DNA of 64,000 nucleotides from Candidatus Gastranaerophilales bacterium (lineage in GTDB: Bacteria > Cyanobacteriota > Vampirovibrionia > Gastranaerophilales > Gastranaerophilaceae). Below are positions 1 through 64,000 of the stretch, piece by piece (position 1 is the stretch's first letter; each line of letters starts with the position of its first letter). Under the pieces are notes generated by a model. The model ran no database searches and was not told the DNA's origin. It saw only the letters and a program-made list of their open reading frames with translations. A program made the position numbers and the translations under genes. The stretch is from positions 1 through 64,000 of the forward strand of contig CALVAP010000004.1 of the NCBI GenBank assembly GCA_944325625.1, in the 5' to 3' direction.

Positions 1-642
1 TTTATAGGCTTAGTTGAAGCCCTGAAAAGCAAACCCAAAAACATTCCTAAAATGGGACTTATATATGGCGAGCCGGGGCTTGGAAAATCTCAAACGGCAC
101 TTTGGCTAGCCTGCAAGTATGACGGGATTTATATTCGAGCCTCAAACCTTATGACAAGCAGGTGGCTTGTTGAAGAAATTGTTAGAGAAATGGACGAACT
201 CCCTCGGTATTTAACCTCAGACAACTTTAATGTCGTGATTAGTAAACTTATTCAAAAGCCAAGAATTATTTTTGTAGATGAAATCGACTACTTGATGAAC
301 AATTACAAAAGTGTTGAAACCTTAAGAGATATCCACGATAAAACCGATTGCCCGATAATCTTTGTTGGGATGGGCTTGGTTCACAGAAAACTTGAACGCT
401 ATAAACATTTGTATGACAGATTTAGCGAGATTGTAAAATTCGAAACCTTTGGGGTAAATGATTTATCTCAAATTTTTAGCCAACTCTCTGAAATACCGTT
501 TACCCCTGATTCGATAGAATATATCCACAAAAAATACAACAGGTTCAGACAAATAGTACAGCTTATAAGCAAACTTGAAAGTTTTGCCAAAGAGAATGGT
601 CTAACAGAAATTACATTTGAAATTATAAAGGAACTAGTATGA
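1..642 (+). CDS. MuB/TniB-like transposition AAA ATPase (5' end outside window)
   Basis: The frame is open from the first base, so the true start lies upstream. An ATG at position 52 is internal, directly before the Walker A motif. In the 213 visible residues the Walker A GEPGLGKS lies at about 23-30 and Walker B IIFVDEID at about 92-99, followed by a sensor-type VGMG. This is the AAA+ core of the MuB/TniB/IstB group, which binds target DNA and activates a DDE transposase. The gene overlaps the next one by ATGA, so the two are probably translationally coupled. The transposase would be expected just upstream, beyond the window. Family assignment is from motifs and length. MuB-like is more likely than IstB because of the short, compact C-terminus. 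Confidence 0.72.
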   Translation, partial: FIGLVEALKSKPKNIPKMGLIYGEPGLGKSQTALWLACKYDGIYIRASNLMTSRWLVEEIVREMDELPRYLTSDNFNVVISKLIQKPRIIFVDEIDYLMNNYKSVETLRDIHDKTDCPIIFVGMGLVHRKLERYKHLYDRFSEIVKFETFGVNDLSQIFSQLSEIPFTPDSIEYIHKKYNRFRQIVQLISKLESFAKENGLTEITFEIIKELV

Positions 643-1117
643 ATATAGAAAAATTAGTTAAGAGATTAAAAGAATTTACCCTTGATGATATTGAATTAAT
701 AGCAGAATGCGATTGCAAAACAAAACTTGAACAGCTTTTGAACAGCAATAAAATACTTTTTGAAAACGGAATTTATAAATACAATGAGGAAACGAAAACG
801 GGTGAAAATTATGAAATATTCAGCCCACAAAAGAATAAACACCTGAAAATCAGCATTGAAGATGCCAAAGATTATTTTATGAAAAATTATGTCAAAAAGT
901 ATTGCAAATTCGAGACCTACAGAAACTATAACGCGATTTTTAATTTCAATATTATACCGTTTATAAACTGCTATTACCTGCACGAAATTGATATTGAATC
1001 GATAAAAGAACTTTTTAAGGTCTGCGAGTTAAGACGCCTTAAGCCCCGCAGAATTAAAAACACAATGGCACTTCTAAATCAACTGATAAAGGATTGTTTT
1101 GATTTATACATACACAA
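1..1117. mobile_element. Terminal part of a Mu-type transposable element or prophage
   Basis: The left edge of the window lies inside a transposition-type element: a MuB-like AAA ATPase is coupled to a second gene, and that second gene stops resembling a protein at about position 1110. From 1120 the sequence is the 3' side of a minus-strand usher-like gene that is itself cut off. The junction is therefore either the end of the element inserted in the usher gene or a later deletion. The bases just before the junction read TACATACACA, so a terminal CA as in Mu-like ends is possible. The other element end is outside the window, so no inverted repeat or target duplication can be checked. Confidence 0.5.
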
Positions 1118-1268
1118 ATCTAATAATTGGGTTCTTTATTTAAATATAAATTGTTCAGGCTGTAATATCCGTCATAGGTGCATAATGTTGTTTCTTCTTT
1201 GTCATCAGCATAGACTTTTACCAAACTGTCATCAGCAACTTGACCGTTTAATTCCCGATATGTTTTAG
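639..1268 (+). pseudogene. Truncated Mu-type element protein, 3' end lost at the element junction
   Basis: The gene starts inside the stop of the MuB-like gene (ATGA). Residues 1-60 look like a small winged-helix region (LKEFTLDDIELIAECD). Residues about 85-155 are basic and helical, reminiscent of an integrase core-binding/SAM-like domain (KNYVKKYCKFETYRNYNAIF). After about residue 158 (position 1112) the translation becomes cysteine/histidine-rich, and there it is simply the antisense of the usher-like gene. The natural C-terminus is therefore missing and the last 45-50 residues are read-through. I do not recognise a specific family. It is probably an accessory protein of the same element, now broken. 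Confidence 0.55.
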
Positions 1269-2163
1269 GCTTAAATTCGTAATTACTAAGTTGGAAACCA
1301 AGCATTTGATTTCCAATTGTATAAGTTTCATCTTTTATCCCTCTTACACGTCCTAATTCATATTCAAAGTTTTTAAGCTTATTTTTATACTTAAATCCTA
1401 ATCCGCCAAATGAAAACAGTTCACCTTTGTAATTATAAGTATTCATATCAATACTCAAATCACCATTATATGCTTTGCCTTTTAGCACAACTTGTGTATT
1501 ATTGTTAAAGAATATATTTTTAGAAGTCCCGCTAACTAAGTATTGTGAAACAGTATCACTCATTGTGTTGTTGTTAAAAGAAATTGAATCAAATTGAATT
1601 TTTTTATTTTTTTCAGGCGCAAGAATATTTTTATATGCTTTTATTTTTTTAGTTTCATCTTCGTTATTTTCAATTTCAACCCCTTTTAATAATATTAAAG
1701 CTCTTTCTGTATTTGCAATTATTGATAAATCATTTTTATCAGTTTTAATTTCCGAGTTAAAAATTATATTTAAATCCTTTGCGTCACAAAAAATTTCATC
1801 TTTTATATCATCCATTAGACCTTGTTTTTGATAGATATTTTTATTAGAAGATATTTTTTTGTTATTAAAAGTAATGTAATTATTTCCAACTTTACCTTTT
1901 ATTCCATCACTTGTTTCAAAATTTATTTCTTTAGTCGAGTGGTTTGTTTTAACTTTTACTTCAAAAATTTCAGATAATTGTTTAAACGGCAGCAAAATTT
2001 TCTCGTCTTTAGTCAATATAATTTCGACATCATACAAAGCTTTATCATTCAAATTTATATATGTAATTATATTTTGGTTTTGTTGAGCAGCAAAAACAGG
2101 TTGAATAAAGAATATTAAACCTGTAATTATGGACAACAAAATTATCCATATTCTTTTTTTCAC
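1120..2163 (-). pseudogene. Usher-like outer-membrane protein, truncated at the 3' end
   Basis: The protein has an N-terminal signal peptide (MKKRIWIILLSIITGLIFF, cleavage near VFAA) and then beta-rich sequence. Residues about 225-347 contain the segment GRVRGIKDETYTIGNQMLG, then SLVKVYADDKEE and TYDGYYSLNNLYL. That layout resembles the barrel entry and plug region of chaperone-usher pilus ushers, in which a strand dipeptide block is followed by a YxxxNLYL turn. Ushers are normally about 800 residues long. This one ends at 347, exactly where the transposable element begins, so only the N-terminal part remains here. It lies 8 bp downstream of a fimbrial-type subunit gene, which supports the usher reading. 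The usher assignment is tentative; the truncation is clear. Confidence 0.5.
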
Positions 2164-2171
2164 AATTTTTT

Positions 2172-2819
2172 TTAAGGATTTCTGTTAGCTGTAAAAGTTA
2201 TAATTGCTTGATAAGTTCCTGCTCTGTCATTTGATATTGAGTATGTATTTATCAAAGGATTTGAGCCAAGCGTTTGAACTAAATTTCCGTTTTGCGAATT
2301 TCCCATAGTAACTGAATAACACACCCCCCCATAAGCTGTATTATTGGTCATTGTTGCTGATTCAATATTAGTAAGAATATTTGTAACCGGATAAGCTATA
2401 GCATTTGCATTACTTGAAGAAATTGGAGTTCCGCTTTTGATATTATTTATTGAATTTATACTCGGTAAATTTGATAAGGATACATTTCCTAAAATAATGT
2501 AATTTTTATTAGAATTTTGGAAGTAAGCATTTACTTCACCGCTATTTGATGTAGAAACTTTTGCTTGCACAATATATGTATAATCACAATCCTCTCCATT
2601 TGTTTTGATATTGAAAGAAGCAGACGGGGGTGATGAAATCCCCGTCTGCGGAGTAATAGTACCTTTTGATAAAGATTGATTGTATGCTGAAATATTTACG
2701 GCTGAAGGTACAGTTGTGACAATTGTTTGTTGAAAATTTGTTGCACTATATGATTGTGATGCAAAACTATTAAATATCAATAAAATTGTCATTATTTTGA
2801 ATAAATATTTCATTTTCAC
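2172..2819 (-). CDS. Secreted fimbrial-type subunit (beta-sandwich)
   Basis: The protein has 215 residues with a signal peptide (MKMKYLFKIMTILLIFNSFASQSYSA). The mature part is rich in Ser/Asn/Thr and beta-strand patterns and ends with GTYQAIITFTA, a C-terminal strand of the kind found in pilus or spore-coat-U-like subunits. Two cysteines (in GEDCDY and GGVCYS) could form a disulfide. A truncated paralogue lies just upstream and the usher-like fragment 8 bp downstream, so this looks like a small chaperone-usher-like cluster. With the usher cut off, the subunit is probably no longer exported to the surface. The specific family is not recognised. Confidence 0.6.
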   Translation of the reverse strand: MKMKYLFKIMTILLIFNSFASQSYSATNFQQTIVTTVPSAVNISAYNQSLSKGTITPQTGISSPPSASFNIKTNGEDCDYTYIVQAKVSTSNSGEVNAYFQNSNKNYIILGNVSLSNLPSINSINNIKSGTPISSSNANAIAYPVTNILTNIESATMTNNTAYGGVCYSVTMGNSQNGNLVQTLGSNPLINTYSISNDRAGTYQAIITFTANRNP

Positions 2820-2825
2820 CTTTTA

Positions 2826-3128
2826 TTATAGAGATGTTGAAGTAAGAGTCATTATTGCTTGATAAGTTCCTGCATTATCTTGAAATGAATAGGTATTTGC
2901 ATATGGAGTTGTACCGGTTGTAGTTGTAGCAATTGTAGTACCTCCATTTACATTAATGTTATATTGATTTTTAGTCCCATCATAATTTGATGTTCCACCA
3001 TTATCTAAAACTACACTTGCAATAGGATATGCTATTGCATTTGCATTATTTGTTGCTGTTGGTGATGCTGTTTTACAATCAGCTATCGCTGCAGCTGTTG
3101 GAACTTTCCCTGATTGGTGTTTTAAATC
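2826..3128 (-). pseudogene. 3' fragment of a second fimbrial-type subunit gene
   Basis: Reading the minus strand from 3128 gives an open frame of 100 residues (HQSGKVPTAAAIADCKTA ... NAGTYQAIMTLTSTSL, then TAA at 2826-2828). It matches the neighbouring complete subunit in order and spacing: ANAIAYP in both, then NTYSxxxxAGTYQAI. An in-frame stop lies directly upstream at 3129-3131 and no start or signal peptide is present, so the 5' half is gone. The sequence upstream of 3129 is unrelated AT-rich DNA up to the XRE gene at 3232. This fragment is what fills the otherwise gene-free stretch 2820-3231. Confidence 0.6.
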
Positions 3129-3231
3129 TTATAATCAAGATATATTTATAAAAGCCTATTTTAGCCCAGTGCAAAAAAGTGCAATTCTATTTTCACTTGT
3201 AAATTGAGGTACACCAAATTATCAATGAGAT

Positions 3232-3441
3232 TTATTTTAATAATAAATATACTTCTGTTTCAAAATAGTTGGCTAGCATTTCAATTTTATCCAAAGTAAT
3301 ATTTATTTTACCTTTTTCAAGTTTTGAAACATAAGAATTATCAACTCCTAAAATTAAAGATAATTCTTCTCTGCTTAACTTTTTCTGTGTTCGCAGATTC
3401 TTAATATTATTTGCTAATATTTGTCTAATATCTTGTCTCAT
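3232..3441 (-). CDS. Small XRE-family HTH regulator (second of a pair)
   Basis: The protein is 69 residues and is almost entirely one Cro/CI helix-turn-helix: LSREELSLILGVDNSYVSKLEKG, recognition helix at about 33-42. It has no further domain. It starts 1 bp after the stop of the other XRE gene, so the two are co-transcribed and probably translationally coupled. A partner with a similar fold but a different recognition helix suggests heterodimers or a two-repressor switch, as in phage or plasmid control regions. Target unknown; the divergent operator region just upstream of the pair is the obvious candidate. Confidence 0.8.
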   Translation of the reverse strand: MRQDIRQILANNIKNLRTQKKLSREELSLILGVDNSYVSKLEKGKINITLDKIEMLANYFETEVYLLLK

Positions 3442-3442
3442 T

Positions 3443-3655
3443 TTAAAAATTTAAAAACTCAGATAATGATAAATTAAAAGCATTGGCAATATTTAATAGT
3501 GTAAGGTATTTAGGCTCAACCAATCCTTTCTCTATTCTGCTTATTGTAGATGGTTCAAGACCGTTCTTATAACATAAAGCACTAATAGTAAGTTTTCGCT
3601 CTTTTCTTAACGCTTTTATATGGTTACCTAATTTCTTTAATTCAACATCTTGCAT
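3443..3655 (-). CDS. Small XRE-family HTH regulator (first of a pair)
   Basis: The protein has 70 residues, with a Cro/CI HTH (LTISALCYKNGLEPSTISRIEKG) filling most of it. It is the promoter-proximal gene of a two-gene operon. Its start codon lies inside a TTGCA-N4-TGCAA palindrome and its -35 region lies inside a second copy, which strongly suggests autorepression. It diverges from the HAD-type phosphatase gene at 3733. The specific role is not known. Confidence 0.8.
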   Translation of the reverse strand: MQDVELKKLGNHIKALRKERKLTISALCYKNGLEPSTISRIEKGLVEPKYLTLLNIANAFNLSLSEFLNF

Positions 3656-3705
3656 ACATGCAATTTTAATGCTATTATAGCTTTAATTTTTGCACGCATG
3701 CAAAA
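3650..3705 (-). promoter_or_regulatory. Autoregulated promoter with two TTGCA-N4-TGCAA operators
   Basis: Two palindromes share the arms TTGCA/TGCAA and a 4-bp spacer: TTGCATACATGCAA at 3650-3663 and TTTTGCACGCATGCAAAA at 3688-3705. Their centres are 40 bp apart, close to four helical turns. Between them on the minus strand lie TATAAT (3674-3679) and, 18 bp away, TTGCAT (3698-3703). One operator covers the -35 element and the other covers the start codon of the first XRE gene. The position fits repression by the XRE pair, and the divergent 3733 gene could be co-regulated. The binding itself is inferred. Confidence 0.65.
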
Positions 3706-3732
3706 TTAAGAAATTTAAGAGATTTATTGTAC

Positions 3733-4068
3733 ATGTTCACTAAAAAGATACTTGTAGATTTAGACGGTGTGCTAAATGATTACGGGAAAGAGAAATTCAA
3801 TGAAAATTATATCCCTGAAATTAAGGTTGGGGTTTATGAATTTTTAGAAACTTTATCTCAAAGTGCTGAATTGTATCTTTTTACATCAAGAAATTTAATG
3901 CTTGCAACTAAATGGCTAATTAATAACAATTTAGATAAGTTTTTTAAGGATGTAACTAATGTAAAATTACCGTCTTATTTATACATTGATGACAGGACGA
4001 TTTGTTTCAAGGGGGATTATCACAAAACTCTTGAAGAAATTGAAAACTTCAAAGTTTATTGGAAATAA
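3733..4068 (+). CDS. HAD-superfamily phosphatase-like protein, 111 aa
   Basis: The HAD motifs are in order: VDLDGVL at 8-14 (nucleophile D9, acid D11), FTSRN at 50-54 (motif II), K78 (motif III) and YIDDR at 84-88 (motif IV). There is no cap domain, so this is a minimal HAD hydrolase like the 5'-nucleotidase-type or phage-type phosphatases. A TTG six bases upstream (3727) could also initiate, but the ATG at 3733 is preferred. It diverges from the XRE pair and its upstream region carries their operators, so it may be under their control. Substrate unknown. Confidence 0.7.
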   Translation: MFTKKILVDLDGVLNDYGKEKFNENYIPEIKVGVYEFLETLSQSAELYLFTSRNLMLATKWLINNNLDKFFKDVTNVKLPSYLYIDDRTICFKGDYHKTLEEIENFKVYWK

Positions 4069-4074
4069 AACCGA

Positions 4075-4956
4075 CTATTTTGCACCCAACTCGTCATATA
4101 ATTTATCCCCAACGGGTTCTAACCACTCGTTAGAAGTTCCTTCGCCTTCTACTTCTATCGCCAAATGCGAAAACCAAGAGTGCGGCGCTGCACCATGCCA
4201 GCGCTTAACATTGGCAGGAATGTTAATAACTGTTCCTTCTTTAATTTCAACAGGCTCTTTTCCCCATTCTTGATAATATCCTCTTCCGCCTACACCTATT
4301 AATATCTGTCCGCCTCCTGTTTTAGCTTTATGTACATGCCAGTTATTTCTGCATTTTGGTTCAAATGTCACGTTATATATCTTTACTTGATTGGTTGATA
4401 CCGGCGCAAGATAGCTTTGACCTGTAAAATATTTTTCATATACCGTATTTTTTTCACCTACCGGAAACATAATTGTTTGTTCGTACTTATCTTTTTCTGT
4501 TGTTATGGAGCTATCATCAGTATCATTCCATACAGTTTTTGCTAAATTGAAGGCAGCCCATGCTTTTGGCCACCCTGCATAAAAAGCATTATGGGTAATT
4601 ATTGCGGCTATTTCTGACTTCGTCACTCCATTCTTTTTCGCATTTTCTAAATGATAAACCAAAGAATTATCCGTTATTCCCATTGATATTAAAGAAACCA
4701 GCGTTATAATACTTCGTGTTTTTAAATCGATATCACTATTATTCCAATTTTCGCCGAACAAAACATCGTCATTAAACCTTGCAAACTCCGGTGCAAAATC
4801 ACCTAACTGTTTTCTTCCTGCTGTTTGTGTAATTTTTTGCATATTAACTCCTTTTTTATTACTATCTATAACATCGGATTCTGCTAAACAACTATTGATA
4901 TTTACCAACTCTGAAGATAAAAGAATTAAAAATATAGCAAGTATTTTCTTTTTCAT
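4075..4956 (-). CDS. Exported carboxymuconolactone decarboxylase-like / cupin fusion
   Basis: A signal peptide (MKKKILAIFLILLSSELVNI, cleavage near CLAES) is followed by an AhpD/CMD-type helical domain at about 45-145 (LKTRSIITLVSLISMG; H102, H122; no CxxC, so not an AhpD peroxidase). A cupin domain follows at about 165-285 with metal ligands in NNWHVHK (H207, H209) and RWHGAAPHS (H254). This fusion is common in anaerobes, where it is annotated only broadly. It is the last gene of a three-gene operon opposite a LysR gene. A GTG at 4968, directly after the upstream stop, is an alternative start. I chose the ATG at 4956 because a TAGGTG site precedes it. Confidence 0.75.
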   Translation of the reverse strand: MKKKILAIFLILLSSELVNINSCLAESDVIDSNKKGVNMQKITQTAGRKQLGDFAPEFARFNDDVLFGENWNNSDIDLKTRSIITLVSLISMGITDNSLVYHLENAKKNGVTKSEIAAIITHNAFYAGWPKAWAAFNLAKTVWNDTDDSSITTEKDKYEQTIMFPVGEKNTVYEKYFTGQSYLAPVSTNQVKIYNVTFEPKCRNNWHVHKAKTGGGQILIGVGGRGYYQEWGKEPVEIKEGTVINIPANVKRWHGAAPHSWFSHLAIEVEGEGTSNEWLEPVGDKLYDELGAK

Positions 4957-4968
4957 ATTCGTCTGCAC

Positions 4969-6000
4969 CTATTTCAAATTTTCTTTGTAAAATCTTTCAA
5001 TTTTTTCAAATGGAATTTTTTCCAAATTATCATACAAATCTACATGATTCGCGTTTGGAATTATTAAAAGCTCTTTGTTATCACCATTTAATTTTTTATA
5101 CGCATCTTCCGAGAAATAACGGCTATGAGCATTTTCTCCGTGAATTAGTAACACAGGAGTATTAATTTCGCCCGCATATGACAAAATCGGCTGATTGATT
5201 AGCGAAAGGCTTGAGGTTAAATTCCAATTGCCGTTTGAGTTTATTGAACGCTTATGATAACCTCTGGGCGTTTTGTAGTACTCCCAATATTCTTTAACAA
5301 ATTGTGGTTCCTGTCCTGATAATTTTTGAGGTAAACCGTTTGCTTTAGCGTATTTTCCCAATGCAAAATCTTTTGTTCTTTGCTCATTAAGTTCTTTTTT
5401 CATATTATATCTGGCTTTTTGATCCAATACATCGTTGTAACCGTATGCTGAAACTCTTGTCATATCATACATTGTGATAGTAACGGTCGCCTTTATCCTT
5501 GTATCAACCGCGGATGCATTAAGTGCAAAACCTCCAAATCCGCATATACCTAAAATTCCTATACTTTGAGAATTTACATTTTCTTGATTAGACAAAAAAT
5601 CAACTGCTGCAGAAAAATCTTCGGTATTAATATCCGAGGAAGCAACATGCCTCGGCTTACCAGAACTTTCTCCAGTATAGCTGGGGTCAAACGCCAATGT
5701 TATAAAGCCTTTTTCCGCCAATGTTTGTGCATACAAGCCTGAAGCTTGTTCTTTCACTGCTCCAAATGGTCCTGAAACTGCTATTGCAGACAGTTTTTCT
5801 CCTTTTTTTATACCTTTGGGAATATACAAATTCCCGACTAATTTAATCCCAAAGCGGTTATGAAAACTTACTTTCTTCATAACCACTTTATCAGATTTTG
5901 GAAAAACCTTGTCCCAACCAATAATTACTCTTGCCTCTGACATATTTTGAACCCCCATTAAAATTATAAATACGAGTAATAACACAAAAATCTTATTCAT
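4969..6000 (-). CDS. Exported alpha/beta hydrolase (dienelactone hydrolase-like)
   Basis: The protein has 343 residues with an N-terminal signal peptide (MNKIFVLLLVFIILMGVQ). The nucleophile elbow reads GICGFGG at 151-157, so the nucleophile position is Cys153, as in dienelactone hydrolases. An acid region follows (LLIHGENAHSRYF, about 288-300) and a catalytic His sits in NANHVDLYD near the C-terminus. The family (YcjY/DLH-like) hydrolyses small esters or lactones. Co-transcription with a CMD/cupin protein and an acetyltransferase suggests periplasmic processing of a small organic ester, but the substrate cannot be read from the sequence. Confidence 0.75.
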   Translation of the reverse strand: MNKIFVLLLVFIILMGVQNMSEARVIIGWDKVFPKSDKVVMKKVSFHNRFGIKLVGNLYIPKGIKKGEKLSAIAVSGPFGAVKEQASGLYAQTLAEKGFITLAFDPSYTGESSGKPRHVASSDINTEDFSAAVDFLSNQENVNSQSIGILGICGFGGFALNASAVDTRIKATVTITMYDMTRVSAYGYNDVLDQKARYNMKKELNEQRTKDFALGKYAKANGLPQKLSGQEPQFVKEYWEYYKTPRGYHKRSINSNGNWNLTSSLSLINQPILSYAGEINTPVLLIHGENAHSRYFSEDAYKKLNGDNKELLIIPNANHVDLYDNLEKIPFEKIERFYKENLK

Positions 6001-6012
6001 AACAAACCTCTT

Positions 6013-6582
6013 TTATTTTTCAATATACTTTATTATCTTTGCAGGATTACCGACAACTATAGCTTTTGGAGGCACATCTTTTGTCACCACTGCTCCTGCA
6101 CCTACTATTGCGCCTTTCCCTATAGTTATTCCCGGTAATATAACCGCATTCGATGCAATCCAAACATCAGAGCTTATTCTAACCCCTTTCGCGTACATCG
6201 AGGCTCTTTTATCGATATTAAAGTCATGATTTAACGTTGCAATGGTAACCCCATGCCCGATTAGTACATTATCACCAATATATATTCCGCCTTGGTCTTG
6301 AAACTTACAACCGGCATTGATAAATACATTTTTTCCAATACATATATTTATTCCACAGTCTGTATAAAAAGGAGGAAAGATTCTAAAACTTTTATCAATC
6401 TTTTTTTCTGTCAGTTGAGAAAATATCTTTCTTAACTTAGCAGGCGGTTGATATTTGTTGTTAATCTTTGCCGTAATCTTTCTTGCACGTTCACTTAGCT
6501 CAAAAAACTTTTTATACAACTCTGAACCTACCTCAACGTATACATCATTACTCATACATTTCAAAAATTCTTTGTTATTCAT
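6013..6582 (-). CDS. Hexapeptide-repeat O-acetyltransferase (Maa/LacA type)
   Basis: The 189 residues comprise an N-terminal helical region, then left-handed beta-helix repeats ([20 protein letters not shown], the catalytic His region) and the C-terminal [25 protein letters not shown] typical of maltose/galactoside acetyltransferases. It transfers acetyl from acetyl-CoA to a sugar hydroxyl in the cytoplasm. It is first in the operon with the hydrolase and CMD/cupin genes and diverges from the LysR gene. The start is supported by a GAGG site 8 bases upstream. Confidence 0.85.
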
Positions 6583-6662
6583 AAAAAAACCTCAATATAT
6601 AAAGTCATTATTTACTATTTATTTAGAAATAGCAAATACTTATAATAAATTTCTGGCTATGC

Positions 6663-6692
6663 TTGACAAGCATTGCAAAAACAATCTAAAAT
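6663..6692 (+). promoter_or_regulatory. Promoter of the LysR gene; transcript may be leaderless
   Basis: TTGACA (6663-6668) and TAAAAT (6687-6692) are 18 bp apart. The expected transcription start falls at about 6699, which is the ATG itself, and no ribosome-binding site precedes the ATG. An inverted repeat AGAAAT (6625-6630) / ATTTCT (6649-6654) lies between the divergent genes and could be part of a LysR binding site. Confidence 0.5.
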
Positions 6693-6698
6693 AATTTT

Positions 6699-7610
6699 AT
6701 GGAAATTAGAGTACTAAAATATTTTTTATCAGTTGCAGAAACAGGAAATATAACAAAAGCCGCAAATTCAATGCATCTCACCCAACCTACATTATCAAGG
6801 CAACTGCAGGAATTAGAAAAAGAATTAGGTCAAAAACTTTTTATCAGAGGCAACCACAATGTTTCACTTACACCCGAGGGAATAATTCTAAAAAAGCGAG
6901 CTACGGAGATTATAGAGCTTGTTGAAAAAACAGAAAACGAATTTTCATCAATAAAAGATGAGTTTTGTGGGGATGTATATATCGGAGCCGGCGAAACTAA
7001 ATCCATAAAACAAATTTCTGATGTGATGAGCACATTAAAAGAAGAATATCCTAAGCTAAAATTCCACATAGTCTCAGGAGATAGCGAAGATTTATCAGAA
7101 AAACTAGACAAAGGCTTGTTAGATTTTTGTATATTTATCCAACCATTTGATGTCGAAAAATATCCACTGAAGTATGATTATATAAATCTTGGCGAAAAAG
7201 ACACCTGGGGGGTAATATTAAGAAAAGATGACCCCTTAGCGAGAAAAACAAGTATAACTATTGAAGACTTGATAAACTTACCACTTTTAATCTCCAGACA
7301 AGCGATAAAAAAGTCATTTGATAACAATCCTATCTTAAATTGGTTTGGAGAAAATTTTGAAAAACTGAATATTGCTGGGACATACAACCTTATTTACAAT
7401 GCAGCAATTATGACAGAAAACAAAATCGGGTACACTATAGGATTGGACAGATTAATAAAAGATACAATAAGCAGCCCGCTATGCTTTAGACCTTTAAACC
7501 CCAAATTAGAAGTCGAAATAAATATTGCTTGGAAAAAAAATCAGACCCTCTCTAAACCTGCAAAACTTTTTTTAGAAGAACTACACAAAAAATTTCAAAC
7601 TTTCTCCTGA
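6699..7610 (+). CDS. LysR-family transcriptional regulator
   Basis: The 303 residues comprise an N-terminal winged HTH (MEIRVLKYFLSVAETGNITKAA, then LTQPTLSRQLQELEKELG) at 1-60, a linker helix and a periplasmic-binding-like effector domain at about 90-300 (VYIGAGETKSI). It is transcribed divergently from the acetyltransferase/hydrolase/cupin operon, the usual arrangement in which LysR regulators control the neighbouring operon and themselves. Effector unknown, probably a substrate or product of that operon. Confidence 0.88.
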   Translation: MEIRVLKYFLSVAETGNITKAANSMHLTQPTLSRQLQELEKELGQKLFIRGNHNVSLTPEGIILKKRATEIIELVEKTENEFSSIKDEFCGDVYIGAGETKSIKQISDVMSTLKEEYPKLKFHIVSGDSEDLSEKLDKGLLDFCIFIQPFDVEKYPLKYDYINLGEKDTWGVILRKDDPLARKTSITIEDLINLPLLISRQAIKKSFDNNPILNWFGENFEKLNIAGTYNLIYNAAIMTENKIGYTIGLDRLIKDTISSPLCFRPLNPKLEVEINIAWKKNQTLSKPAKLFLEELHKKFQTFS

Positions 7611-7618
7611 CATAAAAA

Positions 7619-7650
7619 ATGGAGTCCCGCATATATACACGAAACTCCAT
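7619..7650. terminator. Hairpin between convergent LysR and OmpH genes
   Basis: ATGGAGT (7619-7625) pairs with ACTCCAT (7644-7650) across an 18-base loop, between two convergent genes. The loop is long and the U-run is weak, so it is a modest terminator candidate. Confidence 0.35.
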
Positions 7651-7666
7651 CGTTCTGTTATTAAAA

Positions 7667-8134
7667 CTATTTAACAATTTTAGCAATATTAGCAGTTATA
7701 TCCTTTCCGCCATACAAAACTACTCCTTTAGCAAGAACCAAATCATAGTTTTGAGCTTTTGCTTCTTGTGCAATTGTTGCACTGATATTCTTGTCTATGG
7801 CCTGCAACTTATTTGCATAATCCTTTTTAATAGCTTCTTGTTTTTTCACAAACTCTGCATCGTATTTCTTGACAAGTTTTTCTTTACCTTCTTTTGTTGA
7901 TTGTTTTTGAACATCAGCTCTCACTGTTTCCAACCATTTTTGCAGTTCTTGCATTTTTGCTTTCTGTTCTTTCTTCAAAGCTTGAACTTGTGCAGATTTA
8001 GCAACCACCGCACTGACGTCAACAACCGCTACATTGTAGTTCGCAGGGACATCTGACATAGCAAAATTATTAAAGCCCAATCCTGCCGCAAATGCTGCTG
8101 CTGCAATCGCAATCGTAGTAATTTGTTTTTTCAT
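7667..8134 (-). CDS. OmpH/Skp-family periplasmic chaperone-like protein
   Basis: The 155 residues comprise a signal peptide (MKKQITTIAIAAAAFAAGLG), a first strand (YNVAVVDVSAVVAKS), a Lys/Gln-rich coiled coil at about 55-125 and a C-terminal strand (YDLVLAKGVVLYGGKDITANI). That is the Skp/OmpH tentacle plan, in which the coiled coil grips unfolded outer-membrane proteins. The usual BamA and LpxD neighbours are absent. It indicates a diderm envelope. A strong AAGGAG site precedes the ATG. Confidence 0.85.
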   Translation of the reverse strand: MKKQITTIAIAAAAFAAGLGFNNFAMSDVPANYNVAVVDVSAVVAKSAQVQALKKEQKAKMQELQKWLETVRADVQKQSTKEGKEKLVKKYDAEFVKKQEAIKKDYANKLQAIDKNISATIAQEAKAQNYDLVLAKGVVLYGGKDITANIAKIVK

Positions 8135-8353
8135 TATTTTTCTCCTTTTTTATAACTCCGCATGAGCCTAAGTAATTTTAACTTTTTATATCTAATTTTT
8201 CAACTACTTAGTACAATCTTTTTTATTCTAGCTTTTACACAACAATGTAAATACCGAGTTATTTTGGCATAAGTAATTAAGTAATATATTTCGTACTCCC
8301 GCAAATAACAAATATAAACGCAAAAATTATAAACACTTGTTTTGAGGGCATTA

Positions 8354-8382
8354 TTGACTATTAAATCAAGCTGAATTAGAAT
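8354..8382 (+). promoter_or_regulatory. Promoter of tRNA-Leu
   Basis: TTGACT (8354-8359) and TAGAAT (8377-8382) are separated by 17 bp. The predicted start (about 8389-8390) is immediately before the first base of the tRNA. The remaining upstream stretch, 8135-8353, is AT-rich without a visible gene. Confidence 0.6.
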
Positions 8383-8390
8383 GGATGTAT

Positions 8391-8471
8391 GCCTGAGTGG
8401 CGAAATGGTAGACGCGCACGTTTCAGGTGCGTGTGGAGAAATCCATAAGGGTTCGAGTCCCTTCTCAGGCA
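8391..8471 (+). tRNA. tRNA-Leu(CAG)
   Basis: This is a class II tRNA: the acceptor stem GCCTGAG pairs with CTCAGGC, the D-arm contains TGGCGAAATGGTAGAC, the anticodon loop TTCAGGT gives CAG, a variable arm follows, and the T-arm contains GGTTCGAGTCC. The discriminator base is A and CCA is not encoded. Confidence 0.95.
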
Positions 8472-8571
8472 TTTTATTTTGTTAATTTTGATTAAAATTT
8501 ATTCGAAAAATATAAAGTTTTAATTGCGACGTTCGATATTAACAATACGAAGTTTATTAGGAGTATTTGTG

Positions 8572-8703
8572 ATGAATCAATATACCATGTGGCCGGGCGC
8601 TTATTATTTAGATATAAAAGTTTTTCTTCAATGGTGCAAAGAACAGGTTGATAATTTACTCTTACAAATTGAAAAAACAGAAAAAGCAATTTCACAAAAT
8701 TAA
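8572..8703 (+). CDS. Small hypothetical protein, 43 aa
   Basis: A short frame begins MNQYTMWPGAYYLDIKVFLQ and ends KTEKAISQN. It is preceded by TAGGAG 8 bases before the ATG. The first part is aromatic; the second part (about residues 20-40) is an amphipathic Glu/Lys/Gln-rich helix. It sits between tRNA-Leu and another small gene. No family is recognised. The good ribosome-binding site and protein-like composition favour a real gene. Confidence 0.45.
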   Translation: MNQYTMWPGAYYLDIKVFLQWCKEQVDNLLLQIEKTEKAISQN

Positions 8704-8769
8704 TTAATATAGCAAATTATTCTATTTCCATGTTTTAATGAAAAAAAAACAGAAAAGGAAGGAATAATT

Positions 8770-9084
8770 ATGCAAATTTCAAAGTTGTCAACACAATCAT
8801 TTGGTCACGAAAGAAAGTACTCTACTAGTATTTCCCAAAGACAAGAAAACTATTCAACCCCTGATAAAACCCAAAACAAAGGATTAACCGTTACAAGAAA
8901 CTCATTAATAGCCGCTCTTGTCGGACTTTTAAGCAGTTGCCAAAGCGATACCTATACAATTTCAACCACAGAAGAAGGCTACCCTATAATATACAACCAA
9001 GACGGTGACTGTATAGATTTTGTACCACGCAGCCTTCAAAAAGAATATGACAAGATTATGGAAGAAAAAGAATTAAACAACTAA
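8770..9084 (+). CDS. Small protein with an internal lipobox-like motif, 104 aa
   Basis: A strong AGGAAGGA site precedes the ATG. Residues 1-45 are polar and contain a SFG motif near position 10 (STQSFGHERK). Residues 46-58 are a short hydrophobic stretch ending LLSSC (SLIAALVGLLSSCQSD), which resembles a lipoprotein lipobox but lies far from the N-terminus. The C-terminal half (TISTTEEGYPIIYNQDGDC) is small and acidic. No known family. It could be a membrane-anchored lineage-specific protein. Confidence 0.6.
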   Translation: MQISKLSTQSFGHERKYSTSISQRQENYSTPDKTQNKGLTVTRNSLIAALVGLLSSCQSDTYTISTTEEGYPIIYNQDGDCIDFVPRSLQKEYDKIMEEKELNN

Positions 9085-9172
9085 CCTTTCATATCTACAT
9101 TACGGCTTTAATGTATCTCGCCAATTAAATATAGTTTTTATTCAAAAATATGCATAAGTTTTGTCATATTTT

Positions 9173-9201
9173 TTGCAAAATTAATATTTTTGATTTAAAA
9201 T
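9173..9201 (+). promoter_or_regulatory. Promoter of the 9221 gene
   Basis: TTGCAA (9173-9178) and TAAAAT (9196-9201) are spaced by 17 bp, ending 19 bases before the ATG, with a GAGGAG ribosome-binding site between. Confidence 0.45.
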
Positions 9202-9220
9202 TGTCACGACGAGGAGCATT

Positions 9221-9604
9221 ATGAAAAATCTTATTACACTGCTAAGCTTAATTTTCATATTCATCTTTGGATGCATATCTTCCTCTGAAACTACATTCGC
9301 TTTTTCAAAGGGAAGTAGTGACCAGTTTATTCAAAATGAAAAGTCAACAATAGAAACTATTTTTGATAACTTTGATAATGCAAATTTTCAAAACTATGAT
9401 TTATCCTCCGAAAGACACATTTTGTCACAAAAAACGGGGAAAAATCCTTCTCAAATAATTCAAGGGAATAATGAAACCGGAATTAACACGCCCGAAGCTT
9501 ACCCTATTGACGATACTTATTCCAAACAAATAAAACATAGATATAACGGCCATTTGCGTCATGAAAAAAATATAAAACATCAATCCAACCCCAGAGCTCC
9601 CTAG
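9221..9604 (+). CDS. Secreted or lipid-anchored hypothetical protein, 127 aa
   Basis: The N-terminus MKNLITLLSLIFIFIFGCISS is a signal peptide. IFGC could be a lipobox, with Cys18 as the anchor; otherwise cleavage would be near TFAFS. The mature part is polar, low in hydrophobics and rich in Asn, Lys and His, and ends in a basic tail (HLRHEKNIKHQSNPRAP). It precedes the OadG/permease pair by about 50 bases. No family is recognised. Confidence 0.55.
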   Translation: MKNLITLLSLIFIFIFGCISSSETTFAFSKGSSDQFIQNEKSTIETIFDNFDNANFQNYDLSSERHILSQKTGKNPSQIIQGNNETGINTPEAYPIDDTYSKQIKHRYNGHLRHEKNIKHQSNPRAP

Positions 9605-9656
9605 CATTTTCAATTAAAATCAGTTCAAACAAAAAGAAAAAGTTAAGGAGAAAATT

Positions 9657-9914
9657 ATGGATATGACAAACTCTCTTGCTTTAATGCAAGACGGTATAGC
9701 AATAATGTTGATTGGTATGGGGGTCGTTTTTGCGTTTTTAACGATTATGGTAATCGTTATGGACATAAATGCAGTATTGATTAAAAAATTAAATAAATAC
9801 TTCCCGGAAGAAGTACCACAACAAACAAAATCTAAAAAAACACAAAAAGATGAAGATGAAAAAGTAGCACTTGCAATAGCATTGGCATATGCAAAATCGC
9901 AAGGTGCAATGTAA
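9657..9914 (+). CDS. OadG-like sodium-pump decarboxylase gamma subunit, 85 aa
   Basis: The protein has one transmembrane helix at about residues 12-36 (GIAIMLIGMGVVFAFLTIMVIV), followed by a charged Lys/Glu linker and a short helix. The GMGVVFxFL core is typical of OadG/MmdD gamma subunits, which assemble membrane-bound Na+-translocating decarboxylases. The usual alpha, beta and biotin-carrier genes are not in the window. Instead the gene is followed after 12 bp by an ArsB/NhaD-type permease, so it may serve as a small partner of that transporter or of a pump encoded elsewhere. Confidence 0.7.
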   Translation: MDMTNSLALMQDGIAIMLIGMGVVFAFLTIMVIVMDINAVLIKKLNKYFPEEVPQQTKSKKTQKDEDEKVALAIALAYAKSQGAM

Positions 9915-9926
9915 AATGGAGGAAAA

Positions 9927-11252
9927 ATGGAACTTATACACAACCTTGTACAAGCACACAGTATAGGAATTTCAGCCGGATTACTTTTGCTTGCATACAT
10001 ATTTATTGCCACAGAAAAAATACCTAAAGTTACAATAGCTCTAATCGGAGCAGCGTTGACCGTTTTTTTAGGATTGGTCAGTCAGAATAAAGTTATAGAT
10101 GGAACCCTAAATAATCATTATTTTATTAACTTTATAGATTTTAACGTTATATTCCTGCTGGTTTCAATGATGATAATTGTCAATATAGCAGCAAGAAGCG
10201 GGATGTTTAACTGGGTTGCAAACGAACTGTTAAAATTAACAAAAGGGCATCCAATAGCTATTTTATTTACCCTTGGTGCATTCACAGCGGTAACTTCGGC
10301 ATTTTTAGATAATGTTACAACCGTAATCTTGATTATGCCTATAACCTTCTTTATAGCAAAGCAGTTAGACATCAATCCTATACCATTTTTAATAACAGAA
10401 ATATTTGCCTCAAACATCGGAGGCACAGCTACCTTAATAGGAGATCCGCCGAATATAATTATAGGAAGTGCGGCAGGACTTTCTTTTATGGACTTTTTAA
10501 AAGAACTTACCGGTGTAATTGCGGTAATACTTGTCGTTGTACTTATTATGCTCATGTTTATATTTAGAAAAGACTTAAAAACAACAGCGGAAAAAATGTC
10601 CTCAATTGCGTTAATCGACAATTCAAAAACAATTACAGATTTCGGACTAATGCTCAGAAGCGGTTTAATTCTATTTGCAGTAATTGTAGGCTTTATCCTA
10701 CATGATATTACACACATAGAAACAGGTATTACGGCAATGATGGGCGCAAGCATACTATTGCTCTTTGAAAAACCTTCAGAAATTCTACAAGATGTTGAAT
10801 GGAACACGATATTCTTCTTCATCGGACTGTTTATAATAATAGGCGGACTTGAAGCATCCGGAGGAATTGCCTTGATGGCAAAATGGATTTTGGATGTAAC
10901 AAACGGCTCACAACAGGCTGCTTCAATGCTTATTTTGTGGGCATCAGGTTTCATCTCAGGTGTAATTGACAATATTCCATATACTGCAACAATGACACCA
11001 ATGCTTGTCGAAATTCAAAATGTAATGGGACGTGACTATACAATTCCACTTTGGTGGTGTTTATCACTCGGAGCTTGTTTGGGCGGAAACATGACGATTA
11101 TCGGAGCAGCTGCAAACGTTATTGTTTCTGAAAACGCAGCAGCTAAAGGACACCCAATATCCTTTATGGGATTTTTAAAATACGGGGTCTGCGTTATGAT
11201 AACTTCACTTGTTATAAGTTCCGTATATATCTACTTTAGATTTTTACACTAA
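9927..11252 (+). CDS. ArsB/NhaD-type ion permease
   Basis: The 441 residues have about 11-12 hydrophobic segments. The family signatures are FLDNVTTVILIMP at about 127-139 and, in the second half, GVIDNIPYTATMTPM, together with GGTATLIGDPPN (about 167-178) and GACLGGNMTIIGAAANV. These inverted-repeat motifs define the ion transporter superfamily members ArsB, NhaD and SLC13-like permeases. The substrate could be Na+/H+ exchange, arsenite or an organic anion; motifs alone do not decide. The GGAGG start site lies between it and the OadG-like gene, indicating one operon. A strong terminator follows. Confidence 0.85.
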   Translation: MELIHNLVQAHSIGISAGLLLLAYIFIATEKIPKVTIALIGAALTVFLGLVSQNKVIDGTLNNHYFINFIDFNVIFLLVSMMIIVNIAARSGMFNWVANELLKLTKGHPIAILFTLGAFTAVTSAFLDNVTTVILIMPITFFIAKQLDINPIPFLITEIFASNIGGTATLIGDPPNIIIGSAAGLSFMDFLKELTGVIAVILVVVLIMLMFIFRKDLKTTAEKMSSIALIDNSKTITDFGLMLRSGLILFAVIVGFILHDITHIETGITAMMGASILLLFEKPSEILQDVEWNTIFFFIGLFIIIGGLEASGGIALMAKWILDVTNGSQQAASMLILWASGFISGVIDNIPYTATMTPMLVEIQNVMGRDYTIPLWWCLSLGACLGGNMTIIGAAANVIVSENAAAKGHPISFMGFLKYGVCVMITSLVISSVYIYFRFLH

Positions 11253-11260
11253 TCATAACA

Positions 11261-11284
11261 AAGGGGAGGTGAAAACCTCCCTTT
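11261..11284 (+). terminator. Rho-independent terminator after the permease
   Basis: AAGGGGAGGT (11261-11270) pairs with ACCTCCCTTT (11275-11284) around a short GAAA loop, with one G-T pair, followed by T-rich sequence. Confidence 0.8.
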
Positions 11285-11384
11285 TCGTTTTTAAATTTTG
11301 TTAATAGTGTGCACAACTTGGATAATACATACTATAATGTATTGTGTTTATTATTATTCATAATCATACTAATTTGGGGGAAAA

Positions 11385-13058
11385 ATGGGTTCTCGCACAA
11401 AAAATATATTATCGTTTCTGGAAGACAAAACAGATACATATGCCCAGAGAATTGCACTCGGTATAAAAACAATAACAGGCTGGAATGAGTTTACCTATAG
11501 AGGAATAGGACTTATGTCCAGAAAACTTGCGAGCTATTTCATAAACGACTTAAAAATATCCAAAGGAGAAAAATGCGCAATTCTCTCCGAATCCAAACCT
11601 GAATTCGGCGCCTGCGTTTTTGCTTCAATTATAGCCGGAATGACGACAGTACCACTGGACATAAAACTGACAAAGTATGAACTATTATCAATACTCAATG
11701 ACTGTCAACCTACAGTTATTCTTGTATCAAAAAATCTAATCAGCATAGCATTGGAGTTAAAAGATGAAATATACTCAATAAAAACAATTATAGTAATGGA
11801 TGATCAAGGTGAAAACCCTATTTTACCAAGTATATACTCAATTCCCAATAATTATGAATGTAAATGGAGACACCGTTCACATAAATCAACAGCACTGATA
11901 ATTTATACCTCAGGGACAACAGGTGCCCCCAAGGGCGTCGAAATTACATTTGGCAATATATTTGCGCAACTTGATGCGCTTCAAACAGTTATAGATGCCA
12001 TCTTGCCCCTAAAACATGTGAATATTTTATCCATCTTGCCAATGAACCACCTTTTTGAACTCACAGTAGGCTTTGCAACTTTTTTAAACAGCGGTTTTTC
12101 TGTCTATTATTCTCAAAGTCTAAAACCTAAAGACATAATGTATACAATGAAAGAAAAACATATCCAATTTATGATTGTAGTTCCTGCTTTTCTAAAACTT
12201 CTAAAAGCAGGGATTGAAGCGGAATTAAAAACAAAACCTAAATATGTACAAAAAACTTTTAAATTACTATACATAATATCAAAACATCTACCGCTTTTTA
12301 GTATAAGACGACTTATCTTTAAAAATATTCATGACAAATTTGGTGGAAAATTCGTCGGTTGTATCTCTGGTGGAGCGCCATTAGATACAGCCGTAGGTGA
12401 ATTTTTTGAAACAATTGGAATAAAAGTATATCAAGGCTATGGACTTTCGGAAACCAGCCCCGTTGTGTCAGTTAATACAAATAAAAAACGAAAACTCGAA
12501 TCTGTCGGAAAACCACTTAAAGGATTTGAAACAAAAATTGACACAACAACAGGAGAGCTGCTTTTGAGGGGGCCATCTGTAATGAAGGGGTATCATAATC
12601 AGCCCCAAACAACCTCAGAGGTTCTCGACAAAGACGGTTGGCTGCATACAGGTGATATTGCAAAAATTGATAAGGATGGTCATCTCCACATTACAGGCAG
12701 AATTAAAAACATGATAGTTCTCTCCGGCGGTAAAAAAGTCTTTCCCGAAGAAGTTGAAGCTGTACTGGAAAAAAGTCCGCTTTTTTCAGAAGTCTGCGTC
12801 TTTGCAGATTCAAAAACTTTTGGTGCCAAAGACAGATGCGAAAATATAGCTGTAGCCGTTGTACCAACTGAAGAACTTCTTTCAAAACTTGAGATTAATG
12901 AGCTTGAAAAAATAATAAAAAATGAGATAAAAGCTCTTTCCACAAAACTTACACAATATAAGCGACCAAACAAAGTCATAGTACTCAAAACACCACTCCC
13001 AAGAACAACAACAAGAAAAATTAAGAGAAAAGAAATTAAAAACATGATTTCTGCTTAA
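11385..13058 (+). CDS. AMP-forming long-chain acyl-CoA synthetase
   Basis: The 557 residues show the ANL-superfamily motifs: LIIYTSGTTGAPKGVE at about 174-189 (P-loop), a central GYGLSETSP at about 353-361, the hinge HTGDIAKIDKDGHL at about 422-435, and GGKKVFPEEVEAVL with the C-terminal catalytic Lys near KIKRKEI. It adenylates a carboxylate and transfers it to CoA, as FadD-type enzymes do. The substrate is likely a fatty acid; membrane association is possible through LKHVNILSILPM. It is a single-gene unit with a GGGGG ribosome-binding site and no lipid genes adjacent. Confidence 0.9.
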   Translation: MGSRTKNILSFLEDKTDTYAQRIALGIKTITGWNEFTYRGIGLMSRKLASYFINDLKISKGEKCAILSESKPEFGACVFASIIAGMTTVPLDIKLTKYELLSILNDCQPTVILVSKNLISIALELKDEIYSIKTIIVMDDQGENPILPSIYSIPNNYECKWRHRSHKSTALIIYTSGTTGAPKGVEITFGNIFAQLDALQTVIDAILPLKHVNILSILPMNHLFELTVGFATFLNSGFSVYYSQSLKPKDIMYTMKEKHIQFMIVVPAFLKLLKAGIEAELKTKPKYVQKTFKLLYIISKHLPLFSIRRLIFKNIHDKFGGKFVGCISGGAPLDTAVGEFFETIGIKVYQGYGLSETSPVVSVNTNKKRKLESVGKPLKGFETKIDTTTGELLLRGPSVMKGYHNQPQTTSEVLDKDGWLHTGDIAKIDKDGHLHITGRIKNMIVLSGGKKVFPEEVEAVLEKSPLFSEVCVFADSKTFGAKDRCENIAVAVVPTEELLSKLEINELEKIIKNEIKALSTKLTQYKRPNKVIVLKTPLPRTTTRKIKRKEIKNMISA

Positions 13059-13132
13059 CAATTCATAACAAAGTGTTACAAACATCCAAAATTTGGGTAT
13101 ATACTTTATATATACCTTAAGGATTAAACGCT

Positions 13133-13672
13133 ATGGCAATTAATGCACTTCTCGGTCTATCGAGCGGCTATTTTGGTTATGCACGAATAGATATCGAGTA
13201 TGAAGAAATTAAGAAAAAACTAACAGCTCTGGGACTAAGCGCCTCAGGGAACAAAGCCATAGATAAAGCAAAACTTGAACAAGCACAAAAAGAGATGGAA
13301 CTTGAGAACGCACAAAAAACTGCATCAGAGCAGGGTAAAACTACAGACAATGTATCTTCTACCGAGGAAGAAGAAGAGTCTGATGAATTTTTATACTTGC
13401 TTAACGAAATTTATGTATCAAGAACAGGCGACATAGAAGATGACTACCGCAGAGCCATAAATGAGCTTAGAGAAAGATTTATGAGTGAAACAAGCCAAGC
13501 AGAACTATCCCACCTACGAAGTATAAAAGATGATCTGGATAGAATAATGTACGGACTGGGTTATTCAATAATTAGCATATCAGCCTCCGAAATGAACGGT
13601 GCGACTGCCATAGGCGAGATGAACAAGGTGATGATGCTCGGAGCCGGCAGTTTTTCATCGTCGGGTAAATAA
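13133..13672 (+). CDS. Hypothetical protein, 179 aa
   Basis: The N-terminal segment (ALLGLSSGYFGYARIDIEYEEIKKKLTALGL) is followed by a charged helix at about 45-75 and a Glu-rich linker (TEEEEESDEF). A helical region follows at about 85-150 (DIEDDYRRAINELRERFM), then a Gly/Ser-rich tail (MNKVMMLGAGSFSSSGK). There is no signal peptide or membrane helix. I do not recognise a family; it looks lineage-specific. The ATG is supported by an AAGGA site, and a strong bidirectional terminator follows. Confidence 0.65.
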   Translation: MAINALLGLSSGYFGYARIDIEYEEIKKKLTALGLSASGNKAIDKAKLEQAQKEMELENAQKTASEQGKTTDNVSSTEEEEESDEFLYLLNEIYVSRTGDIEDDYRRAINELRERFMSETSQAELSHLRSIKDDLDRIMYGLGYSIISISASEMNGATAIGEMNKVMMLGAGSFSSSGK

Positions 13673-13691
13673 TTCGGAATGCTGATTATCA

Positions 13692-13730
13692 AGCAAAAAG
13701 CCCCTTTTTGTATGTTCGGGGCTTTTTGCT
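13692..13730. terminator. Bidirectional terminator
   Basis: AGCAAAAAGCCCC (13692-13704) and GGGGCTTTTTGCT (13718-13730) form a perfect 13-bp stem with a 13-base loop and T-runs on both strands. It lies between the convergent 13133 gene and the hydrogenase operon. Confidence 0.85.
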
Positions 13731-13751
13731 TTTATAAAATTTATTTGCCAA

Positions 13752-15509
13752 CTATTTTAAATCTTTATATGAATTAGCAAACAGGTTTTTATAATGTGTA
13801 TGAAGCAATTCGTGTGCTTTATGTGAATTAGGTTTTTCAAGGATTTCAGAATAGAGTTTTTTGATGTCAGGATTTTCATGAGATTTTCTAAACTGAAGTT
13901 CAGAATCTTCTTTATAAAGTCCCTGAGCACGTTCTACTTTAATCTTCGAATCATCGCAGCTTCTAGGTTGACCACCGCCATTAATGCAACCTCCCGGGCA
14001 GGCCATAACCTCTAACAAATGAAAATCAGCTCTACCTTCTTGAAGCTCTTTAATAGACTTTTCAGCCTCTTTCAAAGTAGAAACAACTCTGACTTTAACT
14101 TTTGTTCCCTTAATATCAACGACGGCATCTTTTGTACGAGATGCAGCGTCAACACCCCTAAGCGGTTGAAAATCGAGGTTTTGCAAGGTTTCATTAGTAA
14201 CAAATTCATAAGCAGTACGTACTGCAGCCTCAGCAACACCACCGGAAGCACCAAAGATTGTTCCCGCTCCACTATATTGACCGAACGGTGAATCATTTGG
14301 TTCCGGCTCTAATTCAGCAAGGTTAAGTCCTGCACTCTTAATCATTCTTGCAATTTCTTGCGTAGTGAGAACATAATCTGTTTCGGGACGACCATCTTTA
14401 GTCAGCTGAGCTCGTTTTGCTTCAACTTTTTTAGCCGTACAAGGCATAATAGAAACAACATAAGTGTTTTCTTTTGTATAACCCTCAAAGTACTTTGGTA
14501 CTAATTCTTTTATAACCGAAGATAACATTCCTTGAGGTGATTTACAGGTAGAAAGATGATTTAAAAGCTCAGGGTGCTGGGTTTCTAAATACCTAACCCA
14601 AGCAGGACAACAAGAAGTAAATAATGGCAAATTCTCTCCTTTTGAGAGTCTTTCCAGAAATTCTGATGCTTCTTCCATTATAGTTAGGTCCGCCGAAAAA
14701 TTTGTATCAAACACAAGGTCAAACCCGATTTTTCTGAGTGCAGCATTGAGTTTTCCTATAACGTTTTCACCCGGAGCCAATCCAAACTCTTCACCCAAAG
14801 CTACTCTTACAGACGGCGCCATTTGAACAACCGTTTTCTTTTCCGGATTTGTAACCAAACTCCAAACAGCCTCAACGTCAGATTTTATAGTAAGCGCGCC
14901 AGTCGGGCAAACAGCCTGACACTGACCGCAGAAAACACAATCAACGCTTGACATATGACGTCCTGCCATCGGTTGAATAACTGTTTTGGACCCTCTGTTT
15001 GCAAAGCCCAAAACACTATGCCCCTGAAACTCTGAGCAAGCTCTAACACAAGCTCCGCAGAGAATACACTTGTTAGGATCACGAACAAGTGACGGGTTGG
15101 AATTATCAATTGGAAGATAATCTTCTGCTTTCTTCTTAGCAAAACGTATATTCTTAATACCGTACTCTTCAGCATACTGTTGTAATTCGCACTTACCTGA
15201 TTTATCACAGGTAGTACATTCCCTATCGTGGTTAGCAAGAAGAAGTTCCAAAACTATTTTACGTATTCTTCTTGTTTTTTCGGTATTCGTATGAATTTTC
15301 AAACCCGGCTCCGGTGGCATTGTACAAGACGACTGTATTCCACGACCTTCAATCTCAACAACACACATTCTACAAGCACCAAATTGGGTTAAATCCGGTC
15401 TATAACAAAATGTTGGAACATTAAATCCATTTTTACGTATAACTTCCAACAAATTGGGTTCATTGGTATATTCACATTCTTTACCGTTTATAAATAAAGT
15501 ATTTGCCAT
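13752..15509 (-). CDS. hydA: [FeFe] hydrogenase catalytic subunit of a trimeric NAD-linked enzyme
   Basis: The 585 residues contain, in order, a [2Fe-2S] domain (C35, C46, C49, C62), a His-Cys3 cluster (H94, C98, C101, C107) and two [4Fe-4S] clusters (C148/151/154/158 and C191/194/197/201). The H-cluster domain follows with L1 TSCCPAW (C300, C301), L2 MPCTAKK (C357) and L3 MACPGGCINGGG (C504, C508). All H-cluster ligands and the proton-transfer cysteine are present, so it should be active. The modular plan is that of HydA/HndD, which makes H2 from NADH and reduced ferredoxin in electron-bifurcating complexes. It is the third gene of the operon, after the NuoE-like and NuoF-like subunits. Cytoplasmic. 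Bifurcation is inferred from the subunit set. Confidence 0.95.
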   Translation of the reverse strand: MANTLFINGKECEYTNEPNLLEVIRKNGFNVPTFCYRPDLTQFGACRMCVVEIEGRGIQSSCTMPPEPGLKIHTNTEKTRRIRKIVLELLLANHDRECTTCDKSGKCELQQYAEEYGIKNIRFAKKKAEDYLPIDNSNPSLVRDPNKCILCGACVRACSEFQGHSVLGFANRGSKTVIQPMAGRHMSSVDCVFCGQCQAVCPTGALTIKSDVEAVWSLVTNPEKKTVVQMAPSVRVALGEEFGLAPGENVIGKLNAALRKIGFDLVFDTNFSADLTIMEEASEFLERLSKGENLPLFTSCCPAWVRYLETQHPELLNHLSTCKSPQGMLSSVIKELVPKYFEGYTKENTYVVSIMPCTAKKVEAKRAQLTKDGRPETDYVLTTQEIARMIKSAGLNLAELEPEPNDSPFGQYSGAGTIFGASGGVAEAAVRTAYEFVTNETLQNLDFQPLRGVDAASRTKDAVVDIKGTKVKVRVVSTLKEAEKSIKELQEGRADFHLLEVMACPGGCINGGGQPRSCDDSKIKVERAQGLYKEDSELQFRKSHENPDIKKLYSEILEKPNSHKAHELLHTHYKNLFANSYKDLK

Positions 15510-15523
15510 ATTAAAATCCTTTC

Positions 15524-17386
15524 CTACGCTTGCTTAATAGCCTTAAACGGGCAAGAATCCAAACATGCACCGCATTTAATACATTTTGACTGGTCAATTT
15601 TGTGCGGATTTTTCACCGTACCGCTAATTGCTCCTACAGGACAAATTCTAGCACATTTAGTACAACCTTTACATTCGGACTCTTCAATCCTTATAGTTTT
15701 AAGTGCACTGCATACTCCTGCGGGGCAACGTTTTTCCTTAATATGAGCGATATACTCATCTCTGAAATATTTCAAAGTAGATAAAACAGGGTTAGGTGCT
15801 GTTTTACCCAATCCGCAGAGAGAACCCTCCTTAACCGCAAGAGCAAGTTCCTCTAACGTATCCAGATCCTTCATTTCTCCTTGACCGCGAACAATTTTTT
15901 CCAAGATTTTAAGCATATTTTTCGTACCTTCACGACAAGGAACGCACTTTCCACAACTCTCATTCTGTGTAAAGTGCATAAAGAAACGAGCTACCTCAAC
16001 AATACAAGTATCTTCGTTCATAACAACCAAACCACCGGAACCGACCATTGCGCCTGCTTTGATAAGGTTATCATAATCCATCGGCAAATCAAGATGTTCT
16101 TCAGTCAAACATCCGCCTGAAGGTCCTCCGATTTGCACAGCTTTGAATTTTTTACCGTTTCTGATTCCGCCGCCAATATCAAAAACAATTTCACGCAAAG
16201 TTGTTCCCATTGGAACCTCAATCAAACCTGTATTATTAACCTCACCTGTTAGAGCAAAAGTTTTTGTTCCTTTTGAGGTTTCTGTACCAAATGAACTGAA
16301 CCAATCTGCGCCTTTAAGTATTATTACAGGAACATTGGCAAGTGTTTCAACGTTATTAATCAAAGTTGGTCGTCCAAAAAGCCCTTTATTAGCAGGGAAT
16401 GGCGGTTTTGGACGAGGCATACCACGTTCACCTTCTATTGATGCAATAAGGGCGGTTTCTTCTCCACAAACAAAGGCGCCTGCTCCTTCTTTTATGTGAA
16501 TATCGAAATTAAAATCCGAGCCCATAATATTTTTACCAAGATATCCGCGTTCTTCTGCTTGCTTTATAGCAATTTTCAACCGCTTGATAGCGAGAGGATA
16601 TTCTGCACGAACGTATATATAAGCCTCATCAGCACCTATAGCAAATCCTGCAATTGCCATTCCTTCAAGAAGTTTATGCGGATCGCCTTCCATAACGCTT
16701 CTGTCCATAAAAGCACCCGGATCGCCTTCATCTCCGTTACAAACAACATAAGATTTGCCGCCCTTATTAGCTGCCGTAAAACGCCATTTTCTACCGGTAG
16801 GAAATCCTCCGCCACCTCTTCCTCTAAGTCCTGACTTTTCTATTTCTTCTATAACCGCATCGGGATTATTTGCCACCAAGACTTTTGATAATGCTTCATA
16901 TGCACCAACCGCAATTGCCTCATCTATACATTCGGCGTTAATATTACCGCAATTCGCAAGAGATGTCCTGCTTTGACGGGCATAAAACTCAATATCTTCA
17001 TTCTTATGAACATGTTCCCCTGTTTTGGGCGAAGTATAAAGCAGCCTTTCAACAGGCACTCCCTTTCTGATGTGACTGTCAACAATTTCATCCACATCAT
17101 CTGGTTTAACTTTAACATAAGTTATATCCAAATCTGGAATAATAACAAGCACGCCTTGCTCACAAAAACCATGACACCCTGTAGGAACAATAGTCATTTT
17201 ATCTTTCTGAGAAAGTATTGCAACATCTGCACCGAGCTCCTTAAATCTCGCAATAACTTCGTTTGAACCATTTGCAATACATCCCGTACCATTACAAACC
17301 AAAACCCGCAAGCCCTGAGCCTTAACCAACTCGAGCGCACGTTTTTGTTCTTCTTTAATATCAATATTTAATGTCTTTGTGCCCAT
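15524..17386 (-). CDS. hydB: NuoF/HydB-like NADH-binding subunit of the [FeFe] hydrogenase
   Basis: The 620 residues comprise an N-terminal thioredoxin-like [2Fe-2S] domain (LVCNGTGCIANG, PTGCHGFCEQG), the FMN/NADH site (GLRGRGGGGFPTGRKW, NGDEGDPGAFMDR, CGEETALIASIEG) and the NuoF [4Fe-4S] motif SCGKCVPCREG with LCGLG. Two C-terminal ferredoxin clusters follow (CKGCTKCARICP, CIKCGACLDSCP). This is the flavin subunit where NADH enters and where bifurcation is thought to occur. The ATG at 17386 is chosen because GGAGAG lies 7 bases upstream, within the end of hydC; a start 21 bases earlier is possible. It lies 14 bp from hydA. Confidence 0.93.
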   Translation of the reverse strand: MGTKTLNIDIKEEQKRALELVKAQGLRVLVCNGTGCIANGSNEVIARFKELGADVAILSQKDKMTIVPTGCHGFCEQGVLVIIPDLDITYVKVKPDDVDEIVDSHIRKGVPVERLLYTSPKTGEHVHKNEDIEFYARQSRTSLANCGNINAECIDEAIAVGAYEALSKVLVANNPDAVIEEIEKSGLRGRGGGGFPTGRKWRFTAANKGGKSYVVCNGDEGDPGAFMDRSVMEGDPHKLLEGMAIAGFAIGADEAYIYVRAEYPLAIKRLKIAIKQAEERGYLGKNIMGSDFNFDIHIKEGAGAFVCGEETALIASIEGERGMPRPKPPFPANKGLFGRPTLINNVETLANVPVIILKGADWFSSFGTETSKGTKTFALTGEVNNTGLIEVPMGTTLREIVFDIGGGIRNGKKFKAVQIGGPSGGCLTEEHLDLPMDYDNLIKAGAMVGSGGLVVMNEDTCIVEVARFFMHFTQNESCGKCVPCREGTKNMLKILEKIVRGQGEMKDLDTLEELALAVKEGSLCGLGKTAPNPVLSTLKYFRDEYIAHIKEKRCPAGVCSALKTIRIEESECKGCTKCARICPVGAISGTVKNPHKIDQSKCIKCGACLDSCPFKAIKQA

Positions 17387-17390
17387 TAGC

Positions 17391-17891
17391 TTACTCTCCT
17401 TTTTCATCCGCCAAGATAGTGTCTATGATAATTTTCATAGCCTCTGTAGTCATTTGAGGATAAACCTTTTCGTTAATAACGACAACAGGAGCCAAACCGC
17501 AAGCACCAAGACAACTTACTGTTTCAACAGTAAAAAGTCCGTCTTTAGAAGTAAAAGTTCCATCCTCTAAACCAAAACGTTGCTTTAAAGACATATAAAC
17601 AGGCATTGAGCCTCTAACGTGACAAGCAGTTCCGTCACAACATTTTATAATATACTTACCCTTTGGCTCCAGCGAAAACTGAGCATAAAAAGTTGCAACA
17701 CCATACACCGTAGCCGGCGAGAGCCCTTCTATTTTTGTACCAATGTATGTCATAATATCTTCAGGCAAATAGCGAAATTCTTCCTGAATTCGCTGCAAAA
17801 TTGCTATAAGATTTGATTTTTGAGCACCATAATCCTCAATAATCGTATCAACCTTTTTCCAATCAACAGCATCACGGGTAGATGCGCTCAT
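17391..17891 (-). CDS. hydC: NuoE/HydC-like [2Fe-2S] subunit of the [FeFe] hydrogenase
   Basis: The 166 residues comprise an N-terminal helical bundle (DYGAQKSNLIAILQRIQEEF) and a thioredoxin-like [2Fe-2S] domain with ligands in CDGTACHVRG and in SCLGACGLAP, the NuoE pattern C-x4-C and C-x3-C. It is the first gene of hydCBA and shuttles electrons between the flavin subunit and the catalytic subunit. AAGGAG precedes the ATG. The 240-bp upstream gap (17892-18134) is very AT-rich and holds only promoter-type sequence. Confidence 0.93.
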   Translation of the reverse strand: MSASTRDAVDWKKVDTIIEDYGAQKSNLIAILQRIQEEFRYLPEDIMTYIGTKIEGLSPATVYGVATFYAQFSLEPKGKYIIKCCDGTACHVRGSMPVYMSLKQRFGLEDGTFTSKDGLFTVETVSCLGACGLAPVVVINEKVYPQMTTEAMKIIIDTILADEKGE

Positions 17892-18134
17892 ATAACTCTC
17901 CTTCTTATTTTGTACTAATTTACACGAAACTAATATAAATTATCGCACGCACCAAAAAATAAAGCAAATATTTTAAAACCTTAAGATAATTTAAAAGCCT
18001 TATTTTTATGATTTTAGAATTATTATAAATTCAAATTTAAATTGATAAAATATTTTACATAATACATTATTTTGATTATAATTTTCCCAGATATTACAAA
18101 ATTAAATAAATAGAAAACTTAAAAAAAAATTACG

Positions 18135-19169
18135 ATGACACAAGAACAAATATACTTATCGATTATTATCCCGATCTATAACACAGCAAAATACTTACCA
18201 GCTTGTCTTGACTCCATAACAAAACAAGTAAATAACAAAGTTGAAATTATCTGTATAAACGACGGCTCAACAGATTCTTCCTTAAGCATCCTTGAAAAAT
18301 ACAAAACCAAAATCAATAATCTTTATATAATAAATCAAGACAATAAGGGGATAGGATATTCACGAAATAAAGGATTGTCACTGGCAAAAGGGGAATATGT
18401 GTTATTTATCGACTCAGACGATTGGATAAATGAAAATCTTATATCAATAATTTTTGACTACACACAGAAAACTGATTGTGATATATTTTGCTTCAACGCG
18501 CAACTATTTAATAACAAACACCAAAAGCTTACAAAAGAAGTTTTCTTTTATCCAAAACAAATAAATCCCGCACTGAAAAAATACAGTATTGGCACCCACA
18601 AAGACTTCTCCCTCATCTTATACAACAATATATCATCAGTTAACAAAGCCTATAAAAGAGAATTTCTTCTGCAACACAATATTCTTTTTCCTGAAAATTT
18701 GTATTTTGAAGACTGGATATTTCATCACGAAGCATTTTTCAAAGCTAAAAAAATCGCATTTTTTACAAAGCCGCTGTATTATTACAGAGTTAATCAACCA
18801 AATTCGTTTGTTGGAAAAATGAAAAAGAACCGCAGTGTTTTTGACTTGTTTACTGTTCTTGAAAAATACAAAATAATCTTACAAGATACAAATCTTTATG
18901 GTTATTATAGAGCCGACTATGAAAACTATATGGTATGGATACTAAGAACCAAATTCATTTTTGATGTGCACTTTAGCCTAAAAAAAGAATTTTTAGAAAA
19001 AACTAAAATATTTTTAAAAGAAAATATCACAGATTTAAACAATAATAACTTACTATATGACGATAATTTGGAATTTATTTATTACATAAACAACTTTAAC
19101 TGGACTAGTTGTTGGTTTATTTACTATGCCTTAAATAAATTACAAAACTTCTTTAAAAATAGAAGATAA
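18135..19169 (+). CDS. Family 2 glycosyltransferase
   Basis: The 344 residues show GT-A fold motifs: SIIIPIYNTAKYLPACLDSI at about 9-28 (nucleotide binding), NDGSTDSS at about 43-50, then NQDNKGIGYSRNKGL and FIDSDDWIN (DxD at about 95-99). A typical acceptor region follows (YFEDWIFHHEAFFKAK). The C-terminal third is Asn/Lys-rich and helical. It probably adds a sugar to a surface polysaccharide. It stands alone between the hydrogenase and pilin genes, without other glycan genes, and no clear ribosome-binding site precedes the ATG. Confidence 0.88.
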   Translation: MTQEQIYLSIIIPIYNTAKYLPACLDSITKQVNNKVEIICINDGSTDSSLSILEKYKTKINNLYIINQDNKGIGYSRNKGLSLAKGEYVLFIDSDDWINENLISIIFDYTQKTDCDIFCFNAQLFNNKHQKLTKEVFFYPKQINPALKKYSIGTHKDFSLILYNNISSVNKAYKREFLLQHNILFPENLYFEDWIFHHEAFFKAKKIAFFTKPLYYYRVNQPNSFVGKMKKNRSVFDLFTVLEKYKIILQDTNLYGYYRADYENYMVWILRTKFIFDVHFSLKKEFLEKTKIFLKENITDLNNNNLLYDDNLEFIYYINNFNWTSCWFIYYALNKLQNFFKNRR

Positions 19170-19230
19170 AAAATCCGTCCAGACAATATAGTTATTTTGG
19201 ATAACTAAATACTTAGACACAAAAAAATTA

Positions 19231-19259
19231 TTGAAGTTCATCCTATAATTTTATATAAT
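19231..19259 (+). promoter_or_regulatory. Promoter of the prepilin gene
   Basis: TTGAAG (19231-19236) and a perfect TATAAT (19254-19259) are 17 bp apart. Further down, an AGGAGG site lies 8 bases before the ATG. Confidence 0.6.
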
Positions 19260-19302
19260 CATACATGATGAATATGTACACAATTATAGGAGGCAATACT
19301 TT

Positions 19303-20100
19303 ATGCAATTTGATAGTTACATCGTTCAAAATGTTGAAATCGCACAAACTATACCCCTAAACTGTCTCCCGCCTACTTCTCAATATTCAACATCTAACAA
19401 GGGTTTTAGGTTTTTTAAACGTCACGCTCGTCGTGCTTTTACCTTAGCTGAAACCCTTATAACTTTAACCATTATCGGCGTGATTGCTGCTATGACTATC
19501 CCTACTCTTGTTTCTAAATACCAAAAACATTCTTATGTCACTGGACTTAAAAAAGCTTATTCTACTCTTTCTAATGCCATGACTCTTGCCATGCACGATG
19601 ATGAGGTGTGGGAGTATTGGAATGGAGACATTAGTTGTTATGGTAGTACCAATAACATTATAAAAAAATACATGAAAGTTGTTAAAACTTGTGATAGTAA
19701 CAACTGGGAAGAATGTGTTGAGGTAAATGAAAATGGACGACCAATACAGGGCGTTTATGGTAACGACGATATATTTGTAACAGCTGATGGTATGACCTGG
19801 TCTAGTAGCTTTAGTGTAGATATCAACGGTAAAAAAGGACCCAATCGTTGGGGTAGGGATATATTTTGGTTTGAGATGGCAGAATATAATCAAAACGGAG
19901 TAGCGCAAGGTACGGTTATGCCTTATGGCTCAAAATTAATGACTAAATACCGAGGCTATGACGACTACTACTGGAACAACAACCCCAGTTCACCAAAATG
20001 CACCACGGAGATTGTTAACAGATATGGGAAAAATAGCGGTTGGTCAGGAGCAGTTTACTGTACCGGTCGGGTGCTTGAAGAAGGCGCAATGAATTATTAG
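19303..20100 (+). CDS. Type IV pilin/pseudopilin-like protein with an unusually long leader
   Basis: The 265 residues contain a class III signal (HARRAFTLAETLITLTIIGVI) at about 41-61: a basic stretch, then A-F with Glu at position +5, then a hydrophobic helix. The leader before the cleavage site is about 44 residues, much longer than the usual 6-20. An AGGAGG site supports this far-upstream ATG. The residue before Phe is Ala rather than Gly. The globular part (about 75-265) is rich in Trp, Tyr, Gly and Asn with several cysteines (ISCYG, VKTCDSNN, CTTEI, VYCTGR), as in minor pilins or T2SS-like pseudopilins. Prepilin peptidase is not in the window. Confidence 0.8.
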   Translation: MQFDSYIVQNVEIAQTIPLNCLPPTSQYSTSNKGFRFFKRHARRAFTLAETLITLTIIGVIAAMTIPTLVSKYQKHSYVTGLKKAYSTLSNAMTLAMHDDEVWEYWNGDISCYGSTNNIIKKYMKVVKTCDSNNWEECVEVNENGRPIQGVYGNDDIFVTADGMTWSSSFSVDINGKKGPNRWGRDIFWFEMAEYNQNGVAQGTVMPYGSKLMTKYRGYDDYYWNNNPSSPKCTTEIVNRYGKNSGWSGAVYCTGRVLEEGAMNY

Positions 20101-20183
20101 TTAAGAAAATAAATCAGTAAAATATGAAACGGATTAAAAATATCCATCCTAATTTTACACAAGAACAGCTTCATCTATCGCTA

Positions 20184-20212
20184 TTGCTTTTCAAATTTTA
20201 ATGCTCTATACT
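20184..20212 (+). promoter_or_regulatory. Promoter of the sensory-hydrogenase operon
   Basis: TTGCTT (20184-20189) and TATACT (20207-20212) are separated by 17 bp, about 26 bases before the first start codon of the five-gene operon. Confidence 0.5.
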
Positions 20213-20238
20213 GTTGTAAGTTATTAACAGGTGTGAAT

Positions 20239-20484
20239 ATGAGCAAAGAAATAAATATTACAGTCTGCCTAGGAAGCTCTTGCTTCGCCAGAGGCAACGA
20301 GGATCATTTAAACTACATAGAAGACTACGTAAAAACGCATAATCTGGACGCTAAAGTTGACATTTGCGGTTCTCGTTGTGAGGGCAAATGCGCAAAAGGA
20401 CCCAACATCATCATCAACGGAACACTTTACGAGGAAATGACGTCCGTCAAATTAAAAGAAATTTTAGACAATATAAGGGGATAA
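20239..20484 (+). CDS. Small thioredoxin-like [2Fe-2S] protein
   Basis: The 81-residue protein has the C-x4-C (CLGSSC) and C-x3-C (CEGKC) ligand sets of NuoE/TRX-like [2Fe-2S] ferredoxins but lacks the NuoE N-terminal bundle. It is the first gene of the hydrogenase sensor operon, one base before the next gene, and probably supplies electrons to a hydrogenase module. A GTG six bases upstream could also start it; the ATG is preferred because AGGTG is correctly spaced. Confidence 0.82.
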   Translation: MSKEINITVCLGSSCFARGNEDHLNYIEDYVKTHNLDAKVDICGSRCEGKCAKGPNIIINGTLYEEMTSVKLKEILDNIRG

Positions 20485-20485
20485 A

Positions 20486-22204
20486 ATGGACAAACTCTAT
20501 CCTGTCTACACTTTGAAAAACGAGTGCCACGACTGTTACAAGTGTGTTCGAGAATGCCACGTCAAAGCAATAAGCATCCAAAACGGACATGCATCTGTTT
20601 TGCCTGAAAAATGCATTGCTTGCGGTAACTGTGTAAAAACCTGCCCCAGCAGTGCAAAAAGAGTTCGCAACGATATAGAAAAAGTCAAAAATCTTTTCCG
20701 AGCACAAAAGGAGGTTTTTGTATCCCTTGCACCAAGTTGGGCAGGAATTTTTGAGCATAGCCCTGAAAAAATGATTTCTATTTTAAAAAAACTCGGGTTC
20801 GCTCATGTTAGTGAAACCGCCCTTGGAGCTCAGGAAGTTTCTATTCAAACAAGTAAAATCATGTCACAACACCAAAAAGGTCTGTTTATATCCAGTGCGT
20901 GTCCTGTTATTGTTGATTATATAAGATTTTATAATCCCAAATTTATTCCAAATATAGTACCAATAGCATCTCCCGCTTTGACTCATGCAAAATTACTTAA
21001 AGAAATTTATGGTCCACAGATATCAGTAGTTTTCATTGGACCTTGCATAGCTAAAAAAAACGAATCTGACAGGCATCCTGATTTAATTAATGTTGCTTTA
21101 ACATTTGAGGAACTTAAACTGTGGATTAGTGAAGAATTTGGTTCAACGCAAGCAATAGAATTTAATAACGCTGAACGTTTTGTACCGGAATCAGCATACG
21201 AAGGCTCATTATACGCGGTTGAAGGTGGGATGAATGAAACAATAAAAAGGGGAGGTCAGGCATCTGATGTTCAGCTTTTAAATATAAGCTCAATTGAAAA
21301 TCTCGAAAAAGCCCTTGCCGGATTAGACCCGAATAATTTGAACAAAAAAATATTCATAGAAGCCTTGGCATGTAATGGCGGATGTCTTGCCGGTCCTTGC
21401 AGTTCGACCAAAAAATCCGAACTTCTAAGGGTTTCTGATGTTCTTTCAAAGGCACAAGAGCGAGAGGAAATTCCTTCTGAGCCAAAAACAGTTGTAGAAG
21501 AAGAATATAAACAAAAAACTTTCGAAAAGCATAACTATAGCACCGAACTTATCGTCAAAGCATTGAATAAAATCGGCAAACACACCGAAGAGGATGAGCT
21601 AAATTGCGGTGGTTGCGGGTATAACACTTGTCGCGAACTTGCTGCCGCTATGATTTCCGGTGAAGCAGAACCTTCTATGTGTGTATCATATATGAGAAAA
21701 ATTGCAATGCGAAAAGCCGCGGCAATGCTTCGTTGTATGCCGTCTGCTATTGTTATGGTTGACAGCGACCTTAAAATTGTTGAATCTAATGAAGCATTTA
21801 TGCGAATGTTCTGTGGTGAAATGTACGAAGTTTTTGCAGAACGACCCGAAGGCGTTAACGGAGCTTGCATTGATAGAATTGTAGACTTTGCAGATATATT
21901 CAAACAAACGCTCAAAACTTCTCAGGATATCCACCGTGAACGCTATCCGGTTAATGACAAACTTTATGATATAACTGCTTTTTCTATTGAAAAAAATGAG
22001 CTTGTCGGAGCAGTAATTACTGATGTAACAAAGACCGAACTGGGGCGCGAAAAAATTGCTCATCGTGCACAAGAGGTTATTTCCAAAAATATTGCAATAG
22101 TTCAAGAAATAGCAAGTTTGCTTGGCGAACATATGGTTGAGACAGAATTGCTATTAAGTACAATTGCACAGGATTATGATTATTCCGAGGAAAAACAGAA
22201 TTAA
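20486..22204 (+). CDS. Sensory [FeFe] hydrogenase with PAS domain (HydS-like)
   Basis: The 572 residues comprise two ferredoxin clusters (C14/17/20/24 and C43/46/49/53) and an H-cluster domain with L1 SSACP (A138, C139), L2 GPCIAKK (C187) and L3 ACNGGC (C296, C300). A [4Fe-4S] domain follows (C374, C377, C382, C399), a PAS domain at about 415-515, and a C-terminal coiled coil. All four H-cluster ligands are kept, but the proton-transfer cysteine is replaced by Ala138. This is the pattern of sensory group C hydrogenases such as Thermotoga HydS, which are slow and thought to sense H2. The gene overlaps the phosphatase gene (TAATG). Signal output through the phosphatase is inferred. Confidence 0.87.
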   Translation: MDKLYPVYTLKNECHDCYKCVRECHVKAISIQNGHASVLPEKCIACGNCVKTCPSSAKRVRNDIEKVKNLFRAQKEVFVSLAPSWAGIFEHSPEKMISILKKLGFAHVSETALGAQEVSIQTSKIMSQHQKGLFISSACPVIVDYIRFYNPKFIPNIVPIASPALTHAKLLKEIYGPQISVVFIGPCIAKKNESDRHPDLINVALTFEELKLWISEEFGSTQAIEFNNAERFVPESAYEGSLYAVEGGMNETIKRGGQASDVQLLNISSIENLEKALAGLDPNNLNKKIFIEALACNGGCLAGPCSSTKKSELLRVSDVLSKAQEREEIPSEPKTVVEEEYKQKTFEKHNYSTELIVKALNKIGKHTEEDELNCGGCGYNTCRELAAAMISGEAEPSMCVSYMRKIAMRKAAAMLRCMPSAIVMVDSDLKIVESNEAFMRMFCGEMYEVFAERPEGVNGACIDRIVDFADIFKQTLKTSQDIHRERYPVNDKLYDITAFSIEKNELVGAVITDVTKTELGREKIAHRAQEVISKNIAIVQEIASLLGEHMVETELLLSTIAQDYDYSEEKQN

Positions 22205-23367
22205 TGTTTATTGATATTGATTGTGCACAAGAAAAAAAATATGGTCAAAACACATACGGAGATAAGTTTTTATCCAAACGATACCCCGAAAAAGGTGAGC
22301 TCATAGCGGTATTATCAGACGGGCTTGGAAGCGGAATAAAAGCCAACATTCTGGCTTCAATGACGGCAACAATGCTTTTAAAGTTTGTTGAAGCAGGAAG
22401 AAGTATTAAAAGAACCTGCGAAGTTGTTATGAATGCACTCCCTGTGTGTGAAGTGAGAAAAATCAGTTATTCAACATTTTCTGTCGCCGTATGCACAGAA
22501 GAAGGCGACGTAAAAATTGTTGAAGAAGGAAATCCTCAGTTTGTTTACATTAGTGACGGCAAAGTAATAGAGCCGGAATTTACGGTAATAGACTCCGAAA
22601 CCTTCAAAAACAGGCACATGCATGTTTATAAATTGAAGTTGAAACTGGGAGATAGATTGGTTTTTTGCTCTGACGGAGTAACACAAGCCGGCTTGGGAAA
22701 TCCCGAGTTAAAACTCGGGCTTAGAAGAAGCGGACTTATAAAATGTTTACTTGAACGACTACAAGAAAAACCCGACATATCAAGCAGTGAACTTTCCAAA
22801 TATATTGTAAGAATAGCCTGCAATACGGAAGTTGACAGGCACGCTAAAGACGACATCTCCTGTTGTGTCATACATTACCGTGAACCTAGAAAGGCCTTGA
22901 TATTCACAGGTCCCCCATATCATATGGAAAAAGACCGTCAATATGCACTTGAGTTTAAGAATGCGGAAGGAAAGAAAGCTATTTGTGGCGGGACAACAGC
23001 TAATCTTATCTCAAGAGAATTGAATATTCCGGTCAAATGTGATATAACCGGAAGTGTCGGAAAACTTCCTGCCGTTTCCAAAATGGAAGGTGTTGACCTT
23101 GTAACAGAAGGGATTTTGACACTGACAAGAACAGTCGAATATCTCGAAAACGGATTTAAAGACAAAGAAAAAAACGCCGCCTATGAACTTATGGAATTTC
23201 TTTTAAACAGTGATTGTATTGAGTTTATGGTTGGTGCAAAATTAAATCAGGCACACTACGACCCTAACTTGCCTATTGAAATAGAAATCAGAAAAAATAT
23301 CATAAAAAAAATGGCAAAAATTTTAGAAGATAAATATATCAAAAAAGTTATAGTAAGATATATATAA
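22204..23367 (+). CDS. SpoIIE/PP2C-type serine phosphatase coupled to the sensory hydrogenase
   Basis: The 387 residues have a PP2C/SpoIIE fold at about 1-230, with metal-binding aspartates in LIAVLSDGLGSGIKA, FCSDGVTQAG and AKDDISCCV. An extra C-terminal domain at about 230-387 (LIFTGPPYHMEKD, VICGGTT-type segment AICGGTTANLI) does not match anything I know with confidence. Start and stop overlap (TAATG) couples it to the HydS-like gene. In Thermoanaerobacterium-type hfs loci a phosphatase of this kind also accompanies a PAS-hydrogenase. It probably dephosphorylates a regulatory protein in response to the hydrogenase sensor. The target is not in the window. Confidence 0.82.
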   Translation: MFIDIDCAQEKKYGQNTYGDKFLSKRYPEKGELIAVLSDGLGSGIKANILASMTATMLLKFVEAGRSIKRTCEVVMNALPVCEVRKISYSTFSVAVCTEEGDVKIVEEGNPQFVYISDGKVIEPEFTVIDSETFKNRHMHVYKLKLKLGDRLVFCSDGVTQAGLGNPELKLGLRRSGLIKCLLERLQEKPDISSSELSKYIVRIACNTEVDRHAKDDISCCVIHYREPRKALIFTGPPYHMEKDRQYALEFKNAEGKKAICGGTTANLISRELNIPVKCDITGSVGKLPAVSKMEGVDLVTEGILTLTRTVEYLENGFKDKEKNAAYELMEFLLNSDCIEFMVGAKLNQAHYDPNLPIEIEIRKNIIKKMAKILEDKYIKKVIVRYI

Positions 23368-23376
23368 GGAGCGAAA

Positions 23377-23643
23377 ATGAGCAAAATCGAAGTAAAAATC
23401 TGTATGGGAACGACCTGTTTTGTAATGGGTGCGTCACACTTACAAGAACTGGTTGAAATATTACCCGCAAAATATCCTGATACAGTAGATGTTATGGGTG
23501 TACCTTGTTTGGATTTATGCTCTAATGAGTCGAAATATACAAATGCTCCATATGTCAAAATCAATGACGAAATTATTTCAGACGCAACAACCGAAAAAGT
23601 ACTTAAACATATAGAGAGATTATTGGAAGATGGACAAGAATAA
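23377..23643 (+). CDS. Second small thioredoxin-like [2Fe-2S] protein
   Basis: The 88 residues carry a C-x4-C motif (CMGTTC) and a C-x3-C-type motif (CLDLC) in a TRX-like fold, a NuoE-type [2Fe-2S] site without the N-terminal bundle. Its 3' end overlaps the downstream hydrogenase gene by 14 bp, so it is likely an electron-transfer partner of that enzyme. It is distinct from the first small ferredoxin of the operon, sharing little beyond the ligand pattern. Confidence 0.82.
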   Translation: MSKIEVKICMGTTCFVMGASHLQELVEILPAKYPDTVDVMGVPCLDLCSNESKYTNAPYVKINDEIISDATTEKVLKHIERLLEDGQE

Positions 23644-25090
23644 CCAAGCACAGCACCTAAAAAGAGAAATTTTAGTCAGAACTATTGAAGCATTTCTTTC
23701 TGACAACTACCCAGAAAACACAAGGTTAATAGCATATGATATGCGACCTCAAGGTTGCGAGGTTCCTTATCGCTGCTGTATTCATAAGGAAAGAGATGTC
23801 ATCCAGCATAGAATTATTGCCAATCTGGGGCTTTCAATGGAAGAGATAGACGAAAGAAAGCTACTTTCCGACTATGCAAAAAAAGCACTGGAGAGAACAG
23901 AACCGGAAAAAGACGTTTTAACCGTGCTTGAAACAGCATGTCAAGCATGTGTTCCCAGCAGAATGTTTGTGACTGATTTGTGCCAAGGATGCGTTGCTCG
24001 ACCATGCGTAGAAAGCTGCAAGTTTGGTGCAATATCAATCCAAAACGGTCGTTCGGTAATCGATGGTTCTAAGTGTAAAAACTGCACAAAATGTATGCAA
24101 GTTTGTCCATATCATGCAATTGTAAAAATTGTTGTACCTTGTGAGGATGCGTGTCCTGTGGGTGCTATTACCAAAGACGAGGGGGGACATGCAACCATTG
24201 ACTTTGATAAATGCATAACTTGCGGGAAATGTGTCGCTGCCTGCCCTTTTGGTGCTATTCATGAAAAATCACAAATTATTGATATACTCAAAAAGATGCA
24301 AGAAGGTAAGAAGGTTATTGCAATGATAGCGCCGTCTATTGCAGGACAATTGCCTTGCTCGATATATCAGCTTCACACAGCTCTTTTAAAATCAGGATTC
24401 AGCGAAGTTGTTGAAGTAGCACAAGGAGCCGATATTACAGCGACAAATGAAGCCAAAGAATTTAAAGAAAGAATGGAAAAAGGGGACAAGTTTATGACAA
24501 CTTCTTGCTGTGCCGGGTATAACAACCTTATAGAACAGCACTTGCCCGAAATAAAACCATTTGTTTCTTCAACAAAAACTCCACTTTATTATACGGCAGA
24601 ACTTGTTAAAAAAGATAATCCCGAAGCTATAACTGTATTTTTAAGCCCTTGCGTGGCAAAAAGACGTGAGTGTCTGGATAATCCCAACATAGATTATCTT
24701 TTAAGCTATGAAGAAATGGGAGCATTATTTATAGCCAAGAAAATTGAGGTAAGCACGCTTGACCCAACACCGTTTAAAGTCGAAGCATCAAGAGAGGGAC
24801 GCAATTTTGGACTTTTGGGCGGCGTAGCAAAATCTGTTGAAGTTGCCGATGCAGGGCAAACAGAAATCAAACCCCATATCATAAATGGATTAAATAAACA
24901 ATCTATAAGAGAGCTTAGAGGTTACGCCAAAAAAGGTGAATGCGAAATGGGTAATCTTGTTGAAGTTATGTGCTGCGAAGGTGGTTGCATAGGCGGTAAC
25001 TGCTGCGTAAACAGCGTAAAAACTGCATCAAAAGCAATAACAGAGTTTACAAAAGACTGCAAACCCCTAAAAGAACCTCCGACAAAATAG
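23630..25090 (+). CDS. Catalytic-type [FeFe] hydrogenase (group B-like)
   Basis: The 486 residues begin with an N-terminal extension carrying clustered cysteines, then ferredoxin clusters (C118/121/126/130, C149/152/155/159, and one built on C171/C175 with C195/198/201/205). The H domain has L1 TSCCAGY (C293, C294), L2 SPCVAKR (C341) and L3 MCCEGGC (C449, C453). The proton-transfer cysteine C293 is present, so activity is expected. The TSCCAGY variant in place of TSCCPxW and the MCCEGGC loop are features of group B [FeFe] hydrogenases, common in anaerobic gut bacteria and less studied. It is the last gene of the operon and is followed by a strong terminator. Confidence 0.88.
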   Translation: MDKNNQAQHLKREILVRTIEAFLSDNYPENTRLIAYDMRPQGCEVPYRCCIHKERDVIQHRIIANLGLSMEEIDERKLLSDYAKKALERTEPEKDVLTVLETACQACVPSRMFVTDLCQGCVARPCVESCKFGAISIQNGRSVIDGSKCKNCTKCMQVCPYHAIVKIVVPCEDACPVGAITKDEGGHATIDFDKCITCGKCVAACPFGAIHEKSQIIDILKKMQEGKKVIAMIAPSIAGQLPCSIYQLHTALLKSGFSEVVEVAQGADITATNEAKEFKERMEKGDKFMTTSCCAGYNNLIEQHLPEIKPFVSSTKTPLYYTAELVKKDNPEAITVFLSPCVAKRRECLDNPNIDYLLSYEEMGALFIAKKIEVSTLDPTPFKVEASREGRNFGLLGGVAKSVEVADAGQTEIKPHIINGLNKQSIRELRGYAKKGECEMGNLVEVMCCEGGCIGGNCCVNSVKTASKAITEFTKDCKPLKEPPTK

Positions 25091-25104
25091 CAACAATTGT
25101 TGAT

Positions 25105-25142
25105 AAAAGGCGGGATTGGGAATATTTCCAATCCCGCCTTTT
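25105..25142. terminator. Bidirectional terminator
   Basis: A 15-bp perfect stem (25105-25119 with 25128-25142, core GGCGGGATTGG) has an 8-base loop and T-runs on both sides. It separates the convergent hydrogenase operon and antiporter gene. Confidence 0.9.
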
Positions 25143-25154
25143 TGATAAATCAAT

Positions 25155-26477
25155 TTAAAAAACAAATACAGCTATAAGCGCAAAGATAATTAGCATAATG
25201 TTGTAATGCAAAAACGTTGGGACACAAGTATCCCAAATGTGATTGTGTTGATTATCCGCATTAAGCCCCGCAGTAGGTCCCAATGTTGTATCTGAAGCAG
25301 GCGAACCGGCATCGCCCAACGCGGCAGCGGCTGAAACAACGATGACCGTTGCAGGAACGCTAAACCCAAGTTTTATACAAATCGGCACAAACAAAACCGC
25401 CAAAATTGGTATAGTCCCAAACGACGTACCAATTCCCAATGTTACAAATAATCCGACCAAAAGCATTAACAATGCAGCAAAGAACTTACTTCCGCCCATA
25501 AACGGCAGTATTGACTGTATGAGGCTCTCAACACCGCCTGTTTGTTTTAGTACAAGCGCATAACCGGCAGCAACTAACATTACAAATGCTACATATCCCA
25601 TCAAGCCTATTCCTTCATTTATAAGCTTGTCCATTTTTTGATGGTCAATTGCTCTGGCACCAAAAATGATTCCTAACCCGACCAATGCCCCCAATGGTAA
25701 AGAACTTGTCCATAATTGAACCAACAAGGTAGCAAATGCTCCTAATAATGTAATATAATGATTTTTATTAAATTTTAGCGCCTGTTCATCAAGAATTTGT
25801 TCTTCATTCTCAATAACTAAAATATTCTTATACTCTCTTGGTCTTCTATACGTAACAAAAACTGCAATAATAAGCCCTGCCAACATTGCAAGTGCCAAAA
25901 ACCACGTTGAATGCCATACCTGAGATTTTGCTATTGGCATAGAATTTTGAGTGAGATTTTCTGCGATGAGCCCCTGAAAAATCAACCCAAACCCTGCAGG
26001 AATAGCGATATATGGCATTTTAAGCCCAAAAGCCAATGCACAAGCAACCGCTCGCCTATCAAGTTTTAAGCTATTCATAACACTTAGTAGTGGAGGAATT
26101 ATTATAGGAATAAATGCGATATGGACAGGAATAAGATTTTGCGACATCATTGCAATTATCGTTATTATTGATATAAGAAGATACTTTTTCCCGCATATTA
26201 CACTGGCAATTTTTCTTGCCATCAAAGTTGCAAGCCCTGTATGAGTCATTGCTGCAGCAAATGCACCTAACAGAATATAGCTCAATGCTGTTTCTGAATT
26301 TGCCCCCATGCCGGATATGAATGTACTCATAATATTTGTAATCGGCATTCCTGCCACAATTCCCGCCGAGATCGCCGCTATGATTATTGACAATAAAACG
26401 TTAACCCTCAATAAACACAAAATACAAAGTAAAACTACCGAAAATATTACAGGATTAAAAATCAGATTAAAGTCCAT
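25155..26477 (-). CDS. Na+/H+ antiporter-family transporter (NhaC/YuiF-like)
   Basis: About 440 residues with roughly 11 hydrophobic segments. The signature GDAGSPASDTTLGPTAGLN lies near the C-terminus, typical of YuiF-type putative Na+/H+ or amino-acid exchangers in the ion transporter superfamily. An earlier Trp/Gly-poor half carries GMGANSETALSYILLGAFA. Substrate not certain. The ATG at 26477 is chosen over the one 36 bases upstream because GAGGG lies 8 bases before it. Single-gene unit. Confidence 0.8.
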   Translation of the reverse strand: MDFNLIFNPVIFSVVLLCILCLLRVNVLLSIIIAAISAGIVAGMPITNIMSTFISGMGANSETALSYILLGAFAAAMTHTGLATLMARKIASVICGKKYLLISIITIIAMMSQNLIPVHIAFIPIIIPPLLSVMNSLKLDRRAVACALAFGLKMPYIAIPAGFGLIFQGLIAENLTQNSMPIAKSQVWHSTWFLALAMLAGLIIAVFVTYRRPREYKNILVIENEEQILDEQALKFNKNHYITLLGAFATLLVQLWTSSLPLGALVGLGIIFGARAIDHQKMDKLINEGIGLMGYVAFVMLVAAGYALVLKQTGGVESLIQSILPFMGGSKFFAALLMLLVGLFVTLGIGTSFGTIPILAVLFVPICIKLGFSVPATVIVVSAAAALGDAGSPASDTTLGPTAGLNADNQHNHIWDTCVPTFLHYNIMLIIFALIAVFVF

Positions 26478-26627
26478 AACATCCCTCACTCTTTGAGCAA
26501 TTCTAACATGCATAAAATTTTACAACAAGTTTTTTTATCCTCCCAAAATCCTGAAATTAAGTCTTGACAGACCCCAATATACTTGGATTAAAATAATGGT
26601 ATAAAATATTTTGATAAGGAAAATAAA

Positions 26628-27170
26628 ATGTCTAAAAAAATATTAATTCTATCATCCTCCCCAAGAAGAGGGGGAAACTCAGATACACTATGCGATAAAT
26701 TTATGCAAGGTGCAATAGAAGCCGGCAATAATGTTGAAAAAATATTTTTAAAAGATAAAAAAATAAACTATTGTACAGGCTGCGGACTCTGTACAATAAG
26801 CAATTTCACAAGATGCTCTCAAGATGATGACATGAAAGAAATTCTCGACAAAATGATTGAAGCCGATGTAATTGTTATGGCAACCCCTGTTTATTTTTAC
26901 ACAATGTGCGCCCAAATGAAAACCCTAATTGACAGATGCTGTGCAAAATATCCCAAAATGGAGAACAAAGAATTTTACTTTATAGTAACCGCTGCAGACA
27001 ACAGCGAAGCAACGTTAAATAGGGTATTAGATGAATTTCGAGGATTTATAGCCTGTCTAAACGGAGCAAAGGAAAGCGGTGTAATTCTCGGAACCGGAGT
27101 TTGGCAAAAGGGCGAAGTTATAAACACACCAAGTATAGAGGATGCATACTTAACCGGAAAAGAAGTATAA
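26628..27170 (+). CDS. Iron-sulfur flavoprotein-like / NADPH-dependent FMN reductase
   Basis: The 180 residues have a flavodoxin-like fold with the FMN phosphate loop SSSPRRGGNSDTL at about 8-20, a CTGCGLCTI cysteine cluster at about 47-55 with a further Cys in TRCSQDD, and ATPVYFYTMCAQMK at about 85-98. The cysteines resemble the compact cluster motif of iron-sulfur flavoproteins from anaerobes, but two-cysteine reductases also exist. It probably moves electrons between ferredoxin or NAD(P)H and acceptors such as O2 or quinones. AAGGA precedes the start. Confidence 0.8.
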   Translation: MSKKILILSSSPRRGGNSDTLCDKFMQGAIEAGNNVEKIFLKDKKINYCTGCGLCTISNFTRCSQDDDMKEILDKMIEADVIVMATPVYFYTMCAQMKTLIDRCCAKYPKMENKEFYFIVTAADNSEATLNRVLDEFRGFIACLNGAKESGVILGTGVWQKGEVINTPSIEDAYLTGKEV

Positions 27171-27186
27171 TACTGTACTTTTTAGG

Positions 27187-27759
27187 TTATTTTTGATCCT
27201 TTAAGTCCTTTTCGTTTATAATTCGCATAATAAGATGCAAAATGATAAGATGAAAATCTTCAGAAACTTGCATATCTTTGACATTTGCGTTGATAGAATA
27301 TTTTGCAATTTCTTTAAGCCTTCCTCCTTGCATCCCGGTAAATCCAACCGTAATACCACCATTTTGGTTAGCAAACTCAATTGCTTTTATCACATTTGGA
27401 GAGTTTCCGCTACTTGAAAATCCAATAACAACATCTCCATCACAAAGAAAATTCTTGAGCTGCTCGACAAAAACATCCTCATAACTAACATCATTAGCAT
27501 AAGCAGTAATCATTGAAGTATTATCATTAAGGCAGATCACTTTGAACCTTTTGTCTTTTTGAAAACTGGCACTTTTCCCTATATCACTGACAAAATGGGA
27601 TGCGGTAAGCCCCGAACCACCATTTCCAAAAACATAGACAGTTTTATTATTTTCTCTCGCCAGAAATAATAAATCAACAACTCTTTCAAGCTCGTACCTA
27701 TCAAAATTATCAAGCGCAGACTTAAGAAAATCAAAATATTTATTCACAATTTTTTGCAT
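27187..27759 (-). CDS. SIS-domain phosphosugar isomerase (GmhA-like)
   Basis: About 190 residues forming one SIS domain: VYVFGNGGSGLTASHFVSDI at about 42-61, DVVIGFSSSGNSPNVIKAIE and the C-terminal SEDFHLIILHLIMR helix, which carries a Glu and a His used by sedoheptulose-7-phosphate isomerase (GmhA). The length matches GmhA, the first step of ADP/GDP-heptose synthesis for LPS or S-layer glycans. No other heptose genes are nearby, so a related phosphosugar is possible. The ATG at 27759 follows an AGGA site and is preferred to one 21 bases upstream. Confidence 0.8.
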   Translation of the reverse strand: MQKIVNKYFDFLKSALDNFDRYELERVVDLLFLARENNKTVYVFGNGGSGLTASHFVSDIGKSASFQKDKRFKVICLNDNTSMITAYANDVSYEDVFVEQLKNFLCDGDVVIGFSSSGNSPNVIKAIEFANQNGGITVGFTGMQGGRLKEIAKYSINANVKDMQVSEDFHLIILHLIMRIINEKDLKDQK

Positions 27760-27856
27760 TTTAATCCTACAACATATCAAACACGAAAATTGTACCCTAA
27801 CTAAAAGTTATTTACAACTTACAAAAAACTCAAACTCAAAATTTAGCTCAATACTA

Positions 27857-27885
27857 TTTACAATCGAGCATTATTCGGCTAATAT
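27857..27885 (+). promoter_or_regulatory. Promoter of tRNA-Ser(GGA)
   Basis: TTTACA (27857-27862) and TAATAT (27880-27885) are 17 bp apart, about 22 bases before the tRNA. Confidence 0.45.
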
Positions 27886-27907
27886 ATAAAAGCAGACCAA
27901 ACACAAA

Positions 27908-27994
27908 GGAGAGGTGTCCGAGTGGTTTAAGGTGCAAACCTGGAACGTTTGTGTGGGGGCAACTCCACCGCGGGTTCGAATCCCGCCTTCTCCG
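27908..27994 (+). tRNA. tRNA-Ser(GGA)
   Basis: This is a class II tRNA: acceptor GGAGAGG pairs with CTTCTCC (one G-U pair), the anticodon stem is CAAAC/GTTTG with loop CTGGAAC giving GGA, a long variable arm follows, the T-arm contains GGGTTCGAATCC, and the discriminator is G as in serine tRNAs. CCA is not encoded. The first 28 bases are identical to tRNA-Ser(CGA) at 32268. Confidence 0.95.
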
Positions 27995-28000
27995 TTTTTT

Positions 28001-28028
28001 TAAACCTCGCAGTATATTGCGAGGTTTA
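28001..28028 (+). terminator. Terminator-like hairpin after tRNA-Ser(GGA)
   Basis: TAAACCTCGCA (28001-28011) pairs perfectly with TGCGAGGTTTA (28018-28028), loop GTATAT, beginning a few bases after the tRNA and its T-run. Confidence 0.6.
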
Positions 28029-28061
28029 ATTTCTGGAAAAGGCTCTCGAATACAATTCCAA

Positions 28062-28124
28062 GACCGGTTTGATGTGTACAGATACTTTGATTATTTTGGT
28101 ATGGTCCAGTTGTGTAAAGAATTA
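28062..28124 (+). repeat. Dispersed repeat B, copy 1
   Basis: A 63-base segment aligns without gaps to 32452-32514 (52 of 63 identical by eye), including ATTATTTTGGTAT and CAGTTGTG. Each copy lies downstream of a tRNA-Ser gene. The segment contains an extended -10-like TGGTATGGT. Here it points into the 3' end of the specificity-subunit gene, where a promoter makes little sense, so this copy is probably a rearrangement scar. Confidence 0.65.
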
Positions 28125-28137
28125 AAAAATAACAAAT

Positions 28138-29277
28138 TTACTTATTGCATACATCTTTTGTAGTTTTGATAATTTTGTCTTTCCAGTCAACTACATTTTT
28201 AATTACTAATTTTTTAATAGCTTTAATATATATATTCATGAATTTATAATCTATTTCGCCTTGATAGTCAATCGGAAGTTTTATTTTTAAATCAGGTAAA
28301 CTATCAGTAGCATTAACCAAATATTCTGTAAAAAATATTTGTAATTTATTAATTGTGGTAGTAAAGAATAACCTTTTTTCTTCAGACATTTCTCCGGATT
28401 TAAAAGTTAAAGCTTTTACTCGAGTACCTATATGGAAATTTTTGTCTTGTGTTGTTGCATAAAAAACGCCTCTATCTGCAAGTGCTAAAGTGTTTTTTGC
28501 ATTAAACAATCTCTTATTTTTTTGCTGTTTTACATAAATAGATATTCCGTTATCACTATTTTTATGGCTTACTAATGGAATATTTCCTTTTTCACTATTA
28601 CCAATAATAAAATCTTTACCTGTTGCAATATCAAATATATCTTTTATTATGAAGTCTTTAAATTTTATTTTTTTATTATTGATTAAATCAATAGCTTTTT
28701 GTTCTTCTTCTGTTAGTTCATAATTATCAAGTCCGCTAGCTTGTAAATAACGCTCAAGTTCGCGGATTCGCTCCTGCTCAAGTTCGCGGATGTAATTTTC
28801 CATAAAATTAAAATCTATTTTATTTTCTGAAGATATGGGTAACTTTACAAACATTTCACTAGCAACAGCCCTATTGAATTTATTGGCATAATCAAAACGA
28901 TTATTTGCACTTTTTCTAAACAATGAAACAAAATATAACAAAGTTTTTTCATTCCATAATTTTTTATCATAGGGGTATAATCCTTGAACATGAGAATATC
29001 CAACAAAATTATCTGGCTGATAAAATATTGCTTCTGAAGTTGTTGTATCACTATATGTTATAATCCCGCCTTTTTCAGTGGGAGCAAGATTTACATAACC
29101 TGTAATGCCATTATTTACACTTGAATTTGTAACAACAGGAGTATTTCCTTTTGTTTTAAATAAATCTACATTTGTCATTTTATAGGAGCTTGTCGGATGA
29201 ATATCAAACAAATCTCCAACTTCAAAATTATTCCATTTGCCCCCGTTTGCTTCGAAATCAGCTATCAACTTTTTCAA
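28138..29277 (-). CDS. Restriction-modification specificity (S) subunit
   Basis: The 379 residues comprise two similar halves, each with a target-recognition region (first NFEVGDLFDIHPTSSYK, second FKDFIIKDIFDIATGKDF), each ending in a helical segment (PISSENKIDFNFMENYI and PIDYQGEIDYKFMNIYI), joined by a coiled helix RELEQERIRELERYL at about 158-172. This is the HsdS/BcgI-B architecture recognising a bipartite DNA site. It lies 11 bp downstream of the methylase gene. The joining helix is encoded by a 24-bp near-duplication, a place where slippage would alter the spacing between the two half-sites. It is complete and probably functional. Confidence 0.85.
   Translation of the reverse strand: MKKLIADFEANGGKWNNFEVGDLFDIHPTSSYKMTNVDLFKTKGNTPVVTNSSVNNGITGYVNLAPTEKGGIITYSDTTTSEAIFYQPDNFVGYSHVQGLYPYDKKLWNEKTLLYFVSLFRKSANNRFDYANKFNRAVASEMFVKLPISSENKIDFNFMENYIRELEQERIRELERYLQASGLDNYELTEEEQKAIDLINNKKIKFKDFIIKDIFDIATGKDFIIGNSEKGNIPLVSHKNSDNGISIYVKQQKNKRLFNAKNTLALADRGVFYATTQDKNFHIGTRVKALTFKSGEMSEEKRLFFTTTINKLQIFFTEYLVNATDSLPDLKIKLPIDYQGEIDYKFMNIYIKAIKKLVIKNVVDWKDKIIKTTKDVCNK
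28752..28791. repeat. 24-bp near-tandem repeat inside the S-subunit spacer helix
   Basis: GCTCAAGTTCGCGGAT occurs at 28752-28767 and again at 28776-28791, a period of 24 bp (8 codons), encoding RELEQE- and RELERY-type units of the central helix. Such repeats change DNA-site spacer length in some type I S subunits. Confidence 0.6.
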
Positions 29278-29288
29278 ACGAGGGCTTT

Positions 29289-31115
29289 CTAAAAATTTTC
29301 GTTAGTTTCCCCTTTTAGTATTGTCGAAACTTTCCAGCTCAAGTAATCTGCTACAGTCTTTTTAAAATCCTGTTCAGTTGGAGTTGTATCTATTTTTCTA
29401 TGCTGATTATAGGTCCAATCATTACCATTTAATGTTATAGTATCCTCAATTGTACAATTATCAAAATAGTGTGTTTCTTTTTTGTTACCCAATACTATAT
29501 CAATAATTTCTTTATAACGTTCATCAGCATGATCTGTATTTTTTAAATTCACATTGGCACTTGATTTTTTACGATTTTGTCTTGTATACCCATCATTTGA
29601 AAAATCAACAAATTTTACTAATTTATTTTTATCATGAGGAGTACCAACATCAAAAACATATATAGCAGTTTGAACCCCAGCTTTTCCACAGAATATATCT
29701 GACATGTGTATACTAGCAATAAGAGTATTATTTTTTAATATTCTTTCTGTATATGGTAAACCATTACCACTCCCAGCATTTTCTTGTATTAGAACTGCAG
29801 CTTTTCCTTTTTTCATTCTGTTTAATGCTTTTTCTACAAAAACAAAACCTTTACCATCAGCAGAATAGGGAGGATTTAATAGAAATACGTCAGCTGGGAA
29901 AGGTTCACCGTTATGATCACCCATTTCATAAGTACCATTATATTCAGTTAACGAATTTTTATGTATAATGTTGGAAGAACCATCACCCATAAGAATCATA
30001 TTTAATACAGCTAACATATATATATCAGGGAGCTTTTCAACACCTAATAATTGATAAGCTTTAATGTGCATTATTTTTTGATTTCTAAGATTTGGGTCTG
30101 CAATTGTATTTGCTTTTTTAATCATTTCTTTCATCGCTGAAATCAAAAAACCAGCTGATCCCGTTGCATAATCCCATACATAAGAGTTTTCATTTACCTG
30201 ACATAATTTTGTCATTAACTCACACACATAACGAGGGGTCAAAACTACGTCATTTTGACTGCCATCAGGAACTTTGACCCAAGCGTTCAATACATTAAAC
30301 AATCTTCCTGTAAAATCTATATGATATTTGGGATTAAAGAATGGCAAAATTTCATCTTTTACTTTTTTATATACTTTTTTAAGCTTGCTTTCATCATTTT
30401 CAACTTCGTATAGTTTTGAATATATAAACACTAATCCTAAGACTTCCTTTATCATTTCTCTTTTTTGCTCAGGAAGTTTTTTTTCTGCTAAAAAAGATTC
30501 TATTTTATTAAGTATTACCATTCCATCATGAGTTTTAGCTCCGGCTTCACCTTTTAAATCCGAAAGCTCAAGGGGTGCGACTATACATTTACCATCTTTT
30601 TCTACACCTAAACCAGCCATAATCAAACCCGAAATCAACTTAACTCTATAATCTTCCGAAATACTATGTACCTCTTGCATTTCTTGGTTAAGGTTTTTTA
30701 AATTAATTTCAATTTGATTTTCAAGGTTGGATGTTTGTTTTTCTTTTTCTTCTTCCGTTAAATTAATAGAATCAATTTTATCTGTTAACTCATCCAAATT
30801 TTTCTGAGCTAAAAAACCAAAATCAGTATAATTATCTATTAACTTTGCAATACCTAAGTTCTTATCACTCAAATAATATGCTTTCAATTTAGTTTTTACT
30901 TCTTTATTTTCTAGCCAACCAGTAATCCCAATAGCAATAACTTCCTCGTATGTATCAGTATAATTTAATATAGCATTTGAATAGTGTACAGCACCATTAA
31001 CTGCATATTTTTGAATATTAGTATAGTTAGGCTGACCTGCTTTATCTTGATTTAAAACGAAATTATCTTCATCTAGTTTTTCTAGGTCGTGTTGCTTCCC
31101 TTTTACTTCTACCAT
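29289..31115 (-). CDS. N6-adenine DNA methyltransferase of a BcgI-like R-M system (nuclease part frameshifted)
   Basis: The 608-residue frame comprises a remnant of the nuclease (MVEVKGK, the ExK half of a PD-(D/E)xK site), a helical linker at about 60-270, and a gamma-class N6-adenine methylase: SAM motif WDYATGSAGFLISAMKE at about 318-334, catalytic NPPYSADGKG at about 413-422. The upstream half of the nuclease, with the PD residues, lies in another frame at 31157-31330. The full-length fused nuclease-methylase plus a separate S subunit is the BcgI (type IIB) plan. The methylase may still be made from the internal ATG, which would give a modification-only enzyme with the S subunit. A sequencing error is the main alternative. 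Confidence 0.8.
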   Translation of the reverse strand: MVEVKGKQHDLEKLDEDNFVLNQDKAGQPNYTNIQKYAVNGAVHYSNAILNYTDTYEEVIAIGITGWLENKEVKTKLKAYYLSDKNLGIAKLIDNYTDFGFLAQKNLDELTDKIDSINLTEEEKEKQTSNLENQIEINLKNLNQEMQEVHSISEDYRVKLISGLIMAGLGVEKDGKCIVAPLELSDLKGEAGAKTHDGMVILNKIESFLAEKKLPEQKREMIKEVLGLVFIYSKLYEVENDESKLKKVYKKVKDEILPFFNPKYHIDFTGRLFNVLNAWVKVPDGSQNDVVLTPRYVCELMTKLCQVNENSYVWDYATGSAGFLISAMKEMIKKANTIADPNLRNQKIMHIKAYQLLGVEKLPDIYMLAVLNMILMGDGSSNIIHKNSLTEYNGTYEMGDHNGEPFPADVFLLNPPYSADGKGFVFVEKALNRMKKGKAAVLIQENAGSGNGLPYTERILKNNTLIASIHMSDIFCGKAGVQTAIYVFDVGTPHDKNKLVKFVDFSNDGYTRQNRKKSSANVNLKNTDHADERYKEIIDIVLGNKKETHYFDNCTIEDTITLNGNDWTYNQHRKIDTTPTEQDFKKTVADYLSWKVSTILKGETNENF

Positions 31116-31156
31116 TACAGGGATTTTACGTCCTGTTTTTGTTTGAAGTAATAACT

Positions 31157-31330
31157 TTATATCCGGATAATTGTCCCTTTCCCTCCAGCTTTACTTGGTG
31201 CTTTTTTTAAAGCCTCTTCTATTTCTGTATTAATACTATCCGTTTTTGTATAATATTTTATATTTAAATCTTTAAGCCAGTTTTTTGCTATATCTTCAAC
31301 TTGTTCTTCGATACTTTTATTATTTGCCAT
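31157..31330 (-). pseudogene. Frameshifted N-terminal fragment of the R-M nuclease domain
   Basis: The frame starts MANNKSIEEQVEDIAKNWLK, runs 57 codons to LKKAPSKAGGKGTIIRI and stops. In the alternative frame, open from about 31190, the sequence continues NYPDIKLLLQTKTGRKIPVM directly into the methylase ORF and restores the PD-(x)n-ExK nuclease motif. One missing base in the stretch GGGAAAGGGAC (about 31176-31186) explains the break. There is no classic -1 slippery heptamer at the overlap, so a mutation is more likely than programmed frameshifting. The fragment is too short to act alone. Confidence 0.7.
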
Positions 31331-31453
31331 ATTTCACCTCATAACAATTGTAAAATAATATTTCACTGTATAGAATTAATTTCGATAAAAAATCATAATA
31401 ATATACCAATAATTTAGTATAATCTCGTTCGTTTATAGGATAATTTTTTATAA

Positions 31454-31631
31454 TTTTCTGCCCTGTTTCAGACAACTTATGAAATAGTCTTGATATTTTA
31501 AATAAATGAGATATTATTAACATTGAATGGGATTTATGACATCTAAAGTCTAAAAATAGCGAGGATCCTACTCCCACACTCTTTATAAAAAAACTATCCG
31601 TATAAAATAGTCAAACCAAGTGTTATTTTAC
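31454..31631. repeat. Dispersed repeat A, copy 1
   Basis: It matches 34539-34680 in two blocks: GACAACTTATGAAATAG with the following AT-rich 40 bases, and AAAATAGTCAAACCAA plus TGTTATTTTAC at the end; the middle differs in sequence and length. On the minus strand the first block reads LFKISRLFHKLS-like in both copies, although the second copy has a stop. It fills the gap 31331-31666, which has no credible gene. Confidence 0.6.
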
Positions 31632-31666
31632 AGCTCTCAAGCTAAATTTCTTTTAGGAGTTAAATT

Positions 31667-32221
31667 ATGGATGAAAAACAAAAAATGATTTCTGAAACGC
31701 TTTACAACCCAAATGATAAAAAATTACTTGAAGAAAGAACAAAATGTAAAAACACCTGCTATAGCTATAACAACCTTATACCCGCAAATATGATAGAAAG
31801 ACAAAAATTACTAAAAGAACTTTTAGGCAGAACAAAAGAAAATTTCCTAATCGAACAACCTTTTTGGTGTGATTATGGATATAACATAAAAATTGGTGAA
31901 AACTTTTATGCAAATCATAATTTGATTATCTTAGACCCTGCAGAAGTTGAATTTGGAGATAATGTATTTATAGGTCCTAACTGCAGTTTTTATACTCCGT
32001 TACATCCGCTTGATGCAAAAACTCGCAATACAGGTCTTGAATATGCAAAAAAAATAAAAATAGGCAACAATGTATGGTTTGGCGGGAATGTTGTAGTTCT
32101 ACCAGGCGTTACCATAGGAGATAATAGTGTAATTGGAGCAGGCAGCGTAGTTTGTAAAAATATTCCTCCGAATGTATTGGCTTTTGGAAATCCTTGTAAA
32201 GTCATTAAAAATATTGATTAA
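31667..32221 (+). CDS. Maltose/galactoside O-acetyltransferase family protein
   Basis: The 184 residues match the Maa/LacA/NodL plan: N-terminal MISETLYNPNDKKLLEERTK, the active-site strand FIGPNCSFYTPLHPLD (His at about 114) and the C-terminal VIGAGSVVCKNIPPNVLAFGNP. It acetylates a sugar hydroxyl from acetyl-CoA. It is a different subfamily from the acetyltransferase at 6013. A TTAGGAG site precedes the ATG. It stands alone between repeat A and tRNA-Ser(CGA). Confidence 0.9.
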   Translation: MDEKQKMISETLYNPNDKKLLEERTKCKNTCYSYNNLIPANMIERQKLLKELLGRTKENFLIEQPFWCDYGYNIKIGENFYANHNLIILDPAEVEFGDNVFIGPNCSFYTPLHPLDAKTRNTGLEYAKKIKIGNNVWFGGNVVVLPGVTIGDNSVIGAGSVVCKNIPPNVLAFGNPCKVIKNID

Positions 32222-32267
32222 AAATTTGATGCTAAAAATTTATGTTTGTAATAGTATTTATATAGCT

Positions 32268-32354
32268 GGAGAGGTGTCCGAGTGGTTTAAGGTGCGGATC
32301 TCGAAAGTCCGTGAGGGTTCACCCCCTCCGTGGGTTCGAATCCCACCCTCTCCG
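32268..32354 (+). tRNA. tRNA-Ser(CGA)
   Basis: This is a class II tRNA: acceptor GGAGAGG with CCTCTCC, anticodon loop CTCGAAA giving CGA, a long GC-rich variable arm, T-arm GGGTTCGAATCC and discriminator G. CCA follows at 32355-32357 and is encoded, unlike the other tRNAs here. A TTGATG/TAATAG promoter-like pair with 17-bp spacing lies at 32226-32254. The downstream 32358-32613 stretch holds repeat B copy 2 and no gene. Confidence 0.95.
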
Positions 32355-32451
32355 CCATCTCCCCTTTATAGCTATGGAGCTTATCAATATTCACACCTTT
32401 GCATGAATTTTTGTAACCGTATATAAACCAATATTAGCGCTGTAATTTCAC

Positions 32452-32514
32452 GACCGGATTGATTTATACGAATATTTTAATTATTTTGGTATAGTACAGT
32501 TGTGCTAAGAATTA
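32452..32514 (+). repeat. Dispersed repeat B, copy 2, with extended -10 promoter-like core
   Basis: This is the partner of 28062-28124. It contains TTTTGGTATAGT, an extended -10 (TGnTATAGT), and lies about 100 bp upstream of the 32614 gene, which it could transcribe. Directly before it, ACCAATATTAGCGC (about 32428-32441) is repeated exactly after repeat A copy 2 (34681-34694), linking the two repeat families. Confidence 0.6.
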
Positions 32515-32613
32515 GTTTCGTCTGTATTTATAAACAAATGTTATACAAAAAGATACAAGTCTTATTTTATTGTATAATATAATTCGAGTTAGTACCGCTT
32601 GGAGGTTATTCTC

Positions 32614-34416
32614 ATGTACAAATTATTGATTAGATTTTTAATATCAATTCTTTTTATTTTCATTATTCCAGTTGTTTATGCTAAAGATATTCCTGTTATA
32701 GGCACTCCTTCATTTGATAAAATAAATGAGGCATATCTTGTATTTCAAAAAACAGATGTTAAATCTAATGATAAGGAATTCTACTGGTATTTAAAAGAAC
32801 TAGCGCATCAAGCAGATATTTTAAATAAATATAACGCTCAAGATATACAAAATTGGCATAATAAATCTTCAAAAGAAAAAATAAAGCTATCAAATAAGTT
32901 AAAAGAATTGGGGCTAAAAATAGCTGAATGTGAAGGCAATGGTTTTTATACGGTTGATTATCAATCTGTTTATTTAAAAAACAAAGAATTAATATCTCCA
33001 GAAATGAATTTTTGGCTTGAATACAATATGAACAATGATAAATTGGTTGATGATTTTGCATTACTTGTTGATATTGATAAAATTAGAACAAATTTAGTAT
33101 TGTTAGAAGATTTTATTAAGAAAAATCCAAAATTTGTAGCGAAATCCGAAGCTATAAAGGAGTTAAATTATTTAGCAAAAATTTATGTATTTGATTTTGA
33201 TAATACACCTGCTTTTGATAGAGAAACAGCCATTCTAAATGTCAAGTATAAAAATTCATATGAAAAATTTTTAAAAGAAAATACAAAATCAAAATTTTAT
33301 AAAGATATTTCTGATTACTACCAACAAATAAAAGAAAACAATTACAAAAAAGTTGATAGTCCTAATATCAAGCCCCAGTACGTAAAAAATGACCTTATAA
33401 AGAATTTATTTAATTCAACTATGATAGAATATCAAATTGCAAATGCAAAAAAGCAAACATTCCAAGATGCTATTTATTATATAAATTACGTTTTTGAAGA
33501 TTTTGACAAAATAAATGATGAAAAAATTAATAGTGAACTAAAAAATATAAAAAATTCTTCAGATGCAATGAAAGAAGATGAACAATTTATATTTGAAAGC
33601 TATGATAAATTTCTGAAAAATAAAAATAATATGGCTCAAAATTATGAATTGTATCAAGCTTTAAAGACATATTCGAAACAATACAATGAAATTTTAGAAG
33701 GACTTAACAATGTTTATAGCACTGCTTACGAACAATACAAAAAAACTCTAGAAAAAAATTATAATAATATATTCTCAAAAGTAAAACCAAATTCATATAA
33801 TGCGGAAAAAATAAACTTAATAAAAAGAGCAATGTATGAGCTTAATTTATATGAATTTGATCAATTTAAAAAAGATATTGTTTCTTACGAAAATAAAAAT
33901 AATGCTAATTTATTATTTCAGGCGAGATTATTAAAAAATAATTTTGATACAAAAGCTCAAGAAATTTACAAATATAGTTATGAATATGAAAAAAATAACA
34001 CCTTAAACTTTATGAAAAAAAATAACAGAAAAAAAGATGGTGGACCAATCGCTGGATTTGTTTATGTTGCTTCAAATAATAATCCATCGCCTGATTATAT
34101 TTATAATTATTATGATTCCAGTTTTCCGTTATATGTATTTCAAACATTAAATAACGGAATATTAGTAAGAGGTGATTATAGCTTAACTGGGTATTATGCA
34201 AGTACTGCGTCTAATGTATTTATTCAAACATCTAAAAAGTATGTGGTAAATCAAAGACTAAAAGCTAATACTTATTATGTATTTACAGGAATTAAAAAAT
34301 ACAATACTTTGTTGGGCGCACAAAATGCTGTTTGGCAATTCAAAGAAATAAGTCAACAAGAAGCTAAAAATAATTTTTCGACAAAGGATAAGTTATACTT
34401 TTATAGGAATTTTTAA
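32614..34416 (+). CDS. Large secreted helical protein of unknown function, 600 aa
   Basis: A signal peptide (MYKLLIRFLISILFIFIIPV, cleavage near VYAKD) is supported by GGAGG 8 bases before the ATG. The remainder is Lys/Asn/Glu-rich and mostly helical, with long stretches of coiled-coil type (residues about 250-470, ENNYKKVDS, NKNNMAQNYELYQALKTYSK). It ends in a small beta-rich domain at about 475-600 (GPIAGFVYVASNNNPSPDYI, GVLVRGDYSLTG-type turn). No cysteines are used for disulfides and I recognise no family. It is flanked by repeats B and A and is more AT-rich than the core genes, consistent with accessory DNA. Confidence 0.6.
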   Translation: MYKLLIRFLISILFIFIIPVVYAKDIPVIGTPSFDKINEAYLVFQKTDVKSNDKEFYWYLKELAHQADILNKYNAQDIQNWHNKSSKEKIKLSNKLKELGLKIAECEGNGFYTVDYQSVYLKNKELISPEMNFWLEYNMNNDKLVDDFALLVDIDKIRTNLVLLEDFIKKNPKFVAKSEAIKELNYLAKIYVFDFDNTPAFDRETAILNVKYKNSYEKFLKENTKSKFYKDISDYYQQIKENNYKKVDSPNIKPQYVKNDLIKNLFNSTMIEYQIANAKKQTFQDAIYYINYVFEDFDKINDEKINSELKNIKNSSDAMKEDEQFIFESYDKFLKNKNNMAQNYELYQALKTYSKQYNEILEGLNNVYSTAYEQYKKTLEKNYNNIFSKVKPNSYNAEKINLIKRAMYELNLYEFDQFKKDIVSYENKNNANLLFQARLLKNNFDTKAQEIYKYSYEYEKNNTLNFMKKNNRKKDGGPIAGFVYVASNNNPSPDYIYNYYDSSFPLYVFQTLNNGILVRGDYSLTGYYASTASNVFIQTSKKYVVNQRLKANTYYVFTGIKKYNTLLGAQNAVWQFKEISQQEAKNNFSTKDKLYFYRNF

Positions 34417-34538
34417 TACAGGAATTTAACCTTCTATGTATTGTAAAAATTGCGGATATACACAAAATATAAGTAAGTTTAAACGAAAATAGTTTATTGG
34501 AACTACATAAAACTAAGTTTAAATGAAATATAAATAGC

Positions 34539-34680
34539 TTTTCTTGTCATGTTTTGGACAATTTATGAAATAGACTTGATATTCTAAATAAATAAGTTAT
34601 TATTAAAATGAAAGGGGCAGCTCCTGCCATTCCTAAATCAAACTACATGTACAAAATAGTCAAACCAATTGTTATTTTAC
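34539..34680. repeat. Dispersed repeat A, copy 2
   Basis: This is the partner of 31454-31631, in the same orientation, with a shorter middle containing the small inverted repeat GGCAG-CTC-CTGCC. It accounts for most of the gene-free stretch 34417-34735. Confidence 0.6.
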
Positions 34681-34735
34681 ACCAATATTAGCGCGATATA
34701 CCCTAAAATAAAAATATTACATTATAAACTTTTTG

Positions 34736-35017
34736 CTACTTGTTGGAAAGTTGTTTTAAAATACTAATAACTTTAGGATTTTCTACCTTGTAACAAATCT
34801 GGTTTCCATTACGATACCCAACCAGAACCTTTGCATTCTTCAAAATTGATAAATGCTGCGATACAGTCGGCTGCGGAATCCCTAGACACTCACTCATTCT
34901 GCTAACATTACATTCCGGCTTAAACATTAAATTATAAGCTATTGTTAAGCGGGTTGGATGCGCTAATGCCTTAAAAATCTCTGTATATTGTTCTATATCT
35001 ATAGTTTCATCTTTCAT
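34736..35017 (-). CDS. ArsR-family transcriptional regulator
   Basis: The 93-residue winged HTH (LAHPTRLTIAYNL; CLGIPQPTVSQHLSILKNAKVL; wing NGNQICYKVE) has cysteines at 36, 44 and 75. C36 sits in PECNVSRM, at the metal-box position of ArsR proteins. Divergent transcription from a persulfide-type reductase, with a palindrome 15 bases upstream of its start, suggests a thiol- or persulfide-responsive autorepressor that also controls the reductase. Metal sensing cannot be excluded. Confidence 0.88.
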   Translation of the reverse strand: MKDETIDIEQYTEIFKALAHPTRLTIAYNLMFKPECNVSRMSECLGIPQPTVSQHLSILKNAKVLVGYRNGNQICYKVENPKVISILKQLSNK

Positions 35018-35031
35018 ATTATCAGAATATT

Positions 35032-35119
35032 ACAATATGCGAATATTGTCAAACTTTTCTAAAATCAGTTGACGAATTTGAATTATTTTGATAATATGAA
35101 TATATTAATATGCGAATAT
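35032..35119 (+). promoter_or_regulatory. Divergent promoter region with two ArsR-type operators
   Basis: ACAATATGCGAATATTGT at 35032-35049 is a perfect 7-4-7 palindrome, and its 13-base core AATATGCGAATAT recurs exactly at 35107-35119. A promoter for the reductase lies between: TTGACG (35069-35074), 17-bp spacer, TAATAT (35092-35097), putting the start of transcription at the second operator. The first operator is 15 bases from the ArsR start codon. Confidence 0.65.
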
Positions 35120-35139
35120 ACTAAAATGAAGGGACTTTG

Positions 35140-37506
35140 ATGAAAGTAGTTATTATTGGTGGTGGAGCTTGTGGAGCAAGTTGTGCTACAAGATTAAGAA
35201 GATTAGACGAAAATTGTGAAATTACTATTTTAGAGCGCACAGATGAGGTTTCTATTGCTAATTGCGGCCTGCCTTACTATTGCTCAGACGTTATCAACGA
35301 TAGAGAAAAAATCCTCGTTTCAAATCCTCAAAAATTCAAAAACACGTTTAATATAGAAGTTAAGCTAAATAGCGAAGTTATTGAAATTAACCGTCACGGA
35401 AAATTTGTCATAACAAACAACAACGAAAAACTGCACTACGACAAACTTGTTTTAGCCCAAGGTGCTAATCCTATAAAACCACCAATAGAAGGCATAAACT
35501 ATGAAAATATATTCACCCTCAGAACCCTAAGTGATGCGGATAAAATAAAAGAACACATCACAAAAAATAACGTCAAAAAAGCGGTAGTTATTGGAGGCGG
35601 TTTTATTGGCGTAGAAATGGCAGAAAATCTAGCACATATGAATATTGAAACAAAACTTGTTGAACTCTCAGACCAAATACTTGCGCCTGTTGATTACGAA
35701 ATAGCGGCCTTTGCTCAGAACGAAATGAGAGCAAATGGCATAGAGATTATCTTATCTGATGGAGTTAAAAGTTTTACAAAAACCGAGATAGAATTGGCGT
35801 CTGGTCGAAAAATTGATTATCAATTAGCTATTTTAGCAATTGGAGTAAAACCTGAAGTCAATATTGCAAAAAACGCAGGACTTGAAGTTAACAGAGGAAT
35901 AAAGGTTAATGAACGACTTCAAACATCAGACGAAAATATATTTGCAGGTGGTGACAGTATCGAGGTTCAAAACTTCATAACCGGCAACAACGTATTAATT
36001 CCACTGGCAGGGCCTGCAAATAGACAAGGCAGAATTATTGCAGATAACATTTGCGGTATCAATTCCACATACAAAAAATCTCAGGGAACATCAGTTCTAA
36101 AAGTTTTTGACTACACCATAGCGAGCTGCGGATATAACGAAAAGCTTTTACAAAGAGAACAAATTCCTTATTGGAAAATCTTGACCTTTGGCAATTCACA
36201 TGCCGGATATTATCCTGATGCAACACAAACATTATACAAACTTCTTTTTGATAGCAACGGCAAAATTCTTGGAATACAAGCTGTAGGGCAAGACGGTGTT
36301 GAAAAAAGGGTTGATGTTGTTGCCTCGATTATGAGAAATAATGGGACGGTACAAGAGCTTTTGGATAGTGAATTGTGTTATGCACCGCCTTATTCATCTG
36401 CGAAAGATCCGGTTAATGTATTGGGAATGTGCGCCGACAACGTTTTAAACGGACGGCTTAAACCCGCGTATTATGAAGACATCAAAGATGCCTGCCTCGT
36501 TGATGTAAGAATTCCTGAAAGCTATAATTTAAGGACAATCGAAGGAGCTGTAAATATTCCACTGGAAAGACTTAGAGCTCGAATGGCCGAAATTCCTAAA
36601 GATAAAAAAGTTATTTTATTCTGCAACACTGGCTATACCAGTTATTTGGCCTCAAGAATTTTAATCCAAAACGGATATAACAACGTTTATTCACTAATGG
36701 CGGGCATAAAGCTATACAATGAAATACAAAAAGACAAAGAAAATAAGGTTGTAAAAACAAACAAAATTCCAATGTACGCAAGCATAAATACAAACGTCTT
36801 AAAAGTTGATGCCTGTGGATTATCCTGCCCCGGACCAATTATGAAACTGGCAGAAAATATCGAAAATATTGACAACGGAGATATTTTGGAAATTTCTTCG
36901 ACAGACAAAGGATTTTATTCCGACGTAGAAGCTTGGTGTGACTCTACAAATAACACCTTGTTAGACCTAAAAAATGTTGACAGAAAAGTCATTGCAACAA
37001 TTCAAAAAGGGCAAACTCAAACACAGAAAACCGAGAAAAATAACGCACAAACAATCGTCGTTTTTTCCAATGATTTAGACAAAGCACTTGCAGCGTTTAT
37101 AATAGCAAACGGAGCCAAAGCAAGCGGAAAAGACGTGACATTGTTCTTCACATTCTGGGGATTAAACATTCTAAGAAAGACAAACGTTAAAATAAAAAAA
37201 TCCCTAATTGATAGAATGTTCGGAATGATGATGCCGCAAGGCAGCGAAAAACTTGTTCTTTCTAAAATGAACATGGGTGGCATCGGTTCCGCATTAATGA
37301 AGCATGTTATGAAGAGAAAAAATATCTCAACACTAAAAGAACTTATCGAACAAGCGCAAAAACAGGGGATTAAATTTATCGCCTGCCAAATGAGCATGGA
37401 CGTTATGGGGCTTAAAAAAGAAGAACTTATAGACGGTATTGAAATAGCAGGAGTAGCCAAGTACATAGCCGAAAGTAACAATTCAAATTCCAATTTATTT
37501 ATATAA
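35140..37506 (+). CDS. CoA-disulfide reductase-like / rhodanese / TusA / DsrE four-domain fusion
   Basis: The 788 residues comprise an FAD/NAD(P)H reductase at 1-440 (VVIIGGGACGASCA; redox Cys42 in NCGLPYYC; NAD loop VVIGGGFIGVEMAE; FAGGDSIEV). A rhodanese domain follows at about 445-540 (LFCNTGYTS, Cys about 495), a TusA domain at about 555-625 (DACGLSCPGPIMKL, the CPxP motif), and a DsrE-like domain at about 635-785. The single-Cys reductase class reduces CoA disulfide or persulfide. With the three sulfur-carrier domains it would pass sulfane sulfur along one polypeptide in the cytoplasm. The partners are known families; the overall reaction is inferred. An in-frame TTG lies three bases upstream. 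Confidence 0.88.
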   Translation: MKVVIIGGGACGASCATRLRRLDENCEITILERTDEVSIANCGLPYYCSDVINDREKILVSNPQKFKNTFNIEVKLNSEVIEINRHGKFVITNNNEKLHYDKLVLAQGANPIKPPIEGINYENIFTLRTLSDADKIKEHITKNNVKKAVVIGGGFIGVEMAENLAHMNIETKLVELSDQILAPVDYEIAAFAQNEMRANGIEIILSDGVKSFTKTEIELASGRKIDYQLAILAIGVKPEVNIAKNAGLEVNRGIKVNERLQTSDENIFAGGDSIEVQNFITGNNVLIPLAGPANRQGRIIADNICGINSTYKKSQGTSVLKVFDYTIASCGYNEKLLQREQIPYWKILTFGNSHAGYYPDATQTLYKLLFDSNGKILGIQAVGQDGVEKRVDVVASIMRNNGTVQELLDSELCYAPPYSSAKDPVNVLGMCADNVLNGRLKPAYYEDIKDACLVDVRIPESYNLRTIEGAVNIPLERLRARMAEIPKDKKVILFCNTGYTSYLASRILIQNGYNNVYSLMAGIKLYNEIQKDKENKVVKTNKIPMYASINTNVLKVDACGLSCPGPIMKLAENIENIDNGDILEISSTDKGFYSDVEAWCDSTNNTLLDLKNVDRKVIATIQKGQTQTQKTEKNNAQTIVVFSNDLDKALAAFIIANGAKASGKDVTLFFTFWGLNILRKTNVKIKKSLIDRMFGMMMPQGSEKLVLSKMNMGGIGSALMKHVMKRKNISTLKELIEQAQKQGIKFIACQMSMDVMGLKKEELIDGIEIAGVAKYIAESNNSNSNLFI

Positions 37507-37533
37507 AATCGATAAAAAAGAAGGAGAAAAATT

Positions 37534-38103
37534 ATGAAGTCAGTAACAACTTTTGACTTGCAGTATGCGCACAGATTCTATGGGTTTAAGGGAGAAGCAC
37601 AATATTTACACGGACATACCGGAACCCTAACCATAGAAGTAGAAGACTCAATCAACACCGGCGTAAACATGGTTTTTCCATGTAATGAAATTCAAAAAAC
37701 AGCCTGGAACGTACTAAAAAACTTCGACCACGCAACAATACTAAGAGAAGACGATCCGCTTTTACCTGCCATATTGGAGGTATACGAAAAACAAGGAATA
37801 AAAAACGGAGCGCCGCAAAATACTATGAAGGGTGAAGCCTTCAAAACCGAACTTGCTACAGCGTACCCGGATTGCAGACTTGTTGTAACAAAAGAAACAA
37901 TGACTGTAGAAGGAATGATAAAAATCGTATATGAATTATTGAAAGATAAACTAAACATATCGAAAATCACCTTCACAAGCGGGGTAAACGCAGCAACTGA
38001 GGACTATAAGGTTAACAAAACAATAGAAAGATGTCCATTGTGCGGTATAGCATTAAATCAAGACGGTGTTTGCCCAAAATGTGGTTATAAAAAACCAAGA
38101 TAA
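37534..38103 (+). CDS. PTPS/QueD-family protein with C-terminal zinc ribbon; catalytic Cys absent
   Basis: The 189 residues resemble 6-carboxy-tetrahydropterin synthase: zinc-type histidines H13 in QYAHRFYG and H26/H28 in YLHGHTG, plus NFDHATIL. The catalytic cysteine expected four residues before HGH is Ala22 here. The chain is longer than QueD (about 120) and ends in a zinc ribbon (CPLCGIALNQDGVCPKCGY, about 166-184). The canonical reaction is therefore doubtful. It lies 27 bp after the persulfide-type reductase with a good GGAGA site, probably in one operon. Confidence 0.75.
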   Translation: MKSVTTFDLQYAHRFYGFKGEAQYLHGHTGTLTIEVEDSINTGVNMVFPCNEIQKTAWNVLKNFDHATILREDDPLLPAILEVYEKQGIKNGAPQNTMKGEAFKTELATAYPDCRLVVTKETMTVEGMIKIVYELLKDKLNISKITFTSGVNAATEDYKVNKTIERCPLCGIALNQDGVCPKCGYKKPR

Positions 38104-38116
38104 ATACTAACAAAAG

Positions 38117-38149
38117 GAGCGAAAACTTGCAGCTTTCAAGTTTTCGCTC
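38117..38149. terminator. Bidirectional terminator
   Basis: GAGCGAAAACTTG (38117-38129) and CAAGTTTTCGCTC (38137-38149) form a perfect 13-bp stem with a 7-base loop and T-rich flanks, between convergent genes. Confidence 0.85.
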
Positions 38150-38176
38150 TTTATGTACATATATTTATATTTAATG

Positions 38177-39061
38177 TTACAAATTTTGCTCAAAATACTT
38201 CTGACAAGTTTTATATAACAAATCTTGCTGTTCTTTTACAAAATTTTGTGAAATATTATATTGCTCGCATATACTTGATGGAGAAAGTATTTTCTCACAA
38301 GACTTGTAATTATCCATATTCAACTCAATATAACCTTTCCCCTCACTTGGATATATAGAATAATAATCATCAAATTTAAAATCAACATTAAAGTTAAATC
38401 CATGATTAGACAATTTAATTCTTTTATTTGGTATTCCTAAACTATCAGCAGCAACTAAGCCATGTAAACTGGAAGAAATTATGAGCTCACATTGAGCAAT
38501 CCTTTCCAATGTTTCTAATGGCGGTTGTCGTAAATCTATAAGCGTTGAGCGTGGTATCTTATCTAAAAGATAGGATATAATTGGGTTATCATAATCAGAC
38601 TTGTGGGGAATAATCCCGCAAGAATAAAACTTTGAAACTTTTTTCTCCAACAAATAAGGAAATAAGAAACCCAAATCACCATAAACAACATCGCTATATT
38701 TTTGCTTATTTAGCTTCTCCAGAATTTTCTGTGAATATTTTCCACGTAGAATTAACGGATTTATTTTTCTATACATTTTTGACAAAAAACCGAAATTCTC
38801 AAAATCACAACCAAATCCACTTCCCAACGTAACAATAGGAGTTGTTTTATACTTAAGAAAATACAAATATTTTTTATGTGCAATTATAGATTCAAACGTT
38901 AACATTTGTAGTAATGAGCCAATTCCTACAAAATCACTATATGTAGGATAAGCTCGTTTCACGCCGACATTAAAAAGTCGCTCAAACAATATAGGATTTA
39001 TAGAATCTCCAAAATTAATACCTCTACTACCTACATAATATAATGATATTATCTTTTTCAT
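38177..39061 (-). CDS. Polysaccharide pyruvyl transferase family protein
   Basis: The 294 residues show the family's N-terminal GSRGINFGDSINPILFERLF, a central TLGSGFG region and, near the C-terminus, the characteristic ELIISSSLHGLVAADSLGIP at about 193-212. Members transfer pyruvate ketals onto surface polysaccharides, or related groups onto glycan precursors. It is a single gene without other glycan genes; the nearest related gene is the glycosyltransferase at 18135. The upstream 160 bp (39062-39223) are AT-rich. Confidence 0.85.
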   Translation of the reverse strand: MKKIISLYYVGSRGINFGDSINPILFERLFNVGVKRAYPTYSDFVGIGSLLQMLTFESIIAHKKYLYFLKYKTTPIVTLGSGFGCDFENFGFLSKMYRKINPLILRGKYSQKILEKLNKQKYSDVVYGDLGFLFPYLLEKKVSKFYSCGIIPHKSDYDNPIISYLLDKIPRSTLIDLRQPPLETLERIAQCELIISSSLHGLVAADSLGIPNKRIKLSNHGFNFNVDFKFDDYYSIYPSEGKGYIELNMDNYKSCEKILSPSSICEQYNISQNFVKEQQDLLYKTCQKYFEQNL

Positions 39062-39223
39062 AAATTAAACCCAATGTGATACGAGTAATTAACTCTAAAA
39101 TTTATATGTATAACTACAATAATTATACGCAATAAGTATAATTTATCAACAACATTATGTCTTATACAACCTTCTTAAATTAGAATTATTCTATATTATA
39201 AGGTTGGGGAGGGAGAAAACAAA

Positions 39224-39544
39224 ATGGCTTCTGGTAACAAATTATTCGGTAAACGTATAAAAGAACTCCGAGAGAAAAAACGGTATACTCAAGAAAAGCT
39301 TGCAGAAGTACTGGGACTGGACTATCAGACAATAAGCCGCATTGAAACGGGTTATTATTTTACAAGCTATGATAACCTTGAAAAACTCGCGACGGCTTTA
39401 GATGTGGAAGTAAAAGATTTATTTCAGACAAAACACTTGGAAGAAGACTCCGAAATAACCACCCAAATTATTAAAATACTTGAAAACGCCTCCTCGGAGG
39501 AGAAACGGCTTATATTCAAAGTCATAACTTCAATACTAAGATAA
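39224..39544 (+). CDS. XRE-family HTH regulator, 106 aa
   Basis: The Cro/CI HTH lies at about 10-65 (LREKKRYTQEKLAEVLGLDYQTISRIETG), followed by a short acidic C-terminal helix (ENASSEEKRLIFKVITSIL) resembling the tail of single-domain repressors. A strong GGGAGGGAG ribosome-binding site precedes the ATG. It has no obvious target in the immediate neighbourhood. Confidence 0.85.
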   Translation: MASGNKLFGKRIKELREKKRYTQEKLAEVLGLDYQTISRIETGYYFTSYDNLEKLATALDVEVKDLFQTKHLEEDSEITTQIIKILENASSEEKRLIFKVITSILR

Positions 39545-39585
39545 AAGTCTTTATAAACTAATCATTGCCAAACTGAACAACATCA

Positions 39586-40956
39586 CTATAATTGTTCTTC
39601 TAATTTATATAAATCTACACCCCCTGCAGACTTATATAGACCTATAGTTGCGATAACTGAATTGATTTTGTTTGAAACTTCTTCTTTTTCAGAAATCAAG
39701 TACGCTTCTTTGGCGTATAGAACTTCAATATCACCTGATGCACCTATTTGGTTCTTGTCTTTTGCTAGTTCATAAATTTTTGCTTGAGTGTTTAAACGTT
39801 CCGTACTTTCATTGTAATTCTGCAACGCAGTTTTGTATTCAAGTAAACCCGAATTGATTTCTTTTATACTATCCAGAATAGTTTTTTGGTAATTATTTGC
39901 AGCCTCTTCATATTCGAATTTCTTTAATTTCCAAAAAGCCATTTTTCTACCACCTGAAAATATATCCATAGAGGGTAAAATTCCTGCATTAAAGAACTGT
40001 GAAGCACTATTGAAAAGGCTATCAAGATGATAAGCATTCAAACCTATTTGCCCTAAGATTATAAATTTAGGTAAAAACTCTCGCTTTGCAACCTTAACAT
40101 CAAATCCAATCCGCCTTATATTTGCTTCTTCCTGTTTAAAATCAGGTCGATTTTCAATAATATTTGTTCCATACTGCTGGGGAATATTTTCTAACAAGAC
40201 CACATTTTCATACTTCTCGCGAACGATTTCATTATCGGAATTAGCCAGATAAACCTTCAAGCTTTCTTGCAACACATCTCTTGTCAACTTATGTTGGTTT
40301 CTTTCTTCCTTCAATGAAGTAAGAAACTTTTCCTCGTTTAACAATTCATTCACCGAACATAAACCTATCTCGTATTTTGCCGTAACCATCTCAACAATTT
40401 TTTCTTGTGCCAAAACCAATTGGTCTTGCAATTCCAAAAGCTTATCTGCCTTAATCAAGTTGAAATAATCTGATGCAAAATCTGATGTTAAAGAAATATA
40501 CGTTGCTCTTTTTGCCTGTTTAATTATCTCCAACTGCTCTTTCACACTTTTGGTCTTTAGGTGATTTTTACCCCAGATATCAATCTCATACCCGACAGTA
40601 AGCGGAATATAATAATTGTACTGAGAATAAGCAGGAATAATTAAAGACCCAAACTGTTGTCTTGCTCCTCTTAAATCACGGTTTAAATCTGCAGCGACAC
40701 CTGCCTGCGGTAATTCTGAAGCAAATTGCATTTTCACAAGTTTTTCATTTTCTTTAACCTTAAGTTCAGCATTTTTGAGGTCATAATTATTTTGATAAAC
40801 AGTCAATAAGTTGTTTATCAACGTTTCGTCATTAAAACGTTTCCACCAATCTAAATTCAAATATTGAATTTCTTCCGGATGTTCGTCGCTTGTTTTGGCA
40901 TATACCGGAGTAAAAATTGTCATTAATAAAATCGCTAGTGTTAAAAATTTTTTCAT
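39586..40956 (-). CDS. TolC/OMF-family outer-membrane efflux channel
   Basis: About 456 residues with signal peptide MKKFLTLAILLMTIFTPVYAK and no lipobox cysteine. Two TolC repeats: helices at about 50-110 and 150-215 (LKNAELKVKENEKLVKMQF; DKLLELQDQLVLAQEKIVEMV), IENRPDFKQEEANIRRIGFDVKVA at about 255-278, and the second barrel/helix repeat ending near 450. It diverges from the marR-emrAB genes across a 40-bp palindromic operator, completing a tripartite pump. The ATG at 40956 is preferred to an upstream TTG. Confidence 0.87.
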   Translation of the reverse strand: MKKFLTLAILLMTIFTPVYAKTSDEHPEEIQYLNLDWWKRFNDETLINNLLTVYQNNYDLKNAELKVKENEKLVKMQFASELPQAGVAADLNRDLRGARQQFGSLIIPAYSQYNYYIPLTVGYEIDIWGKNHLKTKSVKEQLEIIKQAKRATYISLTSDFASDYFNLIKADKLLELQDQLVLAQEKIVEMVTAKYEIGLCSVNELLNEEKFLTSLKEERNQHKLTRDVLQESLKVYLANSDNEIVREKYENVVLLENIPQQYGTNIIENRPDFKQEEANIRRIGFDVKVAKREFLPKFIILGQIGLNAYHLDSLFNSASQFFNAGILPSMDIFSGGRKMAFWKLKKFEYEEAANNYQKTILDSIKEINSGLLEYKTALQNYNESTERLNTQAKIYELAKDKNQIGASGDIEVLYAKEAYLISEKEEVSNKINSVIATIGLYKSAGGVDLYKLEEQL

Positions 40957-40969
40957 AAAAGTGTATCCC

Positions 40970-41009
40970 AAAATTTTCTTGTGCTATAATTACATCACAA
41001 GAAAATTTT
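40970..41009. promoter_or_regulatory. MarR-type operator between the channel and pump genes
   Basis: AAAATTTTCTTGTG (40970-40983) and CACAAGAAAATTTT (40996-41009) form a perfect 14-bp inverted repeat with a 12-base centre that contains TATAAT (40985-40990). It sits midway between the divergent start codons. Binding by the adjacent MarR protein would block transcription in both directions. Confidence 0.7.
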
Positions 41010-41034
41010 ATTCTAAAAAAAAAAGAAAGTAAAC

Positions 41035-41490
41035 ATGATAAAAAGTGTTATTAAAAATAGAGTAGGTTCAATGATATACGTTGTAGGTACGCTAATACGC
41101 GGCTTGTCTTCGCAAACGTATAGTGAAAAAGCTTTTGGAATAACTCCCGAACAATATCTAATATTGTTGCTGATAATAGAAAATGAAGGAGTCTATCAAA
41201 GACAAATATGCGAACACACGCTAAAAGATAGAGCAAATGTCGCAAGAATTGTTGAAATATTGTTACAAAAAGGCTTTATAGAAAAAACGCCGGACTCTAA
41301 CGGTCGTCGAATATACAAAATTGTAGCAACACAAAAGGGTAAAGCTTTAACAGACATAATAGCACCCCACGACCTTGAGTTAAAAAAGATAATAACAAAC
41401 GGGTTAACACAAGAAGAAATTGAAATAACAAAAAGAACATTAAACAAAATTAAAGCAAATATAATTGATAAGGTTAAATTACAAATCTAA
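41035..41490 (+). CDS. MarR-family regulator of the efflux operon
   Basis: The 151 residues comprise a winged HTH core (GITPEQYLILLLIIENEGVY, ICEHTLKDRANVARIVEILLQKGFIEK, wing DSNGRRIYKI), flanked by dimerisation helices. It is the first gene of marR-emrA-emrB; a ligand-responsive repressor is the standard role. The palindrome upstream is its probable site. Confidence 0.9.
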   Translation: MIKSVIKNRVGSMIYVVGTLIRGLSSQTYSEKAFGITPEQYLILLLIIENEGVYQRQICEHTLKDRANVARIVEILLQKGFIEKTPDSNGRRIYKIVATQKGKALTDIIAPHDLELKKIITNGLTQEEIEITKRTLNKIKANIIDKVKLQI

Positions 41491-41502
41491 AGGAGATATA
41501 AA

Positions 41503-42483
41503 GTGGAAAACAAGAAAGCCGAAACAAATACACCCAAAATAGATAATCGACCTGAATACAAGAAAAAACGTGTAATAGTTCCAAGTGTAACAGCTATAAT
41601 ATTTTTAATCTGTGGAATATTTTACTCAATATATTCTGTATACTACAAAACAACTGACGATGCGTTTGTAGAAGGTCATATTATAACAGTTGCCCCAAGG
41701 GTTGCGGGTCCTGTATTAAACTTGAACATAGAAGATAACCAAGAAGTAAAAAAGGGTGATCTTTTGTTGGAGATAGACCCGAATGACTACGAAGCAAAGC
41801 TTAAACAATCAAAGGCAAAATTAGAAGAAGCACGCTCGAGTCTTGTAAATGTTGAAAATCAGGTAGAAAAAAGCTACTCTGAATTAGACTTTGCAAAGAG
41901 TGACTACGAAAGATACTCTAAAATGCATGAAAAAGGAATTGCCTCAAAACAAGATTATGACGCAAGCAAAACAAAACTAACTGCAGCACGCTCAAACAAC
42001 AACTCCGCACGTGCTAAATACGAAGAAACAATAGCAACAATAAAAAAACTTGAGGCCGAAGTCGAAAAAGATGAACTGGATCTTTCTTACACCAAAATAT
42101 ATGCAACCGAAGACGGATTGATAACCAACCGTAGAGTAGAACAGGGGAATTATGTCCAGGTTGCACAACCTCTTTTTGCTATAGTTCCCGAAAAAATGTG
42201 GATTGTAGCAAACTTCAAAGAAACACAAATTGCAAATATGAAAAAAGGACAACCTGTAAAAATAAAAATTGATACTTACGGCTCGAAAAAATTCAAAGGC
42301 GAAGTAGACAGTATTCAACGCTCAACCGGAGCGAAAGCAAGCCTGTTCCCGCCGGAAAATGCAGTTGGTAGTTATGTAAAAATTGTACAAAGAGTTCCTG
42401 TGAAAATAATATTCAAAGAAGATATTTCAGGATATAACATAGTTCCCGGAATGTCCGTAGTACCGGAAGTAAAGGTTAAATAA
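41503..42483 (+). CDS. EmrA/HlyD-type membrane-fusion protein
   Basis: The 326 residues comprise one N-terminal membrane helix (SVTAIIFLICGIFYSIYSVYY, about 29-49), the lipoyl half-motif TTDDAFVEGHIITVAPRVAGPV and a coiled-coil hairpin at about 105-190 (ARSSLVNVENQVEKSYSELD). The second lipoyl half follows (TKIYATEDGLITNRRVEQGNYV), then a beta-barrel. It links the inner-membrane MFS pump to the outer-membrane channel. A GTG start after AAAGGAGA. It is 12 bp after marR and 2 bp before the MFS gene. Confidence 0.92.
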   Translation: MENKKAETNTPKIDNRPEYKKKRVIVPSVTAIIFLICGIFYSIYSVYYKTTDDAFVEGHIITVAPRVAGPVLNLNIEDNQEVKKGDLLLEIDPNDYEAKLKQSKAKLEEARSSLVNVENQVEKSYSELDFAKSDYERYSKMHEKGIASKQDYDASKTKLTAARSNNNSARAKYEETIATIKKLEAEVEKDELDLSYTKIYATEDGLITNRRVEQGNYVQVAQPLFAIVPEKMWIVANFKETQIANMKKGQPVKIKIDTYGSKKFKGEVDSIQRSTGAKASLFPPENAVGSYVKIVQRVPVKIIFKEDISGYNIVPGMSVVPEVKVK

Positions 42484-42485
42484 AA

Positions 42486-44027
42486 ATGGCAGAAGCATTT
42501 GTAAGGCAATATCAACCGCCTCTATGGCTTATTTCCATCTCAATACTTTTGCCAACATCGTTTGCTTGTCTTGCTACATCCGCAACAAACGTTGCCATAC
42601 CCCACATTTCGGGATATTTTGGCTCCACCGTTGATGAAGCAAACTGGATTATTACCTCTTATATGATTGCAAACGCATGTTTAATCCTTATGTCCGGTTG
42701 GTTAGAAAACCTTATGGGAAGAACAAAACTCCTAAAAGTTTTCATAACCGTTTTTACCGTAGGTTCATTAATCTGCGCAATAGCACCAAACTTAAACATA
42801 ATGGTATTAGGTCGACTTATCCAGGGGATAGGCGGAGGTCCTATGACACCTATATCACAGGCGGTGTTACTTTCTGCTTTCCCATCCGAGAAACGCGGCG
42901 TTGCAATGAGTTTATATGGCGTTGCTGTTATGATTTTTGCTATTTTGGGTCCGACTTTTGGCGGTTTTATCGTTGACAATGCCGATTGGCAATGGATTTA
43001 TCTTATAAATATTCCTGTCGGCATACTTTCTATTTCTTTAATTCACGCCAATATCTCAGAATTAGAGGTCAGAAAGAAAATTGAAAAAACAGATTTTCCA
43101 GGTATGATAGCGCTTGTTTTATGGCTTTTGTCCATGCAAGTTGTTCTTGATAAGGGGCAACAATATAACTGGTTTGATTGTGCTTGGATAAGTTGGCTTG
43201 CTGGTTTTTCAGCTTGTTGCTTAGCCTTCTTTATCGTGTGGGAGTTAGAATGTGACAGCCCGCTTATAAATCTGCGGATATTCAAAGATAGAAATTTTTT
43301 GATAGGAACCATTTTAAGTGCGTCTGTAAACATGCTTGTATTCTCTACTATTGTATTACTTCCGCAGTTTCTGCAAAATCTTATGGGATATACTGCAATA
43401 CTTAGCGGGCTTACAATCGCACCAAGACTTATTTCTTCAGTCGTTATGATTATCCTTATAAACAAGTTTATGGAAATTTTTGACAGTAGAATTCTAATAG
43501 CTTTTGGCTTTCTATTTTTAGGCATTTCAATATTCTCATACGTTAACCTGAACTTACAGGTATCTTTCTTTTCAATGGTTATGCCTCAAGTTCTTATGGG
43601 AGTTGGGATTATACTTGTTTTTGTCCCAGTTTCAGCTCTGGCTTTGGGAACATTACCTAAACAAGAGCTTTCTGCGGGAGCAAGCTTGCATAACCTCTGT
43701 AAATCAACCACTATGGCGGTGGTTGCTTCAATTTCATCTACTCTTGTTGCACGACATGCTCAAATTCATCAGGTTTACCTGGTAAAAAACTTATCCGAAT
43801 TCACATTAGCGTTCCAAACAAAGTTTGCTGCTTTACTTCATACATTTTTAGCAAATGCTTCCTCCTCATATGCCACAGCAAAAGCAAATGCATATTTATA
43901 CAAATCTCTTTTGGCTCAATCTCGACTTATGGCATATGTAGATGTGTTTTCAACATTCGCACTGCTCGCCTTTTTGCTTATTCCTCTTGCTTTTTTGCTA
44001 AAAACAAAGTCAGCAGAAAATAATTAA
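42486..44027 (+). CDS. EmrB-type MFS drug/H+ antiporter (DHA2, 14 TM)
   Basis: The 513 residues have about 14 hydrophobic segments. DHA2 signatures: TNVAIPHISGYFGSTVDEANWIIT-type motif D1 (about 34-56), GRLIQGIGGGPMTPISQAVL (motif C region, about 110-129) and GPTFGGFIVDNADWQWIY (about 157-174). With EmrA and the TolC-like channel it should export hydrophobic toxicants such as bile-type detergents or antibiotics across both membranes, driven by protons. Last gene of the operon. Confidence 0.92.
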   Translation: MAEAFVRQYQPPLWLISISILLPTSFACLATSATNVAIPHISGYFGSTVDEANWIITSYMIANACLILMSGWLENLMGRTKLLKVFITVFTVGSLICAIAPNLNIMVLGRLIQGIGGGPMTPISQAVLLSAFPSEKRGVAMSLYGVAVMIFAILGPTFGGFIVDNADWQWIYLINIPVGILSISLIHANISELEVRKKIEKTDFPGMIALVLWLLSMQVVLDKGQQYNWFDCAWISWLAGFSACCLAFFIVWELECDSPLINLRIFKDRNFLIGTILSASVNMLVFSTIVLLPQFLQNLMGYTAILSGLTIAPRLISSVVMIILINKFMEIFDSRILIAFGFLFLGISIFSYVNLNLQVSFFSMVMPQVLMGVGIILVFVPVSALALGTLPKQELSAGASLHNLCKSTTMAVVASISSTLVARHAQIHQVYLVKNLSEFTLAFQTKFAALLHTFLANASSSYATAKANAYLYKSLLAQSRLMAYVDVFSTFALLAFLLIPLAFLLKTKSAENN

Positions 44028-44135
44028 ACTTATTCCAAACAACACCAAAATATAACCTGTTTTCAACAAATCGGCTAATGCAAGTTTTGACCAATTTGGT
44101 TATCATCTGATTTTGAGATAATAACGGAGATAACA

Positions 44136-45128
44136 ATGACAGGCGCATCATCTGAAAAACCACATTTGGAAAAAGTTACAAAAGACTTTGTCGAAAAAAT
44201 AACAAAAGAAACGACAAAACCACTATATGAGCTTTCTTTTGAAACTGCACGTGAAGTACTCAATCAGATTCAATCCGAAGCTCCTGCTTATACCAACCTT
44301 GAAACAGAAGTAAGTGACATGGAAATCTTCACAAGAATGCAAGGTACAATGCAGGTACGTTGTATTCGTCCTAAAAATAATAAAGAAAGACTTCCTTTAA
44401 TTATTTATATCCATGGCGGCGGATGGATTTTGGGAAATGAAAAGACACATGATACACTGATTAAAAGACTTTCAATTTGTACAAATTCAGTTGTATTATT
44501 TCCTAAATACACCCCCTCACCGGAGGCACAATACCCAAAAGCTATAGAGGAAATCTATGCACTTTTGGATTATGTCTGTAAAAATGATGATGAGTTCAAC
44601 TGCGATTCTGATAAATTGATAATCGCAGGCGACAGCGCGGGGGCAAACATGGCAACAGCTTGTGCTATTAAAGCAAAAAAAGAAAACGGAACAAAAATTC
44701 TGCTTCAAGTTTTACTTTATCCTGTAACCTCGGCCTTAATGGATACAAAATCATACGAATTATTTAAAGATGGACCATGGCTTACTCAAAAAGCTATGGA
44801 ATGGTTCTGGAACACCTATCTGCCAGACAAATCAATGCGACAAGAATCATACGCATCACCACTTTGTGCAGACATGTCAGAACTAAAAGACTTACCACCG
44901 GCTCTTATTATTACAGCGGAAAATGATGTCTTGCGAGATGAAGGTGAAGCTTATGCCAGAAAACTCGAATCCGCAGGAGTAAAAGTTGCAAGTGTTAGAA
45001 TTAATGGGACAATTCATGATTTTATGATGTTAAACGCTCTTTCAAATTCCACAGCCACAGACACAGCATTTTGCCTTACTTGTAACACTATCAAAAATGT
45101 TTTAAAATCTTGCCAACCAAATATATAA
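44136..45128 (+). CDS. HSL-family esterase/lipase (alpha/beta hydrolase)
   Basis: The 330 residues carry the oxyanion motif IHGGGWILG at about 91-99, the nucleophile GDSAGANMA at about 167-175 (Ser169), the acid in ITAENDVLRDEG at about 266-277 and the catalytic His in IHDFM at about 298-302. These are the hormone-sensitive-lipase family marks. There is no signal peptide, so it hydrolyses small acyl esters in the cytoplasm. GGAG precedes the ATG. It is followed by a strong terminator. Confidence 0.9.
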   Translation: MTGASSEKPHLEKVTKDFVEKITKETTKPLYELSFETAREVLNQIQSEAPAYTNLETEVSDMEIFTRMQGTMQVRCIRPKNNKERLPLIIYIHGGGWILGNEKTHDTLIKRLSICTNSVVLFPKYTPSPEAQYPKAIEEIYALLDYVCKNDDEFNCDSDKLIIAGDSAGANMATACAIKAKKENGTKILLQVLLYPVTSALMDTKSYELFKDGPWLTQKAMEWFWNTYLPDKSMRQESYASPLCADMSELKDLPPALIITAENDVLRDEGEAYARKLESAGVKVASVRINGTIHDFMMLNALSNSTATDTAFCLTCNTIKNVLKSCQPNI

Positions 45129-45130
45129 AC

Positions 45131-45167
45131 AAGGCAGAACCTTAAATAGGTTCTGCCTTATTTTTTT
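45131..45167. terminator. Terminator between convergent esterase and pyrophosphatase genes
   Basis: AAGGCAGAACCT (45131-45142) and AGGTTCTGCCTT (45148-45159) form a perfect 12-bp stem with a 5-base loop and a T-run to 45167. Confidence 0.9.
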
Positions 45168-45179
45168 AAACTATTCAAG

Positions 45180-47594
45180 CTACTTATCTGCTTTTATTCT
45201 CATTCCATAGAAAGAACGGTATACAAAGCACAAAGCTATAATAAAGAACACCGTACCTACGTATGGAGCATAAGCCTTGAAGCTTTCAGAAATAGCAATT
45301 TCCATAGCCAGAAGCCCAAAAAGCGTAGTAAACTTGATAATCGGGTTCATAGCAACAGAAGAAGTATCCTTGAATGGGTCACCAACCGTATCACCGACAA
45401 CAGTAGCTTCATGCAGCGGTGTGCCTTTTTCTGCAAGGTCAACTTCTACAATCTTCTTTCCGTTGTCCCAACAACCGCCTGCATTTGCCATAAATACTGC
45501 TTGGAACAACCCAAAAACAGCAATTGCTATTAAGTAGCTGACAAAAAATGCAACCGGTTCATTTGACCCAACCGGAGAAGAGAAGAACGCAAAAGATAAA
45601 GCAAACGAGAATAGTGCTATAAAGATATTCAACATGCCCGATTGAGCATACTTTGTACATATCTTAACAACTTCTTTTGAATGCTCGGTTGACGCCTTTT
45701 TAGAACTGTTTTCATCAAGATTTATATGTTCTTTAATGTATTTTACGGCTCTATAAGCCCCTGTTGTAACTGCCTGCATAGAGCTTCCTGTGAACCAATA
45801 AATGACGGCACCACCAAGAATAAAGCCCAAAATTGTGTACGGATTAAGAACATTCAAAACAGTTTCCGGCGTAATACCCAACGTATCTCGAATTACCAGT
45901 ATTAATGAGAAAATCATTGTCGTTGCACCTACAACCGCAGTTCCGATAAGTACCGGTTTTGATGTTGCTTTAAAGGTGTTACCTGCTCCATCGTTTGCTT
46001 CAAGCAATTTCTTAGCTTTATCAAATTGGGGTTCAAACCCAAAGTCATTTTTAATTTGACTGTCAATATTTTCAACACTCTCGATTAAAGAAAGCTCATA
46101 AACAGATTGAGCATTATCAGTTACAGGACCGTAACTATCAACTGCAATAGTGATGGGTCCCATTCCCAAAAAGCCAAAAGCCACAAGCCCAAATGCAAAT
46201 ACAGATGCATAAACCATAATATCTGCGGGTATATGAATACTTGCAAAGTATGCACCTGCCATTAAAAGTACTATGGTTAAACCAATCCAAAATGCTGAAA
46301 AATTACCAGCAACAAGACCTGAAAGAATAGTCAATGATGAACCGCCTTCTCTTGAGGCTGTAACAACTTCTTGAGTATGTCTTGCTTTTGTACTTGTAAA
46401 CACTTTTGTAAATTCCGGAATTAATGCAGCACCAAGTGTTCCACAAGAAATAATTACAGACAATACCAGCCACAAATTATTTCCCAAAGCACCAAGCTGC
46501 CAGTAACTTACGGCAAATGTCATTAATATAGACAGTACAGATGTTATCCAGATTAATGAAGTTAACGGAGCCTCAAAATCCATCTCCTGAACTTTTCCAT
46601 AACGCAAACGAGCAATAATATCATTAACCTTATATGCAACTACAGAAGTTACAATCATTAAAAATCTCATTGTAAAAATCCAAGTGAGAAGAGGTATACG
46701 ATATTCTTCAGCAACTCCTAACAAAATGAAACTTACAAGAGCAACACCAGTTACTCCGTAGGTTTCAAACCCATCTGCCGTCGGTCCGATAGAATCCCCC
46801 GCATTATCACCTGTACAATCTGCTATTACTCCTGGGTTTCTGGGGTCATCTTCCTTGATATTAAACTGAACTTTCATCAAGTCCGAACCTATATCGGCTA
46901 TTTTGGTAAAAATACCGCCGGCAACTCTCAAAGCTGAAGCTCCAAGAGATTCTCCTATTGCAAACCCTATAAAACAAGCCCCAGCAAGATGCCCAGGAAC
47001 AAACAACAATATTGTCAGCATCAGTATAAGCTCAACACTTACTAAAATAACACCGATACTCATTCCTACCTGAAGTGGAATTCCAAGTATCTCATATGGT
47101 TTTCCTCTAAGTGCAACAAATGCCGTTCTTGAGTTTGCAAGTGTGTTCATTCTTATTCCGTACCACGCAACTCCATATGAACCAAGAATACCAATAACTG
47201 ACCAACCCAAAATCATTAGTACACCCTTAGCATCAAGATGCTGAAGTACACCAAAATAAAAACCTATACAAATCGCAATTAAAACTTCCAACAAAACAAG
47301 AAATTTTCCTTGCTGAACAAGATAAGTTTTACAAGTTTCAAAAATCAAATTGCCCACATCTAACATTGCTTGATGGGCTTTTATGCGCTTTACGTTAAAA
47401 TACTGGATAACTCCAATAAGTATACCAAGCGCACTGATTATAATACCAACGATAAGCAAATTATAGCTTGTCTGGTGAGTCGAAAACGACGGCACTACCA
47501 AATCCGCCTCACTTGCTAAGGTCGGCATCGCCGATACGAACATAGCAGCAAATATTCCACATATCACTGCTGCTAAGGTTTTTAAGTGTTTCAT
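45180..47594 (-). CDS. hppA: Membrane-bound ion-translocating pyrophosphatase
   Basis: About 804 residues with 15-16 hydrophobic segments. Catalytic motifs: EDDPRNPGVIADCTGDNAGDS near 255-275, GPITDNA-type segment GPVTDNAQSVYE, and GNTFKATSK. The Lys in GNTFKA is the residue associated with potassium independence, where K+-dependent forms have Ala, so a proton pump is favoured. The variants GSDLMK and CTGDNAGDSIGPTADGFETYG place it in a subfamily different from plant or Rhodospirillum enzymes. It hydrolyses PPi to energise the membrane, useful in a fermenter. The ATG at 47594 follows AGGAGG and begins the signal-like first helix; a longer start is less likely. Confidence 0.92.
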   Translation of the reverse strand: MKHLKTLAAVICGIFAAMFVSAMPTLASEADLVVPSFSTHQTSYNLLIVGIIISALGILIGVIQYFNVKRIKAHQAMLDVGNLIFETCKTYLVQQGKFLVLLEVLIAICIGFYFGVLQHLDAKGVLMILGWSVIGILGSYGVAWYGIRMNTLANSRTAFVALRGKPYEILGIPLQVGMSIGVILVSVELILMLTILLFVPGHLAGACFIGFAIGESLGASALRVAGGIFTKIADIGSDLMKVQFNIKEDDPRNPGVIADCTGDNAGDSIGPTADGFETYGVTGVALVSFILLGVAEEYRIPLLTWIFTMRFLMIVTSVVAYKVNDIIARLRYGKVQEMDFEAPLTSLIWITSVLSILMTFAVSYWQLGALGNNLWLVLSVIISCGTLGAALIPEFTKVFTSTKARHTQEVVTASREGGSSLTILSGLVAGNFSAFWIGLTIVLLMAGAYFASIHIPADIMVYASVFAFGLVAFGFLGMGPITIAVDSYGPVTDNAQSVYELSLIESVENIDSQIKNDFGFEPQFDKAKKLLEANDGAGNTFKATSKPVLIGTAVVGATTMIFSLILVIRDTLGITPETVLNVLNPYTILGFILGGAVIYWFTGSSMQAVTTGAYRAVKYIKEHINLDENSSKKASTEHSKEVVKICTKYAQSGMLNIFIALFSFALSFAFFSSPVGSNEPVAFFVSYLIAIAVFGLFQAVFMANAGGCWDNGKKIVEVDLAEKGTPLHEATVVGDTVGDPFKDTSSVAMNPIIKFTTLFGLLAMEIAISESFKAYAPYVGTVFFIIALCFVYRSFYGMRIKADK

Positions 47595-47709
47595 TATTCC
47601 TCCTATAAACTTAATAAACCTATCTAAAACCACTTTTGATTATACTATATAACTCAAAAAATGTCTGGTTTTGTATAAAAATTAGGCTAAATATATGAGT
47701 TAACCGATT

Positions 47710-48513
47710 TTATACATTATCAATTATACTAATAATAAGGTTCTTAAACTTATCTTTCACAATATCTGCTTGATTTACAACTTCTTCGTGCGAAAGTTTT
47801 TTATTTTCGACAATCCCTGCCGCCATATTCGTAATACAACTTATACCAAGAACTTTTATTCCCGCATGATTAGCCACAATAGCCTCAGGAACCGTCGACA
47901 TACCGCAAGCATCAGCACCCAATATCCTTAGCATCCTTACCTCTGCAGGTGTTTCATAACAAGGACCTGAGGTCGCCGCATATACACCTTGTTTTAACTC
48001 AATATTTAATTTTTTAGCTACACTAAACGCTACTTTTCTTAAGTCTTTTTTATAAACCTCACTCATATCAGGAAATCTCGGCCCAATTGAATCATCATTC
48101 ATTCCAATAAGCGGATTTGCGCCCATTAAGTTAATATGATCACAAATAAGCATTAAATCTCCACCCTTAAGTTCTGTATTAACCCCACCCGCAGCATTCG
48201 TCAATATAAGAATTTCAACCCCAAGCTCTTTCATTACTCTAATCGGATAAGTTATTTTCTGCAAAGTATGACCTTCATAAAAATGATATCTACCCTGCAT
48301 AAAAATACAGTTTTTCCCGCTCACTTTTGCAAAAACCAAGCTTCCCTTATGACCCTGCACTGTAGAATTTGCAAACCCAGGAATCTCACAATAAGGAACC
48401 CTTATCCCTCCGACATCATCAGCCAGCTCACCCAAGCCTGAACCCAAAATTAACCCTATTTGGGGGCGAAAGTCTTTTATTTTATTTTTTAAAAATTCAA
48501 TTGTTTCACTCAT
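47710..48513 (-). CDS. punA: Purine nucleoside phosphorylase
   Basis: The 267 residues show the trimeric PNP motifs: GLILGSGLGELAD at about 18-30, VQGHKGSLVFAKVSGK, MQGRYHFYEGH (phosphate site), LTNAAGGVN at about 106-114 and GMSTVPEAIVANHAGIKVLGIS at about 195-216. It splits purine nucleosides with phosphate for salvage. The start codon overlaps the stop of the DUF1292-like gene (TAATG), so it is translationally coupled. Confidence 0.93.
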   Translation of the reverse strand: MSETIEFLKNKIKDFRPQIGLILGSGLGELADDVGGIRVPYCEIPGFANSTVQGHKGSLVFAKVSGKNCIFMQGRYHFYEGHTLQKITYPIRVMKELGVEILILTNAAGGVNTELKGGDLMLICDHINLMGANPLIGMNDDSIGPRFPDMSEVYKKDLRKVAFSVAKKLNIELKQGVYAATSGPCYETPAEVRMLRILGADACGMSTVPEAIVANHAGIKVLGISCITNMAAGIVENKKLSHEEVVNQADIVKDKFKNLIISIIDNV

Positions 48514-48803
48514 TACTCTTCTTCAAAACTTGCAATATATTCTGCTACAATATTGAACTCTTCATCATCTTCGATGGTTTCAAATGTAAACTCCTCACCG
48601 TTTCTTACAAGACGCATAAGAACAGCTTCCGTTTCCAGCTCATCTTCGTTATCATCACCTTCTTCCACCTCACGAAGAATTGCATATTCTACCCCTTCAA
48701 CATCAACTATATCAAGAAGTTCTAATTCAACCGACTTTCCATCTTCGTCAATTGTTTCTATAATTTGAGTTTTAAACTCTTCATTTTCATTAATTTCGCT
48801 CAT
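48513..48803 (-). CDS. Acidic DUF1292-like protein, 96 aa
   Basis: A very acidic protein (many Glu/Asp; IETIDEDGKSVELELLDIVDVEG, then YAILREVEEGDDNEDELETEAVLMRLV) with the strand pattern of the DUF1292/YrzB family. In Firmicutes yrzB follows the yqgF homologue yrrK, the same order as here, which supports the call. Function unknown. It lies 6 bp after ruvX and overlaps punA by one base. Confidence 0.75.
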   Translation of the reverse strand: MSEINENEEFKTQIIETIDEDGKSVELELLDIVDVEGVEYAILREVEEGDDNEDELETEAVLMRLVRNGEEFTFETIEDDEEFNIVAEYIASFEEE

Positions 48804-48809
48804 TATTTC

Positions 48810-49214
48810 TCACTTTCTGTTTATAAACTGCCTTAAAATTATACACGCACTTTCAATATCTATCAATTCTTTGTTTTTCCTAAAATTTACGCCTCGATTT
48901 TTGAGGTTTTCTTCCGCTTCAAAGCTGGAACAACGTTCATCTTCGTAAAAAACCTGATACTTACTTTCCAATTTTTGACCAAAATTTTTACAATCTTCTG
49001 CCTGCTCGCCAAAATCCCCATTTGCGTGATATGGAATACCTATAACTACTTTTTTTATACCATATTCATTACACAACTGGTCAATCCGTTCACATGCTTT
49101 AGACTCAGGAATTCTGGCAATTGCTTCTTTCCCGCTGATTACAATCCCCATATCATCCCCCACAGCGACACCTATTCGTTTTGTGCCGACATCCAGTCCT
49201 AAAACCCTTTCCAT
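48810..49214 (-). CDS. ruvX: RuvX/YqgF Holliday-junction resolvase-like nuclease
   Basis: The 134 residues comprise an RNase H-like fold with VLGLDVGTKRIGVAVGD at about 4-20 (first Asp), VIGIPYHANGDFGEQA at about 57-72 and YEDERCSSFEAE at about 94-105 (acidic pair). YqgF proteins process pre-16S rRNA ends and may resolve recombination junctions. Essential in many bacteria. The start overlaps the upstream gene's stop (TGATG). Confidence 0.92.
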   Translation of the reverse strand: MERVLGLDVGTKRIGVAVGDDMGIVISGKEAIARIPESKACERIDQLCNEYGIKKVVIGIPYHANGDFGEQAEDCKNFGQKLESKYQVFYEDERCSSFEAEENLKNRGVNFRKNKELIDIESACIILRQFINRK

Positions 49215-50878
49215 CAGAACCCTCCCGTTTCTTCTATCTCTTTTAAGATATTATCCAGCGTTCTTTTGTCTATAACGGAGCTGTTTTCCGAGTTCCTGCG
49301 AGAAAAAATATTTGTTGATATTACAGAATTTTGGTGCTTAACCTTCTCTCTTAAAATAAATTCGTAAACGCTAACTTTAAGCATATTCAACAACAACTCT
49401 TGTCTAATATCATCATTAAACCTTATTGAATAAAGAATATTTGCATAAGATGCAAAACCATTAACATTCAACAAATAAGCACTCAGCAAAAGTCTGTAAT
49501 CTATATGCATAATTTCTTGCTCAGTCCATATTTTGGGCATGAAATCTCTTATCGCTGATTTTATTTCTTCCAATGCTTTTTTTGACTCTTTATTTGTTCG
49601 TAATATTTCAGTAACTTCTTTTAGCAACAAATCAAATGATTGATTATCCGAATTATATAAAAACCATTTATCAAATATTGCCGTATTATAAACCTTCAGA
49701 AGCTCATCAGCAGTAAGCTGGATTTTTTCAAGTTTTTTTGAAAGAACTGCCTCAACATCCTCCTTTGGTAATTGGACATCTTCTATAATTCTTTTCCAGC
49801 AAATGTATTCGTAAGACACTTTGCCATAATTTTTCAATGAGAGTTCTTGTGCATTATTTAACAATAGTTTTGCCACAGAAGGAGATATACAAATTTTTTC
49901 CTGATTTGCGTAGAATTTATTAACTATCCTCAAAAATTCACTTTCGGTAATATCATTGAACCCAAAACAATCTAAAATACCGGACTTATCGTTAAAAACA
50001 ACTGCTAACATTTGAAGAGAATCTTTTTCATAACGTTTTCTACTTAGCAATATCCCAACATTACCATATCCATCAGGCATACTGATAAAGACATCCTCAA
50101 TTTTAGACTCATCTAAAACTTTTTGGTAAAACTTATCTGTATTATCTTCCCTTGCCCCCGAAAGCTTGAGTGAAACCAAAGCTTTTTTGGCAATTGCTCT
50201 AATTTCTTCATCCTGTGAAAAATTCAAAATAAAATTTAAAGGCTGAATAGCAAGAGTTGATTTGGACTCCCCAAGGCGTTTTATTGCATATTTACACAAA
50301 TCCGAATTTGGAAGAGCGTACAAAACCGGAGAGAATAAATTTGCCAATTCATCCCCATTGTAATCTTCGCAAAGAGAGTCAATGAGAATACTTCTGTCGG
50401 TTTGAGGCAGCGCCTCTATAAAATCCAAAAAATCAATTAATGCTTCAGGGTTTGAAATAGCACTTTTAAGCATTTTTTCGGTATCTGCATCAATTACCGC
50501 ATCAGGATTTTCAAAATACTCACTATACTTTTCATAGTTAATTTGGTTGCCTAAATCTTTTAAAATATTGATGATATTAGCTTTTACCATATCAGTAATA
50601 TTGGGAAGATTTAAGTATCTCCACAATTCTTCCTCTAATTTATCTTTTGGAATAAGCGTTTCAAGAAGATAAGAAAGCACAAAAAAACGGCTATCATTTG
50701 TGGATGAGATAATTTCACGAATAAGAACATCCAAAATCCCCCCCTTGTCTTCTATCTCTTTTAAGGGAGCAACTATTTGTTGCAAAAACTCCTGAGTATG
50801 TTTATCTCCACATTCAAGCTGTTTTATTGCGTTCAAAATTTCTGCTCTTATTTGGAGTTTATTGAGATTTCTCGTCAT
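49214..50878 (-). CDS. Helical repeat-like protein of unknown function, 554 aa
   Basis: Largely alpha-helical, with repeated two-helix units in the N-terminal 240 residues that look like HEAT/ARM repeats (AIKRLGESKSTLAIQPLNFIL, EIRAIAKKALVSLKLSGARE), a more globular middle with beta-strands (IEDVFISMPDGYGNVGILLSRKR) and helices to the end. No catalytic motif is seen. It overlaps ruvX and follows a stand-alone ClpX-type zinc-finger gene, in a probable five-gene operon with ruvX, DUF1292 and punA. A scaffold role is the simplest guess. Confidence 0.65.
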   Translation of the reverse strand: MTRNLNKLQIRAEILNAIKQLECGDKHTQEFLQQIVAPLKEIEDKGGILDVLIREIISSTNDSRFFVLSYLLETLIPKDKLEEELWRYLNLPNITDMVKANIINILKDLGNQINYEKYSEYFENPDAVIDADTEKMLKSAISNPEALIDFLDFIEALPQTDRSILIDSLCEDYNGDELANLFSPVLYALPNSDLCKYAIKRLGESKSTLAIQPLNFILNFSQDEEIRAIAKKALVSLKLSGAREDNTDKFYQKVLDESKIEDVFISMPDGYGNVGILLSRKRYEKDSLQMLAVVFNDKSGILDCFGFNDITESEFLRIVNKFYANQEKICISPSVAKLLLNNAQELSLKNYGKVSYEYICWKRIIEDVQLPKEDVEAVLSKKLEKIQLTADELLKVYNTAIFDKWFLYNSDNQSFDLLLKEVTEILRTNKESKKALEEIKSAIRDFMPKIWTEQEIMHIDYRLLLSAYLLNVNGFASYANILYSIRFNDDIRQELLLNMLKVSVYEFILREKVKHQNSVISTNIFSRRNSENSSVIDKRTLDNILKEIEETGGF

Positions 50879-50894
50879 TTCACCGTCCTAATTA

Positions 50895-51170
50895 TTACAG
50901 TTTACTCCAGAATAAATCAAGAATTTTTTGAGCCTCACCTGATGGCATTCTATCGTCTAAAATAAGGTATTGAACGGCAATCATCGTACATTCCGAACAA
51001 ATATTAACCCCCGGACCTTGAACCATTTTTACCACCTGTGTATTCGGGCGACCGCAAAAACTGCAATATACGGGCTCAAATGACTGTGAATGTTCTTTTT
51101 CTTTTTTTTCTGTAGTTTTTTCTTTGCTCTTAACTCCGGCTAAACTAACAACTTTTCCTTCTTCTTTCAT
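50895..51170 (-). CDS. Stand-alone ClpX-type zinc-binding domain protein, 91 aa
   Basis: Residues 1-32 are a Lys/Glu-rich tail. Residues 36-71 are a C4 zinc finger of the ClpX N-domain type (YCSFCGRPNTQVVKMVQGPG, then ICSECTMIAVQYLI). No AAA+ domain follows; the frame ends at residue 91 and the next gene is unrelated. In ClpX this domain dimerises and recruits substrates or adaptors such as SspB. A solitary version could act as an adaptor or competitor for ClpXP. It is first in the operon 51170-47710. Confidence 0.8.
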   Translation of the reverse strand: MKEEGKVVSLAGVKSKEKTTEKKEKEHSQSFEPVYCSFCGRPNTQVVKMVQGPGVNICSECTMIAVQYLILDDRMPSGEAQKILDLFWSKL

Positions 51171-51298
51171 TTTTCATCCTTTATTTTTTTATTCATTTTA
51201 ACTTAGTTTTGAATATTCCACAAGTTTTTACAACATGTTTGAAATTTTTGAATAAAATGTTTATAATGTTCTTAAGTGCTGTTTGAGGAATTAATACA

Positions 51299-51712
51299 TT
51301 GAATCAAAATCCCTATATCAGACAATATCAAAAAACTCAGCTTGAAACCGCGTCACCTGAGAAAATTCTTATAATGCTCTATAACGGTGCCATAAATTTC
51401 TTAAAAAAAGCAAAAATTGCTTTTGACAACTCCGATAAAATTGAAGCACATAATAACATTATGGCTGCGGAAAGAATAATTATGGAATTTATGACAACAT
51501 TGGATATGGATTTGGGTGGAGAAATGGCTAAGAACCTGTATTCATTGTATGTTTACCTCTATAACAGGCTTGTAGAATGTAATATGAAAAATAAGCCCGA
51601 AATACTTGATGAAGTAATAGGACATCTTGTAAAACTCAGAGATACCTGGAACAAAGCCATAGAAATCTCCAACAAGGAAAAAGCCCAACAAGAGGAAGAA
51701 ACGGATGAATAA
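51299..51712 (+). CDS. fliS: Flagellin export chaperone FliS
   Basis: The 137 residues start NPYIRQYQKTQLETASPEKI and continue ILMLYNGAINFLKKA-type, the FliS four-helix bundle signature, and end in an acidic tail. FliS binds the C-terminal helix of flagellin and prevents premature polymerisation. The start is TTG at 51299, supported by GAGGA 9 bases upstream. It overlaps the next gene by 8 bp. Flagellin is not in the window. Confidence 0.88.
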   Translation: MNQNPYIRQYQKTQLETASPEKILIMLYNGAINFLKKAKIAFDNSDKIEAHNNIMAAERIIMEFMTTLDMDLGGEMAKNLYSLYVYLYNRLVECNMKNKPEILDEVIGHLVKLRDTWNKAIEISNKEKAQQEEETDE

Positions 51713-52058
51713 AGCTCAACTGGAATTGCTGCTTAACCAACTTTACAGTTGTTCTTTAGCTATTTATGACGCAATTGAAAAAGATGACTTAAACGAAATA
51801 AACGCACTTATAAAACAAAAAAGTAAACTTATGAAAGTTCTTGATACCAACAAGAAATTCATGTCTGAAAGCTTCTCTTTATTCGATGTTATGGTGGAAA
51901 AAATAAAAGAACAGGAAAATAAAAACTTGCAGTGCTTAAAAGAAAAAAGAAACGTATTTTACACAAAATATAAAAACACACTAAAAACAGCAAAAATCCT
52001 AAACAAATACGCACCCTATCGAGCACCGCAAGGTTCCATAATAGATACCACGGAATAA
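51705..52058 (+). CDS. FliT/FlgN-like helical chaperone, 117 aa
   Basis: An all-helical, Lys-rich protein (LLLNQLYSCSLAIYDAIEKDDL, KQKSKLMKVLDTNKKFM, CLKEKRNVFYTKYKNTLKTAK) overlapping fliS by 8 bp. FliT is usually encoded directly after fliS, has this size and a helical-bundle fold, and controls flagellar export and regulation. Assignment by position and shape rather than strong sequence identity; FlgN-like is an alternative. Confidence 0.6.
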   Translation: MNKAQLELLLNQLYSCSLAIYDAIEKDDLNEINALIKQKSKLMKVLDTNKKFMSESFSLFDVMVEKIKEQENKNLQCLKEKRNVFYTKYKNTLKTAKILNKYAPYRAPQGSIIDTTE

Positions 52059-52104
52059 TAGGTTAAACTTGCATAAAATATGTAGCTTGTTGTAAAATTT
52101 TGTA

Positions 52105-53913
52105 ATGAAGAAGATTAAATTTAACCTGAATACTCAAAATAGAATGATTCTACTGGGAATAATTGTCAGCTCAATTTTAATCTTTTTTATTGCTCTGTTT
52201 TTAACAAATAAGGTTCAAGAAAAATTATCTCAAAGCTACAACGAACTTGCACAACTTCTCACTAAGACTGTAGCTATTGAGAGCGTTGAACTTATCAAAA
52301 ACATCGATGAACCCCAGAAATATAACACGCTTTCATACCATACCAACCTGATTTTAGATACAAATGACAGTATATCTTTTATCGAGTTTAAGAATGATAA
52401 AGGCAAAATAATATACTCCAGTAAAGATGTAGAAAAATCAAGAGCAAAAGAAACCAAATCAAGCGTCTCCGCACCGATGAGCATTCAAACTCCGGACGGA
52501 TTAAAGAATATCGGCTCGGTGACAATCGGGTTTTCCGGTAAAATGATAAAATCTGTCATCCTAACCACAAAAAATTCCATGTTTTTTGTATTTGCGTTGG
52601 CATGGCTTGTTTTGAGCGCTGTTGCAGTAATAAATACCTGGCTTTTAACCCGCGAACTTCACAGCCTTCATCATGGGGTTAAAAAAATATCCGGCGGTCA
52701 GTTCGGCTATACCTTAGAAGATAAAGACGCCAGTGGAGATATAAAAGAACTAATTTCCGCATTCAACGATATGTCCAAAAGACTTCATGCTTACGAAGAA
52801 AAAAATATCGACCAACTTACTTTAGAAAGAAATAAATTCGAAACAGTTTTAATGTCAATTATTAACGGTGTTGTTGTTTGCGACAACTTTGACAACGTAG
52901 TTTTGATTAACAATTCAGCACAAAAAATTCTTGATGTTGAAGAAAAAGACATATTAAACACAAAAATACAATCATACTGCGATACCGATGGCGAACTCTG
53001 CTTTAAGGAAAAAATCGAACAATTTAAAGATACCCCTCTGGATATAATTGAAACAAAACCGATTGAGTTCAATATAAATGTAGGTAAAAGCATTATAAAA
53101 TCGGTTATTTCACCTATGTTCTCAAAAAATCAAGATTATCTGGGCTACATAATCGTATTAATTGACGTTACCAAAGAAGTGGAAGTTGATAAACTTAAAA
53201 GTCAGTTTATTTCAAACGTAAGTCATGAACTTCGAACCCCTGTAACTATTTTACGCACGTATGTTGACACATTATACAGTCATCCCGATGACTTTGATGA
53301 AACCACAAGAAAAGAATTTATAGGCATAATAAATAGCGAAACTACAAGACTGCAGAAAATGGTAAACGACGTATTAGACTTTTCCAGACTGGAATCACAA
53401 GAAGTCAACTTTGTTAAGGAAGAATGTGATATATCCCATCTTGTTGATGAATGCGTAGACTCAATGAAAGTTCTTGCTAACGAAAAAAATATAACAATTT
53501 CTGTTATCAAAGAACCTGATTTGCCCATTATTTCAATAAATATAGACAGCATATCACGAGCATTAAATAACCTCATCTCAAATGCTATAAAATACTCTCC
53601 CGAGGGTTCAAGAGTAAAAGTCAGAGCCGAAATAGCTTCAGATACCAATTTTGTAGAAATCTCGGTTGAAGATAACGGAATAGGTATCCCTCAAGAACAT
53701 TTGAAAAAGATATTTGACAGATTTTATCGAGTAGAAAATGACACTCACACCGTAAAAGGTACGGGACTGGGTCTGCATTTGGTCAAAATAACCGTCGAAA
53801 AACACCATCAGGGAAAAGTTTTTGTAACGTCACAAGTAAATCAAGGTTCAAAATTTGGATTTAGATTACCAATTAATGTTCCAAGCGAACAAAAAGAAGA
53901 AGAACTTGTGTAA
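52105..53913 (+). CDS. Sensor histidine kinase with HAMP and PAS domains
   Basis: The 602 residues comprise TM1 at about 12-33, an extracytoplasmic region to about 152, TM2 at about 155-178 and HAMP at about 180-235 (GVKKISGGQFGYTLE). A PAS domain lies at about 245-355, HisKA with SHELRTPVTILR (phosphorylated His about 374) and HATPase with NLISNAIKYS, DNGIGIPQEHL and GTGLGLHL. This is a PhoR/WalK-like architecture. No response regulator gene is adjacent. It lies right after the fliS-fliT pair, 46 bp away, and could be co-transcribed. Signal unknown. Confidence 0.9.
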   Translation: MKKIKFNLNTQNRMILLGIIVSSILIFFIALFLTNKVQEKLSQSYNELAQLLTKTVAIESVELIKNIDEPQKYNTLSYHTNLILDTNDSISFIEFKNDKGKIIYSSKDVEKSRAKETKSSVSAPMSIQTPDGLKNIGSVTIGFSGKMIKSVILTTKNSMFFVFALAWLVLSAVAVINTWLLTRELHSLHHGVKKISGGQFGYTLEDKDASGDIKELISAFNDMSKRLHAYEEKNIDQLTLERNKFETVLMSIINGVVVCDNFDNVVLINNSAQKILDVEEKDILNTKIQSYCDTDGELCFKEKIEQFKDTPLDIIETKPIEFNINVGKSIIKSVISPMFSKNQDYLGYIIVLIDVTKEVEVDKLKSQFISNVSHELRTPVTILRTYVDTLYSHPDDFDETTRKEFIGIINSETTRLQKMVNDVLDFSRLESQEVNFVKEECDISHLVDECVDSMKVLANEKNITISVIKEPDLPIISINIDSISRALNNLISNAIKYSPEGSRVKVRAEIASDTNFVEISVEDNGIGIPQEHLKKIFDRFYRVENDTHTVKGTGLGLHLVKITVEKHHQGKVFVTSQVNQGSKFGFRLPINVPSEQKEEELV

Positions 53914-54004
53914 AACTTCAAAAAACTTAACAGTAAAATGTTTTAAGTAATATTTTGTAATAATATAAAGAAGAGTATTGTAAAGCAAAGTAGAGAAGCA
54001 GAAC

Positions 54005-54487
54005 GTGAAAATAGCGATATACCCCGGAAGTTTTGACCCAATAACGAAAGGACATCTTGATGTACTGATAAAGGCATCCGAGATGTTTGACAAGGTTATT
54101 ATAGCAGTGCTGAAGAATAATGCTAAAAAGGGTTTTTTACCGACAGAAGATAGAGTATCTTTGATAAAAGAAGCAGCAAAAGACCTGTCAAATGTAGAAG
54201 TAGACAGTTTTGACGGTCTGACGATTGATTACGCACGTTCAAAAGGCGCAAATATACTTATAAGAGGACTTAGAGCTGTTTCGGACTTTGAGTATGAAAT
54301 GCAAATGTCCCAAATGAATAATGCTCTGGCTCCCGAGATTACAACAGTATTCTTGATTACAAGACCAAAATACAGCTTTATTTCCTCCAGTACAATAAAA
54401 GAAATTGCATTTGCCGGAGGAAATGTTTCGAAATTTGTACCAGAATGTGTGGTAAAATATTTTTGTGATAATATAGAAAATAGATAG
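54005..54487 (+). CDS. coaD: Phosphopantetheine adenylyltransferase
   Basis: The 160 residues show the nucleotidyltransferase motifs YPGSFDPITKGHLDVL at about 6-21, RGLRAVSDFEYEMQM at about 88-102 and the C-terminal ISSSTIKEIA at about 126-135. It makes dephospho-CoA from 4'-phosphopantetheine and ATP, the penultimate CoA step. The start is GTG at 54005. Confidence 0.95.
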   Translation: MKIAIYPGSFDPITKGHLDVLIKASEMFDKVIIAVLKNNAKKGFLPTEDRVSLIKEAAKDLSNVEVDSFDGLTIDYARSKGANILIRGLRAVSDFEYEMQMSQMNNALAPEITTVFLITRPKYSFISSSTIKEIAFAGGNVSKFVPECVVKYFCDNIENR

Positions 54488-54503
54488 TAAGTAGGAATAA
54501 ATT

Positions 54504-55100
54504 ATGAGTCAGCTTCGTATTAATGAATTATTAGAAAGAGCAAACATATTATTAGATAAAGGCTTTCATATTATGCCCGGATATGTTACCCTGAAAAGTT
54601 CCAATATGGAAGGGCTTTTGGATCGCATTAGTGCCTCCGTTCCGGAAGACATAAAAGAAGCTGAAATGATATTGAAACGTCGCGATGAAATAATCATCGA
54701 AGCGCAAAATCGTGCAGATAGAATTATTGCCGACGCGCAAAATGAAGCAGCAAGAATTCTGTCAGAAAATGAAATTATGCGAGCAGTACATCAAGAAGGT
54801 CAAAAGATTAGAGAACAAGTCATTCAAGATTGCGAAAATATCAAACGTAAAGCGTTTGAAGAGGCCGACAATGTAAGAGTTCAAGCTGCGGACGAAGCTA
54901 TGAAAATCAGACAGGGCGCCGAAAATTATGCCGAGCAAGTCCTAACAAATATTGACACTGATTTAACTCAGCTTCAACAAATAGTTCGTAACGGACAAGC
55001 GTATATTGAGAAAATGAAGGCTGAAACATATCAAGGCATGACAAATCAAAGATTAGCCTCCGATGCTCAAGCAGAATATGACCAAGCATATGCTGACTAG
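54504..55100 (+). CDS. Coiled-coil protein of unknown function, 198 aa
   Basis: A short N-terminal segment (residues 1-30, LLERANILLDKGFHIMPGYV) is followed by a long helix at about 45-175 rich in Glu, Ala and Arg (EIIIEAQNRADRIIADAQNE, RVQAADEAMKIRQGAENYAE), similar to ATP synthase b-subunit or DivIVA-like stalks. There is no membrane segment. It lies 16 bp after coaD, in one operon. A structural or cell-division role is plausible. Family uncertain. Confidence 0.65.
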   Translation: MSQLRINELLERANILLDKGFHIMPGYVTLKSSNMEGLLDRISASVPEDIKEAEMILKRRDEIIIEAQNRADRIIADAQNEAARILSENEIMRAVHQEGQKIREQVIQDCENIKRKAFEEADNVRVQAADEAMKIRQGAENYAEQVLTNIDTDLTQLQQIVRNGQAYIEKMKAETYQGMTNQRLASDAQAEYDQAYAD

Positions 55101-55129
55101 TTTTTGAGATAAAGAAAATTTTTAGAAGT

Positions 55130-55160
55130 AAATAACAGGCTTATTAAAAGCCTGTTATTT
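55130..55160. terminator. Hairpin between convergent genes, overlapping the dgt stop codon
   Basis: AAATAACAGGCTT (55130-55142) and AAGCCTGTTATTT (55148-55160) form a perfect 13-bp stem with a 5-base loop. The dgt coding end lies inside the hairpin. T-runs are modest. Confidence 0.65.
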
Positions 55161-56391
55161 CGTTAAATATCTTTATGGCGAAGTTATCTGTAGCTCCGGA
55201 AATAAAATCTATACAAGATTGACGATAATCATCAATTGAGCCCAAATCGTATAGAATTTTATTTCTATAATACGGATTGCGATTGTCGACATTTGCGTAT
55301 TTTTCAAGCCATTCTTTATAATGTCCAATTAAAATGGGGTAGAATTGAGCGTCTTTCATCATCTTAGAAATCGTATCCCGACCTGCATAATAACCGAGCA
55401 AAACCTCGAATATTGTTTCAATTACAAGCTTGGCATATCGTTTGAAATAGTACAACCGCTTATGCGAGCAAATATTCCAGAAATTAAAGCTCTTAATCTC
55501 ATTCATAATTTCAAAGTACTCTTGAGAAAAACCAATACCCTTTTGCGGAGTAGAATTTTTACACAAATCAACGGTAAACTTATGAGTTAAAGCCGTATGA
55601 TTAAGTCTTGAAAGTTTAGCGTCCTTAAACATTCTTTGAATCATTTTTTCGAGTTCTTTTTGCTGATGCGGTTCCAAAATCTTATAAGTTATCGCATCCT
55701 CGATATCTCTACCCAAATAAGAAATTTTATCAGCTATCTTAATCACGCAGCCCTCAAAAGTATAAGGGTTTATTTCACTGGCATTTGATAAAGTACGCAA
55801 GTCGACAAACTCATCTCTGGGATAAATCCAGTTATCATCAACCTCACCGCAATGACAAATCATACCATCACGAACTGCATAAGTAAGGTTCATATTTTGT
55901 TCATAACCTTCATAATCGATAAGCGTTTCAATGTCATCTGCAAAACGAAGGCTATTCCCTTCATGCCAAAACTTTTTACCTATATCGTAGCTCTTAACAA
56001 TATCATCAATGACCATTTCTCCATGGTGACCGAAAGGCGAATGTCCGATATCATGCCCGATTGCAATTGCTGAAATCAAATCCGAATTTAAGCCCAAAGA
56101 CCGAGCAATAGTAGTCCCAATAGAGGCAACAAGCTGAACATGTTCAATTCTCGTACAGATATGGTCATTACTGGTTGCAAAAAAGACCTGAGTTTTGCGT
56201 TTTAATCTTCTATACGCATTTGAATGCAATATTCTATCATAATCACGCTCAAAGTCTGAACGAATATCATCATGCCTTTTGTACATAGGATATATACGAG
56301 AAATCGCATTTTGCCATTTTTCACTATTCGGCGTAGTTGCTACCTGTGAAAAACGATATAATTGCATTTTTTGATTTTGATTAGTGCTCAT
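55144..56391 (-). CDS. dgt: Deoxyguanosine triphosphate triphosphohydrolase-like HD protein
   Basis: The 415 residues have an N-terminal HSNAYRRLKRKTQVF at about 51-65, the HD-domain histidines in RIEHVQLVASIGTTIARSLG, HDIGHSPFGHHGE (the HD pair) at about 112-124 and a later HCGEVDDNW-type region. It removes triphosphate from dNTPs, probably dGTP, controlling the dNTP pool. Single-gene unit, convergent with the coaD operon. Confidence 0.92.
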   Translation of the reverse strand: MSTNQNQKMQLYRFSQVATTPNSEKWQNAISRIYPMYKRHDDIRSDFERDYDRILHSNAYRRLKRKTQVFFATSNDHICTRIEHVQLVASIGTTIARSLGLNSDLISAIAIGHDIGHSPFGHHGEMVIDDIVKSYDIGKKFWHEGNSLRFADDIETLIDYEGYEQNMNLTYAVRDGMICHCGEVDDNWIYPRDEFVDLRTLSNASEINPYTFEGCVIKIADKISYLGRDIEDAITYKILEPHQQKELEKMIQRMFKDAKLSRLNHTALTHKFTVDLCKNSTPQKGIGFSQEYFEIMNEIKSFNFWNICSHKRLYYFKRYAKLVIETIFEVLLGYYAGRDTISKMMKDAQFYPILIGHYKEWLEKYANVDNRNPYYRNKILYDLGSIDDYRQSCIDFISGATDNFAIKIFNEITGF

Positions 56392-56484
56392 AAGAGTATT
56401 ATACCCTCAGTCTTACATTCTTGAATGGTCTAAAAAAGTGAATTTTTGCAACGAAATCCAATATAAGAAAAAAGAAATAAAAAA

Positions 56485-56557
56485 TGCGTCACCCGCGATT
56501 CGAACGCGGGACCTATCCCTTAAAAGGGGAGTGCTCTACCTACTGAGCTAGTGACGC
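56485..56557 (-). tRNA. tRNA-Lys(TTT)
   Basis: On the minus strand GCGTCAC pairs with GTGACGC. The D-arm contains TAGCTCAGTAGGTAGAGC, the anticodon loop CTTTTAA gives TTT, and the T-arm contains CGTTCGAATCG. Discriminator A; CCA is not encoded. Confidence 0.95.
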
Positions 56558-56598
56558 ATTTTTAAAATTATTAAAAATATTCAATTTTCAAATTTACA

Positions 56599-56698
56599 CC
56601 GAGATCTGGAGAAAGGATTCACTCAAAGCCCAACCTCTCAACTTACCGCTTGGTCTCGACTGTTACTATAAGATAGCAAGCACAAAGTTCATAGTCAA
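56599..56698 (-). ncRNA. Promoter and structured leader (or small RNA) upstream of tRNA-Lys
   Basis: On the minus strand TTGACT (56693-56698), a 17-bp spacer and TATCTT (56670-56675) form a good promoter with a start near 56663, about 105 bases before the tRNA. The transcribed stretch is more GC-rich than its surroundings and can fold: CGAGA/TCTCG (56654-56658 with 56600-56604) enclosing GAGAGG with CCTTTCTC. It is either a long processed tRNA leader or an independent small RNA. The rest of the gap to ilvD has no gene. Confidence 0.4.
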
Positions 56699-56711
56699 GT
56701 ATTTTTTTACA

Positions 56712-58370
56712 TTACTTTGTAATTGCGCCCAGGCTTGCGCTTTGGACAGTTTTTCTATACTTGCTCAAATATCCTTTCAAGGCTTTAGGCTCAAGCGGTT
56801 GATATTTTTGTTTGCGAAGAGCAATAACATCTTCTGAAACTTCAAGATTAACTTTACGATTTGGTATATCGATTGAAATTTTATCACCATCTTCAATATA
56901 AGCAATAAGCCCTCCATCAGGTGCTTCAGGACATATATGCCCAATGCAAAGTCCTCTGGTGCCACCCGAAAAGCGACCGTCAGTAATAAGTGCACATTTT
57001 TTACCCAATCCCTTGCCGACAAGAAGAGAAGTAGGTGCCAACATCTCGCGCATCCCAGGTCCACCTTTAGGTCCTTCATAACGGATAACAACCACATCAC
57101 CAGCTTTGACCTTATCTTTTTCAATTCCTTCCATTGCTTCTTCTTCGGAATTAAAGACCTTTGCAGTACCCTCAAACGTCCAACATTCTTTTTCCACGCC
57201 TGAAATTTTAACTACCGCACCGTCAGGCGCAATATTTCCTTTTAACACTGCCAAGCCTGCTTCGGTTGAAATAGGATTATCCAATTTGTGGACTATATTA
57301 TTATCGACCCAAGCTTGTTTTGCAATATCTTTTAAACTTAAACCGCAAAGAGTTTTTAGGTTCTTCAAAACGCCATCTTTTTCCATTAATGTTTTTATAA
57401 CTCCCGGAATACCACCTGCATTATGAAGGTCGCTCATCGTAGGCAATGCAGACGGGTCAAGCTTAATTATCTGGCGAATTTGTGCTGAAAGCTGCGCAAA
57501 ATCTTCAAGCGTAATGTCTATATCACCCGAATTTGCAATTGCCAAAAGGTGAAGTATAGAATTTGTTGAACCGCCTAATGCTAAATCTACTGTTATGGCG
57601 TTTCTTATAGCATCTTTTGTGATAATTTTAGAGGGTTTAATATCTTTTTCTACAAGTTCAACAATTTTAACACCGCTATCAAAAGCAATTTGACGTTTCT
57701 GAGCCGAAACAGCCGAAGCCGTAGCACAGAAAGGAAGGCTCATTCCCATAACCTCAGTAAGGCAAGCCATGGTATTTGCCGTATACAATCCCTGACAAGA
57801 GCCGGCTGATGGACAACAAGAAGCTTCCATTTCATAGAGTTTTTCTTCCGTAATTTCTCCACTTCTAAATTTTCCAATAGCTTCAAATGACCCGCGAATC
57901 ATAGTCAAGGTTTCATTTTTACATTTTCCGTCCAACATCGGACCTGCACTAACGACAATACAAGGAATATCCAAACGCATAGCGGCAATAAGCATTCCCG
58001 GGGTTATTTTGTCGCAGTTCGTAAGTAAAACAAGTCCATCAAGCTGATGTGCGCTTGCAACACTTTCAACACAATCAGCAATTAAATCCCTCGAAGGAAG
58101 TGAATACCTCATTCCAGAATGCCCCATAGCAATTCCATCACAAATTGCGGGAACCCCAAAAACAAAAGACTGTCCACCACCTGAATGTATTCCTTTCTCG
58201 ATTTGTCTTTCCAAATCTCTCATACCAATATGACCTGGCACCAGATCAGAAAAAGAACTTGCAATTCCTATAAACGGTTTTTTCATTGCCTGCTTACTAA
58301 CTCCGGTTGCGTACAACAATGAACGGTGAGGAACCTTATTTATCCCCTTTTTTATATTGTCACTTCTCAT
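56712..58370 (-). CDS. ilvD: Dihydroxy-acid dehydratase
   Basis: The 552 residues carry the Fe-S cysteines in [12 protein letters not shown] (about 117-128) and [18 protein letters not shown] (about 184-201), and a C-terminal [21 protein letters not shown]. It makes the 2-keto acids for valine, isoleucine and CoA precursors. Oxygen-sensitive cluster enzyme. It is a single gene here, with no other ilv genes adjacent. Confidence 0.95.
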
Positions 58371-58505
58371 ATTTTTCTCCTTCCATATTCCATAAGAAAT
58401 TATACTACTTTATTTTACTTTATGTAAATTATTATTCAAAATATTGTTATATTTTTGAAAAAACGGGTATATTATATATAGTCGGTTTAAACTTGTGGAG
58501 GTAAA

Positions 58506-59033
58506 ATGAAATTAAGAGCTCAAAATACAATAGAGATAGTTTCGCTGGTTGTGATAGTTGCTGTTGTAGTTATTGCTGTTTTTATGTTTATGAATGGCAA
58601 TAAATCCGCAAATCTTGCAAACCTTTCTGAAATAAACACAATAGAAACAAGTAATAATATGCAAGGTACAAACGGTACTTCAACAAATATACAAACAAGC
58701 GCTAACTCAAAAATTGATGTAGAAACAGCCGGTTCCTTATCATCTATAATTGTTCAAATGAATGAAAATGATATAAAAAAAGCTCTTTTGGATAAAAGTA
58801 TAGAAGAAATATCTTCGGTTAAATCAAGCGATGATGAAGATATATTTGACTTGGCTAATAAACTTATAACAGAATTAAGCCTGCCTGTTTCTCCTTTTGA
58901 CAAGGCAGATTTGCCATCAAACGCAAAAGAAACCCTTGTCAAAATAGCAGTAGATGCAAAAACAAGACTAGGCGACAACCAAAACCAAACATATACAATG
59001 TACACCGCTGTTTTGGCTAAAATAATTTCATAA
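58506..59033 (+). CDS. Flp/TadE-like pilin-type membrane protein, 175 aa
   Basis: The N-terminus MKLRAQNTIEIVSLVVIVAV resembles Flp-type prepilins: a very short basic leader, QNTIE (Glu at +5-like position), then a hydrophobic helix to about residue 32. The rest is a Ser/Asn/Thr linker and a helical, acidic domain at about 85-170. GGAGG precedes the ATG. Tad machinery is not in the window. A simple membrane-anchored protein is the alternative. Confidence 0.6.
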   Translation: MKLRAQNTIEIVSLVVIVAVVVIAVFMFMNGNKSANLANLSEINTIETSNNMQGTNGTSTNIQTSANSKIDVETAGSLSSIIVQMNENDIKKALLDKSIEEISSVKSSDDEDIFDLANKLITELSLPVSPFDKADLPSNAKETLVKIAVDAKTRLGDNQNQTYTMYTAVLAKIIS

Positions 59034-59059
59034 AAGCGAGCACCAATAATAAGTATAAA

Positions 59060-59090
59060 AAATTGCCTCCGCATTGGGGGCAATTTTTTT
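59060..59090 (+). terminator. Rho-independent terminator
   Basis: AAATTGCCTCC (59060-59070) pairs with GGGGGCAATTT (59076-59086), one U-G pair, loop GCATT, followed by a T-run. Confidence 0.85.
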
Positions 59091-59140
59091 GAAAAAAATG
59101 TTTTTATTTTAATACGAGGATTTAGAGATGAGGAATTACT

Positions 59141-60151
59141 ATGAGTGTTCAATCAACAAGTGCAGTTCAGTCAACGCAACCACAGATTATTATAAAAATA
59201 GATTCTAAACGTGATGCCGAAAAAAACACCTTTACATCTGTATGGCAGGGATTACAAAACCAGGGCTACAGCGAAGGTGAAATACTAAAAATATCTAAAG
59301 AACTTGAGAAAGAAACTATTAATGGAAAAAGGTTTGTGGCTACCAAGATTGCTGATGGTACAGAAATAAACGTTACAAACGCAATAGAACGTGCCGGAGT
59401 TAGAAAAATAGATTTTGGAGGTTTAACCACACAAATAAATTATAATATTAGAACACTAGCAGTAAAAGAAAAATCAGACAACGAACCAAATGCAAATGTT
59501 CAAACTTTTCGTAATAAGCCAATTAATGTAGAACCCAAAACCATGGGTCTTGATGAGGTAAGAGACAAATATGGTGACAGTAAGCTTATACAAACAGCAT
59601 ACAATTTAAAAGACTTAAATGAAAAAAACGGCGGAGACAGAACAATAACAGGAAAATCATACTATCAACCCTGGTGCGCTGATATGGCTAATTATTTTTA
59701 TGAGCAATATAACGGAACAAATCCCTTTGCAAAACCAGGACAAAGGAACTCATCCGTTGCGGGAATTAAACGTTGGGCTAAAAACAATAAATTATTTAAA
59801 GAAGCAAAAACTCCCGAAGCAATAGCTCAACAACTGCCTGATATCAAACCCGGAGATGTAATTGTGTTTGATAGAAGATATCTCTATAAAACGACCAAAG
59901 GAGATATCTACAGAAATAATGATGTAAGGCACATTGGAGTGGTTGTTGCAGCCAAAGACGGAAAATTGGTACTTATTGAAGGAAATACAAACGAAAGACA
60001 AATCGACGAAAATGGAAATTTTGTAGTTGACTCAAACGGAATTATTCGTTTTAAAGACAATTCAGATGGAATAATGTTTAAAGAATATGATGCAAACGCT
60101 CTATACTGCAGAGGATATTCTGGCTATGCAGATATGAGCAATTACCAATAA
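59141..60151 (+). CDS. CHAP-domain peptidoglycan hydrolase without a signal peptide
   Basis: Residues 1-20 are polar (SVQSTSAVQSTQPQI). A domain at about 20-100 carries a repeated helix-strand pattern. The CHAP domain at about 150-330 has PWCADMANYFYEQ (catalytic Cys about 179), RHIGVVVAAKDG (His about 266) and LIEGNTN (Glu). Such enzymes cleave peptide bridges or the amide of murein. There is no Sec signal, so export must use another route, or the protein acts on lysis. A similar pattern holds for the LysM-lysozyme two genes downstream. Confidence 0.8.
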   Translation: MSVQSTSAVQSTQPQIIIKIDSKRDAEKNTFTSVWQGLQNQGYSEGEILKISKELEKETINGKRFVATKIADGTEINVTNAIERAGVRKIDFGGLTTQINYNIRTLAVKEKSDNEPNANVQTFRNKPINVEPKTMGLDEVRDKYGDSKLIQTAYNLKDLNEKNGGDRTITGKSYYQPWCADMANYFYEQYNGTNPFAKPGQRNSSVAGIKRWAKNNKLFKEAKTPEAIAQQLPDIKPGDVIVFDRRYLYKTTKGDIYRNNDVRHIGVVVAAKDGKLVLIEGNTNERQIDENGNFVVDSNGIIRFKDNSDGIMFKEYDANALYCRGYSGYADMSNYQ

Positions 60152-60230
60152 TATAAAACCACATAAAAACACTTGTGCACTAAAATCTTTGATGTAAAAT
60201 TTTAGTGTAGTTTATTGGAAAGGAATTTTT

Positions 60231-61448
60231 ATGTGGGAAAAGGACGTAAACATTAATGAAATTAGAGAAATCCGCGTTAGACCTAATGTTTATTTTGGTG
60301 TGGGCGCAATTAAAAAAATTGGTGACATTTTAAAGTCGCTAAAAGAAGAAAAAAATGTTAATAAAGTAATAGTAGTATCCGGACGAGGTGCATACAAATC
60401 AACAGGCGCATGGGGATATGTGGAAGAAGCACTAAAAGCAAATGGAATCGGGTACATCAACTTTGATAAAGTAACCCCGAACCCGACAACGCACCATGTA
60501 GATGAAGCTGTTAAAATGGCGCTTGATTTTGGTGCTCAGGCTGTGATAGCAATAGGTGGAGGCTCACCGGTTGATGCGGGAAAAAGTACCGCTATACTAA
60601 TGGAATACCCCGATAAAACTTGTAATGACCTATATGAGTTTAAATTTACACCGAGCAAAGCAGCACCTATTATTGCAATTAACTTAACACATGGAACAGG
60701 TTCCGAAACAAATCGATTTGCAGTTGTCACAGTACCTGAAAAGGATTTTAAACCTGCAATAGCATATGATTGCATATATCCATATGCATCAATAGATGAC
60801 CCCGCCTTGATGACAAAACTATCTTTGTCACAAACGCTTTATGTTTCAGTTGATGCAGTGAATCACGTAGTTGAAGCAGCAACATCGAAAGTTGCTTCAC
60901 CATATTCGATTACATTGGCAAAAGAAACAATCAGACTTGTTGCAAAATACTTACCAAAAGCAGTTGCAAATCCTGATGACTTGGAAGCAAGATACTATCT
61001 TTCATATGCTTCTCTTTTAGGTGGAGTAAGCTTTGATAACGGGCTTTTGCATTACACTCATGCGCTAGAACATCCGCTTAGTGCTGTAAAACATGAACTC
61101 TCTCACGGATTGGGACTTGCTATACTGCTGCCTGCAGTTATCAAGTACATTTATCCTGAAAAAGGAGCTGTTCTTGCCGACATCCTTAGCCCTATCGTTC
61201 CGAATTTAAAGGGCGATGCTTCTGAAGCACAATATGCAGCAGAAAAAGTTGAACAATGGCTATTTAGCCTCGGAATAAATCAAAAACTCAAAGACGAAGG
61301 CTTCACTCAAGAAGATGTAGGAAAACTGACATATTTAGCATTCAACACTCCATCTTTAGACGGACTTCTTTCTATTGCGCCAAATTCTGCAACTAAAGAA
61401 ATAGTAGCTGCAATATATACAGAATCTTTAACTCCGTACCAAAAATAA
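60231..61448 (+). CDS. Iron-containing alcohol dehydrogenase
   Basis: The 405 residues have a Rossmann-like N-domain (VIVVSGRGAYKSTG; VIAIGGGSPVDAGKSTAILM at about 103-122, NAD(P) site) and an all-helical C-domain with metal ligands in SVDAVNHVVEAAT (Asp, His) and HALEHPLSAVKHELSHGLG (His). Resembles butanol/lactaldehyde dehydrogenases of fermenting anaerobes, reducing an aldehyde to alcohol with NAD(P)H. Single-gene unit with its own terminator. Confidence 0.92.
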   Translation: MWEKDVNINEIREIRVRPNVYFGVGAIKKIGDILKSLKEEKNVNKVIVVSGRGAYKSTGAWGYVEEALKANGIGYINFDKVTPNPTTHHVDEAVKMALDFGAQAVIAIGGGSPVDAGKSTAILMEYPDKTCNDLYEFKFTPSKAAPIIAINLTHGTGSETNRFAVVTVPEKDFKPAIAYDCIYPYASIDDPALMTKLSLSQTLYVSVDAVNHVVEAATSKVASPYSITLAKETIRLVAKYLPKAVANPDDLEARYYLSYASLLGGVSFDNGLLHYTHALEHPLSAVKHELSHGLGLAILLPAVIKYIYPEKGAVLADILSPIVPNLKGDASEAQYAAEKVEQWLFSLGINQKLKDEGFTQEDVGKLTYLAFNTPSLDGLLSIAPNSATKEIVAAIYTESLTPYQK

Positions 61449-61464
61449 TTGCTTTATTAATAAG

Positions 61465-61502
61465 AAGAGCGGCTAATTATATAAAATTAGTCGCTCTTTT
61501 TG
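61465..61502 (+). terminator. Rho-independent terminator
   Basis: AAGAGCGGCTAATT (61465-61478) pairs with AATTAGTCGCTCTT (61485-61498), one G-U pair, 6-base loop, followed by T residues. Confidence 0.88.
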
Positions 61503-61589
61503 TTGCAAAAATTAATAATATAAGCAATTTTTTCTAAAAAAAATTTTTTATTCATTATGGAGTATAGATGAGCTATATATGGAGTGAAA

Positions 61590-63053
61590 ATGGTACAAGC
61601 AACAAGTAATATTTCAATACAAAAACAAAATCCTCAATCTTTATTAATAACTGGCAAAAATACCACTAACTTTAATAATATTGGTAACATGCTCGCCAAT
61701 ATAGATGGAAGTAATCAACAGAAAAACTTTGATACAGATAATGAAAATGGTTATACTATACACAAAATAAAAAGTGGAGAAACATTGTCCCACTTAGCTG
61801 TAATGTATGGAACAACTGTTAAAACAATAAAAGAAGCAAATCCTGGGCTTAACGAAAAAAAACTTCAAATAAATCAAGAAATATTTATCCCACAGAAAAA
61901 CAAAGAAGATGCATCAAACACACAAAAATCAAACACTGCCGAAAATAAAGACAATAACAAAAAATATTTAGCAGAACTAGCACAAGCGATAGCAGCGACA
62001 AGTATTGACAACGAACAACCATTTAGTGCTCCGCTTGCAAAACCACAACTCAGTTCACCAATACTTGATGCCCTACTTATAAAGGAGACGCCCGAAGCAC
62101 CAAATTCATTTGGTAAACAAGCTATTTCACCAAATAATAACTCCGCATTAACAAATATAGCTAAGAATATACTTTCAGATTCTACCAATCAAGCGCCAAG
62201 CGATACTAAACTAGAAGGAACAGACTCAAAATCCGTTGTAGTGGGAAATACCCAAATTGACAAAGGAATTACACAAGAAGTTGAACCAACACAAGCCGAC
62301 GAACCCGATATTAAACCTAAAAGCAAAGAAGAAATAGCCGCTCAAGTTTTGAGTTATGCAAAAGGATACATCATGGGAGAAGAAGGATACGAATCCAAAC
62401 CATATATTTGTCCCGCGGGTAAAAGAACAATAGGTTACGGACATAGAATATTGGAAGATGAAAAATTCACGTCCATAAACCAAGCTGAAGCTGAAGCATT
62501 ACTTGAAAAGGACATAAAAAAAGCATATACCGCAATAATTGATGCGCTTGGCAATACAGCTGATAAGCTCACAGAACAGCAACTTGCCGCACTGGTGAGC
62601 ATGACATTTAATTCTGGTATCAGTGGCGTTATCGACTCAGAATATTTTGCAATGATTAAAAAAGGTGAGTTCGAAGAAGCTCAAGCAAAGATGGATGCGG
62701 TTTATGGAAATAAAAAAAATTCCAAAGATGAAAAAGAAATTAAAAACGGGCTTTTAATTCGCAGAACAGAAGAAATGTTACTCTTTGGAAATGGAAAACT
62801 TTCACCAAAAGCGCAAGAAAGAGTTTTAGAACTTCTTAACGAATCTTTTAATACAAATTATAGGTCTATAGCGGAAGCAGAAGAAAAAATGAAGTCTGAT
62901 CTGACCAAACTTGAAATAGCCAAGAAACTAACTAAAAAAGAAAAGATACAACGTTCAAAACTAAGAAACATAATGGCGTTTTTTGATGCAATTAACAACC
63001 CGCCAATATTCATAGATACAGATGCGAAACCAAAACTTGCTACGGGTAAGTGA
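61590..63053 (+). CDS. LysM / GH24 lysozyme-like muramidase without a signal peptide
   Basis: 487 residues starting MVQATSNISIQ. LysM domain at about 60-110 (YTIHKIKSGETLSHLAVMYG), an Asn/Ser-rich linker to about 245, then a T4-type lysozyme at about 250-390: EGYESKPYICPAGKRTIGYGH (catalytic Glu at its start), and GLLIRRTEEMLLF. A C-terminal helical tail at about 400-487 is extra. The phage-like domain is embedded in a bacterial protein with no holin or other phage genes nearby. Export route unknown. GGAG supports the ATG at 61590. Confidence 0.85.
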   Translation: MVQATSNISIQKQNPQSLLITGKNTTNFNNIGNMLANIDGSNQQKNFDTDNENGYTIHKIKSGETLSHLAVMYGTTVKTIKEANPGLNEKKLQINQEIFIPQKNKEDASNTQKSNTAENKDNNKKYLAELAQAIAATSIDNEQPFSAPLAKPQLSSPILDALLIKETPEAPNSFGKQAISPNNNSALTNIAKNILSDSTNQAPSDTKLEGTDSKSVVVGNTQIDKGITQEVEPTQADEPDIKPKSKEEIAAQVLSYAKGYIMGEEGYESKPYICPAGKRTIGYGHRILEDEKFTSINQAEAEALLEKDIKKAYTAIIDALGNTADKLTEQQLAALVSMTFNSGISGVIDSEYFAMIKKGEFEEAQAKMDAVYGNKKNSKDEKEIKNGLLIRRTEEMLLFGNGKLSPKAQERVLELLNESFNTNYRSIAEAEEKMKSDLTKLEIAKKLTKKEKIQRSKLRNIMAFFDAINNPPIFIDTDAKPKLATGK

Positions 63054-64000
63054 TTATACTCGTCCATAAATGTCTTCTAAACGAACAATGTCATTTTCGT
63101 CCAGCACATCGCCTCTTTGAACTTCGAGAATTTTAACCGGTTCATCATAAGGGTTTTGCAGTGAATGCACTTCTTCAATTGCTAAATCAATATGCTCCCC
63201 GGGTAAAAGTACATGCGTTTCTTCACCTTTAACAACAAATGCCTTTCCTTCAAGAACAACCCAATGTTCACTTCTGTGATGATGTAACTGCAAACTAAGT
63301 TTTGCATTAGGGTTAACGACAATACATTTTGTCAAAAAGCCCTTACCTTCCTGCATTACAGTATAATACCCCCAAGGACGAAATACTGTTTTATGAACCT
63401 TATGAGAGTCATCATTTCTTTCTTTTAGCTCATTATAAATCTTTTTTACTTCCTGCGTTTTTGATTTATCACAAACCAAAACAGCATCCTCGGTTTCAAC
63501 AACTACTGTATCTTTCAACCCTATAGTAGTAACAAGTTTTGAGGTAGAATAAATCATAGAGTCTTTAGAATCTATATCAATAACATTTCCTGTAATACAA
63601 TTTCCATTTTTATCTTTTTCAGATATATCATAAATTGCTTCCCAAGAACCCAAATCATTCCAACCACAATCAAGCGGTACCAACGCAATCTTTTTAGACT
63701 GTTCCATCACTGCATAGTCAATTGAAATATCCGGCATTTCCTTAAATTTTTGATATTCCACCGTAGGTTGCGCCTCAAAGTCGATATTCATTTCATTAAT
63801 CAATGAAACAATGTCTTTTGAATATTTTTTCATTTCCGCCATCATAACGGAATACTTAAACATAAATATTCCGCCATTCCAGAAATATTTACCGGACTCA
63901 ACATATTCTTTTGCTGTTTCATAATCGGGTTTCTCTTTAAATTCGACAACTTTAAGCGCTTCTTGAGCCAACTCTGAAACCTTCTTGTTTTTTTGAGTTT
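63054..64000 (-). CDS. manC: Mannose-1-phosphate guanylyltransferase / mannose-6-phosphate isomerase (5' end outside window)
   Basis: The frame is open to the right edge; a TTG at 63971 is internal. Visible residues include VVEFKEKPDYETAKEYVESG, YFWNGGIFMFK and MEQSKKIALVPLDCGWNDLGSWEAI-type catalytic-domain segments. The C-terminal cupin-type isomerase domain contains RPWGYYTVM, LHHHRSEHWVVLEG and LLPGEHIDL (metal ligands). It makes GDP-mannose for surface glycans. Convergent with the LysM-lysozyme gene, with one base between the coding ends. Confidence 0.92.
   Translation of the reverse strand, partial: TQKNKKVSELAQEALKVVEFKEKPDYETAKEYVESGKYFWNGGIFMFKYSVMMAEMKKYSKDIVSLINEMNIDFEAQPTVEYQKFKEMPDISIDYAVMEQSKKIALVPLDCGWNDLGSWEAIYDISEKDKNGNCITGNVIDIDSKDSMIYSTSKLVTTIGLKDTVVVETEDAVLVCDKSKTQEVKKIYNELKERNDDSHKVHKTVFRPWGYYTVMQEGKGFLTKCIVVNPNAKLSLQLHHHRSEHWVVLEGKAFVVKGEETHVLLPGEHIDLAIEEVHSLQNPYDEPVKILEVQRGDVLDENDIVRLEDIYGRV

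What the first reader, a model, noticed from the sequence alone, without database searches (positions are those of the whole stretch)
29289..31330. Restriction nuclease split from its methylase by one missing base
The PD half of the PD-(D/E)xK nuclease is in one frame (ending at 31157) and the ExK half plus the methylase in another. The conserved nuclease stretch NYPDI becomes readable again if one base is restored near 31180. The methylase and S subunit stay intact. The result would be protection without cutting, which may reflect relaxed selection or a switchable OFF state.
Basis: partly seen in the sequence, partly recalled or inferred. Interest (0 to 1): 0.5.

Follow-up and report, generated by a model that had tools for sequence, protein, structure and literature searches.

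The report
Broken two-sided DNA-cutting defence gene
In this genome the cutting-and-marking enzyme of a known kind of anti-phage defence system is split by a one-base shift inside its cutting domain, while the relatives examined have it in one piece, so this is most likely a young knock-out (or a sequencing error) rather than a new kind of switch.

Summary
The frame break is real in this assembly. The gene is a BcgI/BsaXI-like Type IIB enzyme (nuclease and methylase in one chain) with an intact S gene beside it. Frame A gives 57 residues (31330-31157). Frame B is open from 31190 to 29289. The shift must lie within 31190-31160. Of 35 relatives examined, 35 read through this motif in one frame.

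NYPD lies in the same frame as VEVKGK and the methylase; frame A holds only the N-terminal helices. The first canonical start in frame B (31115) lies after the catalytic D, so no product can carry a complete nuclease.

Two proposed meanings fail. The interval has no run longer than three bases and the A7 tract is outside it, so there is no slippage switch. Seventy codons around the break differ from the closest relative at 16 codons silently and at 2 with a residue change, so relaxed selection was not long-standing. The lesion is recent, or an assembly error; 85 kb of other aligned coding sequence showed no frame break. "Protection without cutting" is possible but unproven.

In passing: the module sits beside a tRNA gene and a dispersed repeat that borders other defence genes in related genomes.

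The parts
31157..31330 (-). Frame A: N-terminal 57 codons of the RM gene (two helices of the nuclease domain, residue E36), ending at a TAA
   Evidence: matches residues 1-52 of the intact relative L002 at 96%; PADLOC REase_MTase_IIG 9.3e-05 for this piece alone
31160..31190 (-). Interval that must contain the frame shift (between the last upstream stop of frame B and the stop of frame A); no run longer than 3 bases
29289..31190 (-). Frame B: open stretch of 633 codons with NYPD, VEVKGK, helical linker and N6-adenine methylase (motifs DYATGSAGF and NPPY)
   Evidence: Pfam N6_Mtase 1.3e-17; PADLOC REase_MTase_IIG 1.1e-160
29289..31115 (-). ORF from the first canonical start of frame B (608 aa); as a product it would begin at residue 73 of the intact protein, after the catalytic D57
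31116..31172 (-). 19 codons NYPDIKLLLQTKTGRKIPV: lie after the shift and before the first canonical start, so are in no expected product of this allele, yet 5 silent and 0 residue-changing differences from L002
31202..31208 (-). A7 tract (reads T7 on +), also present in L002; lies upstream of the frame-B stop at 31193-31191, so slippage here cannot join the frames
28138..29277 (-). S (specificity) subunit, 379 aa, two target-recognition halves, uninterrupted, TTG start 11 bases after the RM stop
   Evidence: Pfam Methylase_S 9.3e-26; PADLOC Specificity_II 6.2e-22
27908..27994 (+). tRNA-Ser (GGA) bordering the module on the S side
28054..28124 (+). One-core copy of a dispersed repeat between the tRNA and the S gene
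32268..32357 (+). tRNA-Ser (CGA) beyond the O-acetyltransferase gene
32444..32514 (+). Second copy of the repeat (82% to the first)

Best explanation
This is a horizontally acquired Type IIB (BcgI/BsaXI-like) restriction-modification module, one nuclease-methylase chain plus one S subunit. Its nuclease domain has recently been knocked out by a one-base frame shift between residues about 48 and 57. Shown: the break, its narrow interval, the intact relatives, and the constraint on the broken codons. Inferred: translation from 31330 ends after 57 residues, so no complete nuclease is made and the system cannot cut. Also inferred: methylation survives only if ribosomes start again at 31115, giving a chain that lacks the first 72 residues and keeps half a nuclease domain in front of the methylase. 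I put methylase-only at about 40% and loss of both activities at about 60%, given that the break is real. Because cutter and protector are one chain, losing both is harmless to the cell, so nothing needs to preserve the methylase. Such a single lesion is ordinary decay of an accessory defence gene.
For: Two-frame match to L002. 35 of 35 relatives in one frame across the motif; the 14 of genome contigs are 667-703 aa in one ORF. No tract in the interval. Sixteen silent against 2 residue-changing codon differences in the 70 codons around the break, dN/dS 0.036 for the N-terminal 51 codons against 0.056 for the rest, which suggests a young loss. Low background of frame breaks: 0 in 84 alignments (85,194 bases) with G008 proteins and 0 in 21 (18,510 bases) with G001 proteins; the method found the RM break itself in 2 of 2 control queries. 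Horizontal acquisition: RM 92% identical to L002 where a host protein (LptA-like by eye) is 43%. Type IIB architecture: the nuclease domain alone matches BsaXI residues 23-191 best (Z 7.8); the whole model matches BsaXI over residues 1-615 (Z 22.5). Other family members are broken elsewhere: L070 near residues 281 and 532, L123 near 556, L124 between 522 and 560, and L125 matches only over residues 5-122.
Against: One genome only; no reads and no second strain of the species. The same low divergence of the broken codons is what an assembly error would give. Whether the 608-aa product is made, folds or methylates is untested. The fold match of the nuclease domain is only moderate, and Foldseek alone gave no match at E <= 0.001.
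Confidence: 0.62

Rival explanations
1. The shift is a sequencing or assembly error and the gene is intact in the organism.
For: The nuclease codons, including 19 that no expected product of this allele would translate, show only silent changes or nearly so, as in an intact gene; runs of three bases lie in the interval; only one assembly is available.
Against: No other frame change in about 85 kb of aligned coding sequence of the same genome, a 95% upper bound of about 0.07 expected frame errors for a gene of this length; no long homopolymer at the site.
Confidence: 0.25
2. A contingency locus: a repeat tract switches the nuclease on and off.
For: BcgI-like systems of Helicobacter pylori have a poly-G tract of 13-14 in the S gene and were reported inactive in the strains studied (PMC3936762, section 27 read).
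Against: The 31-base interval has no run over 3 bases, and the A7 at 31202-31208 is separated from it by a frame-B stop. In 28138-31330 the scan found one T8, three T7, one C5 and two (AT)5, none of them in the interval. A7 is equally present in the intact L002.
Confidence: 0.03
3. A programmed ribosomal or transcriptional frame shift makes the full-length enzyme from the two frames.
For: Both frames are kept open and constrained up to the junction.
Against: By inspection of the sequence there is no X XXY YYZ slippery heptamer in frame in the interval and no run long enough for transcriptional slippage; 0 of 35 relatives use two frames here.
Confidence: 0.03
4. The module has become a stable solitary methylase: nuclease lost and methylation selected for.
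For: Methylase motifs and S subunit intact; an in-frame ATG is available at 31115.
Against: No mark of long nuclease loss; poor initiation context at 31115; none of the 35 relatives has the same form.
Confidence: 0.07

Closest known systems
BsaXI (Type IIB, RM + S, cryo-EM 8w0p/8w2p/8w2q; PMC11997821, abstract and passages read)
   Same: N-terminal PD-(D/E)xK domain, helical connector and N6-adenine methylase in one chain, with a separate two-TRD S subunit; best fold match of the nuclease domain and a match over most of the whole chain
   Different: Only 14-19% identical in the structural alignments; the BsaXI chain is over 900 residues with a C-terminal paddle; it is intact and active, whereas this copy is split
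BcgI (archetype Type IIB; PMC3874165 and PMC4027205, passages read) and phage-borne bcgIA/bcgIB genes
   Same: Gene order RM then S; the annotated bcgIA of phage phiSabovST1 aligns to L002 over 97% at 26% identity
   Different: BcgI itself was not compared; recognition site unknown here
[quoted passage not shown]
   Same: BcgI-like systems that are off in the sequenced strains because of frame problems
   Different: There a poly-G tract in the S gene allows phase variation; here the lesion is in the nuclease domain with no tract
L002, Candidatus Gastranaerophilales MAG E08__bin323 (CALUYC010000035.1)
   Same: Closest relative found: 90% DNA identity over 2,097 bases, 92-94% protein identity
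   Different: One continuous 680-aa gene, beside tRNA-Met, with a different S subunit (42% overall)

Membership tests
Type IIB / BcgI-like RM system | Nuclease and methylase in one polypeptide | tested here: met
   Met in L002 (680 aa, one frame) and the other 13 relatives of genome contigs; in the window the same chain is encoded in two frames, so the window copy is a broken member
Type IIB / BcgI-like RM system | Separate S subunit with two target-recognition domains next to the RM gene | tested here: met
   Pfam Methylase_S, two stretches; PADLOC Specificity_II
Type IIB / BcgI-like RM system | Cuts on both sides of a bipartite site; 2 RM : 1 S complex | not testable with these tools
   needs purified protein
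PD-(D/E)xK nuclease | Fold of the N-terminal domain | tested here: inconclusive
   Favourable: AlphaFold2 of L002 residues 1-190 (pLDDT 92.9); VIA-align top rows are the BsaXI nuclease domain (Z 7.8 and 7.2) and Hjc-type resolvases among the next (Z 5.0-6.5). But Z below 8 is only moderate and Foldseek alone gave no match with E <= 0.001
PD-(D/E)xK nuclease | Catalytic D ... ExK in one reading frame with a start codon | tested here: not met
   D57, E75 and K77 are invariant in the 17 relatives of alignment A2 and present in frame B of the window, but no canonical start precedes D57
N6-adenine DNA methylase | SAM-binding motif and NPPY catalytic motif | tested here: met
   Pfam N6_Mtase 1.3e-17; NPPY and the key residues of DYATGSAGF are invariant columns in all 15 rows, the window included
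Phase-variable (contingency) RM gene | Simple repeat tract whose length change joins or breaks the frame | tested here: not met
Programmed frame-shift gene | Conserved two-frame arrangement in relatives | tested here: not met
   0 of 35

The most novel reading that the evidence does not exclude
The module is cargo of a family of tRNA- and tmRNA-targeting transposable elements of gut relatives of Cyanobacteria. Their Mu-like ends, a repeat of about 245 bp with three ~25-base cores that mostly starts in TG, are left behind as scars that mark a defence-gene hotspot. The split nuclease would then be a defence cassette that lost its cutter after landing.
Probability: 0.15. Interest if true: 0.5.

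Novelty: new member of a known kind. Interest (0 to 1): 0.15.

Why it matters
As a finding it is ordinary: defence genes in accessory DNA are often broken. It adds a clean case in which a Type IIB enzyme, with cutter and protector in one chain, can lose its cutter through one shift without leaving a dangerous unprotected nuclease. The neighbourhood matters more: if the tRNA-linked repeat is a transposon end, it gives a handle on how restriction systems move between these uncultured gut bacteria.

Tried and rejected
Phase variation: rejected on the repeat content of the interval and the frame-B stop. Programmed frame shift: rejected on relatives and lack of a slippery site by inspection. Break shared by a clade: not found. 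Recurrent break at one site: the four other broken or partial members differ. A possible inverted copy of the repeat at about 31590 (by eye) did not reach the scan threshold and was dropped. Rfam gave nothing for the repeat. Sequence searches of the PDB found only Type I methylases, not BsaXI; the BsaXI link rests on fold comparison. VIA-align on the full chain lists mostly methylases, so the nuclease domain was folded alone. The first frame-shift survey had only 13 and 12 alignments, 0 frame changes, and was replaced, hits under 35% identity, or covering under 60% of the query without a second piece, were dropped, and the method may miss shifts near gene ends. The 35 loci hold places of one genome seen twice or nearly so (L003/L049, L009/L050) and near-identical copies (L005/L007, L011/L012/L015, L062/L064/L069). 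Left out were the distant hits L019-L035 and L054-L057, second copies of the same places (L052, L053), and plasmid and phage hits that were not fetched (of H1-H34 only H5, H22, H30 and H34 were fetched; H30 was not in the count). Literature (search listings only): the organism group with restriction-modification gave 0 papers, with transposon 2 papers that by title are off topic; Mu-like ends with defence islands gave 4 papers, none on this by title; other listings were.

Full report
What is there. The window is the first 64 kb of contig C4 (337 kb) of a 1.70-Mb, 17-contig genome, 99.7% complete. No call names its taxon. Its relatives and shared repeats point to the gut cyanobacterial relatives (Gastranaerophilales); that is an inference. 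On the minus strand, 31330 to 28138, lie two genes that together make a Type IIB-like restriction-modification module: a nuclease-methylase gene and an S gene. PADLOC calls the first REase_MTase_IIG (1.1e-160) and the second Specificity_II (6.2e-22); Pfam gives N6_Mtase and Methylase_S.

The break. Read from the ATG at 31330 the frame closes at 31159-31157 after 57 codons. The rest of the protein is open in another frame from 31190 to 29289, 633 codons. A relative, L002, has the whole protein, 680 aa, in one frame; it matches the window in two colinear pieces in different frames, residues 1-52 at 96% and 40-680 at 92%. The last stop of frame B before the open stretch is at 31193-31191, so any event that joins the frames lies within 31190-31160. 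Frame B has no ATG, GTG or TTG between its stop and 31115. The first product it could give begins at residue 73 of the L002 numbering, after D57. D57, E75 and K77 are invariant in the 17 relatives of alignment A2.

Is it a nuclease of the expected kind? The intact domain (L002 residues 1-190) was modelled at pLDDT 92.9. Against solved structures its best matches by VIA-align are the nuclease domain of BsaXI (Z 7.8, 138 residues, BsaXI 23-191) and then Hjc-type resolvases (Z 6.5 and below), with some rows of other kinds among them. Foldseek alone gave no match at E <= 0.001. The whole chain (pLDDT 82.6) matches BsaXI over residues 1-615 (Z 22.5, 504 residues, rmsd 17.4) and many Type I methylases over the methylase part. 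In BsaXI alanine at E73, D90, E105 or K107 abolishes cutting (PMC11997821, passages read). That D57, E75 and K77 here are the counterparts of D90, E105 and K107 is an inference from motif order. A product without D57 should not cut.

Relatives. Of the 35 loci checked, 35 read from residue 37 to 77 in one frame; they are 14 loci of genome contigs, 5 of the unnamed whole genomes, 13 viral contigs and 3 plasmid or phage records, with some redundancy. In a sample of 382 genomes of the class, 10 have a match at E <= 1e-40, the window's genome among them, and none of the other nine has a stop inside the match. Four family members are broken or partial in other ways: L070 near residues 281 and 532, L123 near 556, L124 between 522 and 560, L125 matching only residues 5-122. 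So decay recurs in this family, and the window's site is not a shared one.

How old is it? Against L002 the N-terminal 51 codons have 11 codons with silent and 2 with residue-changing differences. The 19 codons NYPDIKLLLQTKTGRKIPV, which no expected product of the present allele translates, have 5 and 0. dN/dS is 0.036 for the N-terminal part and 0.056 for the rest. This suggests that the nuclease has been under the same constraint as the methylase for most of the time since the split from L002. Either the lesion is young or it is an error. Lasting relaxed selection is not supported.

Error or mutation? Proteins of G008 and G001 aligned to 264 kb of C4 and 6 kb each of C9 and C11 showed 0 frame changes in 84 alignments (85,194 bases) and 0 in 21 (18,510 bases); the control queries L002 and L003 showed the RM break in 2 of 2. 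The 95% upper bound is about 0.07 frame errors expected in a gene of this length. This favours a real lesion but cannot settle it. No second strain and no reads were available.

Switch? The longest run in the 31-base interval is three bases. The A7 at 31202-31208 lies before the frame-B stop, so a length change there gives a stop, not a join; L002 has the same A7 and is intact. In 28138-31330 the scan for long runs found one T8, three T7, one C5 and two (AT)5, none in the interval. The known phase-variable BcgI-like systems of H. pylori use a poly-G of 13-14 in the S gene (PMC3936762, section 27 read). Nothing comparable is present. No slippery heptamer was seen in frame by inspection.

What the allele does. 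Shown: the S gene is intact and the methylase motifs are intact. Inferred: no cutting. Methylation needs a start at 31115; the only Shine-Dalgarno-like AGGA seen is 15 bases upstream and lies in a short inverted repeat. The remaining half-domain in front of the methylase may or may not be tolerated. [quoted passage not shown] I rate methylase-only at 40% and null for both at 60%, given a real lesion.

Where it came from. The RM gene is 90% identical in DNA to L002 over 2,097 bases and 92% in protein, while a host protein of L002 (LptA-like by eye) is only 43% identical to that of the window's genome. In the DNA search L002 beyond the module matched G000 only at a tRNA-Met gene, a nearby fragment of it and the dispersed repeat; that search scored 40 of 146 candidates. 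The module has therefore very likely moved between distant relatives. The S subunit shows domain shuffling: window half 1 is closest to L002 half 2 (68%), and window half 2 to L003 half 2 (65%).

Side lead. The module lies between tRNA-Ser(GGA) and, beyond an O-acetyltransferase, tRNA-Ser(CGA). Each tRNA is followed by a copy of a 71-base repeat, 82% alike. In G000 one further copy passes E 1e-10, next to tmRNA at a contig end. In related genomes (12 of 59 with a match, the window's genome included) a longer form of about 245 bp has three copies of a 25-base core; 7 of the 8 listed copies begin with TG, two of the eight being the same place. In 15 of the 28 stretches examined a tRNA or tmRNA gene lies within 400 bases of a copy (16 copies), and in all 16 the copy is downstream of that gene in the same orientation; in the other 13 stretches there is none that close, among them L202, where a tRNA lies 1.5 kb away on the other side. 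In 9 of the 20 stretches the copy ends within 160 bases of a contig end. BcgI-like modules of G001, G330, L002, L003 and G272 lie beside it, though the copies at L003 and G272 are weak; these loci were found through the RM gene. Among first genes on the far side of copies found by the repeat itself, 4 of 12 scanned were defence genes: a BsuBI/PstI-type system, a GmrSD-type enzyme, a NACHT-type ATPase and an S subunit. Seven of the 12 had no PADLOC match, and one, a radical-SAM protein by eye, matched the viperin models at 6.6e-14, which I do not count. In G019 a protein with a Mu-transposase DNA-binding domain (HTH_Tnp_Mu_2, 1.9e-4) starts 115 bases from a strong copy; in G001 a similar one (1e-4) lies beside a weak copy. 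This looks like the end of a Mu-like element; it is a lead, not a result.

Verdict. Observation partly confirmed, interpretation partly supported, an ordinary broken member of a known kind. Interest 0.15.

Noticed in passing
window 28054-28124 and 32444-32514; L104 1498-1740; L200 6000-6241; L204 4847-5087; G001 contig C15 7070-7313: Dispersed repeat (71 bp with one core, about 245 bp with three ~25-base cores) downstream of tRNA and tmRNA genes in related genomes (16 of 16 copies that have such a gene within 400 bases); it borders BcgI-like modules and in 4 of 12 scanned cases other defence genes; Mu-type transposase domains lie beside copies in G019 and G001.
   Followed up: partly
window 28138-29277 against L002 2171-3307 and L003 5785-6978: S subunit built of halves that match halves of other S subunits, one of them in a different position (window half 1 to L002 half 2, 68%; window half 2 to L003 half 2, 65%): shuffling of target-recognition domains.
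   Followed up: partly
L070, L123, L124, L125: Other members of the same RM family are frame-broken or partial at different places, so decay of this gene recurs.
   Followed up: partly
L061, L062, L063, L064, L069 (viral contigs), just upstream of the RM match: The open frame upstream of the RM match in these relatives encodes tandem heptapeptide units ATSDQRP (a 21-base repeat), so the N-terminus may vary in length.
   Followed up: no
G000 contig C11 1-127 and C16 72-95: Contigs of the window's own genome begin within (C11) or near a weak match of (C16) the dispersed repeat, which suggests that the assembly breaks at this element.
   Followed up: partly
window 32599-34416: 605-aa ORF downstream of tRNA-Ser(CGA) and the second repeat with no Pfam or NCBIfam match at E <= 0.1.
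   Followed up: no
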